Origin: an uncultured bacterium | GTDB taxonomy: Bacteria > Planctomycetota > UBA8108 > UBA1146 | Length of the DNA: 64,000 bases | Assembly: GCA_913056395.1 (NCBI GenBank) | Contig: CAJXMG010000013.1 | Span: 1-64,000 of the forward strand | Reading direction: 5' to 3' | Part shown: piece by piece, positions 1 to 64,000 of the stretch | Position numbering within the stretch: the stretch's first letter is position 1 | Layout: every line of letters starts with the position of its first letter | Made by a program: the position numbers and the translations under genes | The notes under the pieces: model-generated | Seen by the model: only the letters and a program-made list of their open reading frames with translations | What the model was told of the DNA's origin: nothing | Databases searched by the model: none

Positions 1-132
1 GATGCCAAAAAAGGCAAAAAGAAGAAGAAGAAGAAAACTGCCAAGAAAAAGGCGAAAAAGAAGGTCACCAAAAAGAAGACAGCCAAGAAAAAGACCGCCA
101 AGAAGACTACAAAGAAGAAGACTTCTGATTAG
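1..132 (+). CDS. C-terminal end of a lysine-rich basic protein (5' end outside the window)
   Basis: Frame 1 is open from the first base to a TAG at 130-132. It encodes about 43 residues made almost only of Lys with Ala and Thr, in runs such as TAKKKA and TKKKTAKK, ending in TSD. Such tails occur on histone H1-like proteins, on HU or topoisomerase I variants and on some ribosome-associated proteins, where they bind nucleic acid. The domain that would identify the protein lies outside the window, so only a DNA/RNA-binding basic tail can be claimed. The longer overlapping frame starting at base 2 is Arg-rich and reads as a frame-shifted shadow of this tail. Confidence 0.7.
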   Translation, partial: DAKKGKKKKKKKTAKKKAKKKVTKKKTAKKKTAKKTTKKKTSD

Positions 133-205
133 GTCTCTTGGATTTTCAATATGCTTTGCTGAACGACTGTGTTGCACAGATCAGGTTTGCAATCGGTCGG
201 CCGTT

Positions 206-229
206 TCGCTGATAAATGATTATCAGCGA
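206..229. repeat. Perfect 10-bp inverted repeat, 4-base loop
   Basis: The arms TCGCTGATAA (206-215) and TTATCAGCGA (220-229) are exact reverse complements around a 4-base loop. The repeat sits 74 bases after the stop of the lysine-rich protein. No T-run follows on either strand, so it is not a textbook intrinsic terminator. It could be a 3' RNA stabiliser or a protein-binding dyad. Confidence 0.6.
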
Positions 230-283
230 GAGACCTTCCACGAAAACAGGTGTATTCAATCGTTGGCACCAAATTGCGCCTGA

Positions 284-311
284 TTGACATTAAAGAACCA
301 ATAGGTACAAT
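284..311 (+). promoter_or_regulatory. Sigma70-like promoter upstream of the FG-GAP gene
   Basis: A consensus -35 box TTGACA (284-289) is followed after 16 bases by TACAAT (306-311), one mismatch from the -10 consensus. Transcription would start near 318, leaving a leader of roughly 130 bases before the ATG at 452. This is a sequence match only. Confidence 0.5.
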
Positions 312-451
312 TTATGTACTCTAAAGATTTGTTTTTACGACGAATCGGGCTCTGAGATTCAAATTTGCGGATTGCATTTATACCGTCTTCCCAAACGGAT
401 TCGGGGAGATGAATTGCATGCACTCTGCAACAGGATTGTGCAGGTATTGCC

Positions 452-2542
452 ATGCAATATCCCAACACAAGATTTTCTGGCTTTTTAAGCCTTGTAAAAG
501 GCCTGGCGAATTCTACAGCCTCCCCTTCTCTCCTGATTTGTCTGATCGGCCTTGTTTTCAGTCAAAGCATTCTGTTTTGCGAAGTCTCACAAGCCCAGCC
601 AGCATTCCAGCCCTTTGTAGAAGAAGCAGTTGATCGAGGTGTAGACGAGTTCATCAACTCCCCAGGAAGCGCAGGATCTGGTATCGCACTTGTCGATATT
701 GATCAGGATGGTGATCCAGACCTGATCTCGGCCAGTGGAACTTCTTACATCAGCATCTATGAAAACGACGGTTTGGGATTTTTCACCGATCGATCACCCG
801 ACCCGACCTCACTGGGTCTCCAATCAGTGAGTTGCCTGGCTCTGGGAGATATCGATGGGGATCGTGATCTGGATCTCTTTATAGGTTGTTACTTCGCTCC
901 CGATCTGATTCTTTTGAATCAGGGTAACTTCCAATTCACTTCTGCTGATTGGACCCCGCCCAACCCTGAGCTGGATCTCACCAGGACCAACGGAGCGTCT
1001 TTTTGTGATCTCAACGGGGACAACTGGTTAGATCTCGTCGTTGCCTGTGGCTCTGGAACTCCGATCCAAAATGCCAATCGCATGTTTTTCAATGATGGAA
1101 CCGGATTTTTCATTCCCGTCGATGTGCCAACACTTCAACTCTCTGAGCCGACATTTCAGATCATGCCCTATGATTATGATCTCGATGGCGATCTCGATCT
1201 CTACGTCTCCAATGACCGAGGGTTGCAATTCGGGTTCTTCAACCGTTTTTTGGTCAACGATAACGGCTCCTTCGGCCCTTCATTGAATCAATACCCCTCC
1301 GTCAGCGTTGATTCCATGGGGGTTTGCACCGCTGATATCAATCTGGATGAAATGCCGGACATTTACGTAACGAGTACTGCCGACCCTCATCCCTTGCTCG
1401 TCAACACGGGTTACTTCCAGTATGATGACCAATCCAAGGACTTCGGTGTACACCGGGGAAACGTCAGTTGGGGCTGCCTCTTTTTTGATCATGGCCTGGA
1501 TGGAGACCTGGACCTTCTGGTTGCAGACACCAATGCACCAGATCGACTTTACGAAAATGGATCTCTACCGATTTGGACCGATATCGCTCCCCAAGTAGGT
1601 GTCGCCAACAATGGATTCAGCACGTGTTGGGCCAAAGGTGACATCGATGGAGACGGTGATATCGACCTTGTGAATACAGCCATGTTTGAAAGTTTGAAAA
1701 TTTTTGTTCAGCAGGGTGCTCCCACCAAAAATTATTTCAAACTGACTCCTCTCTTCCGACCACCGAACTATCACGGTATTGGAAGCAGAATCCGGGTTTA
1801 TACAGAAAATGACACTCTGATTTTCACTGATCAGAAGACCACCGGAAGAAACTACAAGTCTGAATCAGAGTGGGTTTTCCACCATGGTGTTCCTAACGGT
1901 CAATCCGTCCAAAAAGTAGAAGTGATTTACCCCGATGGACATCTGCGCCGTTTTTATGAAGTGCCCATGAATCGAAGCTGGTCGTTACCACACCCATTTT
2001 TGCTGGGTGACCCGGATGGTGACAGAGTTTCAACTTCCGCTGATTTCGCTCAGATGTGCACGATGAGAACGACTACCCTGAATGTCTTTCAAAGCGGATT
2101 TGAATTCTTTGATTTTGATGGAGATTTTGAGATCGACGAAGCAGACGCAATGGCGTTTATCGATAAAGCCCAATGGGAAAACCTGGACTGCAATGGAAAT
2201 GGTATCAGCGATCTGTTGGATATCTTCTCTGGCTTTTCTTCAGATCTCGATGGCAATCGGATCCCCGATGAGTGTTCTTCTGCATTTATCCGTGGTGACC
2301 TGAATCAGGACCTCATCGTTGATGTCGCCGATGGCACTCTATTGTTGTCATTTTTGTTCCAGAATTCTCCTGTTCCTTGCTACTCAGCCGCAGACATCAC
2401 CACTGATGGAATGATCGATATTGCAGACTTCTCATATCTTTCTACATTTCTCTTTTCAGCGGGATCTCCTCCTCCTGCCCCCTTTCCATCATGCGGAATC
2501 ACAAACAGCTCTCTTTTATGCGTCGATCCTTCATGTCCGTGA
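452..2542 (+). CDS. Secreted FG-GAP/VCBS repeat protein with ASPIC/UnbV domain and dockerin-like tail
   Basis: A 696-residue exported protein. A hydrophobic segment around residues 25-45 acts as signal peptide. About seven Asp-rich calcium-loop repeats follow (for example DIDQDGDPDL, DYDLDGDLDL, DIDGDGDIDL), as in FG-GAP/VCBS beta-propellers. Residues ~435-515 resemble the ASPIC/UnbV module of CRTAC1-like proteins (GIGSRIRV, YPDGHLRRF). The C-terminal part has EF-hand-like loops, a planctomycete-style DCNGNGISD...DGNRIPDEC stretch and two dockerin-like repeats (GDLNQDLIVDVAD, DITTDGMIDIAD), and ends in LLCVDPSCP. The role is probably extracellular, calcium-stabilised binding or adhesion; no catalytic motif is evident. 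The same tail style recurs in two other proteins of the window. Confidence 0.85.
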   Translation: MQYPNTRFSGFLSLVKGLANSTASPSLLICLIGLVFSQSILFCEVSQAQPAFQPFVEEAVDRGVDEFINSPGSAGSGIALVDIDQDGDPDLISASGTSYISIYENDGLGFFTDRSPDPTSLGLQSVSCLALGDIDGDRDLDLFIGCYFAPDLILLNQGNFQFTSADWTPPNPELDLTRTNGASFCDLNGDNWLDLVVACGSGTPIQNANRMFFNDGTGFFIPVDVPTLQLSEPTFQIMPYDYDLDGDLDLYVSNDRGLQFGFFNRFLVNDNGSFGPSLNQYPSVSVDSMGVCTADINLDEMPDIYVTSTADPHPLLVNTGYFQYDDQSKDFGVHRGNVSWGCLFFDHGLDGDLDLLVADTNAPDRLYENGSLPIWTDIAPQVGVANNGFSTCWAKGDIDGDGDIDLVNTAMFESLKIFVQQGAPTKNYFKLTPLFRPPNYHGIGSRIRVYTENDTLIFTDQKTTGRNYKSESEWVFHHGVPNGQSVQKVEVIYPDGHLRRFYEVPMNRSWSLPHPFLLGDPDGDRVSTSADFAQMCTMRTTTLNVFQSGFEFFDFDGDFEIDEADAMAFIDKAQWENLDCNGNGISDLLDIFSGFSSDLDGNRIPDECSSAFIRGDLNQDLIVDVADGTLLLSFLFQNSPVPCYSAADITTDGMIDIADFSYLSTFLFSAGSPPPAPFPSCGITNSSLLCVDPSCP

Positions 2543-2596
2543 ATCGACTCAGATTCCCTTCATTTCTTTCTTTCTGTCAAAAGTGAATTCTCCTTT

Positions 2597-2635
2597 TTTC
2601 GCAGTGGTCGGATAAGATCATTTTCAACTGCGAAA
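2597..2635 (+). promoter_or_regulatory. Leader inverted repeat overlapping the ribosome-binding site of the SDR gene
   Basis: TTTCGCAGT (2597-2605) pairs perfectly with ACTGCGAAA (2627-2635) across a 21-base spacer. G-U pairs between the upstream T-run (2594-2596) and GGG (2636-2638) could lengthen it. The right arm runs into AAAGGG, the likely Shine-Dalgarno of the gene starting at 2645. Folding would therefore mask translation start of the first gene in the plus-strand kynurenine arm. Regulation is inferred from position. Confidence 0.4.
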
Positions 2636-2644
2636 GGGATATCG

Positions 2645-3424
2645 ATGGAAACTTCACTGAATGGCAAATCTGCACTGGTCTGCGGCAGCAGTCAGGGAAT
2701 TGGTTTTGCCAGTGCCCTTGAATTGGCCAATCTCGGTGCACGAATCACATTGTGTGCCCGAAACGAATCCGATCTAAAAGATGCAATCACACAATTACCG
2801 GGTTCCGATCACGACATTCTGGTCGCTGATTTTGATGAACCTGAAAATCTCAAGGAACTGGTCAGAAACAAGCTCGCCGACGGCATGACCTACCAGATAC
2901 TTATCAACAATTCGGGAGGCCCCCCCGGTGGCCCATTATTCGATGCCGATTCTTCCGAGTTTTCTACTGCGATGACTCGCCACCTGGTTTGTAACCATCT
3001 GCTCGTGCAAGAGCTGGTCCCGGGGATGAAAGCGAGTGGCTACGGTCGCATCGTCAACATTATCTCAACTTCAGTGAAAGAGCCGATTCAGGGTCTGGGT
3101 GTCTCCAACACTACCCGCGGTGCGGTGGCTTCCTGGGCCAAGACCCTCTCGAAAGAATTGGGGCCCCATGGCATTACCATGAACAGCGTGTTGCCCGGGT
3201 TCACGGATACCGCACGCTTGAGTCAGTTGATGGAAAAAAGAGCCCATGCCGGTAACATCACCCCGGATGAGGTCAAAGCCGGTTGGTTGTCCACAATTCC
3301 TTTGGGGAGATTGGCACAAGCTTCTGAAGTTGGCTCGGCTGTGGCCTTTTTGTGTTCCCCTGCAGCCAGTTACATCAGCGGAGTTTGTCTTCCTGTCGAC
3401 GGTGGCAGACTCAACGTCATCTGA
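2645..3424 (+). CDS. SDR-family protein (BKR-like, non-canonical active site) in the kynurenine locus
   Basis: A 259-residue Rossmann-fold short-chain dehydrogenase/reductase-like protein. The nucleotide motif is CGSSQGIG (residues 13-20) instead of TGxxxGIG, and NNSGGPPGGP lies at 88-97. Where classical SDRs have YxxxK this one has SNTTR (Ser154, Arg158). This pattern fits the BKR-like SDR subgroup described as lacking the perfect catalytic tetrad. It starts at an ATG after GAAAGGG and lies 28 bases ahead of the aldehyde dehydrogenase. Its place beside the aminomuconate enzymes suggests a role late in the pathway, possibly reducing an aminomuconate-derived intermediate. Substrate is unknown; a generic FabG-like annotation would be misleading. 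Confidence 0.85.
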   Translation: METSLNGKSALVCGSSQGIGFASALELANLGARITLCARNESDLKDAITQLPGSDHDILVADFDEPENLKELVRNKLADGMTYQILINNSGGPPGGPLFDADSSEFSTAMTRHLVCNHLLVQELVPGMKASGYGRIVNIISTSVKEPIQGLGVSNTTRGAVASWAKTLSKELGPHGITMNSVLPGFTDTARLSQLMEKRAHAGNITPDEVKAGWLSTIPLGRLAQASEVGSAVAFLCSPAASYISGVCLPVDGGRLNVI

Positions 3425-3452
3425 GAAAGAACCGTTACTGAAGGGCTGATCG

Positions 3453-4928
3453 ATGAAACTCGACCACCTCTCTGAAGTGTTGAACTATATCGGTGGGGAG
3501 AGGGTTCCCGCTGTTTCAGGTAAAACCATCGACAACCATGAACCTGCAACCGGCAAAACTCTCGGGACCCTTCCAGCGAGTGAAGCCGCTGATGTGGACA
3601 AGGCTGTGTCCTCCGCCAAACAAGCCCTCGGAAGCTGGGGAGAACTGTCTCCAGAGGTGCGGGGCTTTCATATGGAAAAGCTCGCTCAAGGGATCGAGGA
3701 GAACCTTGATGCATTTGCTCGTGCAGAGAGCATCGACAATGGCAAACCGATCGCCGTTTCAAAATCCCTCGACATCCCTCGAGCGGCCGCCAATCTCCGT
3801 TTTTTTGCCGGAGCAGCCCGCTTCCAACATGAAGATGCCTTCCGCACCAGATTGCCCGGCGACGATTTAATGAATGTCACCGTCAGTCGACCTGTGGGAG
3901 TGGCCGGGTGCATCTCTCCCTGGAACCTGCCGCTGTACCTTTTCACCTGGAAGATCGCACCTGCACTTGCTGCCGGTTGCACCATCGTTGGAAAACCTTC
4001 GGAGGTCACTCCCGTAACTGCGGATCTGCTCGCGAAGGTGGCCATCGATGTCGGTTTCCCACCGGGAGTTCTGAATATCGTTCACGGAACTGGCCCTGAC
4101 ACCGGATCGGCGATCGTCGGACATGCGGATGTTCCGGCCATCTCCTTTACCGGCGGAACTTCTACCGGTGCCATGATCGCCAGTCAGGCCGCTCCGTCAT
4201 TCAAAAAAACACTCCTCGAGCTGGGCGGCAAAAACCCGACCATCATCATGGACGATGCGAATGTCGAGGCCGCTGTAGAAGGGGCATTCCGTGCAGCCTA
4301 CTCCAATCAGGGTCAGATCTGCCTGTGCGGATCACGGATTCTCGTTCATGAATCGCTGATCGACGAAGTCGCTGACCGATTGAAGAAAAGGATCAGTGAA
4401 ATGGTCGTAGGTGACCCCCTCGAAGAATCCACAATGATGGGAGCTCTGGTTTCCGGGGCACACAGGGACAAGGTTGAAGCATGCCTGCAAACCGCCCGTG
4501 AAGAAGGCGGAGAGTTCCTCACCGGAGGTGAAAGGATTTCTCCAGAGGGCCGTTGCTCGGAGGGATATTTCCTGTCACCGGCACTGATCCGCGGATTACC
4601 CCACAGTGCCCAGACCAATCAACAGGAGATCTTTGGTCCCGTGGCGACACTGACCCCCTTTGCCAACGAAGAGGAGGCCCTCCATCTCGCCAACGATGTT
4701 CGCTATGGTCTTTCCGCCAGCCTGTGGACAACGAACGTCGATCGTGCACTGCGAATGTCAGAAAAAATTGAAGCGGGAACCGTCTGGGTGAATACCTGGA
4801 TGAAACGGGATTTGCGCACCGTATTTGGCGGTGTCAAAGACAGCGGTCTGGGACGGGAAGGGGGCAGCGAATCGCTGCGCTTCTTCCAGGAACCCACCAA
4901 CATCTGCCTGCGCTTCGATTCTCGTTGA
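3453..4928 (+). CDS. nbaE: 2-aminomuconate 6-semialdehyde dehydrogenase (ALDH superfamily)
   Basis: A 491-residue NAD(P)-dependent aldehyde dehydrogenase of normal length. Visible motifs are PWN with Asn158, the glutamate motif LELGGK (Glu256) and the catalytic loop NQGQICLCGSR with Cys290. The CLC loop is typical of the hydroxymuconic/aminomuconic semialdehyde group (ALDH8A1-like). In this pathway it would oxidise 2-aminomuconate semialdehyde, the ACMSD product, to 2-aminomuconate. The assignment to this substrate rests on context: ACMSD is encoded in the opposite arm and a RidA-type deaminase follows 33 bases later. A 2-hydroxymuconic semialdehyde dehydrogenase is the alternative by sequence alone. 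Confidence 0.88.
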   Translation: MKLDHLSEVLNYIGGERVPAVSGKTIDNHEPATGKTLGTLPASEAADVDKAVSSAKQALGSWGELSPEVRGFHMEKLAQGIEENLDAFARAESIDNGKPIAVSKSLDIPRAAANLRFFAGAARFQHEDAFRTRLPGDDLMNVTVSRPVGVAGCISPWNLPLYLFTWKIAPALAAGCTIVGKPSEVTPVTADLLAKVAIDVGFPPGVLNIVHGTGPDTGSAIVGHADVPAISFTGGTSTGAMIASQAAPSFKKTLLELGGKNPTIIMDDANVEAAVEGAFRAAYSNQGQICLCGSRILVHESLIDEVADRLKKRISEMVVGDPLEESTMMGALVSGAHRDKVEACLQTAREEGGEFLTGGERISPEGRCSEGYFLSPALIRGLPHSAQTNQQEIFGPVATLTPFANEEEALHLANDVRYGLSASLWTTNVDRALRMSEKIEAGTVWVNTWMKRDLRTVFGGVKDSGLGREGGSESLRFFQEPTNICLRFDSR

Positions 4929-4961
4929 TTTATCTTGCTGAACTTCCGGAAAGGTATCCCC

Positions 4962-5387
4962 ATGAATGACCACGTCACTGACAGTGAAAGAGCCCCTGAG
5001 CCGGTCGGCCCCTACCCCCATGCCCGCAGAGCCGGAGATTTTATCTTTTTGAGCGGTGTAGGGCCCAGATCCCGCGGTACGAAGGAGATTCCGGGGGTCA
5101 CCCTCTCTCCCGACGGAAACATCGTAGACTACTGTATCGAAACCCAGTGCCGCTCCTGTTTTGAAAACGTCCAAAAAGTGGTCGAAGATTCAGGTGCTCG
5201 CTGGGATGAAGTGGTCGATGTCGCCGTGTACCTGACCGACATGAAGAAGGACTTTGCAGCCTTCAACAAGGTCTACGAAGAGTACTTCGGTGAAATCAGA
5301 CCTTGTCGGACGACCGTGGAAGTCGGGGCTCTCCCCACTCCCATCGCCGTCGAATTGAAAGTGATCGTTCACGCACCCAGAGGGTAG
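4962..5387 (+). CDS. nbaF: RidA-family protein, probable 2-aminomuconate deaminase
   Basis: 141 residues from the ATG preceded by GGAAAGG; an upstream in-frame ATG at 4935 has no comparable site. The length equals that of the AmnD/NbaF group of RidA (YjgF) proteins. Family marks are GPYPHARRAGDFIFLSG near the N-terminus, the central VVDVAVYLTDM strand-helix, RPCRTTVEV with the conserved Arg of the RidA pocket, and a final ELKVIVHAPR strand. It would hydrolyse the enamine/imine of 2-aminomuconate to release ammonia and 4-oxalocrotonate. General RidA enamine-detoxifying activity is the alternative, but the neighbouring semialdehyde dehydrogenase favours the pathway-specific role. Confidence 0.82.
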   Translation: MNDHVTDSERAPEPVGPYPHARRAGDFIFLSGVGPRSRGTKEIPGVTLSPDGNIVDYCIETQCRSCFENVQKVVEDSGARWDEVVDVAVYLTDMKKDFAAFNKVYEEYFGEIRPCRTTVEVGALPTPIAVELKVIVHAPRG

Positions 5388-5399
5388 GGAGACGGTTTT

Positions 5400-7175
5400 T
5401 TGATCACCATCGACAAACGTGTCCTCGCTATCGTTCTGATCCTGGTCGGCGGACTTGCCCTCGTCGTCGGTCGGTTCTTTTTGGGTGACACCCAGCCCAT
5501 CTCCGAGAACCCCGAATTTGGAAATCCGAACAATCCGCAGGTATCCGGAGAAGAGACAGATCCGGAATTGGGATCCACCAACGATCCCCAGGGAAACAAC
5601 CCCCAGATTCCCGCAGGGCCCAGAACCCGCTTTGCTGGACAGGTCATCGATATCACCACGGGACTTCCTGTCGCAGAAGCCACCGTCGCCTTCAGAAATT
5701 TCAAAGGGTCCATCCCCCTCGGTCATTCCCGTACTCGATCGGGTGGATATTTTTCCGTCGAGGTACCGGAAGTGACCCAGGCAGCCGTCACAGTTCGAGC
5801 GGAAGGATTTGCTCCCTCCCGCTGGAAGTGGGAGGAAGCCGATCTGAATCAGGGGGCAGCCACTTCCAATACTCCCGCAGGAGAACTGCTTCTCGCGATA
5901 GCACCGGAAAGTGTGCTGTGGATCAGTGTCGAGTCCCCTGAGCTTGAGTTTACAGGTGACATTCTCGTTGAGAGTCGGGTTGTCGAACCAAGAACCCCGG
6001 TTGAAATGGGCGCAGCGGTTCCGGTCCCCCCCGTCATTCTTGACGGGCCTACCCAGCGTCTGGGTGGCCTGATCGCAGGACGGCATATGGTCAGCATCCG
6101 CTCGGGATCGAAGGTCTTGGCTCGCAGGGAGATTGAAATCGGAGAAGGAGAAGAGCGGGATCTGGTTTTCCGGCTTGGGCCCTCGATTCAGATCTCGGGA
6201 AGTGTTCTGCGTAATGGCCAGCCCGTGGAGGGCGGAACAGTTCAAACCTGGTGCCGTGAAACCCAGGCTTCGGCGACAATTCCTGTTTCCGAATTCGGCC
6301 AATTTGAAGCTCGACTTCCAAGCCCGGGATCCTGGCGCTTCATCTGGACCTCCCCCACAGGTAACGGTGAGGGAACAACCCTCGAGCAAGAATTATTCTC
6401 TGACAGTGAAGTGGTTCTTACCCTGAACACCGGCCGCATTGAAGGTCGAGTCATGGGGCCCATCGGAGAGTCGGTCGTCGGCCTCCAGGGAAGTCTCTTC
6501 GGACCACGCCCCTTTTCTTTCGTGACCGATGAAGAAGGAAGATTCGCCATCGACAACGTGCCGTATGGAACCTACAAGTGGGTCTTCTTGCAGCTTCCGG
6601 AGCGGGTTTTTGCACAGAATCGCAGCTTCGAGGTGACTGGGGATCAATACGAAGAGTTCCAATTTGATGGCGCCACAGAGTTGATGATCACCGTGTTTGC
6701 TGCCCGCGATGAGTACAGTGAACCGACCTTGACCAACGTTCCCGTCTATTTGCTGGCAGAGAATGGAGAGATGTCTCCATTAAAAAGAACCCAACAACCA
6801 GAGACTTTCCTGTGGCCACGGGGAGGCGGAGTCGGTGTTGTTTACCAGCGTGGGTGGACACCCTACTTTTTTTCGACCGAACCAGCAGATTTCCCACTGC
6901 CGATCAAAGCCACGCTTCAGCCTGCTGGTGAAGTCACGGTCACTCTGGTCGGTCTCGACGGAGAAGTATTGGCGAATCACCCCTTCAAGATCCTGCCCCT
7001 GTCCGCTCCGGAAATCCCGGAAGCATGGGCTCTCAGAACCACGGGCCCAAGAGGATCAAGTCGAGTCACCCTTTCACCAGGTCAGTACGAAATCCAGGCA
7101 AATCTGGACAGTGGTCCTACCTCGGCAGTCATCTTTATTGAGCCAAAGGAAGCGACGCGATTGCGTCTGCCGTAG
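5400..7175 (+). CDS. Membrane-anchored protein with carboxypeptidase-regulatory-like (Ig-like) domains
   Basis: 591 residues from a TTG start placed just after AGGGAG at 5383-5389. One N-terminal hydrophobic helix (residues ~8-28, VLAIVLILVGGLALVV) is an uncleaved anchor or a signal peptide. A Pro/Asn-rich linker follows, then several beta-sandwich repeats of the CarboxypepD_reg/DUF1416 type, such as GQVIDITTGLPVAEATV and RIEGRVMGPIGESVVGLQG with following DEEGRFAIDNVPYGTY. No catalytic residues are seen. It lies 12 bases behind the RidA gene, so it may be co-transcribed with the kynurenine arm, but nothing in it suggests a metabolic function. The gene converges on the minus arm at about 7200. 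Confidence 0.7.
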   Translation: MITIDKRVLAIVLILVGGLALVVGRFFLGDTQPISENPEFGNPNNPQVSGEETDPELGSTNDPQGNNPQIPAGPRTRFAGQVIDITTGLPVAEATVAFRNFKGSIPLGHSRTRSGGYFSVEVPEVTQAAVTVRAEGFAPSRWKWEEADLNQGAATSNTPAGELLLAIAPESVLWISVESPELEFTGDILVESRVVEPRTPVEMGAAVPVPPVILDGPTQRLGGLIAGRHMVSIRSGSKVLARREIEIGEGEERDLVFRLGPSIQISGSVLRNGQPVEGGTVQTWCRETQASATIPVSEFGQFEARLPSPGSWRFIWTSPTGNGEGTTLEQELFSDSEVVLTLNTGRIEGRVMGPIGESVVGLQGSLFGPRPFSFVTDEEGRFAIDNVPYGTYKWVFLQLPERVFAQNRSFEVTGDQYEEFQFDGATELMITVFAARDEYSEPTLTNVPVYLLAENGEMSPLKRTQQPETFLWPRGGGVGVVYQRGWTPYFFSTEPADFPLPIKATLQPAGEVTVTLVGLDGEVLANHPFKILPLSAPEIPEAWALRTTGPRGSSRVTLSPGQYEIQANLDSGPTSAVIFIEPKEATRLRLP

Positions 7176-7213
7176 ATTGCTTGCCGTCGATTACTCGCGG
7201 CAGATCACCCGAC

Positions 7214-7531
7214 CTAAATCCCCAGTTGATTGCGGATTTCTTCGATCGTCTCATTCTCGAACCCGGTCAACTCAAGAAACCCCGCATGAATCATCTCGGT
7301 CTCTTCAGCGGATCCCGCCTCGAGGGTGTCCGCATGCTGATGAGCTGCTTTCCATTCCTCGCTGGAGTACTGAAAAGCCTCAATCAGGTTACCGATCTTC
7401 AAGTTCGACCCGACCAACTTGAGACCACAAAGAGTCACAAGGGCATCGGTATGCTGACGAGTCACCCAAACCAGGAACACCAATAGGGCCGGTTTGTGAA
7501 ACTCACGGATTTCGGGATGGTCAGGATCCAT
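7214..7531 (-). CDS. Small unknown protein at the 3' end of the kynurenine minus arm
   Basis: A 105-residue frame whose ATG (7529-7531) directly abuts the stop of kynB (7532-7534), the spacing of a translationally coupled operon gene. The protein has a short hydrophobic stretch (ALLVFLVWVT, residues ~15-24) and is otherwise acidic and helical in character (EEWKAAHQHADTLEAGSAEE). No signal peptide, metal motif or known domain is recognisable. It could be a soluble accessory protein. Function unknown; a chance frame is less likely because of the exact junction. Confidence 0.55.
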   Translation of the reverse strand: MDPDHPEIREFHKPALLVFLVWVTRQHTDALVTLCGLKLVGSNLKIGNLIEAFQYSSEEWKAAHQHADTLEAGSAEETEMIHAGFLELTGFENETIEEIRNQLGI

Positions 7532-8164
7532 TCAGTCGGAATCTCCCAGAGTACGCAGCACAGCTCGAACCGGAGAAGCATCAAATCCGCTGAGGCGAAG
7601 GGGTAATGCGATCAGTTCATAAAATCCGGGATCCGCTTCTGTCAAAACCAATCCTTCCAGGATCCAGATCGATCCACGCCGACAGGCGGCATGGGACTGA
7701 AGATCCTTGGAGTCGGCCAAATCGACACTGGGAGTATCCACGCCCAGCAAGCGCACCCCTTTCGCGGAAAACTCATCGATCAGAGCCGGGGATACCCCAC
7801 AAAAATCGCCTGCCCAGTGGTCCGGGTCAGGGTGACTGCCGGTCTTGAGAAGAATCCTCGAAGATTCAGGGCTTGATTGAAGATCGTCGATCCCGATCTC
7901 CGTACCGGGCTTGCAACTCGTTTCGATCACTTGGCACTCCCCCATGCAGAGGGACAAATCCGCCTGTTCGATGGTCACCCCGTCAGGGTCGTAATGACTG
8001 GGAGCATCCAAATGACTTCCCAAATGAACCGTCGACCTCAACGTGGACAAGGTCAGATGATTCCCCTCATGAAGGTCCATGAGGACTTCTCGTTGCAAAG
8101 GGGTGTCTCCCGGAAAGACCGCAGTGTCTGAACTCAGAAGAGGGGAGATATCGATCAGCTTCAA
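7532..8164 (-). CDS. kynB: Kynurenine formamidase (arylformamidase, KynB type)
   Basis: 210 residues from a TTG start at 8162-8164 (protein begins MKLIDISPLL), the usual KynB length; the longer frame upstream would run far into tryptophan dioxygenase. The metal-binding signature HLGSHLDAPSHYDPDG is clear, with a later acidic/aromatic site around DHWAGDFCGVSP and GVDTPSVD. KynB enzymes use divalent metal, typically zinc, to hydrolyse N-formylkynurenine to kynurenine and formate. The start codon is 8 bases from the dioxygenase stop, so the two successive enzymes are coupled. Confidence 0.9.
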   Translation of the reverse strand: MKLIDISPLLSSDTAVFPGDTPLQREVLMDLHEGNHLTLSTLRSTVHLGSHLDAPSHYDPDGVTIEQADLSLCMGECQVIETSCKPGTEIGIDDLQSSPESSRILLKTGSHPDPDHWAGDFCGVSPALIDEFSAKGVRLLGVDTPSVDLADSKDLQSHAACRRGSIWILEGLVLTEADPGFYELIALPLRLSGFDASPVRAVLRTLGDSD

Positions 8165-8171
8165 AGATCGC

Positions 8172-8954
8172 CTACATCTCGGAGCGAATCGCCCACAGGT
8201 CGGGGAACAGGGGGGTGAAAAGGGTACGCTTGAGGAATTCGACTCCGTCGCTTCCTCCGGTACCAATTTTGGCTCCGATGGTTCTTTCTGCGAGTTTGAC
8301 GTGACGATAACGCCATTCCTGAATGCCTTCGTCGATGTCGGTCAGCAACTCAAGCATGACGGAGACGTCCGGTCGCTCCCGGTACATCTTCAACAGTTCA
8401 TTCTGCACACCTTCACTGGGGGCCGTTGCTTCGCGAACATCCCTATCGAGCACTTCCTTCGGGATTTCACAGCCCATCCGTGAAAGGAAGCCGTTCAACA
8501 CGTCCATCAAACTCGGTTTTTCCATCGCCTCGACGAGTTGGTCTCGCAAGGGTACTCCTTCAGCGGTCATGTCGAGAATCCGCTGGCGCTTGTGACCGAG
8601 ACGGAACTCCATGATACGAAACTGGACAGATTGGAATCCGCTGGCTGTATCGAGACGATCCCGGAAGGAAACGAAACTCAGGGGAGTCATCGTCTCCAGG
8701 ATATCAACCTGCTGAACCAGAGTTTTGAGAATCATACGCATCCGTTTGAGGGTTGCGACACATCCCCAAAGATCATCCGAGTTCAGGCAAGCCTCAGCTC
8801 TGTCCATCTCGTGGAGAAACTGCTTGAACCACAGCTCGTAAGTCTGGTGGATGATGATAAAGAGGGTTTCATCATGCTCAGGTGGATTGGACCGTGGGGT
8901 TTGAAGCTCAAGGATTTCCGGAATACCCAGATAATCGTGATAGGTCAGCGTCAC
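8172..8954 (-). CDS. kynA: Tryptophan 2,3-dioxygenase
   Basis: 260 residues. I place the start at a GTG (8952-8954) overlapping the TGA of kmo in a GTGA junction; the in-frame ATG further upstream lies deep in kmo. The protein begins VTLTYHDYLGIPEIL (initiator Met for the GTG). Hallmarks are the distal-His segment FIIIHQTYELWFKQ (His36), the substrate-pocket segment SFRDRL, and the C-terminal YRHVKLAERTIGAKIGTGG with the proximal heme His and the GTGG loop. It opens the indole ring of tryptophan to N-formylkynurenine using heme and O2. It is the committed step of the pathway encoded here. Confidence 0.94.
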   Translation of the reverse strand: MTLTYHDYLGIPEILELQTPRSNPPEHDETLFIIIHQTYELWFKQFLHEMDRAEACLNSDDLWGCVATLKRMRMILKTLVQQVDILETMTPLSFVSFRDRLDTASGFQSVQFRIMEFRLGHKRQRILDMTAEGVPLRDQLVEAMEKPSLMDVLNGFLSRMGCEIPKEVLDRDVREATAPSEGVQNELLKMYRERPDVSVMLELLTDIDEGIQEWRYRHVKLAERTIGAKIGTGGSDGVEFLKRTLFTPLFPDLWAIRSEM

Positions 8955-10273
8955 TTCAAGCTCCAGACTATCGCAACAGCGATGATCATTAACATCAACG
9001 GAAAGACGACTCGGATCGCTTGATCCTGTGATCGGGCAATTCGAATCGCCTCTGCATAGGGCGTGTTCGAAAAGCTGACCATCGAGTAAAGGGAACGGTA
9101 CCACCCGGGGAACAGCTTCTGAAGCAGGTTGGAAAACTTCTTGTAGAGCAAAAAGGTTGGTCGAGCGACGTGATCCTGCATTTCGTGGAAATTGGCCAGA
9201 GCCAGATCTGCGATGGCATTGCCGTTTTCAACGCGTAACTCCTGATAGGACTGCAGTGCCTCCTCAAGATCTTCAGGATGCGACTCCAGTTCTTCACAGA
9301 GGATTCTCACATCTTCAAATCCAGCATTCATTCCCTGACCGTAGAAGGGAACGATCGCATGGGCAGAATCTCCAACCAATACCGTTTTCCCAACAACCCA
9401 GGGTCGGCACCGGATCGTCACCAGTGAAGAGGGATTGGCGTCCAGATACTGCTTCTCCAGATCCGGGATGAGATCGGGAACATCCGGAAACCATTCGGCG
9501 AAATATCTTTTTACCTGGTCTGCATCCTTGAGATTCGAAAATGCACCATCGCCCTTGTTCGGCCAGAAGAGAGTTCCCGTGAAGGAACCGTCATCATTCG
9601 GCAAGGCAATCATCATGAAGTGACCTCGGGGCCAAATGTGCAGTGCATTTTTCTCTATGGGGAACTCTCCCCCTTCTGCAGCAGGCAGGAAGAGCTCCAT
9701 GTATCCATGTGTCAGATACTCCTGTGAGAAATCAAACAGGTCCCCAACCATCAGGTTTTGACGGACCGCAGAGTAGGCACCATCTGCCCCGATCAGCAGA
9801 TCACCACTGACCTCAACCGTTTCGCCATTCTCATCATTCTTGAAGGTCGCGACTCCCGCGCGGGCATCCACTTCTTCACAGCGGTGTTGAAAATGAAGTT
9901 CTACATTTTCTTCTGCGGCTGCTTTCTCAATCAGAAAACGATTCAGCCCTCCCCTGGAGATGCTGTAGATGTTTTCATTCGGATCGGAGGAATAAGCCTG
10001 AAAAGTGGTCGAGCGGTCCTTGCCATGCATGAGCCTGCCACGCATGGGCACTGCCATCTCGAGAACTTCTTCCTTCAGTCCTACCCTGTCGAGAGCTGTC
10101 AGACCACGGGTTGAGATCGCCAGATTGATGCTTCGACCATGAACAATTTCCGCATTGCGAATATCTCCGCGTCTCTCATAGAGAGAGACCCGGTGACCAT
10201 CTCTGGCCAACATCAACGCGGCCAACGCTCCAGTGAGTCCGCCTCCTGCGATGATGATCGATTTCTGGGACAT
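8951..10273 (-). CDS. kmo: Kynurenine 3-monooxygenase
   Basis: 440 residues from the ATG at 10271-10273, one base after the kynureninase stop; the longer frame overlaps kynureninase and lacks support. An N-terminal FAD Rossmann motif (IIAGGGLTGALAALML), the Tyr/Arg region ERRGDIRN, the second FAD motif with GADGAYSAVR, and the DSAHAIVPFYGQGMNAGFED loop identify the class A flavoprotein hydroxylase. The C-terminus ends in a hydrophobic helix (FPLMLMIIAVAIVW), matching the membrane-associating tail of eukaryotic KMO. It hydroxylates kynurenine to 3-hydroxykynurenine with NADPH and O2. Confidence 0.93.
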   Translation of the reverse strand: MSQKSIIIAGGGLTGALAALMLARDGHRVSLYERRGDIRNAEIVHGRSINLAISTRGLTALDRVGLKEEVLEMAVPMRGRLMHGKDRSTTFQAYSSDPNENIYSISRGGLNRFLIEKAAAEENVELHFQHRCEEVDARAGVATFKNDENGETVEVSGDLLIGADGAYSAVRQNLMVGDLFDFSQEYLTHGYMELFLPAAEGGEFPIEKNALHIWPRGHFMMIALPNDDGSFTGTLFWPNKGDGAFSNLKDADQVKRYFAEWFPDVPDLIPDLEKQYLDANPSSLVTIRCRPWVVGKTVLVGDSAHAIVPFYGQGMNAGFEDVRILCEELESHPEDLEEALQSYQELRVENGNAIADLALANFHEMQDHVARPTFLLYKKFSNLLQKLFPGWYRSLYSMVSFSNTPYAEAIRIARSQDQAIRVVFPLMLMIIAVAIVWSLK

Positions 10274-10274
10274 T

Positions 10275-11546
10275 TCAGACACCCGCCCCCACCCGCTCGC
10301 CCAGAATTTGCGCGAAGCGGGCAATCTCTTCGTAGGTGTTGTAAAGCGGAGTGGGTGCGATACGGATCACATCCGGGGGCCTGAAATCTGTCACGATCCC
10401 GGCCTTCTGAAGTGACTCCCGCAACCCGGGAGCATCTCCGTGAACACGAATCGATATTTGAGCCCCCCTAAATCGGGGATCATTGGGGGTGATGATCGAG
10501 TAATGCTCTCCCCCCAGATCACCAATGCACTCCTCAAGAAATGCTGTCATCCTGGTCGAACGATCCCGCAAAGCCTCCATGCCAACTTCATCAAAGATGG
10601 CCAGAGATGCATGCAGAGGCGTCATCGAAAAGATGGGCGGGTTGGAGACTTGCCAACCCTCTGCCCCCGGGTGAGGAACAAAATCAGTTTTCTCGTCCAT
10701 TTGAAAACGGGTCGCCGGGTCGTTACCCCACCACCCCGCGAGGCGAACAAGATCCGTATTGTGGGCATGTTTTTCGTGCACGAATGCTCCAGCAATCGCA
10801 CCCGGACCACAGTTTACGTATTTGTAACTGCACCATGCCGCAAAATCGACTCCGTCATCATGCAACTGCAGATGCAAGTTCCCTGCGGCATGAGCCAGGT
10901 CTACCCCAAATGGAATGTCATGTTTCTGACACACTTTTGCGATGGCGGCCAAATCGTATGCCTGTCCGGTAAAGAAATTGACTCCTGCCAACATCACCAG
11001 ACCCAACTCATCCGCATTATCTTCAATCCCCTGAATGATCTCGGAGTCATCGAGGCAGCTTTCACCTTCTCGGGGATGCAATACCAGCATGTCTCGTTCA
11101 ATATCTCCACCATGCCACCGAATCTGCGACTGCAGAGCGTAGATGTCTGAAGGAAAAGTCGGAGCGTCTGAAAGAATGCGGGTTCGCTTTCCTTCCGGCC
11201 TGTAGAAGGAAGCCATCAGAAAATGAAGATTGGCAGTCAGGGTGTTCATAAACACCACTTCACCCGGCTTCGCCCCAACCAGTCGGGCTCCTGTTTCCCG
11301 GAATGACTCGTGGTATGGGTACCATGGGCGACGCGCATGGTGATGCCCATCCACAGCCAAATCACGCCAGTCTTCCAGCTCGGCCTGCAGGTCTCCCTCT
11401 ACAGCTTTTGGCATCAACCCCAGTGAGTTGCCACAGAAGTAGACGATCTCTTCTCCATCACTCCCGGTCGGGATGTGAAACAGGTGCCGGCGGCTGGAAA
11501 CCGGTTCGGCAGCCTCCAGACTTTGTGCCTTTTCAAGAAAGTTCAT
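10275..11546 (-). CDS. kynU: Kynureninase
   Basis: 423 residues, typical length. A PLP-dependent fold type I enzyme; the Schiff-base Lys is in WCSYKYVNCGPG and the phosphate and substrate-binding parts include FCGNSLGLMPKA near the N-terminus and AHAAGNLHLQLHD. It cleaves 3-hydroxykynurenine (or kynurenine) to 3-hydroxyanthranilate and alanine. Its ATG overlaps the ACMSD stop in an ATGA junction, and its stop is one base from the kmo start. Confidence 0.94.
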   Translation of the reverse strand: MNFLEKAQSLEAAEPVSSRRHLFHIPTGSDGEEIVYFCGNSLGLMPKAVEGDLQAELEDWRDLAVDGHHHARRPWYPYHESFRETGARLVGAKPGEVVFMNTLTANLHFLMASFYRPEGKRTRILSDAPTFPSDIYALQSQIRWHGGDIERDMLVLHPREGESCLDDSEIIQGIEDNADELGLVMLAGVNFFTGQAYDLAAIAKVCQKHDIPFGVDLAHAAGNLHLQLHDDGVDFAAWCSYKYVNCGPGAIAGAFVHEKHAHNTDLVRLAGWWGNDPATRFQMDEKTDFVPHPGAEGWQVSNPPIFSMTPLHASLAIFDEVGMEALRDRSTRMTAFLEECIGDLGGEHYSIITPNDPRFRGAQISIRVHGDAPGLRESLQKAGIVTDFRPPDVIRIAPTPLYNTYEEIARFAQILGERVGAGV

Positions 11547-12583
11547 CGTCCTCCACCCCCGGCCACACCAGAAAAGGAATCCTCCCCAAGTCCGAGGAAT
11601 TCCAGGGCTGTCCCGCCCAACATCCTGCTGCGCTCATGCTCCGTCAGTCTTTCCATCGCCTCGATCATTGCGCCCGGATGATCTTCTCCGAGCGGGAATG
11701 GATAATCACTGCCAAGAGCCAGCTTCTCCACACCAAACATGGCCATGACCTGATGCAACATCTCAGGATCATGGACGAGGGTGTCGAGATAAAATTTGCC
11801 AATGTAGTCACTGGGAGCGCCGCACCCATTGACGGCACAGAGATCGGGCCTCGCCTTGTAACCTTTATCGATTCTGGCGAGTGTCCCCGGGAATGAACCG
11901 CCCCCATGGGCGAAGCAGATTTTCAGATCCGGCAGACGATCGAAAACGCCCCCAAAGATCATCGAACAGATGGCCAGGCTTGTCTCGGCCGGCATTCCCA
12001 CCAACCAGGGGAGGAAGTAGGAACCCAATCGATCAGCCCCGAGCATGTCCCAAGGATGAACGAAGATGGATACTCCCCTGCGAGCGGCATGCTCCAGAAC
12101 GGGGAACAGTTCCGGGGCGTCAAGATTCCACTTCCCACAGTGGGTTCCGATCTGCAACCCGGGGAAGTTCAATTCATCGACACAACGATCCATTTCAAGA
12201 CAGGCCAGCTCAGGATCCTGAAGCGGAACCGTTCCAAGACCCACAAATCTCTTGGGATGATCCTTGACCACTTCTGCAATGTGATCATTCAGCAACTTTG
12301 AGAGATCGTGGGCATCCGCGGCCTTTGCCCAGTAACTGAACATGATCGGAACTGTCGATAGAGCCTGTACATCGACTCCCTGCTGATCACAGTCCTGAAT
12401 TCTGCGCTCTGGACTCCAGCAACGGTCATCGATTTCTCGGAAGAACTTCCCATCTTTCCAGAGTCTGGCACAGCAGGGAGCATGATGCTCAATGGTGACA
12501 AATCCATCGTATCCATATTTTTGCGCAAGATCGGGCCACTGCTGCGGAAGAATATGGGTGTGCAAATCTATCTTGAGGGACAT
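11543..12583 (-). CDS. nbaD: 2-amino-3-carboxymuconate 6-semialdehyde decarboxylase (ACMSD)
   Basis: 346 residues of the amidohydrolase superfamily. The N-terminal metal motif DLHTHILP, an internal His in GLQIGTHCGKWNLD, the FAHGGGSFPGTLARI segment and the C-terminal GSDYPFPLGED with the metal-binding Asp are as in ACMSD. It decarboxylates the unstable product of 3-hydroxyanthranilate dioxygenase and so directs flux away from quinolinate/NAD towards 2-aminomuconate. Other decarboxylating amidohydrolases share these motifs, but the neighbouring enzymes settle the assignment. It is coupled to kynU by a 4-base overlap. Confidence 0.92.
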   Translation of the reverse strand: MSLKIDLHTHILPQQWPDLAQKYGYDGFVTIEHHAPCCARLWKDGKFFREIDDRCWSPERRIQDCDQQGVDVQALSTVPIMFSYWAKAADAHDLSKLLNDHIAEVVKDHPKRFVGLGTVPLQDPELACLEMDRCVDELNFPGLQIGTHCGKWNLDAPELFPVLEHAARRGVSIFVHPWDMLGADRLGSYFLPWLVGMPAETSLAICSMIFGGVFDRLPDLKICFAHGGGSFPGTLARIDKGYKARPDLCAVNGCGAPSDYIGKFYLDTLVHDPEMLHQVMAMFGVEKLALGSDYPFPLGEDHPGAMIEAMERLTEHERSRMLGGTALEFLGLGEDSFSGVAGGGGR

Positions 12584-12653
12584 GCAGATCTCCTGGGTTT
12601 CTTCACGCCTGCTGAATCAATGTTTCGATCCGTCAATGAACTTCAGTTTCTGA

Positions 12654-13169
12654 TCAGCTGACTGGCTGGACCACTGCACCGCACTCGGAACAGGTACGCT
12701 GATCTTCATTGTCCCAGAAGTTGCCCAGCAATGGTTTCAGTTGTCCAACGATATCGGTCAGCACAAACTGGGCATGAAGGACCTTGTGTTCGCATTCATC
12801 ACAGTAGACCACGAACTGGTCTTCGACACCGTCCGGGCGTTTGCGCTCGACCACCATGCCGACGGTACCCTCTCCCCTCTGGGGTGAATGGGGAATACCG
12901 GGAGGCAGAAGAAAAACATCCCCTTCACGGATCTCGATGTCGCGGACTTCGCCGTCCTCCTTGATCCGGAGAACCATGTCCCCCTCCAACTGGTGGAAGA
13001 ACTCTTCGGTTTCGTTGATGTGATAATCTTTACGAAGATTGGGTCCACCCACGATCATGACGATGAAATCGGTATTCTTCCAAACGACCTGATTTCCAAC
13101 AGGAGGCTTGAGCAGATGACGATGCTCGTCGATCCATTCCTTGAGGGAGAATGCTGACAACTTGGACAT
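12654..13169 (-). CDS. nbaC: 3-hydroxyanthranilate 3,4-dioxygenase
   Basis: 171 residues from the ATG at 13167-13169, preceded by AAAGGCG; the outer start two codons upstream would be TTG. A single cupin with ETEEFFHQLEGDMVLRIK giving the iron ligands, followed by PPGIPHSPQRGEGTVG. The C-terminus carries two CxxC pairs (CDEC and CSEC), the rubredoxin-like second iron site of the bacterial enzyme. It opens the ring of 3-hydroxyanthranilate to 2-amino-3-carboxymuconate semialdehyde. It is the first gene of the minus arm, with its promoter expected in the 180-base gap shared with the divergent gene at 13352. Confidence 0.95.
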   Translation of the reverse strand: MSKLSAFSLKEWIDEHRHLLKPPVGNQVVWKNTDFIVMIVGGPNLRKDYHINETEEFFHQLEGDMVLRIKEDGEVRDIEIREGDVFLLPPGIPHSPQRGEGTVGMVVERKRPDGVEDQFVVYCDECEHKVLHAQFVLTDIVGQLKPLLGNFWDNEDQRTCSECGAVVQPVS

Positions 13170-13351
13170 GATCAACGCCTTTCAGACTGGCGGTTCAGGC
13201 GGTCGACAAAGGCTCGCTTGAACACTGCACAGATATCGTTATACAGTAATCCTTTGCCCCAACTTCGGCAACTTGGCCGAGGGGCCTAATCGACGGATTT
13301 CCCGGCCATGAATGGCAGGAAACTCGCATTGATCGATGGGAATAGAGACTC

Positions 13352-14077
13352 ATGAGCGCTGAGGGTTACCGGTTCCAACCGGGAGATTTTGAGCGATTTG
13401 CCCCGGGGGTTCAGGGAAACGCAGAATATAATGATGCACGCCTGGAGGTCCGTCGCAAACTCGATGAGATCGGCAAGGCCGGAGCAGAAGCCCTCTCAGA
13501 TGGCGTTCGCGATTTCACTTCCCGGGCAAGCCTCCACCACCCCCACAAAATCAACTCTTTCAAGGTCGATCGTCAATGGGTCTACCTCTCCCGCAGCGAA
13601 GGGGAACGCAAGGCACTCGAGGCTCGCCTCGGTCAGGAAATTGGCGAAGACCTGGGCAGTGATTACTTCCACGCCATTCTCGTTTTGGAAATCCGCCATC
13701 AGGGCCTGATGATTGGACTCAAAATTCATCCTAAAGCGTGGTGGGACGGTGAAAATCTGCGGCGCCAAATGGGTAAACAGAGTTGCCGGGAAGCACTCGG
13801 TTCCGCCATGAAAAATCTGGATGGATACGACCTGCGAATCCATGACAACAAAACCTCCCGGCCCTGCCCCACGGTGGATGACATCGAATGGAAATCGGTG
13901 CGAAAACACTTCACGCCGGGCGAGCACTGGATTCATATTGAAAAGCAGATCGAGAAAGACTCCCTCTTTGTCACCTCGGGGGGATTCCGTCAGCGGGTCG
14001 TCGACGAGTGGGAGCGGCTGCTTCCCGCCTATCGACTCTTTGGCTGGCACCCTTCCAACGACCAGCTCTTCACCTGA
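13352..14077 (+). CDS. Conserved-looking protein of unknown function
   Basis: 241 residues, soluble, no signal peptide. I recognise no family. It is rich in charged residues and Trp/Tyr, with segments such as FKVDRQWVYLSR, HAILVLEIRHQGLMIGLKIHPKAWWDG and EHWIHIEKQIEKD that look like alternating beta strands of a compact alpha/beta fold. The N-terminal half (LEVRRKLDEIGKAGAEALSD) is helical. It is transcribed away from the kynurenine minus arm and 63 bases ahead of the cytochrome-type protein, to which it has no evident link. Codon usage looks like its neighbours. It is very likely a real gene from length and base periodicity, without a function call. Confidence 0.65.
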   Translation: MSAEGYRFQPGDFERFAPGVQGNAEYNDARLEVRRKLDEIGKAGAEALSDGVRDFTSRASLHHPHKINSFKVDRQWVYLSRSEGERKALEARLGQEIGEDLGSDYFHAILVLEIRHQGLMIGLKIHPKAWWDGENLRRQMGKQSCREALGSAMKNLDGYDLRIHDNKTSRPCPTVDDIEWKSVRKHFTPGEHWIHIEKQIEKDSLFVTSGGFRQRVVDEWERLLPAYRLFGWHPSNDQLFT

Positions 14078-14140
14078 ACTCCAAAGCCTTCCCCGTTTAT
14101 CCGTGGCATTTTTGCGGGATAATGTGGGCGGGAGGTCCGA

Positions 14141-17100
14141 ATGCACCGTCGACCGGTCACATGGCTTTTGATTCTGCTGTCCTGTATCTCGCAGGTCAGT
14201 GCCGGTGATCCTGTTTCGAATGCACCCGACTTCGCCTCTGAAGTCCGTCCGATTCTCTCCCGTCATTGCCTCCCCTGTCACGGCCCGGATCAACAGACAC
14301 GTCGTGGCAGCCTGCGACTCGATCTTCAAGGAGAGGCCCTTGAGGTCATCACACCCGGAAACTCAAAAGAGAGTCTCCTCGGACAGCGAATCACAACCGA
14401 CGATCCGGATGACCAAATGCCGCCCCCCGAATTTCATGAGTCACTGGATGAGCGGGAGAAGAGCATCCTCCTCGCTTGGATCGATGCGGGCGCACCATGG
14501 AAGGAACACTGGAGCTTCACGGCTCCGACCAGGATCCCCCCTCCTCTTGAACGTTTGAATCCCATCGATGCTTTCATCGATGCCGCTATCAAAGAGCAAG
14601 GGCTCTCCGCTTCAGCCATGGCAGATCCGGAGATCCTCGCTCGCAGGGCGGCCCTCGATCTGACCGGCCTGCCCCCGGATCTGAAGGATCTCGATCGGTT
14701 TCTTGAAGATCACGCTGAAGATTCGCAGGGGGCCTGGGTTCGCTGGATCGACCACCTGCTTTCATTGCCCACCTTTGGGGAGCGGTGGGCGAGCCCATGG
14801 CTCGACCTGGCACGCTACGCCGATACCAAGGGATACGAACAGGATGGACACCGTCACATCTGGCCCTGGCGTGACTGGGTGATCCGGGCCCTCAACGAGG
14901 ACATGCCCTTCGACCGCTTCACCCTCGAACAGATCGCCGGTGATCTACTCAGCGATGCCGACACCGGGACTCGCATCGCCACGGCGTTTCACCGCAATAC
15001 CCTGACCAACGATGAAGGCGGAACCCAGGATGAGGAGTTCCGGGTTGCAGCGGTGGTGGATCGGGTGAACACGACGATGCAGGTGTGGATGGGCCTGACC
15101 GCCTCCTGTGCCCAATGTCACGATCACAAATACGATCCCCTGTCACAGGTCGAGTACTATCAGCTCTACGATATTTTCAACCAGACCGAAGACGCAGATC
15201 GCAACGATGAGTATCCGACCCTGCCCTACCTTTCCGTCCCGGATCAGCAAGAACTGGACTCCGCCAAAACCGTGCTTCAGGAGTTGGAAGAGCAGTACCG
15301 CCATCAACCTCTGCCTGAAGTGGATCGCACCGTCCTGCCCCTGACTGCACTGTGGCGTGATCTGGTCTGGTCCGGATACACCCTGCCGCTGGCGACTGAA
15401 ACCATCGATGACCGTGTCACTCCCTGGGTATGGACGGCTCTGGACGAAGTCGCCCCTCCGGGGATCTCCCATGTGATCCACCAGACCGCTCCCGATCAGC
15501 AGACACGTCAGGTGTATTTCGATCGCAGCCTGCACCCTGTGACGCTTGCTGAAGGAGATGTCTTTGCGATCCATGTCAGGATTCGCAAGGCTCCGAATAC
15601 CCTGATGCTGCAGGTTCACGCCGCCGATGCCTCCGCCTGGGAACATCGGGCCTATTGGGGCGATGATCGAATCCCATGGGGGCAACCGGGAACCAGTTCG
15701 CGCTGGCCGATGACTTCCGAAGTGGACCCTCTGCAGAATCCAGAATGGCAAGTTCTGCAAATCCCTGCCTCCACGGTGGGAATGGTGCCCGGGTCGCGAC
15801 TCAACGGTCTCGCACTGACCCAGGTCGGTGGCGAGATCGAATGGGGTGGAGTTCGCCTGATGCGAAAAAATCCACCGTCAGCCCATCCGGAAATTCTCTT
15901 TCCCGACTTCCTCGCAGCGGCCACCGAGTTTGATCAGGATCTCCTTCCTGCAGAGATCCGCACTTCCATCGAACCCGCCCGTGACGGTAACGCCGAAGCA
16001 AGAGACCGAGTGCATGAGTGGTGGAAGCGTGAAATCTCGAGCTTCGGCAGGCGTGCCCTCTTCCCGGCGCGAATCACCATTGCCCACCAGCGTGAAGAGA
16101 TCACCCGAATTGAGCGACGGGCCCTGCCATTGCCCATCCTCCAACCCCTCGCCACCGGGAAGGAACGGGCGACCCATATACTGCAGCGTGGTTCCTACCT
16201 GCAACCGGGGCAGGTGGTCTCCGCAGCGGCCCCGGCATTTTTACCACCCTTCGCCGTTTCAGAAGAACCGAGTCGCCTGCGCTTTGCCCGCTGGCTGATC
16301 GATCCGAGTAATCCGCTGACAGCCCGGGTTCAGGTGAACCGGATTTGGGAACAGATCTTTGGCCTTGGACTGGTACCCACCGTCGAAGATCTGGGAACAC
16401 AGGGAGATCTGCCCAGTCATGGCGACCTCCTCGATTATCTGGCAGTCACCTGGCAAACGGATGATGGCTGGAGCATGAAAAAACTGTTGCGGAGAATTCT
16501 CACCAGCGAAACCTACCGACGCAGTAGCCGTGTCGACGAAACCCAACAGATGCTGGATCCACAAAACCGCTGGCTCGCCCGTTCTTCACGAGTGCGTCTG
16601 CCCGCAGAAACCATCCGTGATCAGGCATTGGCCATCGGTGGCCTGCTTTCACCCAAGATGCACGGCCCTCCGGTTTACCCCCCACAACCGGACGGAGTCT
16701 GGCAGGTCGTCTACAACGGCTCCCAGTGGCCCACCAGCAGTGGTGAGGATCGGGTGCGTCGCAGTATCTACACCTACTGGAGACGCACGGCTCCATACCC
16801 GGCGATGCTGATCTTTGATTCACCGGATCGACAGGTGTGTCATTCCCGGAGGATTCGAACCAACACGCCACTTCAGGCACTGGTCACACTCAACGACCCG
16901 GTGTATCTGGAAGCAGCAGGAGGCCTCGCTCACCGTAGCCTGATTCAACATGCTGACAGCAAGGAAGCCCTGCGACTCGCTTTCCGTCTTGCGACCTGTC
17001 GCTTCCCTGATGCCGAGGAGTTTGCAACGCTCCAACAGTATTTGAAGGAGGAACGAAGCCGTTTCCTCGAAAACCCGGAACAGGCGACCCTGCTCCTCGA

Positions 17101-17209
17101 ATCGGTTCGCTGGCCCCAGGCTTCACCAACCGACATCGCAGACAAGGCTGCGATGGTGATGGTGGCGAATGTGATTCTCAATCTCGATGAAGTTTTGGTG
17201 AGAAGATGA
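14141..17209 (+). CDS. Planctomycete-type cytochrome c / DUF1549 / DUF1553 protein
   Basis: 1022 residues from an ATG just after GGAGG. A signal peptide (LLILLSCISQVSAG) is followed by the PSCyt1 heme motif RHCLPCHGPD near residue 45, the PSCyt2/DUF1549 domain (about 130-335, IDAFIDAAIKEQGLSA and the later CAQCHDHKYDPLSQ with a second CxxCH), an insert with beta-sandwich character (about 400-600), and the PSD1/DUF1553 domain (about 700-960, RFARWLIDPSNPLTARV and NRIWEQIFG). These proteins are exported and abundant in Planctomycetota and Verrucomicrobiota. Their reaction is not established; a redox or polysaccharide-related role is often proposed. It overlaps the next gene by 4 bases, the standard pairing with DUF1501. 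Confidence 0.92.
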   Translation: MHRRPVTWLLILLSCISQVSAGDPVSNAPDFASEVRPILSRHCLPCHGPDQQTRRGSLRLDLQGEALEVITPGNSKESLLGQRITTDDPDDQMPPPEFHESLDEREKSILLAWIDAGAPWKEHWSFTAPTRIPPPLERLNPIDAFIDAAIKEQGLSASAMADPEILARRAALDLTGLPPDLKDLDRFLEDHAEDSQGAWVRWIDHLLSLPTFGERWASPWLDLARYADTKGYEQDGHRHIWPWRDWVIRALNEDMPFDRFTLEQIAGDLLSDADTGTRIATAFHRNTLTNDEGGTQDEEFRVAAVVDRVNTTMQVWMGLTASCAQCHDHKYDPLSQVEYYQLYDIFNQTEDADRNDEYPTLPYLSVPDQQELDSAKTVLQELEEQYRHQPLPEVDRTVLPLTALWRDLVWSGYTLPLATETIDDRVTPWVWTALDEVAPPGISHVIHQTAPDQQTRQVYFDRSLHPVTLAEGDVFAIHVRIRKAPNTLMLQVHAADASAWEHRAYWGDDRIPWGQPGTSSRWPMTSEVDPLQNPEWQVLQIPASTVGMVPGSRLNGLALTQVGGEIEWGGVRLMRKNPPSAHPEILFPDFLAAATEFDQDLLPAEIRTSIEPARDGNAEARDRVHEWWKREISSFGRRALFPARITIAHQREEITRIERRALPLPILQPLATGKERATHILQRGSYLQPGQVVSAAAPAFLPPFAVSEEPSRLRFARWLIDPSNPLTARVQVNRIWEQIFGLGLVPTVEDLGTQGDLPSHGDLLDYLAVTWQTDDGWSMKKLLRRILTSETYRRSSRVDETQQMLDPQNRWLARSSRVRLPAETIRDQALAIGGLLSPKMHGPPVYPPQPDGVWQVVYNGSQWPTSSGEDRVRRSIYTYWRRTAPYPAMLIFDSPDRQVCHSRRIRTNTPLQALVTLNDPVYLEAAGGLAHRSLIQHADSKEALRLAFRLATCRFPDAEEFATLQQYLKEERSRFLENPEQATLLLESVRWPQASPTDIADKAAMVMVANVILNLDEVLVRR

Positions 17210-18666
17210 AGATGAATCCTCAGGACCAACATTTTTTGGAGCACCATCAGGAAATCACCCGGCGCTGGTTTCTGGGCCGCATCGGCTTGGGCATAGGCGG
17301 AATCGCTTTTTCAGGTATGGGCCAGAAACTGTTTGCTGATACGAGTACCGAGACTTCATGGATCAGTGGAAATCCTCACTTCAAACCTCGTGCTCGCAGA
17401 GTCATCGCCATTCACCTGGCGGGATCTCCTCCACAGCAGGATCTCTTCGATCCAAAGCCCCTGCTCAAGGAGCTGGATGGACAACCGTGCCCGGACCATC
17501 TGATGGAAAACGAGATTTTTCCATTCATCAAAGGTCACCCGAAAATCCTCGCCAGCCCCTACGATTTCCAGCGTCATGCAAAAACCGGCATGCAGTTTTC
17601 AGAACTGATGCCGGAGTTGAGCAAAGTCTCCGAAGAAATTTGCATGATCCACTCGATGCATACCGATCAATTCAATCATGCTCCAGCACAGATGTTCATC
17701 TACACCGGATCGCCCCGTTTCGGACGCCCGTCGATGGGTTCCTGGCTGACGTGGGGCCTCGGTAGTGCCAATCAGAATCTGCCCTCCTATGTCGTTCTCG
17801 TTTCAGGAGGCAAAACTCCCAGCTCCGGAAAGAGTGTCTGGGGCTCCGGGTTTCTTCCTTCGGTGCATCAGGGAGTTCAGTGTCGAACCAGCGGCGACCC
17901 GGTTCTCTATCTGGGGAATCCGCCCGGAATCGATGGGGTGACCCGTCGTGGCAGTATCGATGCGATTCAGGCCCTGGACCGTATCGCTGCCACAAAAGAT
18001 GCGGACCCTGAAACGATTACCCGAATCGAGCAGTACGAACTCGCCTATCGCATGCAGACTTCAGTCCCCGAGGTAATGGACCTTGGCAAGGAAGACCCCA
18101 AGACCCTGGAGATGTATGGCATCGGCGATGAACCGTCCAGCTTCGCCCGCAATTGCCTGCTTGCCCGCAGGATGGTGGAACAGGACGTTCGCTTCGTTCA
18201 ACTCTTCGACTGGGGCTGGGATACTCATGGCACCAATCCCAGTGACGACATCATTCACCAACTGCCCAAGAAATGTCAGGAGACCGATCGACCGGTTGCT
18301 GCACTGATCAGGGATCTGCGTCAACGGGGCCTGCTCGATGACACCCTGGTGGTCTGGACAGGAGAGTTTGGCCGTACCGCGATGAATGAAGAGCGGAATG
18401 GCTCCACCTATCTCGGTCGCGATCACCACCCCCATTGCTACTCGATGTGGATGGCCGGAGGGGGCGTCAAAGGGGGCTACACCCATGGCGAGACGGACGA
18501 ATTCGGTTATCGCATCACCCGTGACCCTGTCGGGGTCCACGATCTGCAGGCAACGATCCTGCATCTGATGGGATTCAACCATGAACAGTTGACCTATCCC
18601 TATCAAGGGCGCGATTTCCGCCTTACCGATGTGCACGGAAATGTCATCAGGGATCTGCTGGCTTAA
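17206..18666 (+). CDS. DUF1501 protein with twin-arginine signal
   Basis: 486 residues. The N-terminus has a Tat motif (TRRWFLGRIG) and hydrophobic core, so it is predicted to be exported folded. The rest matches DUF1501, a sulfatase/alkaline-phosphatase-like fold: HLAGSPPQQDLFDPKP near the start, MHTDQFNHAPAQMF, the DWGWDTHGTN metal-site-like stretch and WTGEFGRTAMNEERNG, then GRDHHPHCYSMWMAGGG. Its start overlaps the stop of the cytochrome-type gene (ATGA), which predicts co-production and perhaps a complex. Substrate unknown. Confidence 0.92.
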   Translation: MKMNPQDQHFLEHHQEITRRWFLGRIGLGIGGIAFSGMGQKLFADTSTETSWISGNPHFKPRARRVIAIHLAGSPPQQDLFDPKPLLKELDGQPCPDHLMENEIFPFIKGHPKILASPYDFQRHAKTGMQFSELMPELSKVSEEICMIHSMHTDQFNHAPAQMFIYTGSPRFGRPSMGSWLTWGLGSANQNLPSYVVLVSGGKTPSSGKSVWGSGFLPSVHQGVQCRTSGDPVLYLGNPPGIDGVTRRGSIDAIQALDRIAATKDADPETITRIEQYELAYRMQTSVPEVMDLGKEDPKTLEMYGIGDEPSSFARNCLLARRMVEQDVRFVQLFDWGWDTHGTNPSDDIIHQLPKKCQETDRPVAALIRDLRQRGLLDDTLVVWTGEFGRTAMNEERNGSTYLGRDHHPHCYSMWMAGGGVKGGYTHGETDEFGYRITRDPVGVHDLQATILHLMGFNHEQLTYPYQGRDFRLTDVHGNVIRDLLA

Positions 18667-18680
18667 GAGACCATTCGGAT

Positions 18681-20450
18681 CTAGGGCAAGACCCAACACT
18701 GATCGATTTGGCTGTTGAGCAAATTCACATCGGGCCCTGGGAAGGGAAAGGGCTGTGCGGGAGGAGATCCACCGGAGAACAACAATGAGATGGTTTGGAT
18801 CGCATCGGTCACAGAGATAAAACCGTCATCCTGAAAATCACAGGCTTCCACACAACCGGTGACTTCTTCCCCATTGAATAAATAGCCCAGAACCAACAGG
18901 GCATCCGCAATTTCCACCGCCTGATTTCCGTTACAGTCTCCCCGCACGAAACAGTGGCCATAACCGGGAGCCTCATGGGCACCGAGATCACGCCGCAGTC
19001 CCTGAGGTCGGATGACTCCGTCGATGTCAGTCGCCGGCAACTCTGGATATTCGTCGGTCCCTTCATCGATGGCTGCCGAACACTCACCCGGATACCCGAA
19101 ATCATCCAGCTCAGCATCCTGCTGAAACACCAGCGGGTCATCCGGATCTGCTCCCTGCATCAAAACGTGAATCAAATCGAAGCTGGACTGTGGACCAGTG
19201 GAGACTCCCGTTTCCTGCTGGGCCCGATTGCGCCAGATGATGCAATTGACGAGTGTCGGGAAACAAAGGTTGTCAGCACGAATACCGCCACCCAAACCGA
19301 GAGTGGCATTTCGGTCGAGTGTGCAGTGGAGAATCTGGGGTGAAACATCCTCGGCACAGCCGATTCCACCGCCTGAAACGGTTGCCTGATTATCCAGAAT
19401 CAGGCAGTTCTCCACGAGAGGATCGCCGAAGAAGCGCAACATCATGCCACCCCCACGCTGATCCGCACTGTTACCCACGATTCTCAATCTGCGATACGTG
19501 GAGAAGTTCTCAAAACTGTAGATTCCACCGCCGTCGTTGTCCGCACTGTTGAGGGTGATCTCACTGTCGACCAGGTCAACTGTGGAGAAATGGGTAATCC
19601 CTAAACCTCCACCATCACTGGCCGTATTCTGGATCACCTGGAGTCCACTGACTGAAAAGTTGGCAAACTGCTCGAAGAGGCCACCGCCTCCTTCATCAAA
19701 AGCCTGATTGCCATCAATCAGGCAATTCGACATCGTTCCGATCGCCCCTGACATCATGAATCCACCACCGGACTCACTGCTATTTGCCATGAAATTGCAG
19801 TCATCGATGGTCAACTCTGCTTCATTGCCGGCGAACAAACCGCCCCCCCAGGCATAGGCCGTGTTATCGATAAAATCACACTGGGAAATTTCGCAAGATC
19901 CTCCGTCGATAGATACTCCTGCTCCCTGATTGGCGAAGTTACCCATGAATGTGCAACCCGTGAGAATCACAGCCGACTCTTCAGCATGTAATCCGCCACC
20001 ATTGGACGATGTGTTCCCCACAAAATTGCAGTTCTCAATTACCGCGGAAGATTGGAGAATGATCACTCCACCACCACAAATCGTAAGAGGATCTCCACAG
20101 CTGACCCCGAAGCCATTCTGGAGAGTGAACCCTTCCAACCGACTGCTCCCTGAAGGTGCATCGATCTTTGCTACTGACAAAAAAGAAGCCGCTCCCTCAA
20201 GAATCGTCAGGTCTGGCCCATCAACCCCGATCACCTCAATCGCTTTGCCAGAAAAATCGACGAACTCCTCATAGGTTCCCTGGGATACGAGAACGCGATC
20301 ACCGTCATTGGAAGCGGCGATCGCTTCCGCGATGGTCGCAAACTGATCGGGCACAAACCGATCCGCCGCCCAAACCGTGGTTGGGAAGAACACAAGAATC
20401 AGCAAACAGAGAAGAATATGACGCATATTGGACCTGCTCCCGCGTTTCAT
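18681..20450 (-). CDS. Secreted parallel beta-helix protein with dockerin-like tail
   Basis: About 589 residues if started at the ATG that overlaps the upstream stop as TGATG (20448-20450); an internal ATG at 20424-20426 gives a more compact signal peptide (MRHILLCLLILVFFPTTVWA). After the signal comes FVPDQFATIAEAIAASNDGD, the start of a pectin-lyase-like right-handed helix, then many ~22-residue coils with GG(G) turns such as NSSESGGGFMMSGA, DNDGGGIYSFEN and ATVSGGGIGCAED. The end has two EF-hand-like repeats (GDCNGNQAVEIADALLVLGYLF, shortened here in both flanks) and SGGSPPAQPFPFPG. It resembles the choice-of-anchor, probable surface or matrix proteins of planctomycetes. No pectinase catalytic residues are evident. 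Confidence 0.85.
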   Translation of the reverse strand: MKRGSRSNMRHILLCLLILVFFPTTVWAADRFVPDQFATIAEAIAASNDGDRVLVSQGTYEEFVDFSGKAIEVIGVDGPDLTILEGAASFLSVAKIDAPSGSSRLEGFTLQNGFGVSCGDPLTICGGGVIILQSSAVIENCNFVGNTSSNGGGLHAEESAVILTGCTFMGNFANQGAGVSIDGGSCEISQCDFIDNTAYAWGGGLFAGNEAELTIDDCNFMANSSESGGGFMMSGAIGTMSNCLIDGNQAFDEGGGGLFEQFANFSVSGLQVIQNTASDGGGLGITHFSTVDLVDSEITLNSADNDGGGIYSFENFSTYRRLRIVGNSADQRGGGMMLRFFGDPLVENCLILDNQATVSGGGIGCAEDVSPQILHCTLDRNATLGLGGGIRADNLCFPTLVNCIIWRNRAQQETGVSTGPQSSFDLIHVLMQGADPDDPLVFQQDAELDDFGYPGECSAAIDEGTDEYPELPATDIDGVIRPQGLRRDLGAHEAPGYGHCFVRGDCNGNQAVEIADALLVLGYLFNGEEVTGCVEACDFQDDGFISVTDAIQTISLLFSGGSPPAQPFPFPGPDVNLLNSQIDQCWVLP

Positions 20451-21364
20451 CAGGGGCATTCCGGACAACCACCGGAAGGTTGAATGCAGTTGAAATCATC
20501 GTCTCCGGGGTAGTCTTCCAGTCCGCACTCCGGGTAGGGATAAGGCGGTGCGATACCGATACCAAAGACAAAATAAAGCGTGAACACCACATCGGTAATG
20601 TTGTAGAAACCATCATCGTCTGCGTCAGCAGCGTCCATGCAGCTCGGCTGTACTCCATCCGTAAAAAGATAATGCAGTGAGAAGATCGGATCCGCGACAT
20701 CGACGATGCCATCGTTGTTGCTGTCGCCACGGATGAACAATGCCGTAGCCGGTACGCAGATCTCTCCTGGATAGGTCAATACAGGTGGAATTGACTGGTT
20801 ACCAATCACGACCCTGTTCGACAGAAACACTCCTCCGGTTCCGTTGATGTTGTCACAGAACTCCACTGTGTAACATTCGAAACACTGGGCATCTTCCGGC
20901 GCATAAAACTCAAAATAGCCAATCTCTTGCGGAAGGAAGCTTGGCGGAACCGTCTGGCCGGCAAAGGGTGGCAGGAAATCGACGAGAATACCGATGAGAA
21001 TTTCTCGGCCATCCCCATCGTCGTCATCATTGTCAAACTGCTGTTCAACGTACTCCGCTCCCACATCTTCGAGCACCGTGTTTTCGATGGAGAAGGAACC
21101 CGGCAAGGCAATCAGTGGTGATTCGAAACAGGCGGCAATCGTGAATCCCTGAATGTTGCTGGAAGGATCGATGAAGAAGAATGAAAATTCCTCCACACCC
21201 CCTGGCTGAATACGGGCCTGAGGATTGTAGATTTGTGGGCCATGGGCTCCACCGAGATAGATGGTGTCATCCGCTCCTGGAAGAGATCCAGTGACCGTTA
21301 TTCCTGTCATCAGGGCTAGGAATGCAATACTTCTCAGTACCGGCTTGAGGCTGGGCAGGGACAT
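20450..21364 (-). CDS. Secreted protein with cohesin-like beta domain and dockerin-like tail
   Basis: 304 residues with an N-terminal signal (SIAFLALMTGITVTGSLPGA). Residues ~35-195 form an all-beta region with IQPGGVEEFSFFFID and an acidic loop (DNDDDDGDG), similar in layout to cohesin or CBM-like modules. Residues ~210-275 hold two calcium-loop repeats, GDSNNDGIVDVADPIF and ADADDDGFYNITDVVF, each followed by a hydrophobic helix, that is, a dockerin-like pair. The chain ends in FNCIQPSGGCPECP. The beta-helix gene starts in the last base of its stop, so the two secreted proteins are coupled and may act together outside the cell. Confidence 0.8.
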   Translation of the reverse strand: MSLPSLKPVLRSIAFLALMTGITVTGSLPGADDTIYLGGAHGPQIYNPQARIQPGGVEEFSFFFIDPSSNIQGFTIAACFESPLIALPGSFSIENTVLEDVGAEYVEQQFDNDDDDGDGREILIGILVDFLPPFAGQTVPPSFLPQEIGYFEFYAPEDAQCFECYTVEFCDNINGTGGVFLSNRVVIGNQSIPPVLTYPGEICVPATALFIRGDSNNDGIVDVADPIFSLHYLFTDGVQPSCMDAADADDDGFYNITDVVFTLYFVFGIGIAPPYPYPECGLEDYPGDDDFNCIQPSGGCPECP

Positions 21365-21525
21365 GTTTTTCTTCCGCTTTTGAATATCTTCATCGCTCGA
21401 GACCGTGAATATCCGCAGTTAACCCACGGACCTCCGGCTGAATAACTGCTCCAAGTAAACTGACATTAATGACCGACCGCAATAACCAAGATAAAATTAA
21501 TATGCTAACAAAATGCTATATACAA

Positions 21526-21540
21526 CCGGAATACTTCCGG
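21526..21540. terminator. Short inverted repeat just behind the MoeB-like gene
   Basis: CCGGAA and TTCCGG flank a 3-base loop, two bases beyond the stop of the minus-strand gene at 21543. On that strand the stem is followed by TTGTATATAG, only weakly U-rich. A terminator is plausible but not certain. Confidence 0.35.
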
Positions 21541-21542
21541 GG

Positions 21543-22643
21543 CTAACAGTGATTACACTCGCAGCCCTTGTCAATGGGAAGCTGGATCTTCCTGTGGTCC
21601 CCCGAGAGAGTATCCAGGGCCAAAATAGTGCCTATCAGTGGTTTTCCGAAACCTGCGATCAGCTTCAAGGCTTCCAGAGATTGATAAATTCCTACCAAAC
21701 CGGGCAAAACTCCCAAAACTCCCACTTCTGCACAACTGCCGCAGTCCTCAGCGGAAGGAGGGCTCGGATGAAGGCACCGAAGGCAAGGCCCCCCTTGGGC
21801 GGGGTGGAAGACGGTCACGATTCCCTCAAATTTGTGAACCGCACCATGGATCACAGGGATCCCCTCTTTTACCGCTGCGTCATTAACAATGAATCGGGTC
21901 TCAAAGTTGTCACAGGCATCGACGATGACATCCATCCCGGAGATCAGCTCATTGACATTCTCTTTGTTCAAACGCCGGGAAACCTCTCTCACCTGGATCT
22001 CCGGATTCATCCCCCTGAGAGCGCTCGCTGCCAGAGGGGCCTTCTGCTCACCCACATCCCGGGTTTGGAAAAGCACCTGTCTGGGAAGGTTGGAGAGATC
22101 CACGCGATCGTCATCGACCAGTGTCAGATTTCCCACTCCCGCTGCCGCCAGATAGGTCGCCGCAGGACAACCCAGGCCACCGGCTCCGATGATCAACACT
22201 TTGGAGGAGAGAAGTTTCCGTTGCCCTTCGAGGCCGATTTCGGGAAGCCGAAGTTGACTGCGATATCTTTCCCCTGCCGCCACTTCCGAAGCAGAAGCGT
22301 GCGATTCGACCTGATAGTTTTCCTGCAGCCATTCAACAAACCCCCCGGACATGGAGAAAGATTTATCCCAGCCCTGGGATCGCAAAAACCGGATGGCGTG
22401 AAGTGATCGGACTCCGTGAGCACAATAGACCACGAGAGGAAGGTCAGGGTTCAGCCGACGGGACACTTCACCCGGAACAGAGTGGAGAGGAATATGAACG
22501 GCCCCCGGGAGGATTCCATCCTCCAGCTCGTAGTCCTCACGGACATCAAGAATCTGCGGAGGGTTCTCCCCTGCGAGCCACTCACTGACTCTGTGGGGAG
22601 TACACTCTTCCCCTGTGAACTCAGGTTCACTGTTTCCGTTCAT
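21543..22643 (-). CDS. Rhodanese + MoeB/ThiF-type sulfur-carrier adenylyltransferase
   Basis: 366 residues. The N-terminal ~110 residues are a rhodanese domain with catalytic loop CAHGVRS and the ILDVREDYELEDGILPGAVHIP start. From ~125 on a MoeB/ThiF/UBA domain follows: RYRSQLRLPEIGLEGQRKL, nucleotide loop IIGAGGLGCPAATYL, the NLPRQVLF segment with the adenylation Arg, DACDNFETR and the CLRC pair; a second Cys cluster lies at the extreme C-terminus (CECNHC), giving the usual four-Cys zinc site. It would adenylate and sulfurate a ubiquitin-like carrier (ThiS, MoaD or similar). In MOCS3/MoeZ-type fusions the rhodanese is C-terminal; here it is N-terminal. The carrier gene is not in the window. 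Confidence 0.88.
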   Translation of the reverse strand: MNGNSEPEFTGEECTPHRVSEWLAGENPPQILDVREDYELEDGILPGAVHIPLHSVPGEVSRRLNPDLPLVVYCAHGVRSLHAIRFLRSQGWDKSFSMSGGFVEWLQENYQVESHASASEVAAGERYRSQLRLPEIGLEGQRKLLSSKVLIIGAGGLGCPAATYLAAAGVGNLTLVDDDRVDLSNLPRQVLFQTRDVGEQKAPLAASALRGMNPEIQVREVSRRLNKENVNELISGMDVIVDACDNFETRFIVNDAAVKEGIPVIHGAVHKFEGIVTVFHPAQGGPCLRCLHPSPPSAEDCGSCAEVGVLGVLPGLVGIYQSLEALKLIAGFGKPLIGTILALDTLSGDHRKIQLPIDKGCECNHC

Positions 22644-22667
22644 TGATTCACTCCGTGATAAATCCGG

Positions 22668-22681
22668 GTTGCCATGGCAAC
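22668..22681. promoter_or_regulatory. 14-bp perfect palindrome upstream of the MoeB-like gene
   Basis: GTTGCCATGGCAAC is its own reverse complement. It lies 25 bases upstream of the minus-strand start at 22643, in the gap to the divergent gene at 22805. Its position suits an operator for either gene; no regulator is encoded nearby. Confidence 0.35.
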
Positions 22682-22804
22682 AGAGATCAGAAGCATGACA
22701 TCCCTCTCACTATGATCTAGACTGAGTGTCACCGTTGTCAGGGAGGGCGACAAGGCCTCTCCACTCCCCTGTTCAGGCCCGATTCAGGAAAGGCCAGCCT
22801 CCGG

Positions 22805-23713
22805 ATGGATCAGGACCACAGCCAGATCAATGATTATACGCGCGGCTTCCTGCAGAAGGCTCTGGACAAAGGAATCATCGATTCCGGACAATTTGATTTT
22901 CTCCTCGATTCTCTGACTACTGTGCCGGATTCACTCGAATCCGGTCTTGATCCCGAGATTGCGGGTCAATTTATCCAGACCACCCTCCAACTGATCGAGG
23001 TCTGCCTCGATGACAGGGAGCGCCCCCGATCGGGGTTTGTGAACCCCATCATTCAGAAAGAACTGGACCAGTGGTGCAAAAAAGAGGGTGGCAAGAAATG
23101 GCGGCTGACCAACGTCAATGACGGAGGGCGCAGTGGCAAGGATCGCCAGTTCACTTTTGGTCAGGTGAAACAGAATCCTGACGACCCCGATGACCCCTCC
23201 TTCTTTGGGGGAGTCTGGACGGCGGACTGTGATGGAAAAATTCGTCGGGTCGCCTTCGCCATCGTTGCCAACGTTATCCCAGGGAGCGAAGAGTGGCAGC
23301 CGGTGAGTGGCACGTCAGAGGAGTTGTCAAATCTCGAATCACAAGTCCGGGGTAGAGGACCTCACCCATGGAAACTGCAAGTCGAACCGGACACCCCCCT
23401 CGGACAATGGATCGCCAAACTTTCAGGTACCACCAATATTGGCCAACATTGCGGACACATCCCATTGGGTGTTTTGGGAGAAGCGGTTCGCAGGGCACTG
23501 GAACCACGGGGTCTGAGTCACCTCTTGCTGGGACCGAGCCGCAGGGACCCTCCCACAGAACCCTGGCATACCGGATCCTTTCTCCAAAGGATCGGCGACA
23601 GTTTCGATTTCTCCTGGCGAGGCCATGCTGTTGAAAATCGCAGCAACAGTATTGTCGAAGCCCGTTGCGTGATCGGTGTTCGTGGAAAAATCCTGCAAAT
23701 CATCGGATCCTAG
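22805..23713 (+). CDS. Protein of unknown function
   Basis: 302 residues, soluble, no signal peptide or membrane segment. The first ~90 residues look helical (NDYTRGFLQKALDKGIID, GQFIQTTLQLIEVCLDDRE). The rest mixes strands and loops, with a Trp/Lys-rich stretch (DQWCKKEGGKKWRLTNVN), a Pro/Asp-rich stretch (QNPDDPDDPSFFGGVW) and HCGHIPLGVLGEAVRRAL. I recognise no domain. It stands alone between a divergent MoeB-like gene and the giant macroglobulin-like gene. Frame length and sensible codon use make it a credible gene. Confidence 0.6.
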   Translation: MDQDHSQINDYTRGFLQKALDKGIIDSGQFDFLLDSLTTVPDSLESGLDPEIAGQFIQTTLQLIEVCLDDRERPRSGFVNPIIQKELDQWCKKEGGKKWRLTNVNDGGRSGKDRQFTFGQVKQNPDDPDDPSFFGGVWTADCDGKIRRVAFAIVANVIPGSEEWQPVSGTSEELSNLESQVRGRGPHPWKLQVEPDTPLGQWIAKLSGTTNIGQHCGHIPLGVLGEAVRRALEPRGLSHLLLGPSRRDPPTEPWHTGSFLQRIGDSFDFSWRGHAVENRSNSIVEARCVIGVRGKILQIIGS

Positions 23714-23892
23714 GGAACACAAACCCAAAGACTGCCGTATTGCCATCGGAATCACACTTCGGTCACAGTTCCCAAGGGACATATCCCTGAAAAAGACCGC
23801 AAAACAGGTCTTCATTGGCCCAAATGAGACAGTGTATGCAGACCCATGTTTGTTTATGATGTGCAGAGGAAATCGCCAATAACCCCCCAAGA

Positions 23893-23919
23893 AGAAGAAC
23901 TCCTTGCCGAGGTTCTTCT
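23893..23919. repeat. Inverted repeat ahead of the macroglobulin-like gene
   Basis: AGAAGAAC (23893-23900) pairs with GTTCTTCT (23912-23919) over an 11-base loop. It lies 42 bases before the ATG at 23962 and about 180 bases after the previous stop. No T-run follows. It is either a weak terminator for the upstream gene or a leader hairpin. The rest of this 248-base gap shows nothing else I can name. Confidence 0.35.
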
Positions 23920-23961
23920 CAGATGATTTCCGCAGGTTTTCCCAACCTCTCTGGAGGATTC

Positions 23962-26900
23962 ATGAGACCCCTTTTCTACTCCCGCCCACAACAGTCACTC
24001 CCGGTTATCGAAGAGGCCCCCCGAGTCCAGTTCACTGCTGTCCTCGCTGCCGTCTCTTCATTCAGCCTTCTGCTTTTGCTGGCCGCTCCTGCATTGGCCC
24101 AATCAGACGCTGAAAAGCCCGTGGATCCGGAGTTGCTTCCCATCGCGGGAAGCTCCATCCCCAAGGATCTCAGAGAAGCCATGATTCTTGGAAAGGTGAC
24201 AGAGGGTCTCGAAATCCTCGATCGATTGGCAGAAGAAAAGCCTGAGCGTCGGGAAGACTGGCTCTTTTTCCACGCCTCATTGCTTGAACAAACAGATCAA
24301 TCGGAATCAGCACTCGATCTCTTACGCAAGTTGGAGTCGGAATACCCCAACGGCCGCTGGTTTCACAGGGTCCGGTTTATGAAAGCGCGACTCCTCAAGG
24401 ATTTGGGGAGATTTGGAGAAGCGCAGAGAATCATCGAACAGGAAACCCTGAGACTGCATTCAGAAGAGCGCCGTATCGAGCTGGCAAAGTTACTCATTGA
24501 AGAGGGCGATCTTCTTTCCGCTGAAAGAGATCCGGGAGTGGTTGAAGAGAAGCCCAGAGACCTCATCAAGGCGCATGCAGTCTACCAGCAAGCCGCTGAA
24601 TTGAACCCACCTGCACCACTTCTGGAAAAAGCGCTCTTCTCTATGGTTCGCTGCTCTGATGGAATTGGCTTCCCCCATGAGGATGACGATCGATATGTGG
24701 AAACTTTCGATTACCGGGAAAAACAGGGTAAAGAAGTGATCGAAGACGAATACTTCGGAAAAAACCTTCTCGCTGTTTTGCTGAGCCGCACCGATGGGAT
24801 GAGTCCGGTCACGAAACGCCGATCCCTCGAAGACCTCATCGCACGGATTGATAATGAAATCAGCGGGCACCCGTGGCGTGCTCGGTTCTTTTCTGAAAAT
24901 GTCGACAAAACTTTTGCTGAGATTCGCCAGGAATCACTCCGCCAGATCATCGACACCTATCGACAGCCGTCTTCACGACTGGCAGCGATGCGCAGGTTTA
25001 TCGAGGTTGGCGAAGGCCATCCACTTTACTGGGAAACCCGGTTCCAACTCGGAAGCATGATCGAGCAGACTTCAGGTGCTGAACAGGCCATCGATCATTG
25101 GCTTGAACTGTATGGAGAAATTCCGGCCCTCACTGAAGATTCGGAATTGGCCAAACTCAGATCCCGCACTCTCTTCACCGTCGGAAACACCCATTGGAAT
25201 TTGGCAAACCTGGAGAGTGCCCTCGATACTTTCCGTAAATATGTCAGCGAATTCCCTGACGGTGCAGAGTGGGCCCAATCTCAGGAAAACTGTATCGAAA
25301 TCGAAGCCCGGATCTGTGAACGACTCCTCTCTGAAGAGGATTACTCCGCGGCGCGAAATGCGATTGAGACTTTTTCGCAAAAGTATCCGATTCATGGCAA
25401 GACCCTCCCGCTGCTTTACCAATCCGCCAAAACCTGGGCTTCTGAAGCACGCTCGAAACTGGCAGATCTGGATCTACAGGAAGCCGATGTTCCGAAAGAA
25501 GTGAGCAACCTCCTTGAGAAGACCATCACCGAACTTCGTGCACTCAACGGCAAGTACCCCAGTGACAATGAAGGGCAAAGGGCCATCTTCGATGTTGCTG
25601 TAATTCTGGAAGAGGACTTGCTCAAGCCTGCTGATGCGGTGGAAGCCTATCGTGAGTGCTTCGGCGGCAGCTACGAATCTGCTGCCCGGTCGCGTCTTGA
25701 ACAACTGACGAAAATCGACCTTTCCATAGAAACGGAAAGGTTGTATCGCTCGACAGATGCTGCAAGTTTCACTCTGGATACCAGAAATATTGAGTCAGTC
25801 AGTGTCGATATCTTCCCCATCGACATCGAAGCCTATTTTCGTAAATACCAATCTCGGAAAAACATCGAGCAACTCGATCTGGACCTGATCGATCCCTGGA
25901 AGAGTTTCGACGTCGACGTTTTGGGCCATGAACCCTACCGTCCCTGTTCCCAGCGTGTGGATCTTCCGGTGGATGGGCAGGGCACATGGGCTGTAGTCGT
26001 CACTGCCGGCGAACTCAAGGCAACCACTCTTGTGGTTCGCACTGACCTGGACATGATCGTTCAAGCGGGTCGCAAGGACGTTCTGATCTACGCTCAGGAC
26101 ATGGTTCAAATGAAACCTGCCCCGCGGACGCGCATTCTGATCGCAACCCCGGGTCCCGATGATCAGCCTGTCATACAAGACGTTGTCACCGGCTCCGACG
26201 GAACGGTGAGAATCCAATACGATGGTTTGAAACTGGACGACAGCGTGCGGGTATTGGCCATCCGCGAAAATGACTCCGCTGTATCCGGTGTCGGCCTTGG
26301 CAACACGCTGGTGGCCAGAGGACTTTCCCCTTTGGGCCACATTCTGATGGATAGCGCCACCTATCAGCCGGGCGATTCTGTTCGCTGGAGTGCTCTCGTA
26401 AGAGACTTGAAGGACCAACAATGGAGCCTTCCTGCTGGTGAAACAGGGCGAGTCCGAATTTTTGATCCGGAAGGCGTGGAAATCTTCAGGGAAGAATCAC
26501 CGTTTGGTGATCTGGGAACCCTGCACGGATCTGTCGACCTTCCGACCAGTGCCCCGATGGGACTTTGGCGTCTGGAGATCGTTTCACCGAACGGCTTCAG
26601 GGCATCGCAAAACTTCAATGTCGAAGTTCCCAAACCGCTTCCGGTCCAATTGGATTTCACTGCTGTGCGAAACGTGTACGTCCGCGGTGAACAGATTGAA
26701 TTGAAAGTGTCCGCCCAGACCTGGTACGGGAAGCCTCTTGGCGGTACTGAAGTCAGTATCTTGCTTCCCTACCGAAATGAACAAATTGAGGAAAAACTGA
26801 TCCTCGATGATCAGGGTATTGCGACCTTCACCTTTGACTCCCGTACCGCTGAATCCTCAACCCTCAATTTTGTTGCGATTCTCCAAAGTGAGGGCATTCA

Positions 26901-29900
26901 GCGCACTCTGCAAATCCCCCTCCGGCAACGACTGTGGGAGATTTCATTGGAGATTCCTCGCCGGGGCGGTCAGTTCATGCTCGGTGAAAGTGTTCCCGTC
27001 ACAGTTCTTGCCAAAGATCTCTCTGGTGAGCCTGTCAGCAAGACGATGACTCTCTCTCTCTCGGAAAGAGTCCGCCGTGCGAACCGATGGAGTGTCAAAC
27101 GGCTGGAGGAATTCGAGGTCTCCACCGATAAAAGTGGCTTCGCACAAATCCGTGTCCCCCTTGAAAAAGCAGGCTCCCTGATCCTGAAAGCGGAAGGAAC
27201 CGATCGTTGGGGACACCCCATCAGTGCGCAAAAGTCGATTCGTGTCTTCGGTGATAAAGACGACTCCCAGTTGCTGTGGCTCGTTGATGATGTGGCGCTG
27301 GTTATCGGTGAAGAGAAGGAACTCTCTCTTCAATGTAATGGAACTTCTGGTCCCGCATTGCTGACCATTCTGGGAGATCAGTTGGTCAACCACCGGATCG
27401 TCAATTTACGAAAGGGAAAAAACACCCTTTCTTTCACAGCCGATCCGGCAATTCGATCTGCAGCCACTCTCCGCCTGGCGATGATGAACCGGACGGGACT
27501 CCATAAAGCAGAGACCACCTTCAAAATCCGCCGTCAATTGAAAGTTTCCATCACTCCTCCTAAAGGTGCCATCAACCCGGGGGATGAAGTCACCCTGGAA
27601 GTGGAAACAAAGGATCTTCTGGACCAGCCCGTTTCCGCTGAAATCGCATTGGCTGTTCTGGATGCATCGATCGATGATCTCTACCCCGATTGGTTCAGGA
27701 AACTGACCGTTTCCCAGAGTTCTCATGATCCAACACGGATCCTGTCGATCGCTTCATCCTGTGAGTTTCGCTACACCGGTGTCACCAAAGCCATCGAGGA
27801 AAGCCTCTTGGCAGAGAAGAGACGTCTCGAGATGAGGGAAATGGAGAAATCCCTGTCCCTCGGCCTGGAGGTTATGGCGAATGCGGATGCAGCCATGCCT
27901 GCCCCTGGAGCCGAAATGGCGCGCCAGGTGATGTCACGAGGTCGTGACAGGGGACTTGCCAGCAAAAAAGTCATATACGCTGAAGGAGCGTCCGGCGGTG
28001 CCTTTGGATCCCGTTTCGGGAGAGGTTTGAATTCCATCGGTGGTCGAGGTGGAAAAAATTCTGCGGACATGCTCATGCTCGGTGAGGATGAAAAGCCCGC
28101 CACACGCTATCTCGCGTTTTGGGAAGGTGCACTGAAGACCGATTCTTCGGGAAAAGGAACGGTGACATTCCGCGTCCCTGATCGCAACTCCACATGGCGT
28201 ATCCGCGCACGGGGAGTTGCTTCAGGTGATCTCTTTGGCGAAAACCAATCGAATTTTGTGACGCGTGAAAAACTGGTGATCGAATCTTTGATTCCGCAAA
28301 TCGCACTGGAAGGGGATGAGATCACACCACGGGTCCGCATCTTCAACGATACCGGACTGCAGACTCAGGCTTCCGTTTCCATCTCATGGCCCTCTGGAGA
28401 TGCAGAAAACGTCTCTGAAAGAACCATCGTACTCCTTCCAGGGCTTCAGGAGGTTCTTCTCGACCGTTGGCCGGCATTGGGAGCGGGCCCCGACCTTCCC
28501 TATCGCATCACTGTCGCGGTCGATGGGCAAAGCTGGACCCAGGATGGCAAGGTTTCTATTCAAAGGTGGGGACTGGATGCATTCAGCCGCGACAGCTGGA
28601 TTCTCTCCAATGAATCACAGCGTGAAAAAGTGGGCATCTCAGAAGGCACACAACTTCTTGATCGTAAACTGAGACTCACTCTGGGTGCGACCATTGACTC
28701 CGGGCTCGTCAATCGACTGACAAGTCGTCCTTCGGTGAGCCGCCTGATTCCCGGACCCTCTCCGGAAATCAGTGATAATTTCACCTTGGCGTCTCAACTG
28801 ATTGCTTATCTGCAAGCTCTTGCAATCTCATCAGAGCAATCCGGTTCCTTGGACAAACCCGTCGAAGAACAACTTCGTGCGTTGACAGAAAAGGCGATTC
28901 AACGACTGGTCACTGCACAAAACAGCCGCGGTGACTGGAGCTGGATCCCTGCTGGAAACTCCCGAAGTGATACTTTCTCAGTGGTGGTCACTTCCTGGGT
29001 GTTTGAATCCCTCTCTTTCGCCCGGTCATCCGGCTTTTCAGTTCCAGACCGAGTCTTCAGTCGGGCTGTCCCCCATCTGGAAGAGAAATTCCGCAATACG
29101 GATCAAAGCAAACTGAATCAAAAAGCGATTCTTCTGTCAGCGTTGGCGAGCAATGGTTCCGCTGACTTTGGCGCAGCCAATCGACTTCACAGAAACCGTA
29201 CCAAACTCTCCAATTCCGGATTGGGAGCACTGATTCGTGCACTCGTACATTTGAAGAAAAATGCCATGGCAACAGAGGTCGTCCAGACCCTGCTGGAACG
29301 TCAGAACGATGACGGCTCCTGGAGTGACAGCGACTCCAACCGCGCTGAATTTGCTCTCTATCGTGGTGGAAGATTCCTCACCGCCATGTCGATGCATTCC
29401 CTGTTGCTGGCCAATGCTCCCAGCAGTGCGCTGGAATCAACTTCCCGTTGGCTTCGCAATCAACTCACATTCCAACTCAACCGCAGTAGCGCTCTGTCCA
29501 TCGCTGCACTCCTCAAATGGCAAAGCGTGGCTGTTCCGAGTCAAAGAGCTTGTGAAGTGATTTTCAGTATCAACGGCACCGACCGCGGAACACTCCAGGT
29601 CGGGGATGGAAAAAATCATGATTCAGTGCTTCTGGATCTGGGCGACGGAGCTGGAGAGTTTGATCTGGCGACACGGGTCAGTGGAGATACCGGAGCCTTC
29701 TTCACAGCAGAGTTGTCTGGTCACTATGAGGGATATCCTGAACTCAAGGATCGGGATCTCAGCGTCAATGAAACCCAATTCCTGACCGTTCCTCCACGCA
29801 TGTCCGGACTCGAACTTCCCATCGGTTTCAATATCCTCAGAGAGACCAGAGAACGCTGGAAAAACAAAGTACGAAACCTACTTCCGGGTGAGTCTTCCCG

Positions 29901-31989
29901 TTTCGAGTTAAAGGTATCCAGTCCAAGAAATCGAAGTGAGTTCGTCGAGTTGGAGGTGCAGATTCCCAGTGGCTTGATGCTGGATGAAGAGTCGCTGAAT
30001 GGCAATTTCACCTACCACGAGTACCGCCGCGGTGTTTTGAAACTCTGGGGAACATTGAACAGGCGGATCAACGCAGACTTCTCTGTAGTGGCCGTCAGTC
30101 CAGGAGAGTATCGGATGCCTCCAGTGATCATCCGCAGTGTTGCAGAACCACAACGGATGACCGTTGGCATATCCCAGGTTGTGACTGTGTTAAATCCCGG
30201 AGAGACCAACCCCGATATATACCAGCCAACACCCGATGAGCTCTACGCCAGAGGAAAGAGATTCTGGGAAGACGGACGCTGGCGTGAATCCAGACAGACA
30301 CTTGAACCTTTGTGGACCGAGTATTCCGACGAGTTGAAAACAGCCCCCGCCCGTGAAATGGCTCGAATTCTCATGCTTTCTGCCATGGAAGCAGGTGACA
30401 ACTCATCGATGGTCTCCTTCTTTGAAATCCTCAAGGAGCGAAATCCTGACTTGTCACTCAGTCTCGTGAACTTCATTCGTCTGGGAGAAGCGTACCGGGT
30501 TTTGGGCGAGTCCTCTCGATCGATGGAGATCTTCAGTGCGGTCAATGAGGCGATCTTCGCTCGTGATCGCAAGGTCAGTGACCTGCTCTCTGCGAGCGAC
30601 CTGATCCCAGCCCTCAACCTGCTTCAAAGGCTGACTTTGGAAAACCCGCCGACGCCTGCCGTTCTTGCTGCGGAGCAATACCTTGCCGACGTTGCACTCG
30701 GTGCTTCGTCCGCTGATAGCGATTTGTCGATGGAAGAACGGATCAGTTTGGGCCTGAACGGACGCAGGGTTCTCTACCGATTCCTTGCATTACACGGTTC
30801 CGACCCGACAGCTCCTGATGCAGGCCTCAACCTTGTCAGCAATCTTTTGGGAAGCAAGAATTGGACTCTTGCCCGAAGAGAATCGGAAATGCTCGCACAG
30901 CGCTATCAGAAGCCCAGGTATCTCGATTCCTTCCGCTATACCCAGGCCGTGGCGATGTGGGCTCTGGGTGAAGATGATGATGCACTTCAACTACTGGAAG
31001 AAATTGCTTCAAGCCGCTACCCGATTCCTTCGGGAGGCGATCGACCCAGTGAAAACCGTGATCTGGCCCTCTTCATCATCGGTCAGATTCACCATGCCGC
31101 CAATCAACCCGAAAAGGCATCTCAATATTATGAACAGGTTCAGGCGCAGTTTGCAGATGCCCGTGATTCACTTAGGCAGATCAATGCCCGTGAACTTGAA
31201 CTCGATGAGATTTCCGAGTTCAGACCTGGTGACCCGGTGACTGTTGAGCTCCGGTATCGCAACATCGACAGTGCAGAAGTGCTCGCCTACAAAGTCAATC
31301 TCATGACTCTGGCCCTTCGCGAACAGGATCTCTCCCGTGTCACTGAAGTCAAACTCAGTGGTATCTCCCCGACTCTGAGAAAAACCGTCGAACTGGGTGC
31401 TCAGGGAACAGCCGGAGGAACCCTTCATTCCACTCGTGAAATCGAAATCCCGATCGAGGAAGAAGGTGCTTACCTCGTCATCATCAGGGGTGGGGATGTT
31501 CATACCTCAGGCCTCATCCTCGTCAATCGCATGGAGATGGTGGTTCAGAATCGTTCCGGTTCCCTGCGTGTCCAGATCGTTGACCCCACCACAGGCAAGC
31601 TGATCCCCGAGGTCGATGTCCGGGTTCTCAACCCTTACAACTCCGGGGCAGATGGAACCGCCTTCGGCACCACCGACAAAAGAGGTCTTTTCCTCGCTGC
31701 AACCGCGGATCAATACACCGTCATCGCCCGCAGAGACAAAAGTGATTACGCCTTCTATCGCATGTCTGGTCCCTCGTCCCCCCTCAGCGAAGAGCTCGAT
31801 GAGATTCAGGGCTGGTATGGACAAGAGATGGATGAAGAGTTTGAAGCGGTCCAGCAGTTACAAATGGAGGATTACTTCCAGAATGTGATTCGCTTCAACG
31901 CGGACAACCTCGGTACACGCAACTCACAGTGGCGCACCGATGTGGAAGCAACCCAAAAAGGAATCCAGATCAAGCAGGCAACGGACTGA
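23962..31989 (+). CDS. Giant exported alpha-2-macroglobulin-like protein with TPR-type flanks, no thioester
   Basis: About 2675 residues from the ATG preceded by GGAGG; an in-frame ATG 39 bases upstream lacks such a site. A signal peptide (FSLLLLLAAPALA) is followed by ~500 residues of TPR-like helical repeats (SESALDLLRKLESEYPNG, ESALDTFRKYVSEFPDG). Macroglobulin beta-sandwiches follow (~600-1150; DSATYQPGDSVRWSALVRD). A Met/Gly/Ala-rich stretch at ~1295-1375 lies where macroglobulins have the bait region, then the A2M domain (RYLAFWEGALKTDSSGKG, RVPDRNSTWRIRARG). At the thioester position (~1585-1615) there is no CxEQ motif. An alpha/alpha-toroid-like part, more TPR-like repeats (~2090-2410) and a terminal beta domain complete it. 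It is probably a periplasmic or surface protein of the YfaS/bacterial A2M kind; trapping by thioester is not expected. Confidence 0.85.
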   Translation: MRPLFYSRPQQSLPVIEEAPRVQFTAVLAAVSSFSLLLLLAAPALAQSDAEKPVDPELLPIAGSSIPKDLREAMILGKVTEGLEILDRLAEEKPERREDWLFFHASLLEQTDQSESALDLLRKLESEYPNGRWFHRVRFMKARLLKDLGRFGEAQRIIEQETLRLHSEERRIELAKLLIEEGDLLSAERDPGVVEEKPRDLIKAHAVYQQAAELNPPAPLLEKALFSMVRCSDGIGFPHEDDDRYVETFDYREKQGKEVIEDEYFGKNLLAVLLSRTDGMSPVTKRRSLEDLIARIDNEISGHPWRARFFSENVDKTFAEIRQESLRQIIDTYRQPSSRLAAMRRFIEVGEGHPLYWETRFQLGSMIEQTSGAEQAIDHWLELYGEIPALTEDSELAKLRSRTLFTVGNTHWNLANLESALDTFRKYVSEFPDGAEWAQSQENCIEIEARICERLLSEEDYSAARNAIETFSQKYPIHGKTLPLLYQSAKTWASEARSKLADLDLQEADVPKEVSNLLEKTITELRALNGKYPSDNEGQRAIFDVAVILEEDLLKPADAVEAYRECFGGSYESAARSRLEQLTKIDLSIETERLYRSTDAASFTLDTRNIESVSVDIFPIDIEAYFRKYQSRKNIEQLDLDLIDPWKSFDVDVLGHEPYRPCSQRVDLPVDGQGTWAVVVTAGELKATTLVVRTDLDMIVQAGRKDVLIYAQDMVQMKPAPRTRILIATPGPDDQPVIQDVVTGSDGTVRIQYDGLKLDDSVRVLAIRENDSAVSGVGLGNTLVARGLSPLGHILMDSATYQPGDSVRWSALVRDLKDQQWSLPAGETGRVRIFDPEGVEIFREESPFGDLGTLHGSVDLPTSAPMGLWRLEIVSPNGFRASQNFNVEVPKPLPVQLDFTAVRNVYVRGEQIELKVSAQTWYGKPLGGTEVSILLPYRNEQIEEKLILDDQGIATFTFDSRTAESSTLNFVAILQSEGIQRTLQIPLRQRLWEISLEIPRRGGQFMLGESVPVTVLAKDLSGEPVSKTMTLSLSERVRRANRWSVKRLEEFEVSTDKSGFAQIRVPLEKAGSLILKAEGTDRWGHPISAQKSIRVFGDKDDSQLLWLVDDVALVIGEEKELSLQCNGTSGPALLTILGDQLVNHRIVNLRKGKNTLSFTADPAIRSAATLRLAMMNRTGLHKAETTFKIRRQLKVSITPPKGAINPGDEVTLEVETKDLLDQPVSAEIALAVLDASIDDLYPDWFRKLTVSQSSHDPTRILSIASSCEFRYTGVTKAIEESLLAEKRRLEMREMEKSLSLGLEVMANADAAMPAPGAEMARQVMSRGRDRGLASKKVIYAEGASGGAFGSRFGRGLNSIGGRGGKNSADMLMLGEDEKPATRYLAFWEGALKTDSSGKGTVTFRVPDRNSTWRIRARGVASGDLFGENQSNFVTREKLVIESLIPQIALEGDEITPRVRIFNDTGLQTQASVSISWPSGDAENVSERTIVLLPGLQEVLLDRWPALGAGPDLPYRITVAVDGQSWTQDGKVSIQRWGLDAFSRDSWILSNESQREKVGISEGTQLLDRKLRLTLGATIDSGLVNRLTSRPSVSRLIPGPSPEISDNFTLASQLIAYLQALAISSEQSGSLDKPVEEQLRALTEKAIQRLVTAQNSRGDWSWIPAGNSRSDTFSVVVTSWVFESLSFARSSGFSVPDRVFSRAVPHLEEKFRNTDQSKLNQKAILLSALASNGSADFGAANRLHRNRTKLSNSGLGALIRALVHLKKNAMATEVVQTLLERQNDDGSWSDSDSNRAEFALYRGGRFLTAMSMHSLLLANAPSSALESTSRWLRNQLTFQLNRSSALSIAALLKWQSVAVPSQRACEVIFSINGTDRGTLQVGDGKNHDSVLLDLGDGAGEFDLATRVSGDTGAFFTAELSGHYEGYPELKDRDLSVNETQFLTVPPRMSGLELPIGFNILRETRERWKNKVRNLLPGESSRFELKVSSPRNRSEFVELEVQIPSGLMLDEESLNGNFTYHEYRRGVLKLWGTLNRRINADFSVVAVSPGEYRMPPVIIRSVAEPQRMTVGISQVVTVLNPGETNPDIYQPTPDELYARGKRFWEDGRWRESRQTLEPLWTEYSDELKTAPAREMARILMLSAMEAGDNSSMVSFFEILKERNPDLSLSLVNFIRLGEAYRVLGESSRSMEIFSAVNEAIFARDRKVSDLLSASDLIPALNLLQRLTLENPPTPAVLAAEQYLADVALGASSADSDLSMEERISLGLNGRRVLYRFLALHGSDPTAPDAGLNLVSNLLGSKNWTLARRESEMLAQRYQKPRYLDSFRYTQAVAMWALGEDDDALQLLEEIASSRYPIPSGGDRPSENRDLALFIIGQIHHAANQPEKASQYYEQVQAQFADARDSLRQINARELELDEISEFRPGDPVTVELRYRNIDSAEVLAYKVNLMTLALREQDLSRVTEVKLSGISPTLRKTVELGAQGTAGGTLHSTREIEIPIEEEGAYLVIIRGGDVHTSGLILVNRMEMVVQNRSGSLRVQIVDPTTGKLIPEVDVRVLNPYNSGADGTAFGTTDKRGLFLAATADQYTVIARRDKSDYAFYRMSGPSSPLSEELDEIQGWYGQEMDEEFEAVQQLQMEDYFQNVIRFNADNLGTRNSQWRTDVEATQKGIQIKQATD

Positions 31990-31990
31990 T

Positions 31991-32431
31991 CTAGTGAAGG
32001 ATGTATTCCAGTGCGTCGAGGACCTGGTCGGGATGATCGACCGTGGCCTGGGCGCGCTGGGAAATCTCCTTGAGGGCATGGTGAAGCGAAGGATCACGGA
32101 CGAGAATCAGCGGTTTGTCCGCTGCAAGGGCGATTCCCGCATCCATCGCTGCATTCCACTGACGATACTCTTCGCCAAACTGGGCAACGACCACATCACA
32201 ACGGTTCATCAGTACCCGGGTTCTCAGGTTATTGAACTGGGAAGCCAGTTCATCTTTCCAACGGGCACTGGGTTGTTCTCCGAGGATGTTTTCGCCGATC
32301 GCATCACTGAGAGGATGATCATCCTGAGGTCCGACAAACTCGATCGGCAAATCACGCTCTTGTGCTTTTGCCTTGAGTCTTCCACGCCAATCATCATGAA
32401 TCTGGCCAGCAAGATAGACGGTCAATTTCAT
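31991..32431 (-). CDS. YtoQ-family protein
   Basis: 146 residues from the ATG at 32429-32431, preceded by GAGGGG; longer readings start in low-quality sequence. MKLTVYLAGQIHDDW, VGPQDDHPLSDAIGENILG, NNLRTRVLMNRCDVVVAQFGE and RQWNAAMDAGIALA closely follow the YtoQ family, related to nucleoside 2-deoxyribosyltransferases. The family has no settled biochemical role; a nucleotide-processing activity is inferred from the fold. It stops two bases after the macroglobulin-like gene on the other strand, so the two genes converge without a visible terminator. Confidence 0.85.
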   Translation of the reverse strand: MKLTVYLAGQIHDDWRGRLKAKAQERDLPIEFVGPQDDHPLSDAIGENILGEQPSARWKDELASQFNNLRTRVLMNRCDVVVAQFGEEYRQWNAAMDAGIALAADKPLILVRDPSLHHALKEISQRAQATVDHPDQVLDALEYILH

Positions 32432-32465
32432 CTGGATGTCCCCTCGTGATTTCCGGTTTCGCAAA

Positions 32466-34421
32466 TTATCGCCGGTGATAGACGATCCACTCCAATAGCA
32501 AAGCCAACAACCCCAAAACCAATAACCACGGCCAATACTCCCTGCGTGCCTCACCCCAGGAAAACCCATCGGCTGTGGCGGAGGCGGAACCGAGACTGGC
32601 TCCGGGACGTGGTTCGATCCTGCTTTCCGCAAGTGACAGCAGGTTCACCGGTACTTCAAGTGAATAGAATCCAGCCGGGATCGAATCCTCATCACCAGAA
32701 CTTCTCTCACTTTGGAATTTGTGAACCCCGAGCTGATCAGAAGCTCTCCATTGCAAACGGCCATCCCTGTCTAGGGAACGGGTACGGGTCACCCCTGAGG
32801 GGTCGATATGAAACAACTCTCGGGTTTCACCACCGGGTCGCGCCTCCACGAGATCTCCACTGCGAACTCCAGAGTTGATTCCACTGCTTTGTCTTCCCAG
32901 ATCTCTCAAGGTAGCCGTGAAAAACAAGGGGAAGGAGGGACTCAGGGGCCAGCTCGACTCAAGGATGTCAAAGGAAACAACGATGCCCCTCACGCCTTCC
33001 GAAGCAAAGCGGGAGATCAATGCTCCTTCACGCACTTCTACCAGAGCACGGGTCCCTTTTCCGGGGGGGAGGGGCCGTGTTCTCAGGATGCGTCCGTCCA
33101 GCGGCGACATCGAAGAGAATCGCAACACCGGATCGTCTGCAGCCCAACGAACCAGCGGAGGTTGCTCGACGACTGCGGGAACTTCAGTCCAGTAAGGGGA
33201 AGGAACTGCATCAAACACCAGATGCCCAACTCCCCTTGGGAGTGTCTCCGGGACCTGACGATTCCAGATCACCACATCGTAGTCTCTGGAGAGAGACTCC
33301 GGATCGATGTCGTCAAAGGGGAGCCACTCTGATTGAAGATTGTCGACCACCGAGAGGGCATTTTTGAGGATGAGGTTTTCCTCACCGACCAACAAAACCC
33401 TCAGCGGCCGGCTCTTTTTGAGACTGAGCCATGCCCGATCATCTGATTCAAGCGCATCCCCTTCCTGCGCTTTCCAATGAGCTTCCAGATTGCGGAGATC
33501 ACCTGATCGGACACTGAATGATTGCAGCCACCGCTCACCCCCATCCAGAGTCCGGGTTGCTGCTTCTTCCAGCAGTTCGCCATCTCCGATCAATTCCAGT
33601 GTGCCTGAGAGCGCCTCATCACCGGTATTCCTCAACTCGAGAAGGACCTTGAGATCACCGCCCTCAGAAAATTCACGGCGGGCAGCGAAAGCAGTGATAC
33701 CAACATTCGACGAAGCTTCGCCGACAATCTCATGAATCACCGGCACTTCGATGGCATCTCCATTCCAGGCAGGAACAGCTCCATCGGTGATCACAATTAT
33801 TCGAGCATCCGCCTGATTGGAAAGAAGCTCAGTGCCGGCCTCTTCGGCCCCCTCTGGAATGGCAGGGATGACTTCGTCCTGACGAACGAATGAAAGGCCC
33901 AACTCGAGGGCTTCGACAAATCCGGTTTGACCCACTCCCACAGATAAACGATCGGCAGCGCGATCAAGGAGGGACAGATCAGTAGTAACCGGTGTCAACG
34001 CATCTGCCGAGGCTCCAAAAGAGATCAGCACTCCCCGTTCTCCGGCAATCTCATCCAATTTCTGATTGAGCACCTCACGGGCATGCTCAAACCTTGTTCG
34101 ACCATCTTCTTCGATGGAGTTCATACTCGCAGATCGATCTACCAGGAAGACATTCAATCTCGAACTGTCTGCCAAAGAACCTGATTCAGGTCTCAACAGT
34201 GCAAAAATCAGGAAAATCAAAACCAGTAACTGACAGAGCAGTAACAGGTTTCGAACCAATCTCTGGAATGGCGATCGTACCCGTTCATCCTCCAGCGCCT
34301 TTTGCCAAAGCAAGGTACTCCCCACCGTCATCGGCCGACGACGGATCTTGAGGAACCACAACAGCAACAACAACGGGATCAATGCTGCCCAGATCCAGAA
34401 TTGGGGGGCGCCTATCGTCAT
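32466..34421 (-). CDS. BatA/VWA membrane protein of the MoxR operon
   Basis: 651 residues from the ATG at 34419-34421 (MTIGAPQFWIWAAL), overlapping the DUF58 stop as ATGA. Two N-terminal membrane helices (FWIWAALIPLLLLLWFL and LLLLCQLLVLIFLIFALL) are the BatA/aerotolerance N-terminal module. A von Willebrand A domain starts at ~90 with the MIDAS motif DRSAS. A long extracytoplasmic beta-rich part follows and the protein ends in one membrane helix (WPWLLVLGLLALLLEWIVY) and a short basic tail. Such proteins work with MoxR ATPases, thought to mature or insert other envelope proteins. No client is evident. Confidence 0.85.
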   Translation of the reverse strand: MTIGAPQFWIWAALIPLLLLLWFLKIRRRPMTVGSTLLWQKALEDERVRSPFQRLVRNLLLLCQLLVLIFLIFALLRPESGSLADSSRLNVFLVDRSASMNSIEEDGRTRFEHAREVLNQKLDEIAGERGVLISFGASADALTPVTTDLSLLDRAADRLSVGVGQTGFVEALELGLSFVRQDEVIPAIPEGAEEAGTELLSNQADARIIVITDGAVPAWNGDAIEVPVIHEIVGEASSNVGITAFAARREFSEGGDLKVLLELRNTGDEALSGTLELIGDGELLEEAATRTLDGGERWLQSFSVRSGDLRNLEAHWKAQEGDALESDDRAWLSLKKSRPLRVLLVGEENLILKNALSVVDNLQSEWLPFDDIDPESLSRDYDVVIWNRQVPETLPRGVGHLVFDAVPSPYWTEVPAVVEQPPLVRWAADDPVLRFSSMSPLDGRILRTRPLPPGKGTRALVEVREGALISRFASEGVRGIVVSFDILESSWPLSPSFPLFFTATLRDLGRQSSGINSGVRSGDLVEARPGGETRELFHIDPSGVTRTRSLDRDGRLQWRASDQLGVHKFQSERSSGDEDSIPAGFYSLEVPVNLLSLAESRIEPRPGASLGSASATADGFSWGEARREYWPWLLVLGLLALLLEWIVYHRR

Positions 34422-35317
34422 GTCAGCCACCGCTTCTGACGCATCCATTCAAGGATGACCTGATCGAAGGGAATCGCGGTACTCACCTCCAGCGGCTGAA
34501 TCCTGAATCGCTGGCAATGATTTCTGAGGTCGGCACGAAACTCTTCTACCGCTCTTCGGTAAGCCTCAACGACTGAACGAGTGAGGGTGACATCGACATA
34601 CTCTGAAGTTTCCGTGTCGAGTAACCGCAGGTCGCCTTGCAGATTGGGCTCAACTTCATCGCCTGCGAGCAGATGAACCAGCCAACTCTCACCCCGGCTT
34701 CCAGGTACCTGCCGAAGGGCGTCTTCCAGTCCTTTCGGATCCATCAAATCTGAAATCAGGATCTGGATCGAACCCGGAGGACAGGAGGCAGCATGGGCTC
34801 TCAATGATCGGCCCAGAGCAGTCCCTTTCCCCGGATCAAGATTTTCAAGGGTATCGATCAAACGCAAGATTGAGCGGGAACCCCGTAAAGCCGGAAAGAA
34901 GGGACGCATCTTTTCATCGAAGACACGCAGGTGAACCCGATCGCCTGCTGAAAGAGCGATGGCTCCCAATGCTGCAGCAATTTGACGACAGTGTCTCCAC
35001 TTGTCCGGCTCTCCCTCATTCATTGAGGCAGAGGCATCGAGAAGCAGGAAGACATTGCGCTCTTCTTCCTCTTCAAAAAGTTTGATGAACAACTTTTCCA
35101 GGCGCCCAAAGATGTTCCAGTCGAGATGTCGAAGATCATCACCGGGTGTGTAATCCTTGTGATCCGCAAACTCGGTGGAAAGCCCCCTGCGGCGGGATCT
35201 CTTTTCACCCCGTAGCCTGCCCTGGGTAATCGACCGGGAGAAGAGCACCAGCTTGGCGCAGCGGGCGAGAAATTCCTCGTCCAGCAATGGGGCCTCCCGG
35301 GCCCCCACCTCACTCAT
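34418..35317 (-). CDS. DUF58 protein (VWA-like) of the MoxR operon
   Basis: 299 residues. The GLSTEFADHKDYTPGDDLRHLDWNIFGR segment around residues 48-75 (only its motif core is quoted by position: GDDLRHLDW) is the DUF58 signature, followed by a VWA-like metal motif DASASM. There is no membrane segment. The ATG overlaps the MoxR stop by 4 bases and its own stop overlaps the next start, so ATPase, DUF58 and BatA-like proteins are made in one coupled set. Function is inferred from this conserved trio: a chaperone-like system for envelope proteins. Confidence 0.9.
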   Translation of the reverse strand: MSEVGAREAPLLDEEFLARCAKLVLFSRSITQGRLRGEKRSRRRGLSTEFADHKDYTPGDDLRHLDWNIFGRLEKLFIKLFEEEEERNVFLLLDASASMNEGEPDKWRHCRQIAAALGAIALSAGDRVHLRVFDEKMRPFFPALRGSRSILRLIDTLENLDPGKGTALGRSLRAHAASCPPGSIQILISDLMDPKGLEDALRQVPGSRGESWLVHLLAGDEVEPNLQGDLRLLDTETSEYVDVTLTRSVVEAYRRAVEEFRADLRNHCQRFRIQPLEVSTAIPFDQVILEWMRQKRWLT

Positions 35318-36324
35318 GCGTCATTTGCTCCGGACTCCATCATTTCTGAAGTCTTTTCGATCACTTCACGGACGATTTCATCGACCGGGATTCCTTCCGC
35401 CTCGCCTTCGAAGCCGAGCAGGACTCGGTGACGCAAGGCAGCTGGTGCGGTCTGACGGATGTCTTCAAAGCTGACATGAAGGCGTCTGTCGAGGGCGGCG
35501 CGAACCTTTGCTCCCAACAGGAGCGATTGAACACCACGGGGACTGGCTCCATACCTCACCCAACGCTGAACCTGCTCGGTGGCAAATTCCGAATCCGGAT
35601 GGGTGGCGAGCAACATGCGTACTGCGAAATCCTGAACGTGGGGAGCGGCTTCCACTGCACGCACACTCTCCCGGTGCTGAAGGATCTTCTCGCCATTCAG
35701 AACTGGCTCCACTTGGGCTTCATGTTTTCCCGTGGTTCGGGTCAGGACCTCGTTGAGCTCATCCCTCTTGGGGAAGGGCACATGAACCTTGAATAGAAAA
35801 CGGTCCAGCTGTGCTTCCGGGAGAGGATAGGTGCCATCCATTTCCAACGGGTTTTGCGTCGCCAGGACGATAAATGGCTGATCCAGAGAATGGGTATCTC
35901 CGCCAGCGGTGACTTCCCCCTCCTGCATCGCTTCCAGCAATGCAGACTGGGTTTTCGGAGTCGCCCGGTTGACCTCATCCGCCAGGACGATCTGGGCAAA
36001 GATGGGACCACGCTGAAACTCGAACTTTTTGCGCCCGTTTTCATCTTCCGTGACGATTCGGGTTCCGGTGATATCTGCAGGCATCAAATCCGGGGTGAAC
36101 TGAATCCGCGAATAATCGAGGGCGAGAGAGCCACTCAGCGTTCTCACCAGAAGGGTTTTTCCCAATCCGGGAACTCCTTCGAGGAGACAGTGCCCCCCTG
36201 CAAAGAGGGCAATCAGCACCGATTCGACGACCTCATCCTGGCCGACGAGGATTTTGCCAACCTCGTCACGGACCTTCTGGAAGTCAGTTTTCAACTGATC
36301 GAGAGCTTCTTCTGCTGTGGCCAT
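35314..36324 (-). CDS. MoxR-family AAA+ ATPase
   Basis: 336 residues from the ATG at 36322-36324, which has GGAG seven bases upstream; a second ATG five codons earlier has no such site. Walker A is EGVPGLGKT, Walker B VLADEVNRA, sensor 1 VLATQNP and the arginine-finger/lid region RFLFKVHV to YGASPRGVQSLL. It hydrolyses ATP to remodel partner proteins, here most likely with the following VWA proteins. First gene of the operon; its promoter should lie in the gap to the divergent lipoprotein gene. Confidence 0.94.
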   Translation of the reverse strand: MATAEEALDQLKTDFQKVRDEVGKILVGQDEVVESVLIALFAGGHCLLEGVPGLGKTLLVRTLSGSLALDYSRIQFTPDLMPADITGTRIVTEDENGRKKFEFQRGPIFAQIVLADEVNRATPKTQSALLEAMQEGEVTAGGDTHSLDQPFIVLATQNPLEMDGTYPLPEAQLDRFLFKVHVPFPKRDELNEVLTRTTGKHEAQVEPVLNGEKILQHRESVRAVEAAPHVQDFAVRMLLATHPDSEFATEQVQRWVRYGASPRGVQSLLLGAKVRAALDRRLHVSFEDIRQTAPAALRHRVLLGFEGEAEGIPVDEIVREVIEKTSEMMESGANDA

Positions 36325-36399
36325 CGATTTCTCCTTCATGCGGGAATATCAGCATCTCCGATCAACCCGCCGAGGGCAAGGAACCGGCGAAAGTTGGCG

Positions 36400-36411
36400 A
36401 TTCCCGGGAAT
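36400..36411. promoter_or_regulatory. 12-bp palindrome between moxR and the lipoprotein gene
   Basis: ATTCCCGGGAAT is a perfect palindrome midway in the gap between two divergent starts (36324 and 36491). It could be an operator shared by both, or chance. Confidence 0.25.
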
Positions 36412-36490
36412 TTTGCTCGTGGGCTCTCCTGCAGTTTGTCCTTCGTGATACACTGCCCGCTCTTGTTCCATTTCGATGAAGAGGTATGTC

Positions 36491-37492
36491 ATGATTTTGA
36501 AGCATTTGCTGGTGGCTTTTGGTGCCCTTCTGGTTCTGTCCGGCTGTGGCGGTACACCGGTCAAAAATCCTGCTGAAACCCGATCAAATACCCCCAATAA
36601 AGTCGCTCCCACAAGCATCGAAGATGCTCCCATGGCAGAACCACCCACCGTCGCCGATGGCATCGTTCCGGCGGTGACTGACGGATCTTCCACCTCAGAA
36701 CCGATGCCTGTCTCCGCCCAAACCGAGCTGGAGGCACCTGCTCGATTCTCCAATCCTGAACCCCTTTCTGAGAAGGACTCGATGACATCGGTCACCGTCG
36801 ATGCGGATCTGGTGGAAAAACTGGTTCTCATGAATGGCTCGGGCCCTCTGGAGATCTGCCGTGATCCTGAAGCAACCACCATTTCCTTTACCGCAGAAGT
36901 GGTCAGCCGTGCTGTCGGATTGGAAAGGGCCAGAGCTCTCGCCGCGGGAGTTCGTATCGCTCTCGACAACACTGCCCCAGGTCGCTACCGGGCACGAGTC
37001 GTCGAACCTGAGCTGGCCGAACGGGAAGAATGCCTCATCGAGGTGAAGGTGACCCTCCCTGCTGATGAATCCATCGACTTCGATCTCGACATCCAGGACA
37101 GCGAAGGAGCCATCGTCATCGATGGATTCCGCGGCAACTTGTCCATCACCAGCCTTGAGGGCCCCATCGAGATCTACCAGGCTGCCGGTAACGTCGATAT
37201 CAGCGGCGGCTCCGGTCCCTGTGAGATCGTCGGTATCACTGGCTCTCTGAAAATTCGTGATGGTTCAAAGGCGTGCCGAGTCAGTGAGATCAGTGGCTCT
37301 GTTGAGATCTGGGGAAGAGAAGGGGCTCTTGAAGCCCGTTACATCACCGGCGATGTCTTGCTGATCGATGGCCGCGATGGTGCAGTTGTACAGAGCGTGG
37401 AGGGCGACGTCACCCTCTACGGCATCGATCCTGCACGCTGCACCATCGAAGGCGTTTCCGGTTCTGTCATCTACAAGACCGGTGCACCCTAG
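36491..37492 (+). CDS. Lipoprotein with DUF4097-like beta repeats
   Basis: 333 residues from the ATG at 36491, chosen because GAGG lies seven bases upstream; an ATG 15 bases earlier is less well placed. The N-terminus is a lipoprotein signal with lipobox LSGC (cysteine at about 19). A Pro/Thr/Ser/Ala-rich linker (to ~100) precedes a repetitive beta region in which short strands recur (LSITSLEGPIEIYQ, VDISGGSGPCEIVG, LKIRDGSKACRVSE, VEIWGREGALEAR), as in DUF4097-type beta-helical adhesin-like domains. Probably an envelope lipoprotein facing the periplasm or surface. Function unknown. It is 8 bases ahead of the EboE-like gene, so the two may be co-transcribed. Confidence 0.8.
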   Translation: MILKHLLVAFGALLVLSGCGGTPVKNPAETRSNTPNKVAPTSIEDAPMAEPPTVADGIVPAVTDGSSTSEPMPVSAQTELEAPARFSNPEPLSEKDSMTSVTVDADLVEKLVLMNGSGPLEICRDPEATTISFTAEVVSRAVGLERARALAAGVRIALDNTAPGRYRARVVEPELAEREECLIEVKVTLPADESIDFDLDIQDSEGAIVIDGFRGNLSITSLEGPIEIYQAAGNVDISGGSGPCEIVGITGSLKIRDGSKACRVSEISGSVEIWGREGALEARYITGDVLLIDGRDGAVVQSVEGDVTLYGIDPARCTIEGVSGSVIYKTGAP

Positions 37493-37500
37493 AGCAGTTC

Positions 37501-38721
37501 ATGTTTGTCGACCGGGGCCGCAAGAGCCTCCCCCTCGGCTACGAGATGAATGCACACCCCGCGAGCAGTGTCGAAGACCTGCACACGGCGTTGCGGGATT
37601 ATGTCATCCCGGTCCGCGAGAGTGTTGCGCCCGGTAAACCGTTTGCTCTGGCGCCCCATATCGGCTCGAAACTGGCGACAGAGTTGTGTCGTCATGGGGT
37701 CGCTGAGCAGGTCGGGGCATGGCTGCGCGATCATGATTTTCACGTCTACACCGTCAATGCTTTCCCTCTGCAGGACTTCCACGCCCGTCGGGTCAAGGAA
37801 GCTGTTTACGTGCCATCCTGGGCGGCGGCCACACGGGCAAAAATCACCAACCGGATTGCAGATGCCCTGGTGAGATTGGGCCCGACATCCCGACTGTTGA
37901 CCATCTCCACATTGGGCGGTGGCTACCGCGCCGCTGGCAACAGAAACGCCACCTTAAAAAGGATGGCAACCAACTACATGAGGGTGGTGGCTCATCTGGC
38001 ACGGATAGAATTTGATACGGGCTACCGCATTCTTCTCAATGCAGAACCTGAGCCAGATACCACATTTGAATGCGCAGAGGATGTCATCGCGTTCTGGAAG
38101 AACCATCTGATGCCCCTTCTACCGGCACTGGCCGCAGAGCTGGGCTGCTCCAAACGCAAGGCAGAGAAACTGTTGCGCCGCCACTGGACTGTCAACCTCG
38201 ACGCCTGCCATTCAGCGGTGCTTTTCCGCTCTCCCCTCGACGACTGGAAACTCCTCGATAAAGAGGGCATCCACGTGGGCAAGGTCCACATCACCAGTGC
38301 CCCCGCACTCAAGAATCCCGAACGCAATGAGGAGGCCATGGCCGAGTTGCTCGGGCATGTTGAGCCGCGTTACCTTCACCAGACCGCACTACAAATGAAA
38401 GACGGCTCCATCGAACGGCTTGAAGATCTGCCGAAACTGCGTCGCCGTGACCTGTCAGAGATCCGCGAAATCCGCACCCACTTCCATGTGCCTCTTTCGA
38501 AAGCGCGTCACGGAAAACTGGCAACCACTCGCAAGGATGCACAATTCCTCCTCGAAGAGGGACTGCGTCGGCAGCGCTTCAAAAAGGGTCCCCACATCGC
38601 CGTAGAGACTTACACCTGGCCGGTCCTGACCAAAGGCCTGCGGAAAAAGGAACGGCAGCAAAAACTGATCGAAGGCATCGCCGCCGAACTACGCTGGGCG
38701 AAAAAAACAGTCGAATCCTGA
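37501..38721 (+). CDS. EboE-like protein (TIM-barrel, xylose isomerase-like)
   Basis: 406 residues. The pattern GYEMNAHPASSVEDL, the YTVNAFPLQDFHARRVKEAVYVPSW stretch near 87-110, RLLTISTLGGGYR, an acidic NAEPEPDTTFE segment, and VNLDACHSAVLFR match EboE, the metabolite-traffic protein of Ebo clusters, which has a xylose isomerase-like TIM barrel. In Ebo clusters (eboABCDEF) the proteins are linked to export of a cytoplasmic metabolite to the periplasm. None of the other ebo genes is in the window. A sugar-phosphate isomerase-like enzyme is the alternative reading. Start at ATG 37501; the ribosome-binding site is weak. Confidence 0.75.
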   Translation: MFVDRGRKSLPLGYEMNAHPASSVEDLHTALRDYVIPVRESVAPGKPFALAPHIGSKLATELCRHGVAEQVGAWLRDHDFHVYTVNAFPLQDFHARRVKEAVYVPSWAAATRAKITNRIADALVRLGPTSRLLTISTLGGGYRAAGNRNATLKRMATNYMRVVAHLARIEFDTGYRILLNAEPEPDTTFECAEDVIAFWKNHLMPLLPALAAELGCSKRKAEKLLRRHWTVNLDACHSAVLFRSPLDDWKLLDKEGIHVGKVHITSAPALKNPERNEEAMAELLGHVEPRYLHQTALQMKDGSIERLEDLPKLRRRDLSEIREIRTHFHVPLSKARHGKLATTRKDAQFLLEEGLRRQRFKKGPHIAVETYTWPVLTKGLRKKERQQKLIEGIAAELRWAKKTVES

Positions 38722-38734
38722 TTCGAAGAGATTC

Positions 38735-40786
38735 CTACAGCAACTTCTCTAACATCATGACCCCCTTGCCGCGGCCGATGAATTGACCGACCTCCCTGAA
38801 GCCGAAACCGAAGTGAAAAGCCAGGCTGGTTTCATTACGGGGGTGAAGGTTGACCTCGCAAACGATCCTCTTCAGGCCCCTATGCCGGGCCCATGCTTCG
38901 AGAGTCAGGTACAGGCCTTCTCCAATACCCTGACGGCGGGAGCGCTCATCGATGGCGATACGATCCACATAGGCAAAACGGTCGAAGCCTCTTTGGAACC
39001 ACTGGAAGTTGGGACTGTCGTAATCGGAATCGCGCATCATCACCACCAACAGACCTGCAGGATCATCGTCGCAATTCAAGGGATCATCGATGGTCCAGAT
39101 GCGCTGGGCTTTTTGGAGCAACGCTGTAAAGGTCTCAGTTTCAAGAGACCCAACCTCGGGAGCATTAGCTTCGTTCAATCGATGCAAAGCCGCAACTCTG
39201 TCTACAGACAGTGACTCACCCGCTTGCCCCACACGAGCTGATACAGCGGTGATGGTTTTCTCACTCCAGGGCAAAGACCGTGGATCAGACAAGGCTTTGG
39301 CCATCCCCTCGAATCCACGCCGCCAATCCTTGAGCAACATTCGTCTGTCCGACTCCTGCTCAATACCGGCGATGATCCAGCGCAATCGATCGGTTCGTGA
39401 AATCTTCTCGCCATAATGTGAGGTCACTGCGAGCAAATCTTTCAGCCGTTCATGCGCAGAAACAATACCCTGATACTCCAGGCAGTGGGGATCGATTCGC
39501 GTACTCCACCCCTCTTGTGTTTTCTGCAGGTGCCACCGCTCTGGAACGGCACTCCCCAAGCGGATTCCCTGTCGGTGAAGATGGCGTACTTCCCGCAGCA
39601 CTGATTCCATTGCGCCAGTGGAATCCGAATCGATGAGCCACTCTCTAAGGGACTTCCCCTCCGGCTCAGGTTCCAACAAATGATGACGCCAGCCGAGAGC
39701 ACCTCTGGAACGACGATAGAGCAATGCCGGAGGAGGTCGGTGCAAGAGCAACTGCTCAACCAGATTACCGTGCCACGATCTCATCAGACTGTTTGCAGAG
39801 AGGGACTTCTCCGTTTGAGTTCGCCAACGCAAACGGTCAGGGAACACTCTGCGCTGGCTATGGGGGAAACGGGTCCAGGTGTGGCCGTTGCCACTCGAAT
39901 GGGAACGTCGAATCGAAACCCCTCTGCGCAAACGCTTCATGCGCCTTCGACGTTCTTTCCGTTCGACGATTCTCTCGATGTATTCGCGCTTTTGTGGACA
40001 GACCGCCTGGCGGGCGACTCCACCGACCGATGTCACCGGTCCCCGCCCCCAGCGGGCATCGATGCCCCATTGACGTGCCGCCGCAGCCCAACCCTCAAGC
40101 ATCTGCTCGACGTCACTTCCTGATCTCACTCCACCCAGAGCCTGCGCAACCTGAATCAGCATTCTCTCCTGAGCCGCTGGCAACAACGACAACCGCAGTC
40201 GTGCATCATGAAGATCAACCACCCACAGTTGAGTTGAGGTCGCATCGGATCCTCGAGCAAGAATATTGCCGGTGTGCAAATCGCGGGCTTCCAGTCCCGC
40301 TTTTACAAGTCGGGCAACCAGTTCACCCAGTTTGTGCAGGACGACAGCCCGCTCTGCTCCTTCGAACTGCTGCAGATATTGAGGAAAGGGTTCCGTATCG
40401 AGGAGGTACTCGGTGAACACGCCATCCCCATCAGGCGAGGTAAACCAACCCACTGGCCGGGGAACGGGAACCTCACGCGCCTCGGCACTTTTCAAAAAGT
40501 GCCACTCCAGTCGTGCCCGGCCCCAACCCAGCCTGCGCCGCAACCGGGCAGAGAGATCTTTTTCCCGATGAACCTTGGCAACAAGGGTCGGCCGCGAAGG
40601 CGAAGGGGGTATCCACCACAACTCACGCTCCCGACCCTTCTGTAAAAGGGAAGCTCCCGGATACCCGGCGATTGCTGCGGCATTCATCTCAAGGCCCGCC
40701 AACCAATCACGTCGCCTGGGTACCGCTTCCTGCAACCCGTGAACAGGGGATGGGGTGTGGTCATCGGATGGCACAGATTGCTGCAA
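38735..40786 (-). CDS. Three-part fusion: LPS-kinase-like domain, degenerate kinase-like domain, GNAT acetyltransferase
   Basis: 683 residues from a TTG (40784-40786) preceded closely by GAGGGGGG; an internal ATG at 40685-40687 would remove 33 residues. Residues ~45-260 are a KdkA/WaaP-like kinase: Lys71 in LVAKVH, the catalytic loop ARDLHTGN (Asp169, Asn174) and the metal Asp191 in VVDLHD. Residues ~310-500 repeat a kinase-like layout (LLYRRSRGALGWRHHLLEP, LREVRHLHRQGIRLG) but lack the catalytic Asp and Asn, so probably a pseudokinase. Residues ~525-683 match COG3818-type acetyltransferases (DSDYDSPNFQWF, YVDRIAIDERSRRQGIGEGL, CEVNLHPRNETSLAFH). The likely target is a sugar or lipid A/core component, by analogy with LPS kinases; not shown. 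Confidence 0.75.
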   Translation of the reverse strand: MQQSVPSDDHTPSPVHGLQEAVPRRRDWLAGLEMNAAAIAGYPGASLLQKGRERELWWIPPSPSRPTLVAKVHREKDLSARLRRRLGWGRARLEWHFLKSAEAREVPVPRPVGWFTSPDGDGVFTEYLLDTEPFPQYLQQFEGAERAVVLHKLGELVARLVKAGLEARDLHTGNILARGSDATSTQLWVVDLHDARLRLSLLPAAQERMLIQVAQALGGVRSGSDVEQMLEGWAAAARQWGIDARWGRGPVTSVGGVARQAVCPQKREYIERIVERKERRRRMKRLRRGVSIRRSHSSGNGHTWTRFPHSQRRVFPDRLRWRTQTEKSLSANSLMRSWHGNLVEQLLLHRPPPALLYRRSRGALGWRHHLLEPEPEGKSLREWLIDSDSTGAMESVLREVRHLHRQGIRLGSAVPERWHLQKTQEGWSTRIDPHCLEYQGIVSAHERLKDLLAVTSHYGEKISRTDRLRWIIAGIEQESDRRMLLKDWRRGFEGMAKALSDPRSLPWSEKTITAVSARVGQAGESLSVDRVAALHRLNEANAPEVGSLETETFTALLQKAQRIWTIDDPLNCDDDPAGLLVVMMRDSDYDSPNFQWFQRGFDRFAYVDRIAIDERSRRQGIGEGLYLTLEAWARHRGLKRIVCEVNLHPRNETSLAFHFGFGFREVGQFIGRGKGVMMLEKLL

Positions 40787-40993
40787 GATCCCCCCTCAAG
40801 ATTCCAACCCTGTTGCTGGCACACGTTTGGCGACAGGATCGTAACGCCTTCGGCGGGGTGATTCGACGCATAGAGAAGAGAAGATCCTCTCCCCTCCGGT
40901 GGTGCTTCCGATTCCTGCTTGCTATCCTCCAGATTGCAAACAGACGATTTTTCCTCATCTCCTGACTGCCCCTGAAACTGGAGCGACGACCTC

Positions 40994-42328
40994 ATGGCCA
41001 AACAGTCCTTCGAAAGCAGCCATCAGCATCTTCCTCAGGGAGAAGTGGCCAGGGACAGAGCCGTGGTATTGAAGGCGATTGGGCCCGGAGACCCTTCCGA
41101 GTCCGTGGGAGATATCGACCCCATCGCGGAAATCACCGCCCTCGCGGATACCGCCGGGGTGGACATCGTCGATTCCGTTCTGCAGAAACGCCCCAAACCC
41201 CATACGGCAACTTACGTCGGCAAGGGAAAACTGGAGGACCTTGCCAGGGTGGCCAAGGAGCGGGAAGCCCACCTGATTCTCATCGATGACCCGATTTCCC
41301 CGGCTCAGGGTCGAAACATTGAAGAGGTCACCGAACTGCGTGTGGTCGATCGATCAGAATTGATCATGGACATCTTTGCGCGCAATGCCCGCACCCACCA
41401 GGCTCAGATCCAGATCGAGTTGGCTCAGCTGAAGTATTTCCAGTCACGACTCACTCGCATGTGGACCCACCTTTCGCGGATGGAAGGCGGAGCAGTGGGA
41501 ACCCGGGGCCCCGGTGAGACCCAGTTGGAAACCGACCGCCGAATCATTCGTAAAAAGATCTCCATCCTCAACAAGAGACTGGCTGAAATTGAGAAGCAGG
41601 CCAATACCCAGAACAAATCGCGGGAAGGATCATTCCGCATCGCTTTGGTCGGCTATACCAACGCAGGTAAATCCACCCTGATGAAGCGGCTGACCGGGGC
41701 AGAGATCCTTGTCGAAGACCGTCTCTTCTCCACCCTCGACACGAGTACTCGCAAGTGGGAGTTAGAACTGCCGTTCGACGTACTCCTCAGTGACACCGTA
41801 GGCTTTATTCGTAAACTGCCCCATGATCTGGTCGCTTCTTTCCATGCCACCCTGATGGAGGCCCGGGAAGCGGACATTCTTCTTCATGTCATCGATGCAT
41901 CATCGCCCACTGTTGACTTTGACATGGAATCGGTCGATAGAACCCTGAACAAAATTGGTTGTGGCGAACACCCCCGCTGGCTGGTCTTCAACAAACTCGA
42001 CCGGATTCCCGAAGAGAGAAAAATCGACCTGCAACACTTGCTGGCAGAACATGAAAACTCTTTTGCCATCAGTGCGGGAACCGGAGCTGGAGTCGATCTT
42101 CTGATTGAAAAGATCGTAGAACTCGGCCAGCAACGTCAGGAATCGGGTACCTATCTGATCCCCCATGCCAGGGCAGACATGATCGCAAAACTGAGACAGT
42201 CCTCACATATCAGCGAGGAGAGTTTTGTGGACGAAGGCATCGAGATAAACGTTCTCTTCCAGCCTGGTATGAAACAGCGTTGGGAAAATGCCCTTATGCA
42301 AGCAGGCATTCCTTTCGACGGCAATTAA
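40994..42328 (+). CDS. hflX: Ribosome-associated GTPase HflX
   Basis: 444 residues. The HflX N-terminal domain has PHTATYVGKGKLEDL and DDPISPAQGRNIEE, the glycine-rich linker GGAVGTRGPGETQLETDRR, then the G domain: G1 GYTNAGKSTL, G3 DTVGFIRKLPHDLV, G4 NKLD. It binds 50S subunits and splits or rescues stalled ribosomes, notably under heat stress. It is transcribed alone, divergent from the kinase-fusion gene and 202 bases ahead of the rhodopsin gene. Start ATG 40994 follows a purine-rich stretch (GGAGCGACG). Confidence 0.95.
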   Translation: MAKQSFESSHQHLPQGEVARDRAVVLKAIGPGDPSESVGDIDPIAEITALADTAGVDIVDSVLQKRPKPHTATYVGKGKLEDLARVAKEREAHLILIDDPISPAQGRNIEEVTELRVVDRSELIMDIFARNARTHQAQIQIELAQLKYFQSRLTRMWTHLSRMEGGAVGTRGPGETQLETDRRIIRKKISILNKRLAEIEKQANTQNKSREGSFRIALVGYTNAGKSTLMKRLTGAEILVEDRLFSTLDTSTRKWELELPFDVLLSDTVGFIRKLPHDLVASFHATLMEAREADILLHVIDASSPTVDFDMESVDRTLNKIGCGEHPRWLVFNKLDRIPEERKIDLQHLLAEHENSFAISAGTGAGVDLLIEKIVELGQQRQESGTYLIPHARADMIAKLRQSSHISEESFVDEGIEINVLFQPGMKQRWENALMQAGIPFDGN

Positions 42329-42350
42329 GCGTTCTGGTCAAAACTGATCA

Positions 42351-42380
42351 CAACCGTTCACAACCGTTCACAACCGTTCA
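42351..42380. repeat. Three perfect 10-bp tandem repeats upstream of the rhodopsin gene
   Basis: CAACCGTTCA occurs three times head to tail (42351-42360, 42361-42370, 42371-42380), continuing for TCAC before and CAC... after. A 10-bp period puts each unit on nearly the same helix face. It lies 150 bases upstream of the proteorhodopsin ATG and 22 bases after the hflX stop. I infer a cooperative protein-binding array for the light cassette; simple slippage is the alternative. Confidence 0.6.
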
Positions 42381-42393
42381 CCCAAAATCACCC

Positions 42394-42415
42394 GATCTAA
42401 TTAAATGTTTAGATC
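42394..42415. promoter_or_regulatory. AT-rich dyad upstream of the rhodopsin gene
   Basis: GATCTAA (42394-42400) and TTAGATC (42409-42415) are exact inverted arms with an 8-base AT-rich spacer, 14 bases after the tandem repeats. The arrangement looks like a dimeric operator. No clear -35/-10 pair could be fixed around it. Confidence 0.4.
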
Positions 42416-42530
42416 CAGATAGATTTTGTGGTCGGTTTGTCTTTGCAGAAGTTTTTGGCTCATGCGGATTTGGCCGTTGAGCAACTCTGCATGAGGAAAA
42501 TGTGGTGCTTTCGAAAGGAATCTGAAAGCC

Positions 42531-43250
42531 ATGGAAAATCAATTCGCCATGCTCAATCCGACGGATTATGTGGGTGTGTCATTTTGGATCATCTCTGCAG
42601 CGATGGTTGCAGCAACCTTCTTCTTCTTTGTAGAAAGAGACCGTGCAGTAGGGAAATGGAAGACCTCCCTCACCGTGGCCGCAATGGTCACCGGAATCGC
42701 TGCGATTCACTACTTCTACATGCGAGAGGTATGGGCTGCGACCGGAGAAAGCCCACTTGTTTTCCGATACGTTGACTGGCTTCTGACCGTTCCCCTGCAA
42801 ATCGTCGAGTTCTACCTGATTCTCGCCGCCATCGCTTCTGTGGCGACCTCTCTCTTCTGGCGCCTCCTTGTTGCTGCCGTCGTGATGTTGGTCACCGGAT
42901 ACCTGGGAGAAGTGAACCCGGAAAACACCACCGCACTTTGGGGATACTTTGCTGTCGGTTGTGCCGCCTGGTTCTACATCATCTACGAAATCTTTGCCGG
43001 TGAGGCCAGCAAGATCAGCGCTGAGAATGGTACTGAAGCTTCGAAGAAAGCATTCAATGCCCTGCGCATGATCGTGACCGTTGGATGGGCGATTTACCCG
43101 CTGGGCTACATCTGGGGTTACGCCGGATCCGGAGACATCGGCACACTGAACCTGATCTACAACCTTGCTGACTTCGTCAACAAGATTGCTTTCGGTGTTG
43201 TGATCTGGGCTGCTGCCACCAGTGGTGACAGCAAGGAAAGCCATTCCTGA
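42531..43250 (+). CDS. Proteorhodopsin, proton-pump type, blue-tuned (Gln)
   Basis: 239 residues, seven membrane helices, no obvious cleaved signal. It follows gamma-proteobacterial proteorhodopsin closely: DYVGVSFWIISAA, FFFVERDRAVGKWKTSLT, FRYVDWLLTVPLQIVEFYL, NLIYNLADFVNKIAFG. Pump residues are all present: proton acceptor Asp82 (Asp97 in green proteorhodopsin), Thr86, donor Glu93 (Glu108), His60 (His75) and retinal Lys218 (Lys231). Position 105 of the reference is Gln90 here, the residue known to shift absorption to blue. It should pump protons outward in light using retinal from the genes directly downstream. A leader of 200 bases carries tandem repeats and a dyad; a stem-loop follows the gene. 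Confidence 0.96.
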   Translation: MENQFAMLNPTDYVGVSFWIISAAMVAATFFFFVERDRAVGKWKTSLTVAAMVTGIAAIHYFYMREVWAATGESPLVFRYVDWLLTVPLQIVEFYLILAAIASVATSLFWRLLVAAVVMLVTGYLGEVNPENTTALWGYFAVGCAAWFYIIYEIFAGEASKISAENGTEASKKAFNALRMIVTVGWAIYPLGYIWGYAGSGDIGTLNLIYNLADFVNKIAFGVVIWAAATSGDSKESHS

Positions 43251-43276
43251 TTCTGATTTCCTGATTTGTTGATTGA

Positions 43277-43311
43277 GGCGGAAGCGGGCAGCTCGACTGC
43301 CGGCTTCCGCC
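43277..43311 (+). terminator. Strong stem-loop between the rhodopsin and crtE
   Basis: GGCGGAAGC-G-GGCAG (43277-43291) pairs with CTGCC-G-GCTTCCGCC (43297-43311): 14 base pairs interrupted by one G-G mismatch, loop CTCGA. It starts 26 bases after the rhodopsin stop and ends 15 bases before the crtE start. No T-run follows, so complete termination is unlikely. It fits a partial terminator or a 3' stabiliser that lets the opsin message exceed the pigment-gene message. Confidence 0.7.
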
Positions 43312-43326
43312 AGATTTGGGGCCTGC

Positions 43327-44310
43327 ATGTTAGAAGTCACAGATTTTTTACACAGACTCGATCACCTCCAGCATGTCAATCCCGATCAACTGCTTTCCGA
43401 CCGTCTACCCGACCTTCTGCACAGCTTTGTCAAAAGAGAAGCTCAAGGGAGTTCACTGGAGGATGTGGTCGACCACCACTTCCGTAGTGGTGGAAAGTTG
43501 CTTCGGGGAAAATTGGTGATCTCCGTCTCCGCATTTGCGAAGTGTGATCGCAATGACACGGTAAAAATCGCCATGGCCACGGAACTCTTGCACAATGCTT
43601 CTCTGGTTCATGACGACATTTGTGATCAGGATGATCTCCGCAGGGGAACCGCTTGTATTTGGAAAGCCTTTGGCAGCGAAACCGCTCTCTGTTTTGGAGA
43701 TTGGCTGATCGGCTTGAGTTTCAAATTGGTCAGTTCGCTCGACCATCCCACAGCAGGGGCAAAGATCTCCGCGAGACTTGCAGAAACTCTCTGTGCACTT
43801 TCCCGGGGTCAGGCACGAGAGTTTGCGACCAAACCCGTCGACAACTGGTCTGAGTATCTGGAAATTGTTCGTCAAAAGACGTCTCCCCTGATCACCTTTC
43901 CTGTGATTGCCCCACTCACCCTTGGCAACCTTGAGAGCAACATTTCCGTTGCCAGACAAGCCATCACCGAATTGGGTGTTGCTTACCAAATCGCCAATGA
44001 CGTTGAAGGCGTGCTGGGAGATGATGGACATGAAAACCCCTTGGGTGATCTGCGCAGAAGTGCACCCAATGCTGTAATGATTGCGACTCTGGAAAGAACA
44101 AAGGTCCATTCACGTAGCTCTGGCCTTAAACCGCCTGGTCATGAATCGATCCCCTACTGCCTGCAGAAGATCGACGAACACATCGCCGCAGCGACCGCCG
44201 ATCTGAATCAGCTCCCTGCAGAGCTTCAGGAAGCCATCGATCCCCTTGTCCGGTATCTGAATCATTCGATTCGAATGAGAACGACTTTGGCACAAAGGAG
44301 ATATGCATGA
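43327..44310 (+). CDS. crtE: Polyprenyl diphosphate synthase, probable GGPP synthase
   Basis: 327 residues from the ATG at 43327 (MLEVTDFLHRL); the longer frame would start inside the upstream stem-loop. Isoprenyl synthase motifs: FRSGGKLLRGKLV, the first Asp-rich motif HDDICDQDDLRRG, and a second region QIANDVEGVLGDD in place of the usual DDxxD. It would join isopentenyl units to geranylgeranyl diphosphate, the substrate of CrtB. The weak second Asp motif is noted; activity is still likely given its place as the first gene of a full retinal pathway. Coupled to crtI by an ATGA overlap. Confidence 0.88.
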   Translation: MLEVTDFLHRLDHLQHVNPDQLLSDRLPDLLHSFVKREAQGSSLEDVVDHHFRSGGKLLRGKLVISVSAFAKCDRNDTVKIAMATELLHNASLVHDDICDQDDLRRGTACIWKAFGSETALCFGDWLIGLSFKLVSSLDHPTAGAKISARLAETLCALSRGQAREFATKPVDNWSEYLEIVRQKTSPLITFPVIAPLTLGNLESNISVARQAITELGVAYQIANDVEGVLGDDGHENPLGDLRRSAPNAVMIATLERTKVHSRSSGLKPPGHESIPYCLQKIDEHIAAATADLNQLPAELQEAIDPLVRYLNHSIRMRTTLAQRRYA

Positions 44311-45821
44311 GCCGGCCTGATAACAACCCGGATCCTCATGCCATCGTCGTAGGATCAGGTTTTGGCGGCCTGGCCTCAGCACTTCGTTTGAGAGCCAAGG
44401 GCTACCAGGTCACTGTATTGGAAAGACTGGCCGCAGCAGGTGGCAGGGCGCAAGTCTTTGAAAAGGGTGGATTCCGTCACGATGCAGGCCCAACGGTAAT
44501 CACGGCACCCTTCCTCTTCGATGAGTTGTATGAACTGTTTGGTGAATCCAGAGAAAACCACGTCGAATTTACTCCGGTGGACCCCTGGTATCGTTTCCAC
44601 TTTGAGGACGGCGACGAATTCGATTATGGCGAGGACCTGATACAACTGAAGCAGGAGATCGCTCGCTTCTCAGCGGAAGACTCCGAGCGGTATGAAGAAC
44701 TGATCTCGGCTTCCAAGAAGATCTTCGATGTCGGTTTTACAAAACTTTCCGACAAACCCTTTCTCCACTTGTCCGACATGGTTCGGCAAATCCCCCAGCT
44801 TTTGAAATTGCGTGCGGATCGCAGTGTCTGGAACTTCGTAGGAAAGTTTCTAAAGCATCCAAAGATTCGTCGCGCATTTTCGATTCACCCTTTGCTTGTT
44901 GGTGGTAACCCCTTTACGACCAGTTCTATCTACGCATTGATTCACTATCTTGAGCGTGAATGGGGAGTTCACTTCACCATGGGTGGCACCGGCAAACTCG
45001 TCGATGAATTGGTTCGTCTTGGGGAAAGAAACCAGATCGATTTCCGATACGAATCTGACGTTGAGAAGTTGATCACCGAAGGTCAGCGGGCCACGGGTGT
45101 TCAACTGGCCGATGGAGAAGTTCTCGATGCAGATCTGGTGGTCGCCAATTGTGATCCGCCAGTCTTTTACAAAGAGATCATGCCCAGCCACTTCAAGGCC
45201 CCACTTCGACTGCAACACGATTCTCTGGTCCAGTACTCGATGGGGCTTTACGTCCTCTATTTCGGAACCCAACGGAAATATGAAGACGTTGCCCACCACA
45301 CCATTTGGATGGGTGAAAGATTCAAGGGGCTTCTCGCCGAGATTTTCGCAGAGGACAAACTGCCCCCCGACTTCTCCCTTTATGTTCACCGACCGACTGC
45401 AACTGATCCCAGTTTTGCACCGGAAGGCTGCGACAGTTTCTACGTCCTGTGCCCGGTCCCCAACTTGAGAGCCAAAAATATCGATTGGTCAGTGGAAGGA
45501 AAGAACCTGCGTGACCGAATCGTGGCTTCCCTCTCTGACACACTGTTACCCGATCTCGAGAGCACCATTGTTGAGGACTTCTGGATGACTCCGAAGGAGT
45601 TCAAAAAGGACTACCGCTCTGCACATGGTGCCGGTTTTTCCATTGCACCCGTGCTTTCACAATCGGCCTCCTTCAGATATCCCAATCGTGATGCCCATGT
45701 TGAGAACCTGTTCTTCGTAGGAGCCGGCACCCATCCGGGTGCAGGACTCCCTGGCGTGGTCAGCTCAGCCAAAGTGGTGGATTCCATGATTCCTTCCGTC
45801 GCGAAAAAGATTCATGTCTGA
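44307..45821 (+). CDS. crtI: Phytoene desaturase
   Basis: 504 residues, normal CrtI length. N-terminal FAD motif VVGSGFGGLASALRL with ERLAAAGGRAQVF, the FRHDAGPTVITAP stretch, GGNPFTTSSIYALIHYLE, MGGTGKLVDELVRLG and the C-terminal FVGAGTHPGAGLPGVVSSAK. It introduces four double bonds into phytoene to give lycopene, using FAD, at the membrane. Its last eight bases overlap the crtB start. Confidence 0.95.
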   Translation: MSRPDNNPDPHAIVVGSGFGGLASALRLRAKGYQVTVLERLAAAGGRAQVFEKGGFRHDAGPTVITAPFLFDELYELFGESRENHVEFTPVDPWYRFHFEDGDEFDYGEDLIQLKQEIARFSAEDSERYEELISASKKIFDVGFTKLSDKPFLHLSDMVRQIPQLLKLRADRSVWNFVGKFLKHPKIRRAFSIHPLLVGGNPFTTSSIYALIHYLEREWGVHFTMGGTGKLVDELVRLGERNQIDFRYESDVEKLITEGQRATGVQLADGEVLDADLVVANCDPPVFYKEIMPSHFKAPLRLQHDSLVQYSMGLYVLYFGTQRKYEDVAHHTIWMGERFKGLLAEIFAEDKLPPDFSLYVHRPTATDPSFAPEGCDSFYVLCPVPNLRAKNIDWSVEGKNLRDRIVASLSDTLLPDLESTIVEDFWMTPKEFKKDYRSAHGAGFSIAPVLSQSASFRYPNRDAHVENLFFVGAGTHPGAGLPGVVSSAKVVDSMIPSVAKKIHV

Positions 45822-46725
45822 TTCCGGCGAAGCTCAAAAAATCCTTCGTGAACACGGTCGAACTTTTTCATGGGCTTCCGTATTCCTGGGACAAAGAGCT
45901 TCCCTTCTCGCGACGCGGCTCTATGCCCTTTGTAGACATTTGGATGATCTGGCAGACGAGCCGTCGCCAAAGCGACAGGAAAACCTCCAGCAGTTGCACT
46001 CAGCTCTTCAGATCGATTCCTACCCCAGCCATGATCCAGCCTTTTCCCATTACCAAATCCTCAAGGATCAGGGTGTAGATCTGGCTCCCCTCCGGCACCT
46101 TCTGGATGGCCTGATCGCTGATCAGCGACAGGTTCGACTGAAAGACGAGAAGGAACTTCTCAAATACTGCTACCAGGTTGCCGGTACTGTAGGCCTGATG
46201 ATGTCCGGTGTCCTCGACGTCAAAGAGAAGGCTGCCCGAAAGAATGCCCTCGATCTGGGAATCGCCATGCAAATGACCAACATTTGCAGAGACGTTCTCG
46301 AGGATGCACGGATGGGCAGGGTTTATCTTCCTGCCGATTGGATAAACGGTCTGACTGCCGCAGAGATCGCCAACCAAAGTCACGATCCCAGGATTCGCAT
46401 GCTCATCACTGAAGCCCAAAAAAGACTGCTTCACAGAGCCGATCAGTTCTATCGCAGTGGAGCGGAGGGTTTCCCCTCACTCCCCTTCCGTGCTCGTCTC
46501 TCCATTCGTACCGCTGCAGTCATTTACAGGGAGATCGGTGCGCAGATTCATGCCGGAAAAGTGAACTGGTGGGAGGGCCGCAGCGTGGTCACTAATTTCC
46601 GCAAACTGAGCCTCACACTTGCAGCCCTGACAAAGGGAGACGTACTTCTGACTCAACAGGCGAACGAGTCACCGGATCTTCCCGGAGAACTCATGCAATA
46701 CGCCTTGCTGAAAGCGACCCCATGA
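45814..46725 (+). CDS. crtB: Phytoene synthase
   Basis: 303 residues. Squalene/phytoene synthase motifs are present: HGRTFSWASVFL, the first Asp-rich motif CRHLDDLADE, YCYQVAGTVGLMMS, and the second Asp-rich motif NICRDVLEDARMGRVYLP. It condenses two GGPP molecules to phytoene. Start ATG lies inside the crtI stop region (8-base overlap), and its stop overlaps the crtY start by four bases. Confidence 0.95.
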   Translation: MSDSGEAQKILREHGRTFSWASVFLGQRASLLATRLYALCRHLDDLADEPSPKRQENLQQLHSALQIDSYPSHDPAFSHYQILKDQGVDLAPLRHLLDGLIADQRQVRLKDEKELLKYCYQVAGTVGLMMSGVLDVKEKAARKNALDLGIAMQMTNICRDVLEDARMGRVYLPADWINGLTAAEIANQSHDPRIRMLITEAQKRLLHRADQFYRSGAEGFPSLPFRARLSIRTAAVIYREIGAQIHAGKVNWWEGRSVVTNFRKLSLTLAALTKGDVLLTQQANESPDLPGELMQYALLKATP

Positions 46726-47813
46726 AGATTGCGGTCATCGGAATGGGGGCCTCGGGAGCTTCCCTCGCCAGTTTCCTCTCTGCCAAAGAGGGGTTGGAGA
46801 TCTCCATTTTCGAGCCGGCTCTCTCCAGAAAAAACCATCTTTGGGGATTCTGGGATGACGGTAGCCCGTCATTTGAGGCTGCTCGCAACTGTCGGCAACA
46901 CAGCTGGGATTCCCTCGCTTTCGTTCACGGTGAACAAAGGCATCAAGTTGACGTTGCAAAATCCCCCTACTCGGTCGTCAACAGCAGGGACTTCATCCAG
47001 TCCTGTAAAAAAGGTCTGAGTGAATCCACCAGGATCAATCGCGAATCCGTCATCTCACTCTATGAAAATCCCCGAGAAGCCATCGTCAAAACCGGGGAGC
47101 GAGAAGAAAGTTTTGATCTGGTATTCGACAGCAGACCACCCAAGTTTCCGACGAATACTATGCAACAGCATTTCCTGGGGCGTTGGGTTGAAATGTCTTC
47201 TCCTGTCTTCGATCCGGAAACAGCCACCTTGATGGACTTCCGTCCCCGGCCTGAAGAACCCTTCCACTTCATCTATGTTCTGCCAGTCAGTCGAACCAGA
47301 GCGTTGATTGAAAGTACCTGTTACAGCCCAGCCACTCGTGAAGAAAACTGGTACAGACGCAGAATTCATGACTACCTTCAGGTTTATTGTGAAGACTATG
47401 AAATTCTTGAGGAAGAGTCAGGGCAGATCCCTCTCCACTCCCACTCGTCATCACAGGGAAAGCGAATCAAATCCATCGGCTTGAGATCGGGAACGTTGCG
47501 GGCCTCATCCGGTTACGCCTTTGCCCAAAACCTGATTCAGAGTCAAAAAATTGCTGAACAGGTTTTTGAATCCGTGGATCTTTCTATTCCCGATTCATGC
47601 CTACCCATGGAGAAGTGGATGGATGAGGTCATGCTGCGCCTGATTCGTCAGCGGCCGGAGCAGGCCATCGAGGCGATGATGGCGGTCCCGGGTGCTTTGG
47701 ATGGTCAGGACTTTACCGAGTTCATGACGGGATATTCCAAAGCACGGACCCGCTTGTCCCTGATGTGGGGACTTCCCAAGGCTCCCATGATCAGTGCTGC
47801 ACTGGGGTGGTAA
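46722..47813 (+). CDS. crtY: Lycopene beta-cyclase (CrtY type)
   Basis: 363 residues. N-terminal dinucleotide motif VIGMGASGASLASFL, HLWGFWDD, TLMDFRPRPEEPFHFIYVLP (residues ~168-187), ALIESTCYSP, EESGQIPL and SGTLRASSGYAF are features of CrtY-type cyclases. It closes both ends of lycopene to give beta-carotene, the substrate of Blh. Divergence from well-known CrtY proteins is noticeable, but position between crtB and blh supports the call. The stop and the blh start share one base (TAATG). Confidence 0.9.
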   Translation: MKIAVIGMGASGASLASFLSAKEGLEISIFEPALSRKNHLWGFWDDGSPSFEAARNCRQHSWDSLAFVHGEQRHQVDVAKSPYSVVNSRDFIQSCKKGLSESTRINRESVISLYENPREAIVKTGEREESFDLVFDSRPPKFPTNTMQQHFLGRWVEMSSPVFDPETATLMDFRPRPEEPFHFIYVLPVSRTRALIESTCYSPATREENWYRRRIHDYLQVYCEDYEILEEESGQIPLHSHSSSQGKRIKSIGLRSGTLRASSGYAFAQNLIQSQKIAEQVFESVDLSIPDSCLPMEKWMDEVMLRLIRQRPEQAIEAMMAVPGALDGQDFTEFMTGYSKARTRLSLMWGLPKAPMISAALGW

Positions 47814-48607
47814 TGGATCATTTGTGGATCCCACTGCTTGCGATTCTGTTGGTGGGCATCCCCCACGGTGCACTGGATGCAATTCTCATCCGCAAGGTTT
47901 CCGGCTCCCGCAGTTCGATCTGGTTTTACTGCAGTTATGTTCTGTTGTGCGTTGCAGTGGTCGCCATCTGGTTTCAGGCACCTGTGGTTTCACTGGCCTT
48001 CTTCCTGCTGATCTCGCTGTGGCACTTTGGTGGCGCTGACGCTCGTGGATATGGGGACGACCGCTGGCTCAGTCGAATGGTGCATGGATCGATGATCCCG
48101 ATTGTGCTTCCGGCATTGCAACCGGATGCCGTCTCCCCACTCTTCCGCCTGGTAGCCCTGCAAAATGAGACGCCCTTTGTTCAATGGGCGCAGATCCTGA
48201 TTTGGCCGTGGGCCGCTTTGCTGCTGCTGAAAGTCCTCCGCAAAGAAATCTGCAATCGTGAGATTCTTGAACTGGGTGGCCTCAGTCTGTTCTTCTGGCT
48301 GGCGGACCCGATCTACAGTTTTGCACTGTACTTCTGTGGGCTTCACTCGCTGAGGCACTTCCAGCAATCATTCCAATTTCTTTCCCGAAACCGTTTCGGA
48401 AAAAAGGAAGTCATCGAATTCGCGACCCTGTCAGGGATTCCCGTCCTCATGATCCTGCTGGGAGGCACTCTACTCGACGAGACCCAATGGCTTCAGGGGC
48501 TCACAGGGTCCGTGTTCATCGGACTCGCCGCCCTGACCGTTCCACATATGATCCTGATCGACGGCTGGGTTCCTCTGGGAAAACCTGATCCAGATCACTC
48601 CACCTGA
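47813..48607 (+). CDS. blh: Beta-carotene 15,15'-dioxygenase (Brp/Blh family)
   Basis: 264 residues from the ATG sharing a base with the crtY stop. A polytopic membrane protein with the family's His ligands for iron in GIPHGALDA, LWHFGGAD, HSLRHFQQ and VPHMILIDG. It cleaves beta-carotene into two retinal molecules, the chromophore of the rhodopsin at the head of the cluster. Its last 13 bases overlap the end of the convergent thioredoxin-like gene. No idi follows. Confidence 0.95.
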   Translation: MDHLWIPLLAILLVGIPHGALDAILIRKVSGSRSSIWFYCSYVLLCVAVVAIWFQAPVVSLAFFLLISLWHFGGADARGYGDDRWLSRMVHGSMIPIVLPALQPDAVSPLFRLVALQNETPFVQWAQILIWPWAALLLLKVLRKEICNREILELGGLSLFFWLADPIYSFALYFCGLHSLRHFQQSFQFLSRNRFGKKEVIEFATLSGIPVLMILLGGTLLDETQWLQGLTGSVFIGLAALTVPHMILIDGWVPLGKPDPDHST

Positions 48608-49596
48608 ACCGGAAGCTCCCCGAGTCGTTCTTTCATTCCCTTGACGAAACGATCGGCAACTCCAAAAGCATCGGTGTAGGTTTTCAGACATCGGGTCGCA
48701 ACACGACGATCTTTGGCCTCCATCGCTCCATCAAAGGCAAGCACCCAGAATGCCCGAAAATCCGCGTCGTCCTCTCCGATGGATTCACCATCACGAACCA
48801 TGGTGAAAGCGCGTTCCATCGCTGTCTTCCGCAACCGTGCCAGTTCCTCTTTCTCTGCCCCGGTGGAAAAAGCATTCCGGTAGGGGCCGAATGCCTCCAG
48901 GAAACGGATGCGCGAACGCTCTCTGAGCCAACGCCCCACCACTTCTGCGGGGACACCCTCGACCTTGCAGGCAGCTTCCATCTCGGCCACTGAACACTGA
49001 TCCGGATTCAACAATCCAAGAATCAGGGTCAGATGGGCTTTGGCCAATTGGTCTTGAGGATTTTCGCTCACACGTTTCTTCAAACGGAAAATGGTTTCCA
49101 CTTCCGCAAGACCCGCTTCCAGATTTTCCGGTGAGTCAGGGCGCCAGTAGGGCTCCTTGCCAAAAAGGATCTGACCTTCCGAATCAAGAATGAGGAAAGT
49201 GGGGAATCCACGCAGGCCATATTGAGTCATCATCTGCTGATCCGGTTTTTCCGGAAGTCGGGCACTGATGTTCAGGTAAGGAACGAAACGCTTTGTGGAT
49301 GTTTTCCACCAGTCGGTCAGGAGGGGGCCCCCCTCCATGTATTCACACGGCGGTCATGGAGCGTAGGAACGTGTGAAGTATGCAATGATCGGCAGATTCT
49401 TTTCCGCTGACTGCTGCTTTGCCTTTTCCAGACTGCTCTCCCAGGAGATGGCACTGACAAAAGGCTTCTTCAGTTTCTCCGCATAGTTTTGCTCGAGGGT
49501 CTCATCCAGAGCTGAAGCGGTCTGGGGACCGCCCAGCCACAACAGGAGGAGGACAGTGAGCCAGCGACCGGCTCGGAGGGTGAAAAGTGTGGTCAT
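48595..49596 (-). CDS. Secreted thioredoxin-like protein, probable selenoprotein (TGA = Sec81)
   Basis: Two frames, 49356 downward and 49596 downward, lie in the same reading frame and are separated only by a TGA at 49354-49356. Read through, they give 333 residues: signal peptide (LTVLLLLWLGGPQTASA), EKAKQQSAEKNLPIIAYFTRS, then SYAP-U-PPCEYME where the TGA falls exactly on the first Cys of a thioredoxin CPPC motif (U81, Cys84), and the cis-Pro loop GFPTFLIL (Pro132). The ~170-residue C-terminus is helical and unknown. Downstream of the TGA is a GC hairpin suited to a bacterial SECIS. I infer a periplasmic thiol/selenol oxidoreductase. A pseudogene or sequencing error cannot be excluded; no sel genes are in the window. 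Confidence 0.72.
49306..49353 (-). promoter_or_regulatory. Candidate bacterial SECIS element
   Basis: In the mRNA, the 48 bases right after the in-frame UGA can fold with an outer helix CCGCC (49353-49349) to GGTGG (49310-49306, one G-U) and an apical hairpin GGAGGGGGGCCCCCTCC (49336-49320): 7 base pairs and a GGC loop at +25 to +27 from the UGA. Known bacterial SECIS rules want a small apical loop with a G at roughly 16-37 bases after UGA, which this satisfies. Folding was done by eye. Confidence 0.5.
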
Positions 49597-49624
49597 GGAC
49601 TTCTTTCCGAAAATCTATTCTGTA

Positions 49625-49685
49625 GAGAGGTCCCCCTGATTCGGTCGTCGGACCTCTTCAAAAAAGATAACGGGAGAGTCTCCCG
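49625..49685. repeat. Two leader hairpins upstream of the thioredoxin-like gene
   Basis: AGAGGTCC (49625-49632) pairs with GGACCTCT (49650-49657) across 17 bases, and CGGGAG-AGT-CTCCCG occupies 49671-49685. Both lie in the leader of the minus-strand gene starting at 49596. Further on, the 11-mer TTGCTTCAAAA occurs twice (49718-49728 and 49770-49780). Their roles are unknown; the second hairpin may add to termination of the sigma gene. Confidence 0.4.
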
Positions 49686-49786
49686 ACCCCAAACCCTCCC
49701 CGCTCAACTCCCCTTAATTGCTTCAAAATAATGCAATTACGACTGCTCTATAATGACGCATTTCAGGTATTGCTTCAAAACAAAGC

Positions 49787-49815
49787 ACCCCTCCCGATCT
49801 CAGACCGGGAGGGGT
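49787..49815 (-). terminator. Intrinsic terminator of the sigma-factor gene
   Basis: ACCCCTCCCG (49787-49796) and CGGGAGGGGT (49806-49815) form a perfect 10-bp stem. Read on the minus strand the stem is followed by GCTTTGTTTTG, a U-rich stretch. It lies 34 bases beyond the stop of the sigma-factor gene at 49849. Confidence 0.7.
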
Positions 49816-49848
49816 ACCAGGGATGGTTTTGGACTCTTTGGGTAGGGC

Positions 49849-50475
49849 TCAGGCCGCAGTCAAGCTCGGCTCTGCGAATCCACAGGACTCGGCATACTCC
49901 TGCAATGCAATACGCAACTTCTTTCTGGCTCTGGAGATACGGGATCTCACCGTGCCCAGAGGAAGCTGCAATTCGCGGGCAATTTCATGGTAGGCCATGC
50001 CGTCGAGGTCACACTTGAGCAGCGGAATACGGAATTCCGCGGGAAGCTGTCGAATCGCGTCACGAACCTGATCTCCCACCAACTCGAGGCTCGGATCAGC
50101 ACCATTTTCGATTCTCTGCAGTTCCTTTTGCACTTCCCACGATCTCTCGGGTGCCATCGGCTGGCTCAAATCCACGTCCTCATGGGTCGGACGGCGCATT
50201 TTGCGGCGGCAGAGATCATAGAAGCGGTTTTTGCAGATTCGGAAGAGCCAGGAGCGGCAATCGGTTCCGCGGGAGAAGGAGTCAAAAGCCTTCAAAGCCC
50301 TCAGAAGCGTATCCTGGACCAGATCCTCGGCGCGATTGCGATCTCCGGTCAGGGAGATGGCAAATGCCCGGAGTGAGTGAATATGAGGCAAAACCTCTTC
50401 GGAGAAGGCGTCCTCCACACTCTCTGGGCTGATCTGGGCAATGGTTTCCCATTCCTCGATTTTGAACATTTTCAT
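49849..50475 (-). CDS. ECF-type RNA polymerase sigma factor
   Basis: 208 residues. Region 2: HIHSLRAFAISLTGDRNRAEDLVQDTLLRAL (residues ~31-61) and SWLFRICKNRFYDLCRRK. Region 4: LPAEFRIPLLKCDLDGMAYHEIARELQLPLGTVRSRISRARKKL near 143-190, with the helix-turn-helix. There is no region 1 or 3, as in ECF sigma factors. No anti-sigma gene adjoins it; the neighbour on the divergent side is the Aas-like gene. The initiator could be the ATG at 50475 or one two codons later. Regulon unknown. Confidence 0.92.
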   Translation of the reverse strand: MKMFKIEEWETIAQISPESVEDAFSEEVLPHIHSLRAFAISLTGDRNRAEDLVQDTLLRALKAFDSFSRGTDCRSWLFRICKNRFYDLCRRKMRRPTHEDVDLSQPMAPERSWEVQKELQRIENGADPSLELVGDQVRDAIRQLPAEFRIPLLKCDLDGMAYHEIARELQLPLGTVRSRISRARKKLRIALQEYAESCGFAEPSLTAA

Positions 50476-50619
50476 GGTTATGGCCCCCTCTTCTGTCTAT
50501 TGGCCAAAAACGCACTGGTCTCTTGCGGGCTAACCAAGGACATAGCAAGGGGTGTGCCAAAAAGCTGAAGGCTTGGAATCACCGGAAAGTGGACAGAAAT
50601 TCGCTATGATCCAAAGCGT

Positions 50620-50633
50620 GAGCCAGCTGGCTC
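50620..50633. promoter_or_regulatory. 14-bp palindrome in front of the Aas-like gene
   Basis: GAGCCAGCTGGCTC is a perfect palindrome 26 bases before the ATG at 50660 and 9 bases after a -10-like TATGAT (50605-50610). A repressor bound here would sit just downstream of the start point. The -35 region is not convincing. Confidence 0.4.
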
Positions 50634-50659
50634 CAACTGCTGAGAGATAGAGGTGACAG

Positions 50660-53600
50660 ATGTTTCGGAATCGGTCTTTCCTCGCGTTAACGGGAACCCA
50701 GTTCCTGGGTGCGTTTAACGACAACATCTTCAAGCAGTTCATCCTGCTGATCGCCCTGCAGATGAACCTCGAACACCTGCCCCTGGATCCCCAGGCGATG
50801 GCGATGGGGGTCTTTGCCTTTCCCTTCGTCCTCTTTGCCTGTCTGGGCGGATCCATCGCCGATCGCTTTCCCAAGCGACGGGTGATCTTCATGGTCAAGG
50901 TCACGGAAATTCTGGTGATGGTTCTCGGGATGGGGGCGTTTTTCCTGGCCCAGATCGATCCGGATCTGGCGATTCTGGCCATGATGGCGGTTCTCTTTTT
51001 GATGGGGACCCAGAGTGCCTTCTTCGGGCCTTCCAAATTCGGCATCATTCCCGAAATGGTCAAGGAATCGAACCTGACCAGAGCCAATGCCATCATCAGC
51101 ATGACCACCAACATTGCGATCATCCTCGGCACCACCTTCGCCGGGACGATGTTCCTTCACCTCAATCCAGAGGGAGACCTGAGTCAGGGTGATCCCAATT
51201 GGCACAGCGGGGTCGTCTTCATTTCGATTGCGATCATCGGCTGGCTGATGGCCCGCAAAATCACCGCCGGGGACAAACCGGTCGCCCCCGAACGCAGGAT
51301 GGAATGGAACCCCATCCACGAGTTACGTCACCTCGCCAAGGACAAGCCTCTGCTGGGCGCAGTCATCTCTGCGGGTTGGTTTTTCCTGATCGGAGCACTG
51401 TCACTGGCCGCACTGAATGTTTGCGGCAAGGAAGTTCTGATGCTGCAGGACGGCGGATCCCGTCTCTTCTTCTTCGTCGCCGGAGGTATCGGTATCGGCA
51501 GTCTGTTGGCGAGTCGCCTCTCCGGAGACAAGGTCGAAATCGGTATCGTTCCCGTCGGTGGAGCCTTGATGACCCTGGGCTTCGGGCTGACGACCATCGT
51601 CGAAGAAACCCTCTTCGGTTACGGCATGACCCTGTCACTCGCCGGCATCGGCGGTGGAATGTTCCTCGTTCCGCTGCAGGCATACATTCAGGAACGATCC
51701 AGAGGTGCGGAAAAAGGCAAGATTCAGGGCGCAAATGAGTTTGTGACCTTTGCCTTCATCTTCCTCTCCGCTCTCGTCTGGGAATTTTTCGTCAACAAGA
51801 ACATGCTCGGCCTGAGCCCAGAGGGAAGCCTGCTCGCCATCGCTGCCCTCGCATTGACCGGCACTCTGGGGGTCTTCTTCACCGTTCCCCATATCGCCGT
51901 TCGCTTCCCAGTATGGGTTCTGGTTCACACCCTCTACCGGATCCGCATCATCGGCATGGAAAACATCCCCCGCAGGGGAGGGGCTCTGCTGGTGGTGAAC
52001 CACCTCTCGTACGCAGACCCTTTCCTGGTCGGCGCATCCGTTCCCCGCTTCGTTCACTTCCTCATGCATCGCCAGTTCAAGGATATGGGCCTGATCGGTT
52101 GGGCCAGTCACCTGATGAGGGCGATCCCTGTCTCCAGTGAGGACGGACCGAGAGCCATCATCAAATCTCTGGAAGATGCGGCCGAGCGAGCCAGGAAGGG
52201 TCACATCGTCTGCATCTTTGCGGAGGGTGGTATCTCCCGAACCGGCAACCTGCTGCCCTTCTCCAAGGGCCTGGAAAAGATTGCCCGCAAGGCGGATGTG
52301 CCCATCGTCCCCATGTATCTCGACCGGGTGTGGGGCAGCATCTTCTCCTTCCGTGGCAAAAAGTTTTTCTTCAAGCGTCCCCTTCGCCTGCCCTACCCAG
52401 TCACGGTGACCATCGGCGAACCGATGCCATCCACCTCAACTTCACGGGAAGTACGCTCTCGGGTAGAGGAGTTGAGTGCCCTTGCACTTGATTCCCGCAA
52501 ACAAAAAGGCATCACCCTCGCTACCCGCTTCCTCACGGTCGCCAGAAAATCCAGTAGCAGAACTGCGGTGATCGAGAAGGATCGAAGCCTCTCCTTCCGT
52601 AAATTCCTCATTCTGGTTCTTTTGTTGCGAAGGAAACTGCGGAAACGTCTGGAAGGCCAACAGAATATTGGAGTCCTGCTGCCATCTGGCGTGGGTGGTG
52701 CTGCCATCAATATTGCCCTGACGGTGATGGGTAAGACTGTCAGTAACCTCAACTTTACTGCGGGAACGGCTTCCCTGAAGTCCGCCTGTGAACAGCTGGA
52801 GCTGAAAACCATCATCTCAGCCAAGTTGTTCACCAGCAAAATCGACATGGACATCTCGGAGTTTGCACCGGATGTGGAAGTCATCGACTTGCCCAGTCTT
52901 CTGACCAGGGAAGTTTCGGGGATGGACAAAGTGATGGCACTGCTGACAGCACTGCTGCCTTCCCCCTTCCTGCGAGCCCTTCCCGACGTTCCGCAGGATC
53001 CCGATCAGGATGTCTCAATCATGTTCTCTTCCGGGTCGACCGGCACCCCCAAAGGTGTGCGATTGTCGCACCACAACATCCTCTCCAACGTCCGCAGTGT
53101 CTCACAGATCTTCGACGTCGATCACAAGGACCGGGTCGTCGGCTCGTTGCCCTTCTTCCACGTCTTCGGATACACCATCACACTGTGGTTCCCCCTCGGG
53201 AATGCGATCGGTGCCATCTATCACTCCAATCCGATGGATACGGATGTCATCGCTGAACTAACCCGGGATCACAAAGGCACCATCTTCCTGTCCACCCCAA
53301 CCTTCTATCGCACTTACTTGCGCAAATTCCAGCCGGAGGATTTCCAGTCGGTGCGGATTGCCGGAGCCGGTGCAGAGAAGCTCAAGGCAAGTCTTGCCGA
53401 AGCATGGGAAGAACGGTTTGGATCTCCTCTTCTGGAGGGCTACGGCTGCACGGAGTTGAGTCCTGTGGTTTCTGTGAACCTTCCGGATGTCGACATCCCC
53501 GGCTTCCGTCAGAAAACCCGAAAGCTGGGCACCATCGGCTTGCCGATTCCAGGTGTGGTCACCCGCATCGTCGACCCTGATTCCGGTGAAGACCTGCCCC

Positions 53601-54124
53601 ATGGCGAAGCAGGCCTGCTGTTGATCAAGGGCCCCAGCGTCATGCAGGGCTATCTGGGACGAGATGATCTGACCGCGGAAGCCTTCGATGGAGAGTGGTA
53701 CAAAACCGGCGATATCGCCAAGGTGGACAATGACGGATTCCTCGTCATCACCGATCGTCTCTCCCGTTTCTCCAAACTGGGTGGTGAAATGGTCCCCCAT
53801 GTTTTGATTGAAGAAGCCATCCAGGAAGTAATCGACGAGGCGATCCCCGATGGAGAAGAAGCGGGAGGCGAGGCGATGGTCGCAGTGACTGCAGTCCCCG
53901 ACGAATCCAAAGGTGAGAAACTGGTGGTCGTTCATGGTGAGCTGCCCATCGATCCGCCGCAGATTCTCGACAGTCTGCGAAATCGGGGCGACCTGCCCAA
54001 CCTGTGGTTACCCCGCAAGGAGGCCTTTGTCCCCGTAGATGAGGTTCCCCGCCTCGGCTCCGGAAAACTGGATCTGAAAGCGGTGCGCAATCTGGCTCTC
54101 GATCACTTTGGAATCGGAGATTGA
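50660..54124 (+). CDS. aas: Aas-like fusion: MFS flippase, PlsC acyltransferase, acyl-ACP/CoA ligase
   Basis: 1154 residues. Residues ~1-405 are a 12-helix LplT-like MFS carrier (FLGAFNDNIFKQFILL at the start). Residues ~420-610 are a PlsC acyltransferase with NHLSYAD (HX4D) and FAEGGISR. Residues ~640-1150 are an AMP-binding ligase: FSSGSTGTPKGVRLSH, GYGCTELSPV, YKTGDIAKVDNDGFLVITDRLSRF-type motifs (positions ~1015-1035) and a C-terminal lid. Together these take up lysophospholipids, activate fatty acids and re-acylate them at the inner membrane. The same three-part order is common outside enterobacteria. It is followed by a MazG-like gene and two LPS-permease genes in the same direction. 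Confidence 0.92.
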   Translation: MFRNRSFLALTGTQFLGAFNDNIFKQFILLIALQMNLEHLPLDPQAMAMGVFAFPFVLFACLGGSIADRFPKRRVIFMVKVTEILVMVLGMGAFFLAQIDPDLAILAMMAVLFLMGTQSAFFGPSKFGIIPEMVKESNLTRANAIISMTTNIAIILGTTFAGTMFLHLNPEGDLSQGDPNWHSGVVFISIAIIGWLMARKITAGDKPVAPERRMEWNPIHELRHLAKDKPLLGAVISAGWFFLIGALSLAALNVCGKEVLMLQDGGSRLFFFVAGGIGIGSLLASRLSGDKVEIGIVPVGGALMTLGFGLTTIVEETLFGYGMTLSLAGIGGGMFLVPLQAYIQERSRGAEKGKIQGANEFVTFAFIFLSALVWEFFVNKNMLGLSPEGSLLAIAALALTGTLGVFFTVPHIAVRFPVWVLVHTLYRIRIIGMENIPRRGGALLVVNHLSYADPFLVGASVPRFVHFLMHRQFKDMGLIGWASHLMRAIPVSSEDGPRAIIKSLEDAAERARKGHIVCIFAEGGISRTGNLLPFSKGLEKIARKADVPIVPMYLDRVWGSIFSFRGKKFFFKRPLRLPYPVTVTIGEPMPSTSTSREVRSRVEELSALALDSRKQKGITLATRFLTVARKSSSRTAVIEKDRSLSFRKFLILVLLLRRKLRKRLEGQQNIGVLLPSGVGGAAINIALTVMGKTVSNLNFTAGTASLKSACEQLELKTIISAKLFTSKIDMDISEFAPDVEVIDLPSLLTREVSGMDKVMALLTALLPSPFLRALPDVPQDPDQDVSIMFSSGSTGTPKGVRLSHHNILSNVRSVSQIFDVDHKDRVVGSLPFFHVFGYTITLWFPLGNAIGAIYHSNPMDTDVIAELTRDHKGTIFLSTPTFYRTYLRKFQPEDFQSVRIAGAGAEKLKASLAEAWEERFGSPLLEGYGCTELSPVVSVNLPDVDIPGFRQKTRKLGTIGLPIPGVVTRIVDPDSGEDLPHGEAGLLLIKGPSVMQGYLGRDDLTAEAFDGEWYKTGDIAKVDNDGFLVITDRLSRFSKLGGEMVPHVLIEEAIQEVIDEAIPDGEEAGGEAMVAVTAVPDESKGEKLVVVHGELPIDPPQILDSLRNRGDLPNLWLPRKEAFVPVDEVPRLGSGKLDLKAVRNLALDHFGIGD

Positions 54125-54180
54125 TGGGGTGGTCCTCACCCCGGGCAGACTTCATCATATTGCCTGAAGGAGGAGGACCG

Positions 54181-54522
54181 ATGACTCCCGAAGACGTCGA
54201 CGACATGGGTCTCAGGAGTTTCCAGAAGACCATCGAACAGATCTACTTCGACAAGGATTCCGACCGCGGTGTCGCAGGCTCGTTCCTGTGGCTCTCGGAA
54301 GAGATCGGTGAGTTGGCACGCTGTCTTAATTCTTCCACTCCCAATTCCCCGGAGGAACAGGCTGAGTTTGCCGATGTACTCGCATGGCTGGCAAGCATCG
54401 CCTCGTTGCGGGGGGTCGATCTGGCAACCTGCGTTCACAATAAGTATGGCGGTGGTTGCCCTCGCTGCTCGAAAACTCCCTGTAACTGCAATCACAGAGC
54501 AGAATACAACGCTGACTCATGA
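54181..54522 (+). CDS. MazG-like nucleotide pyrophosphohydrolase with Cys-rich tail
   Basis: 113 residues from the ATG at 54181, which follows GGAGGAGG; an upstream in-frame ATG overlapping the Aas-like stop is less well placed. SFLWLSEEIGELARCL and EEQAEFADVLAWLASIA give the MazG ExxE/ExxD metal-binding helices. The C-terminus has CPRCSKTPCNC, a probable zinc site seen in many small MazG-like proteins. It probably hydrolyses a (d)NTP. Its stop overlaps the next start in an ATGA junction. Confidence 0.85.
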   Translation: MTPEDVDDMGLRSFQKTIEQIYFDKDSDRGVAGSFLWLSEEIGELARCLNSSTPNSPEEQAEFADVLAWLASIASLRGVDLATCVHNKYGGGCPRCSKTPCNCNHRAEYNADS

Positions 54523-55748
54523 AGAAACTGGGAGTCCTCGATCGCTATCTGTTGAAAGATCTCGTTCTTACGACGCTGTTTTGCCAGTTGATCCTGTGTG
54601 TTCTGGTCAGCATCGTCTTCGCGATGAAAGCAGTCAGCTCCGGTTACTCACTCGGTATCGTCATACCCTGGCTGGGTGACAGTCTTCTTTACAGCATGTA
54701 CTTCACCACACCGATGTCGGTGATGGCGGGTTGCAGCCTCAGTTACGGCAAGTTTGTTGCTGATCGTGAGTTCACCGCTGCTGTCGCTTCCGGCATCAGT
54801 CCTTCACGCCTGTTTTTACCCATGACCATTCTCATCATTCCGATCCTGCTGTTGATGATGTTCACACAATCAACCCTGTTGCCGGAGCTTCAGCATCGAA
54901 AGCAGGACATCAGCCGTTTCTTCGTCAAACAACTGGAGAACATCGGTGACGGCAGAAAGGGTCAGATCCCCCTCGATGGAGAGGGCGGTGTGATCTACTG
55001 GGAAGAGATTCGCAACGGAACCGATCTCAAGGTGGTCTACATCGAGAAGCAGCTCAGCGTCAAGGGCGGTGCTGCTGTTCCAAGCAAGTCCAGCAAGGAC
55101 GACACTCCTCCCACCAAAATCAATGCCAAGCGTGCAAAACTGAGCGTCGATGATTCCGCAGGATTGATTCGACTGACCTTGCGGGATGTGAGCGTCGTTT
55201 TTCCTGTCAACAGTTCCGCCACTGGGCAGAGGGACTTCCTCGATTGGGACCACGAGAGCATCGAGTTCGATCAGTTCAATGTGGATTTCCCCATCAGTTC
55301 TCGCAATCGTCGCCTGAACGATTTGCCCACTGCAGAGTTGGCAGACCGACTCGTGGAACTCGAAGGTGAAATCGGCGAAATCGATCGTTCATTGGCAACG
55401 CTTGCCAGCGTCGAGGAGAAGAACAAAGAAGAATCCCGAAAAGCAGGTCTGATCCGGGCGATTCGTCGGGGGGAAACTGAAATCTGGCGCCGCCGGGCGA
55501 TGGCCCTGGCAGTTCTCACGTTTGCAATGATCGGCGCGCCGTTGGCTCTTTTGCTGCGGACCCCTCAAAAATTGGTACCGTTCTTCTTTTCGCTTCTGGC
55601 GATTCTCGGGGTCTTTTACCCCCTGACCTATGGTGGAGTTCAATTGAGTCGTGCCACCGGTGCACCCGCATGGATCACGGTTCTTTCCGGCAATTACATT
55701 CTGTTGGCGATGGCCGTCGGAATGATTCTCCGATTGAGGGCGCGATGA
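54519..55748 (+). CDS. LptF/LptG-family permease (first of two)
   Basis: 409 residues. N-terminal membrane helices begin YLLKDLVLTTLFCQLILCVLV; TSVMAGCSL- and FVADREFTAAVASGISPSRL-type segments (near residues 70-95) are the conserved cytoplasmic coupling motif of YjgP/YjgQ proteins. A large periplasmic beta domain (~130-260) and a helical insert (~265-310) precede the last three helices. With LptB (not in the window) the LptF/G pair extracts lipopolysaccharide from the inner membrane. The start overlaps the MazG-like stop and the stop overlaps the second permease, predicting co-production. Which of the two is LptF and which LptG is not decided. Confidence 0.88.
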   Translation: MKKLGVLDRYLLKDLVLTTLFCQLILCVLVSIVFAMKAVSSGYSLGIVIPWLGDSLLYSMYFTTPMSVMAGCSLSYGKFVADREFTAAVASGISPSRLFLPMTILIIPILLLMMFTQSTLLPELQHRKQDISRFFVKQLENIGDGRKGQIPLDGEGGVIYWEEIRNGTDLKVVYIEKQLSVKGGAAVPSKSSKDDTPPTKINAKRAKLSVDDSAGLIRLTLRDVSVVFPVNSSATGQRDFLDWDHESIEFDQFNVDFPISSRNRRLNDLPTAELADRLVELEGEIGEIDRSLATLASVEEKNKEESRKAGLIRAIRRGETEIWRRRAMALAVLTFAMIGAPLALLLRTPQKLVPFFFSLLAILGVFYPLTYGGVQLSRATGAPAWITVLSGNYILLAMAVGMILRLRAR

Positions 55749-56890
55749 AGATCTGGACAAGCCCACCCCTCAAATGGTTGCCATTGAAAACATTTGACCG
55801 GTATCTGATTCGTCAGTTCCTGATCTCCTGGTTCATTTGTTCCTTCGCCATTCTTTCCCTCTTTTGTGTCATCGATGGCGTGTCCAGACTGGATCGTTTC
55901 CTTCGACATGACCAGCCACTGCCCATCGTCATCTTCCGATACTTCTCGGGAATGATTCCCATCTATTTCACCCAATACCTTGGACCGATCCTGACCCTTT
56001 TCGCTGCAATGTTTACTGCCACACAAATCAACAAAGGCAGAGAACTAGTTCCCCTTCGTGCCGCAGGAATTCCACTGCCAAGAATCCTCGCCTCTTTCTT
56101 TCTGATGGCACTGTTGATGTCATCGATGATGATCCTGATTCAGGAGACGGTGGTTCCTTCACTGAAAGATGAAATCCGCCTTGCCGACTCCTACGGAAGA
56201 TCACGCAACAATATCCAGCCACAGATGGTCTCCGACAGTCTCAACAACCTCATCAGCGTGACCAGTTATCTTCCCCACGAAAAACGGGGACAAAAAGTGG
56301 AGGTCGCCAGTCGTCATGCTGTCTCAGGGAGTCTGAAAACATTGACGAGAGCCCGGGAGTTGATTTGGGAAACACCCGCTGCGGGCCAGCCTTATTGGCT
56401 GCTGAGAGAAGGAAAAAAAGAGCAGTTCTCTGAAAACGGACTCAAGGTGCCTTTTCCCCAGCCGGACGGCACCGTCAAGTTGAGTCTCGAATTCGATGAG
56501 CTTAAACTGGAAACGGATATGAGGCCTGTCGACCTGGAATCCAGTGACAACGAGATCGAATATCTTTCCTTCACCGAACTCAGGGATCAGTACAACCGGC
56601 GCCCTCACTTGACTCACCTCGAGGTCAAGCTTCACCGGCGCTTCGCATTCCCGTTGGCCAACTTCATTCTGCTGCTGCTCGGATTGCCCTTTGTAATGCG
56701 ATCGGAAAGTCAGTCCATCATTCTGGGGCTGTCGATGGCACTGGCATTGGGAACGGGCTATCTGATCTTCACAGAGATTTGTGCCCACCTCGGAAATGTC
56801 GGCGGATTGAATCCGATGTTATCCGCCTGGCTACCGGTGCTTTTCTTCGGAGCACTGGGACTGACTCTCTTCGATGGCATCGAAGACTAG
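55745..56890 (+). CDS. LptF/LptG-family permease (second of two)
   Basis: 381 residues from the ATG overlapping the previous stop (ATGA). It starts with a basic segment and FDRYLIRQFLISWFICSFAIL, has TQINKGRELVPLRAAGIPLPRIL as coupling motif, a periplasmic beta region (~160-290), and three C-terminal helices beginning FAFPLANFILLLLGLPF. Same family and role as the previous gene; together they form the heterodimeric membrane part of an LPS exporter, consistent with an outer-membrane-bearing organism. Its final bases overlap the convergent sigma-factor gene by four. Confidence 0.9.
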   Translation: MKIWTSPPLKWLPLKTFDRYLIRQFLISWFICSFAILSLFCVIDGVSRLDRFLRHDQPLPIVIFRYFSGMIPIYFTQYLGPILTLFAAMFTATQINKGRELVPLRAAGIPLPRILASFFLMALLMSSMMILIQETVVPSLKDEIRLADSYGRSRNNIQPQMVSDSLNNLISVTSYLPHEKRGQKVEVASRHAVSGSLKTLTRARELIWETPAAGQPYWLLREGKKEQFSENGLKVPFPQPDGTVKLSLEFDELKLETDMRPVDLESSDNEIEYLSFTELRDQYNRRPHLTHLEVKLHRRFAFPLANFILLLLGLPFVMRSESQSIILGLSMALALGTGYLIFTEICAHLGNVGGLNPMLSAWLPVLFFGALGLTLFDGIED

Positions 56891-57486
56891 CGATCGGTGA
56901 ACTGCTTCAGTTTTTCAATCGCCCGCTGATAGCGTTTCCGAACCAGTTCCTCAGAGATCCCCAGTCTTTCGGATACCTCTGCCGTCTCCAGCCCATCCAG
57001 CTTTAGCCACAGCACGCTCGAATAACTTTCATCCAGGCGTTCGACCAAACCGTGGAGCCACTCCGATTCTTCCCGCTCGATGATCAGGGCTTCGCCATCG
57101 TGGGCATCCGGGTCGAGGGGAACTGAGACGATGCCTCCGGGTATATTGGACTCTCCCTTGAACCGCTCATTCTTCTTGACCGCATCGAGAACGGTCCAAC
57201 GGGCATTCTTCAGAACCAGGTTCAGGAAGTCCTGCTGAGTCGCTTCCTCAGGCAGGGTCGTCAGGACCTTGAGCGCCCTGAGAAAGACATCCTGACACAT
57301 GTCTTCAATCTGGATTTTGCGCCGCAGGGACAGCCCGGATTGCTGACTCAAATACAGTTCCAACTTGGGCTGGATCTGTTCAAAGAGGGCGCTGCGGGAA
57401 TGGGAGTCCCCATGGATGGCCCTGTTCAGAATCGCAGAAAAATCATCTCGGCCGTGGATCGATGCATCGCTGGATTGTGAGTCCAC
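56887..57486 (-). CDS. ECF-type sigma factor (planctomycete-like)
   Basis: 199 residues. Region 2 contains RRKIQIEDMCQDVFLRALKVL and FLNLVLKNARWTVLDAVKK; region 4 contains LDESYSSVLWLKLDGLETAEVSERLGISEELVRKRYQRAIEKL (residues ~150-192), a helix-turn-helix. The sequence is well diverged from the other sigma factor in this window and no anti-sigma partner or kinase adjoins. The start is the ATG at 57484-57486. Regulon unknown. Confidence 0.88.
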   Translation of the reverse strand: MDSQSSDASIHGRDDFSAILNRAIHGDSHSRSALFEQIQPKLELYLSQQSGLSLRRKIQIEDMCQDVFLRALKVLTTLPEEATQQDFLNLVLKNARWTVLDAVKKNERFKGESNIPGGIVSVPLDPDAHDGEALIIEREESEWLHGLVERLDESYSSVLWLKLDGLETAEVSERLGISEELVRKRYQRAIEKLKQFTDR

Positions 57487-57881
57487 AGGGTCTCCGATTC
57501 TGGTGGTTTAAGTCAGCATGCTGGACCACACGATTTGGCCGAAAACCGTGAGATTCTGCGGGGATTGTAGCGATCAATCCGGTCCATTTCGACGAATATT
57601 GGAGTTTGGGGGCACCTTAGCGATTTCCAAAAAAAATCTGTCACGAATCGGCCCTGGCGATCGCTGATGAAGATAGCGGGAGATAATTCTCGTGCATTCC
57701 TCATTTAGAACCGGGTGGTAGCGCCCAGCGAACGAGGAAACAAACAGCGATTTGAGAGTCTGAGACCCGGGGGCTGGTAAATGGCCGTTCTACCGCTCCC
57801 GGTGTTCTCTTTTCAAGAACACCGACCCGGACCGACCCCACCTTTTATTGAACGCCTCAGTATTTGAGTGCTGCTGGCAGA
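57487..57881. other. Intergenic region between a sigma factor start and the gamma-enzyme stop
   Basis: 395 bases without a credible gene. It should contain the promoter of the minus-strand sigma factor. Visible structure is a 10-bp palindrome CAGCATGCTG at 57514-57523 and a 9-bp hairpin at 57800-57824. A 63-residue minus-strand frame (57513-57704) shows no coding character. Confidence 0.55.
57800..57824 (-). terminator. Hairpin behind the gamma-enzyme gene
   Basis: CGGTGTTCT (57800-57808) pairs with AGAACACCG (57816-57824), a perfect 9-bp stem with a 7-base loop, about 60 bases beyond the stop at 57882. There is no T-run, so I call it a possible terminator or 3' stabiliser. Confidence 0.4.
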
Positions 57882-59021
57882 TTAGCCGATCGCGTCGTCG
57901 AGATCCTGGAGGAGATCTTCCACGGATTCGATACCGACTGAAATCCGGATCAGACCATCCGAGAGTCCTTCAGCCCGACGGGTTTCGACGGGAATTGCTC
58001 CATGGGTCATTGAAGGTGGATGCTCGATGAGACTCTCCACCCCACCCAGACTCTCGGCGAGGGCGAACACTTTGGTACGAGAGACCATCTTCCGCGCTTC
58101 ATCTTCTGAAGCACCGGCCAACTCAAAGGAAATCATGCCGCCCGGTGCACGCATCTGGCGACTGGCAACTTCGAATCCAGAATGACTCTCAAGACCCGGA
58201 TAAAAGACCTGGCCGATTCGTGAATCAGCTTCGAGCCACGCAGCGATCTTTGCCGCATTTTCGCAATGACGCTCCATTCGCACCGCCAAAGTTTTCGTTC
58301 CACGCAGGGTCAGGAAACAATCGAGAGGACCGGGAACTCCCCCCACCGCATTCTGGATGAAGGCCAGTTTTTCGTGCAGGGCATCATCGGAAGTGATGAG
58401 TGCTCCACCGACCACATCCGAGTGTCCTCCCAGATACTTGGTCACAGAGTGGACGACGATGTCCGCCCCCAGTGCCAAAGGCTGCTGCAGGTAAGGAGTG
58501 GCAAAGGTGTTGTCGACCACCAGCAGCACGCCTTTCTCCCGGCAGATTTCCGAAACGGCAGCAATGTCGGTGATTCTCAACAGAGGATTGGTTGGAGTCT
58601 CCAGCCACACCATACGGGTCTTGTCGGTGATAGCATCGCGGACCTGATCAGGATCTCCCGTGTTGACGAAATCAAAACCGATCCCCATCGGCTGATACAC
58701 CTGGGTGAAAATCCGGTGTGTTCCACCGTAGAGATCGTTGCCTGCAACAACATGATCCTGCGGCTCCATCAATTTCAGAACCGCATCCGTCGCAGCCAGT
58801 CCACTGGCGAAACAGAGGCCATGGGTTCCCCCTTCGAGGGAAGCCAGATTGCCTTCAAGGGCGCTGCGCGTCGGGTTACCGGTGCGGGAATATTCATAAC
58901 CCTGATGCACTCCGGGAGCTTCCTGAACATACGTGGAAGTCAGGTATACCGGGGTCATGACCGCTCCGGTACTGGGGTCCGGGTGCTGCCCGGCGTGGAT
59001 GGCGCGTGTTTCGAATTTCAT
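57882..59021 (-). CDS. Cystathionine gamma-lyase/gamma-synthase family PLP enzyme
   Basis: 379 residues of the Cys/Met-metabolism PLP family. Motifs: ETRAIHAGQHPDPSTGAV, YEYSRTGNPTR, ASGLAATDAVLKL, VVDNTFATPYLQQPLALGAD and the Schiff-base Lys in HSVTKYLGGHSD; the C-terminal SLGGVESLIEHPPSMTHG is typical. It follows cystathionine beta-synthase by 2 bases, so cystathionine gamma-lyase (cystathionine to cysteine) in reverse transsulfuration is the best guess. Gamma-synthase cannot be excluded from sequence. Confidence 0.9.
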   Translation of the reverse strand: MKFETRAIHAGQHPDPSTGAVMTPVYLTSTYVQEAPGVHQGYEYSRTGNPTRSALEGNLASLEGGTHGLCFASGLAATDAVLKLMEPQDHVVAGNDLYGGTHRIFTQVYQPMGIGFDFVNTGDPDQVRDAITDKTRMVWLETPTNPLLRITDIAAVSEICREKGVLLVVDNTFATPYLQQPLALGADIVVHSVTKYLGGHSDVVGGALITSDDALHEKLAFIQNAVGGVPGPLDCFLTLRGTKTLAVRMERHCENAAKIAAWLEADSRIGQVFYPGLESHSGFEVASRQMRAPGGMISFELAGASEDEARKMVSRTKVFALAESLGGVESLIEHPPSMTHGAIPVETRRAEGLSDGLIRISVGIESVEDLLQDLDDAIG

Positions 59022-59023
59022 GA

Positions 59024-60400
59024 TCAGGACCTTCTTCCGCTCATCGAGTGGATCATGTCGTACTTGGTAATGATGCGGAATCCTTCAGGAGTATCGACCA
59101 GCACCGCTGCGGATGGCTTGCTCGCCAGTTGGGCAAAGATGGAATCGGCACTCGCCCCCTCACCGACGACGGGGAAAGGTTCTTCCATCACACTGCCGAC
59201 TTCGCAATCGAGGTGATCTCCTCCGGACAGCATCTTCTCCAAAACCAGTGACTCACGGACACTGCCCACCGGCTGACTCTCTTCGAAAACCGGAATCTGG
59301 CTGATCTCTCCCGACTGCATCTTTTCCACGGCCTCGCGCAGGGAATCCTTCGGCGAAAGGTGAATCAGCGGTTGCTGACGAGTCCCCCGCTTGTCGAGAA
59401 TTTCACCGGCAGTCAGGTGCAGGGAGGATTCCATCAATCCGTTGGTGCGCAGCCAGTCATCATCGTAGACCTTGCTCAGGTAGCGTTCTCCCGTATCGGG
59501 AATGATGACGACCATGATGTCGTCTGGACCCATTTGCTCAGCGGCCTTGATTGCGGTGCAAACCGCGGTGCCCGCAGAGGATCCGCTGAGGATTCCCTCT
59601 TCCCGAGCCAGTCGCTGGGCCATGGCAAACGCATCCACATCCGTGACCTGATGCACTTCATCGATCAGTGAGAAGTCGATGGTCCCGGGAATCATGTCTT
59701 CGCCGATTCCCTCGGTCTTGTAGCTGTAGGCTTCCCCGAGATTGCCGGTGTCGAAGTATTCCTTGTAGAGAGAACCGATGGGATCGCCGCCGATCACGCG
59801 AATATCCGGATTCTGCTCCTTCAGATACTTGGCGGTTCCACTGACGGTTCCTCCCGTACCCAGGCCTGCAACAAAATGGGTGATCTTGCCATCCGTGTCT
59901 TCCCAGATCTCGGGACCGGTAGCGACATAGTGGGCATGGGGATTCCACTTGTTGAAGTACTGATTCGGATTGAACGCCATCGGATCTTCTTCAGTGATCC
60001 GCTTCGCCACCGAATAGTAGGAACGGGGATCATCCGGTTCGACGGCGGTCGGGCAAATGATGACTTCCGCACCGAAGGCACGGAGCAACTTTGATTTCTC
60101 TTCTGCGACCTTGTCCGGCATGGTGAAGATGGCTTTGTAGCCACGGATGCAGGCGGTCAACGCAAGACCCAGACCCGTGTTTCCGGAGGTACATTCGACG
60201 ATGGTCCCCCCCGGCTTGAGCAACCCCTCCCGCTCAGCGGCGTCGATCATGTGGACACCGATGCGGTCCTTGATGCTTCCACCCGGGTTGAATGCCTCCA
60301 CCTTTGCCAGCATGGTGCCCTGGAATCCCCGGGAGATCCGGTTCATGCGCACCAGCGGAGTGTGGCCAATGGTATCGAGAATATGATCGTAAATTTTCAT
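59024..60400 (-). CDS. cbs: Cystathionine beta-synthase with CBS domain pair
   Basis: 458 residues from ATG 60400, placed after AGGA; an ATG at 60406 is equally possible, and the long upstream extension has no support. The PLP domain has HTPLVRMNRI, the Lys in NPGGSIKDRI, TSGNTGLGLAL, the phosphate loop GLGTGGTVSGTAKYL and EEGILSGSSAGTA. Residues ~330-458 are two CBS motifs (GTRQQPLIHLSPKDSLREAV, GEISQIPVFEESQPVGSV), as in the eukaryotic enzyme with its regulatory region. It condenses homocysteine (or O-acetylserine-like substrates) with serine to cystathionine. Together with the next gene it gives cysteine. Confidence 0.92.
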   Translation of the reverse strand: MKIYDHILDTIGHTPLVRMNRISRGFQGTMLAKVEAFNPGGSIKDRIGVHMIDAAEREGLLKPGGTIVECTSGNTGLGLALTACIRGYKAIFTMPDKVAEEKSKLLRAFGAEVIICPTAVEPDDPRSYYSVAKRITEEDPMAFNPNQYFNKWNPHAHYVATGPEIWEDTDGKITHFVAGLGTGGTVSGTAKYLKEQNPDIRVIGGDPIGSLYKEYFDTGNLGEAYSYKTEGIGEDMIPGTIDFSLIDEVHQVTDVDAFAMAQRLAREEGILSGSSAGTAVCTAIKAAEQMGPDDIMVVIIPDTGERYLSKVYDDDWLRTNGLMESSLHLTAGEILDKRGTRQQPLIHLSPKDSLREAVEKMQSGEISQIPVFEESQPVGSVRESLVLEKMLSGGDHLDCEVGSVMEEPFPVVGEGASADSIFAQLASKPSAAVLVDTPEGFRIITKYDMIHSMSGRRS

Positions 60401-60444
60401 GCTCATCCTGTTTCCGGTTCCCGGGGAGGCGGCCTGCTCTGACC

Positions 60445-60472
60445 GGGCAGATCTCACTGAGATTACCTGCCC
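60445..60472 (-). promoter_or_regulatory. Leader hairpin upstream of cbs
   Basis: GGGCAG-ATCTC (60445-60455) pairs with GAGAT (60459-60463) and CTGCCC (60467-60472), 11 base pairs with a 3-base bulge. It lies about 45 bases upstream of the cbs start in the 5' leader. Position suggests control of the cysteine operon; it does not match a riboswitch I can name. Confidence 0.35.
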
Positions 60473-60638
60473 ATGATAATGCTTGATCCCGGAATGAACA
60501 CGCCTACCGCCACCTTTCCGGGCAGGTTTTGGGACAGGATTCACCGGATCTGATTCGATCCGGCCCCTTGGCCCCCATGGGCCTTTGGGATAGTTTTCAG
60601 GAAGCCGCCGGGAGGGGCCCGGAAGCACAGTTGAAGCA

Positions 60639-61343
60639 GTGAAGGGAGATTCCGATTTGGGTGCCAAATCGACGACCCAAAATCCGGATCAGGAGGTCCT
60701 CGCCCAGGCCCTTCTGGATGATCTGCTCGACTTCCTTTCTCCGGGAGATCTGCTGTGCATTCCGACAGGGAGATCACCCCGGGATCTCTATCGCCTGATT
60801 CGGGAAGACTCTGGCAACGCCCCCCTCTGGAGCAGCCTTCGCTATCTCCAGCTGGACGAGTACCTGGACTGCTCAGGAACGATTCCTTCCTTCCGGGATG
60901 AACTGCGTCAGCAGATTTTCGACCCTCTGGGAGTTCCCCATGATCAGGTCTTCTCCATCGACCCTGCAGGCGATCCCCAGTCTCAGGCAAATCGTCTCGA
61001 CCAGATCTTTCGCGATACAGGCCCTCCCCGAGCCAGTGTTCTCGGCCTCGGCAACAATGGTCACATCGCCTTCAATGAACCGGGCAGTGATTTCAGCGGA
61101 TACACGGTGGTCGATCTGGCGGAGGAAACCATTAACACCAACTTTCCGGAACCGCGCCCGGATCAACTGCAGGCCTTGACCATCAGCCTCGATCAGATCC
61201 TCGAATCCGATTCGATTTTCCTGTTGGTTCCACAGGCTGAAAAATCAACCCTGCTCGATCGTTGTCTGGCTGGTCCTCGCAATCTCGATCTGCCGGCCAG
61301 CTGCCTCCATGATCACCCCCAACTCCACGTCTATCGTCACTGA
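60639..61343 (+). CDS. NagB-like glucosamine-6-phosphate deaminase/isomerase family protein
   Basis: 234 residues from a GTG at 60639; a TTG at 60657 with AAGGGAG nearer it is a serious alternative (six residues shorter). Family marks: PTGRSPRDLYRLI, LQLDEYLD with the catalytic Asp, SFRDELRQQIFDPLG, and GLGNNGHIAFNEPGSD with the catalytic His and Glu. The Asn before Gly-His replaces the Asp of E. coli NagB but is normal in the Bacillus-type NagB of similar length. It would convert glucosamine-6-phosphate to fructose-6-phosphate and ammonia; a 6-phosphogluconolactonase role is less likely. No nagA or transporter adjoins it. Confidence 0.8.
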   Translation: MKGDSDLGAKSTTQNPDQEVLAQALLDDLLDFLSPGDLLCIPTGRSPRDLYRLIREDSGNAPLWSSLRYLQLDEYLDCSGTIPSFRDELRQQIFDPLGVPHDQVFSIDPAGDPQSQANRLDQIFRDTGPPRASVLGLGNNGHIAFNEPGSDFSGYTVVDLAEETINTNFPEPRPDQLQALTISLDQILESDSIFLLVPQAEKSTLLDRCLAGPRNLDLPASCLHDHPQLHVYRH

Positions 61344-61368
61344 ATGACGATTGCGGAAAGGGATCTCC

Positions 61369-64000
61369 ATGCACTGGATCCTCATCATGCTTCTCGGTAT
61401 CGGTTCCCTGGCTCAGGAATCAGACTCACCGGTCGACCCCGTGGGTGGGGATGGTCCCAAGGGAAGCCTGAAGTTTCAGATCACGGATACCAATGATGAC
61501 CCTGTGCCATCGAGACTGACGTTCCGCAAACAGGATGGAAGTCGGCAAAAGTTTTTCAGTGAAACTCAGGTGCTTCCGGAAGATCTCGCGATTCGCGACG
61601 ACGTGATTTGCACCCTCTCGGGGACAGGTCACATCACTCTGCCAGTCGGAACCTGGGTGATTTATGCCAGCCGCGGTCCCGAGTGGGGAATCGATCGCCA
61701 GGAAGTTTCCATTGCCGAAGGTGCCGTGACGGAAGCCTCTTTTCAATTAGAGCATCAGATCGACTCCAGTGGTTGGGCGGCTGCCGACTATCACTTGCAT
61801 ACCCTGACCTACTCGGGGCATGGCGACAGCAATATGACAGAACGGATCATCAGCATCGCCAGTGAAGCTCTCGAGGTTGGAATCGCCACTGATCACAATC
61901 ATCACACCGACTACAACCCGACCATCGAGAAACTGTCCGCGGGAGATCACTTTCAGGGTGTCGTCGGTAACGAGATCTCGGTCCCCCTCGGTCACTTCAA
62001 TGCCTTCCCCCTCGAGCCCTGGGGAGAAGTGGTCGACGTTCAATCCTCCAACGGTCCGCGCATGTTTCGTGCGGTCCGCAAGATGGGCACTGGAGGAGTC
62101 ACCCCTGTGATTCAGGTCAATCACCCCCGGTGGGAAGCGATCGATTACTTCCGAATCGCCGGTCTCGATCCCATCACCGGTGAATCCGCAGACACCGATT
62201 GGTCCATCGATTTTGACAGTGTCGAAATCTTCAATGAAAATCCGGGCTGGGGTTACTACGACGCCGAAACCAGTGACCGATTTGTCGGTACCAGTCGCCA
62301 CTCCGTTCTGGAGGATTGGCACCAGCTTCTCAATCGCGGTGCACGCATCACCGCGGTCGGAAACTCTGACAGTCACACCGTCAACGTCAACCTCGCCGGT
62401 TGGCCACGGAATTACTTTCCCGTTTCCAATGATCAGCCGGGTCAAATTCCGGTGAAAGAAATCTGTGACACCGTCAAGAATGGTCAGGTCTTTACCACTT
62501 ACGGCCCTTTCATCAAATTTTCCGTCAATGGCAAGGGCATGGGTGAAACCGTACAGGCAGAGAGGGCCGCAGTTCGCCTCAAGGTGGAGGTCCACGCGGC
62601 AGACTGGATCGACGTTGATCGGGTTCTCGTCATCGTTGACGGTGATGTGGTCGAAACGATTCCGGTCCCGGACTCCCGGGAAATCGTGAGGCTGATCGAT
62701 GAGCGCAAGATTCCGGTTCGCACCGACGGCTGGATCGCTGTTCGGGTCGAAGGGGATGACAGCCTTGCACCCATCGTTCCCGACAAGGACCGCCCGATTC
62801 TTCCCATCGCCATGACCAATCCGGTCTACGTCGACGTCGATGGAGATGGTCGTGTCACGGCCCCCGTCGAAGTCGCGCGCAATTGGCTGGAAAAGTTCTC
62901 GGGAAATGAGATCGAACTGCATGCGGAATGGCAGGCACGTCAGCCTCACCAGCGGGTCTCGATGCTCCATGCCTGTGATCAGGATTCTGAAACCGTCCGC
63001 ACACTGTTGCTTTGGGGACTGCAGGATCCTTCTCGCCTCGTCTGGCTTGCCGCTGCCAGAACCACCGAGTTGCTGGAGATTCGCAATGATTCCGCACTGA
63101 CCCGGGAGTTGGTCTATCGCTTTGAATCCCCCGGTCTGGATGCGTGGGCTCTCTCTGTCCTGTTGAGGGCGATGCCCCCTGAAGAAAGTGGTCCCAGGGT
63201 CGCTGAACTGTTGGGGAGCAAGGGCAAGGAAGCTCTCGGAATTCATACCCGTCAGATCCTCGCACTACTGCCGGGACAATTTGTGCGCAGGATGTTTGTC
63301 TCCGAACCCATTCCAGGTGGTGGTGAAGAAGGAATTCGTCGGGTGCTTTCGATGTCTGCAGAGGATCGCCCCACCCAAAGGGTGCTGCTCTCCACTGAGG
63401 AGGGGCAATTTGATCTGCGGCAATATGGCAAAGAGCGCGGGCGGTCCGATGATTGTGTCTTCGTTCTTCGCTGTACACTCATCAGTCCCACAGATCGTAC
63501 GGTCACTCTCGCTGCCGGTTCGGATGATGGCTGCCTCCTGCAGGTGAACGGCAACACCTTCGTTGAAGATTTCGCCGATCAGGGAGTGGATCCCCTCGAT
63601 CACCTGATTCAGGTACCGCTGAAACAGGGGACCAATGAGGTGCTCTTTCTCATCGCCAACGGCAGCGGTAAATCAGGAGCATCCCTGAGAATTCTCGATG
63701 ACGAAGTGGTGGTACAGTCCGCTGAGGGCAGCAAGCGTCCCCCCATCTCGCCTCGCCAGAGGGTTCTCTCTGATATGGCAGCTTTGCATGCCGCCGCAAC
63801 CCTCTATCGCCTGAATCAGGGTGACTGGCCGACGAGCGTCAGCGACCTGGTAGGAGCAAATCTGATCGGCAATCTCACCACTGACCCATGGGGTAATGAA
63901 TACAGAATTGTGGCGAGGGAGGAGAAGGTGGAAATTCTCTCACTCGGTGCCGATGGATCTGAGGGTGGTATCGGCATCGAGGCGGATATCCGCTACGCGC
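61369..64000 (+). CDS. PHP-domain (CehA/McbA-like) protein fused to a GspG-like pseudopilin domain, 3' end outside
   Basis: The frame is open from the ATG at 61369 (after AAAGGGATC) to the window end, at least 877 residues. A signal peptide (ILIMLLGIGSLAQ) and a beta domain (~25-130) precede a PHP-like metallohydrolase region: ADYHLHTLTYSGHG (~139), GIATDHNHHTDY and NSDSHTVNVNLAG as metal-binding His/Asp clusters, like CehA/McbA-type enzymes. A beta-sandwich part (~380-500), a helical repeat part (~510-640) and another beta domain (~660-790) follow. The end (~800-877) reads ALHAAATLYRLNQGDWPTS, TDPWGNEYRIV and LSLGADGSEGG, the globular C-terminal domain of GspG pseudopilins but without the N-terminal pilin helix. 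Substrate unknown, probably extracytoplasmic. Confidence 0.8.
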   Translation, partial: MHWILIMLLGIGSLAQESDSPVDPVGGDGPKGSLKFQITDTNDDPVPSRLTFRKQDGSRQKFFSETQVLPEDLAIRDDVICTLSGTGHITLPVGTWVIYASRGPEWGIDRQEVSIAEGAVTEASFQLEHQIDSSGWAAADYHLHTLTYSGHGDSNMTERIISIASEALEVGIATDHNHHTDYNPTIEKLSAGDHFQGVVGNEISVPLGHFNAFPLEPWGEVVDVQSSNGPRMFRAVRKMGTGGVTPVIQVNHPRWEAIDYFRIAGLDPITGESADTDWSIDFDSVEIFNENPGWGYYDAETSDRFVGTSRHSVLEDWHQLLNRGARITAVGNSDSHTVNVNLAGWPRNYFPVSNDQPGQIPVKEICDTVKNGQVFTTYGPFIKFSVNGKGMGETVQAERAAVRLKVEVHAADWIDVDRVLVIVDGDVVETIPVPDSREIVRLIDERKIPVRTDGWIAVRVEGDDSLAPIVPDKDRPILPIAMTNPVYVDVDGDGRVTAPVEVARNWLEKFSGNEIELHAEWQARQPHQRVSMLHACDQDSETVRTLLLWGLQDPSRLVWLAAARTTELLEIRNDSALTRELVYRFESPGLDAWALSVLLRAMPPEESGPRVAELLGSKGKEALGIHTRQILALLPGQFVRRMFVSEPIPGGGEEGIRRVLSMSAEDRPTQRVLLSTEEGQFDLRQYGKERGRSDDCVFVLRCTLISPTDRTVTLAAGSDDGCLLQVNGNTFVEDFADQGVDPLDHLIQVPLKQGTNEVLFLIANGSGKSGASLRILDDEVVVQSAEGSKRPPISPRQRVLSDMAALHAAATLYRLNQGDWPTSVSDLVGANLIGNLTTDPWGNEYRIVAREEKVEILSLGADGSEGGIGIEADIRYA

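Follow-up and report, generated by a model that had tools for sequence, protein, structure and literature searches.

What is the head of a type II secretion pseudopilin doing at the end of an enzyme? The question is raised by a gene at the end of the window, i.e., the whole 64,000-nucleotide stretch of DNA that was analyzed, which makes up bases 1-64000 of contig C13 in a genome of 2.77 Mb. The relatives of this genome are planctomycete MAGs, many of which are marked as marine by their names. The gene, which occupies 61369..64000 of the window on the forward strand (as do the parts of the gene described below), encodes a CehA/McbA-type PHP metallohydrolase that ends in a T2SSG module.

One gene, one reading frame

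To be regarded as a domain fusion, the two parts must belong to the same gene. A preliminary description of the locus had named the sequence past position 64000, and a start codon between the two domains in relatives, as points on which the fusion could be checked, and both were decided in its favor. The frame opens with the ATG at 61369 and closes at a TAG at contig 64003-64005, giving a product of 878 amino acids; the window end splits the last codon, which together with the TAG spans contig 64000-64005. Each complete relative also has one frame through both parts, which rules out that two genes were misread as one. In a single MAG (G009), Ns and a broken frame were found just before the module (locus L102), and the module follows directly behind (L085).

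The ATG is preceded by a probable ribosome binding site, GGAAAGGG (61355..61362), and is common to close relatives, in which an identical AAAGG is found upstream. It is followed by a signal-peptide-like N-terminus, MHWILIMLLGIGSLAQE (61369..61419); this segment is short and, in the copy of the window, of low hydrophobicity, and was recognized by inspection. Judged from this signal-peptide-like N-terminus, the hydrolase is probably exported.

The enzyme and its middle domains

Residues 135-489 (61771..62835) form the CehA/McbA PHP-type metallohydrolase domain, as indicated by the NF038032 model for CehA/McbA (167 bits, curated cut-off 80), by alignment, and by Foldseek, which matched the domain to the PHP protein 2anu with a probability of 1.0. 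Ten residues, namely D140, H142, H144, D175, H176, E202, H209, H252, D334 and H336, are invariant in an alignment of 38 sequences; by analogy with PHP enzymes in general, they would be the metal ligands. Together, the model score and the conserved metal-site residues predict that the enzyme is a CehA/McbA-type PHP metallohydrolase. A helical, HEAT-like region follows at residues 499-633 (62863..63267), based on the predicted structure and a weak HEAT_2 match in a relative, and next to it lies a PA14-like beta domain, residues 640-783 (63286..63717), for which Foldseek retrieved PA14 sugar-binding domains and one relative gave a weak PA14 match. The AlphaFold model of the full chain places the end of this PA14-like domain at about residue 783; residues 785-792 (63721..63744), with pLDDT below 50, constitute a linker, and it is here that the orthologues lacking the module end.

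The C-terminal module is a GspG head lacking the pilin helix

The preliminary description had proposed that the chain ends in the globular domain of pseudopilin G, with no pilin N-terminal helix, and had suggested the T2SSG profile and structure prediction as tests. Profile, PDB and fold matches all bore this out for a helix-less GspG (T2SSG) module at residues 795-876 (63751..63996). The Pfam T2SSG profile (PF08334) matched residues 801-875 at 36-37 bits, above its cut-off of 21 (E 8.4e-9 to 8.8e-9). Searched against the PDB as a single sequence, the module retrieved the GspG structures 3gn9 (E 1e-7) and 3fu1 (E 6e-7), and a profile of the orthologous modules reached Vibrio EpsG (3gn9) at E 3e-15; all significant PDB matches were GspG proteins. 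On the TIGR01710 equivalog model, the module scored 37.1 bits, far under the cut-off of 88.85. A search of the window protein for an N_methyl match or pilin motif (class III signal, helix 1N) found none.

Structure prediction led to the same fold. In the full AlphaFold model, residues 795-877 are a separate folded domain with pLDDT mostly about 85-91, apart from one weak block (861-870) at 55. When predicted alone, the module obtained a pLDDT of 87.6 and comprised three strands and two helices, one of them long and the other short. In a Foldseek search with this model, the first 14 rows were pseudopilin structures, the best solved matches being GspG 3gn9 and 4lw9 (TM 0.77). The profile and fold evidence together rule out a chance T2SSG match.

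The orthologous modules share 22 invariant positions, including DPW and LGADG.EGG.G...D. The latter lies in the equivalent of the EpsG-type calcium loop, LGADGSEGGIGIEAD (residues 859-873; 63943..63987), an assignment made for the CehA module from the invariant positions and by alignment to EpsG. Folding and function of GspG itself need calcium (PMC6692295, PMC10574481).

The module was probably gained within one family and is under selection

Enzyme orthologues were gathered by a search that names organisms. The module was found in 12 relatives, all of them members of the window's own family; with the window copy, this makes 13, distributed over four genera. The two orthologues of the fifth genus of the family (g5; genomes G010 and G012) end at about residue 785, without the module, and a further 38 orthologues from outside the family, mostly Phycisphaerae and all with the 3' end present, also lack it, stopping 1-17 amino acids past the last matched residue (query residue ~774-794). 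In the enzyme tree (38 rows, module columns removed), presence of the module switches once, with a support of 100. Since the g5 orthologues lack the module and stop at the junction, the sequences are most simply explained by the addition of the module to a pre-existing enzyme through a gain inside the window's family; the alternative is a loss in g5.

Such a terminal extension could also be an accidental, functionless fusion of a gspG fragment, or an artefact of assembly. The module indeed changes faster than the enzyme (e.g., 90% vs 99% identity), as an idle appendage might. However, the same junction occurs in 13 genomes, which rules out the assembly artefact, and the dN/dS of the module is 0.04-0.24 in close pairs, i.e., the module is under purifying selection. 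Conservation of the calcium-loop residues and the parallel case described below also speak against a functionless fusion, which we consider highly improbable.

A second, unrelated exported hydrolase downstream

An exported M1 peptidase (HEVGH motif) is encoded 4.4 kb downstream, beyond the window (contig C13 68428-71076; L003:7429-10077). Its C-terminus, DPFGSEF...SAGPDGNPGTDDDL, is T2SSG-like, and this M1 module is present in 16/16 family genomes; in relatives from the same class (G018, G020 and G023; 51-56% identity), the M1 peptidase stops before it. The match of the M1 module to Pfam T2SSG was weak (E 0.054). With a profile of the module, GspG structures nonetheless topped the PDB list (29jd, E 3e-4; 1t92, E 7e-4), and in close relatives the next best place for this profile was the CehA module (E 1e-4 to 1e-3). 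Direct comparison of the two module profiles by hhalign gave a probability of 89 and E 2e-6.

The loop types of the two modules differ, being of PulG/PERCAL type in the M1 module and of EpsG type in the CehA module, and of the two, genus g5 has only the M1 module; the simplest reading of both facts is that two separate gains took place. The PERCAL calcium motif, G-x-D-G-x-x-[GN]-[TN]-x-D-D, includes the GspG of E. coli (3G20) (PMC3396595). The M1 sequence GPDGNPGTDDD fits it exactly, whereas the longer, EpsG-type loop of the CehA module does not.

Type II secretion genes and the possibility of an export tag

The genome also has a true GspG, a protein of 144 amino acids with an N_methyl match and a TIGR01710 score of 91.3 bits. 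It is encoded on contig C23, inside a T2SS cluster (L004; contig C23 9000-24000) that contains a secretin, T2SSE, T2SSF, further N_methyl pseudopilins and a T2SSJ-like gene. Except for the M1 peptidase, the remaining T2SSG-like matches of the window genome are pilins, such that its helix-less enzyme hosts number two only, the CehA-type hydrolase and the M1 peptidase. Nearly all sampled genomes contain T2SS or related pilins, whose co-occurrence with the modules therefore cannot discriminate between readings.

One reading is that the module serves as a type II secretion export tag, by which the enzyme, once folded, is marked to leave through the secretin. In other bacteria, T2SS signals are structural and involve multiple sites (PMC7949064), and C-terminal gains have occurred on two unrelated exported hydrolases in one family. 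In addition, GspC was sought in the 16 family genomes and was above cut-off in 0/16, which leaves the known recruiter either absent or beyond recognition; cargo recruitment in this family may consequently differ from the proteobacterial model, although this is context and not proof. Against a tag stand the small number of such hosts in the window's genome (the above two) and the fact that we know of no T2SS substrate that carries a pseudopilin domain. Elsewhere in the phylum, moreover, modules are found inside proteins and behind membrane anchors (see below), and hence a C-terminal secretion tag is too simple a description of the module; a plain C-terminal tag as the role of all modules is weakened accordingly. 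On balance, we regard an export tag as unlikely.

Helix-less T2SSG modules elsewhere in Planctomycetota

By profile search, T2SSG was found in 57/59 relatives, and its hosts were identified by reading the long frames and by Pfam; two Calditrichia genomes, of another phylum, gave no match to the T2SSG profile. Helix-less T2SSG occurs on DUF1579, DUF1259 (PF07485), DUF3352-like, DUF2961, LRR, DUF4340, TPR and zf-HC2 proteins. Further hosts are a beta-propeller/hydrolase-like protein that has no Pfam name (L065) and a membrane protein that bears the domain in one of its loops (L061). An exported protein of 489 amino acids (L068:267-1733) consists almost wholly of four tandem T2SSG domains. In TraB/PrgY/GumN-like exported proteins of Phycisphaerae (L245, L254, L255, L256, L258, L259), the domain is inserted in mid-protein, and the LRR, DUF2961 and TPR hosts likewise carry it internally. 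As far as could be read, the modules sit on extracytoplasmic parts in all hosts. A T2SSG match alone does not, then, identify a pseudopilin in Planctomycetota.

Several proteins carry the domain on a membrane anchor. In one (L072:1925-2542), a zf-HC2 (anti-sigma-like) domain is followed by one membrane helix and then T2SSG, making it a possible envelope sensor. In others, which are short (L083:2026-2442 and the next gene, L089:2636-3073, and L087:2218-2634), an ordinary membrane anchor replaces the pilin signal ahead of T2SSG; in G012, two short anchored T2SSG proteins adjoin each other. Eight loci first considered as fusions (L052, L054, L055, L060, L071, L073, L080 and L086) carry the pilin motif and were not counted; their long frames are mostly spurious upstream reading and prove no fusion.

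The domain tree, which has only ~99 columns and leaves most forks without resolution, pairs the LRR module of G033 with that genome's own GspG (support 97), and the DUF3352-like module of G043 (listed again as G074) also with its own-genome GspG (support 99). A single family of all non-pilin modules was rejected (AU test, p 3e-64). These trees indicate that helix-less modules arose several times. The preliminary description had held that the module seems reused on an exported enzyme, and this is supported, beyond what the letters alone could tell, by its gain within the window's family, the purifying selection on it, and the parallel cases on other exported proteins.

What the captured head may do

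Repeated capture on extracytoplasmic parts, together with the kept calcium-loop residues, argues for the module being a working domain. On this account, the PHP metallohydrolase acquired at its C-terminus, across a short linker, the entire globular domain of the T2SS major pseudopilin. It received the C-terminal half of helix 1, the short helix, the calcium loop and a beta sheet of small size, but not the membrane-spanning half of helix 1, which pseudopilins need to polymerize. Assembly of pili and pseudopili depends on helix 1 (PMC8179133), and therefore the helix-less module should not polymerize. It would presumably fold outside the cytoplasm with calcium, be unable to enter the pseudopilus, and imitate the GspG head as a docking patch, through which the hydrolase may be held at, or presented to, the machinery of type II secretion or of related pili. 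Docking is compatible with the resident T2SS cluster and with the modules elsewhere that closely copy the GspG of their own genome. We tentatively favor this putative role, that of a captured, calcium-stabilized, extracytoplasmic docking domain for secretion or pilus machinery, while giving it somewhat less than an even chance.

The internal modules, and those behind membrane helices (zf-HC2 and others), count against docking in that they would suit a general binding or sensor domain equally well. Such a calcium-stabilized extracytoplasmic domain, of GspG descent and unrelated to secretion today, might act in stability, oligomerization, or binding of cell wall or sugar, and is in our opinion a real possibility as well. 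It would accommodate the diversity of hosts and positions (C-terminal, internal, fourfold tandem, membrane-anchored, zf-HC2), the great variation of the CehA module outside its structural core, and the fit of the M1 module to the PERCAL motif, which also occurs in unrelated proteins (PMC3396595). It leaves unexplained, however, why at least two modules were copied from own-genome GspG and other calcium domains were not used instead. The balance tips slightly toward docking at the secretion or pilus machinery, and away from a general role in binding or stability, mainly because some modules derive from the GspG of their own genome.

The presence of the same domain on many unrelated exported proteins of related bacteria suggests a portable docking part. 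The broader proposition, that Planctomycetota turned their own major pseudopilin head into a transferable T2SS docking or sorting domain and joined it repeatedly to unrelated exported or envelope proteins, is doubtful. Docking would bear on how type II secretion systems select cargo, and the fused and module-less natural orthologues, which differ mainly in the module, offer a ready system for studying how docking and recruitment work. Independently of any link to secretion, a pseudopilin head can exist as a free, mobile calcium-loop domain.

Comparison with known systems

The T2SSG and CehA domains are both already known, but their fusion as a portable part seems undescribed; we found no description of helix-less pseudopilin heads as add-on domains in the open-licence papers that were searched. 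Compared to GspG, EpsG and PulG, the module is alike in its whole globular domain, the DPWGNEY strand and the LGADGxEGGxGxxADI loop, whereas the window protein is devoid of the class III signal peptide and the hydrophobic half of helix 1, its module is located at the C-terminus of an enzyme, and its gene lies outside the gsp cluster. The enzyme, for its part, resembles the CehA/McbA family metallohydrolases of NF038032 in its score above the cut-off and in the conserved metal-site residues, but adds a GspG module that its CehA/McbA relatives of Phycisphaerae and genus g5 do not have.

The closest parallel in design is provided by the modular pilins, such as PilB of Streptococcus sanguinis, in which a functional domain is likewise joined to a pilin module (PMC8179133). 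Modular pilins retain the N-terminal class III signal and the assembly helix, and enter the filament; the N-terminal, IPR012902-type pilin segment by which they are recognized (PMC8179133) is absent from the window protein. The design is thus reversed: the modular pilin keeps its helix, whereas in the helix-less window protein it is the pilin head that is the add-on.
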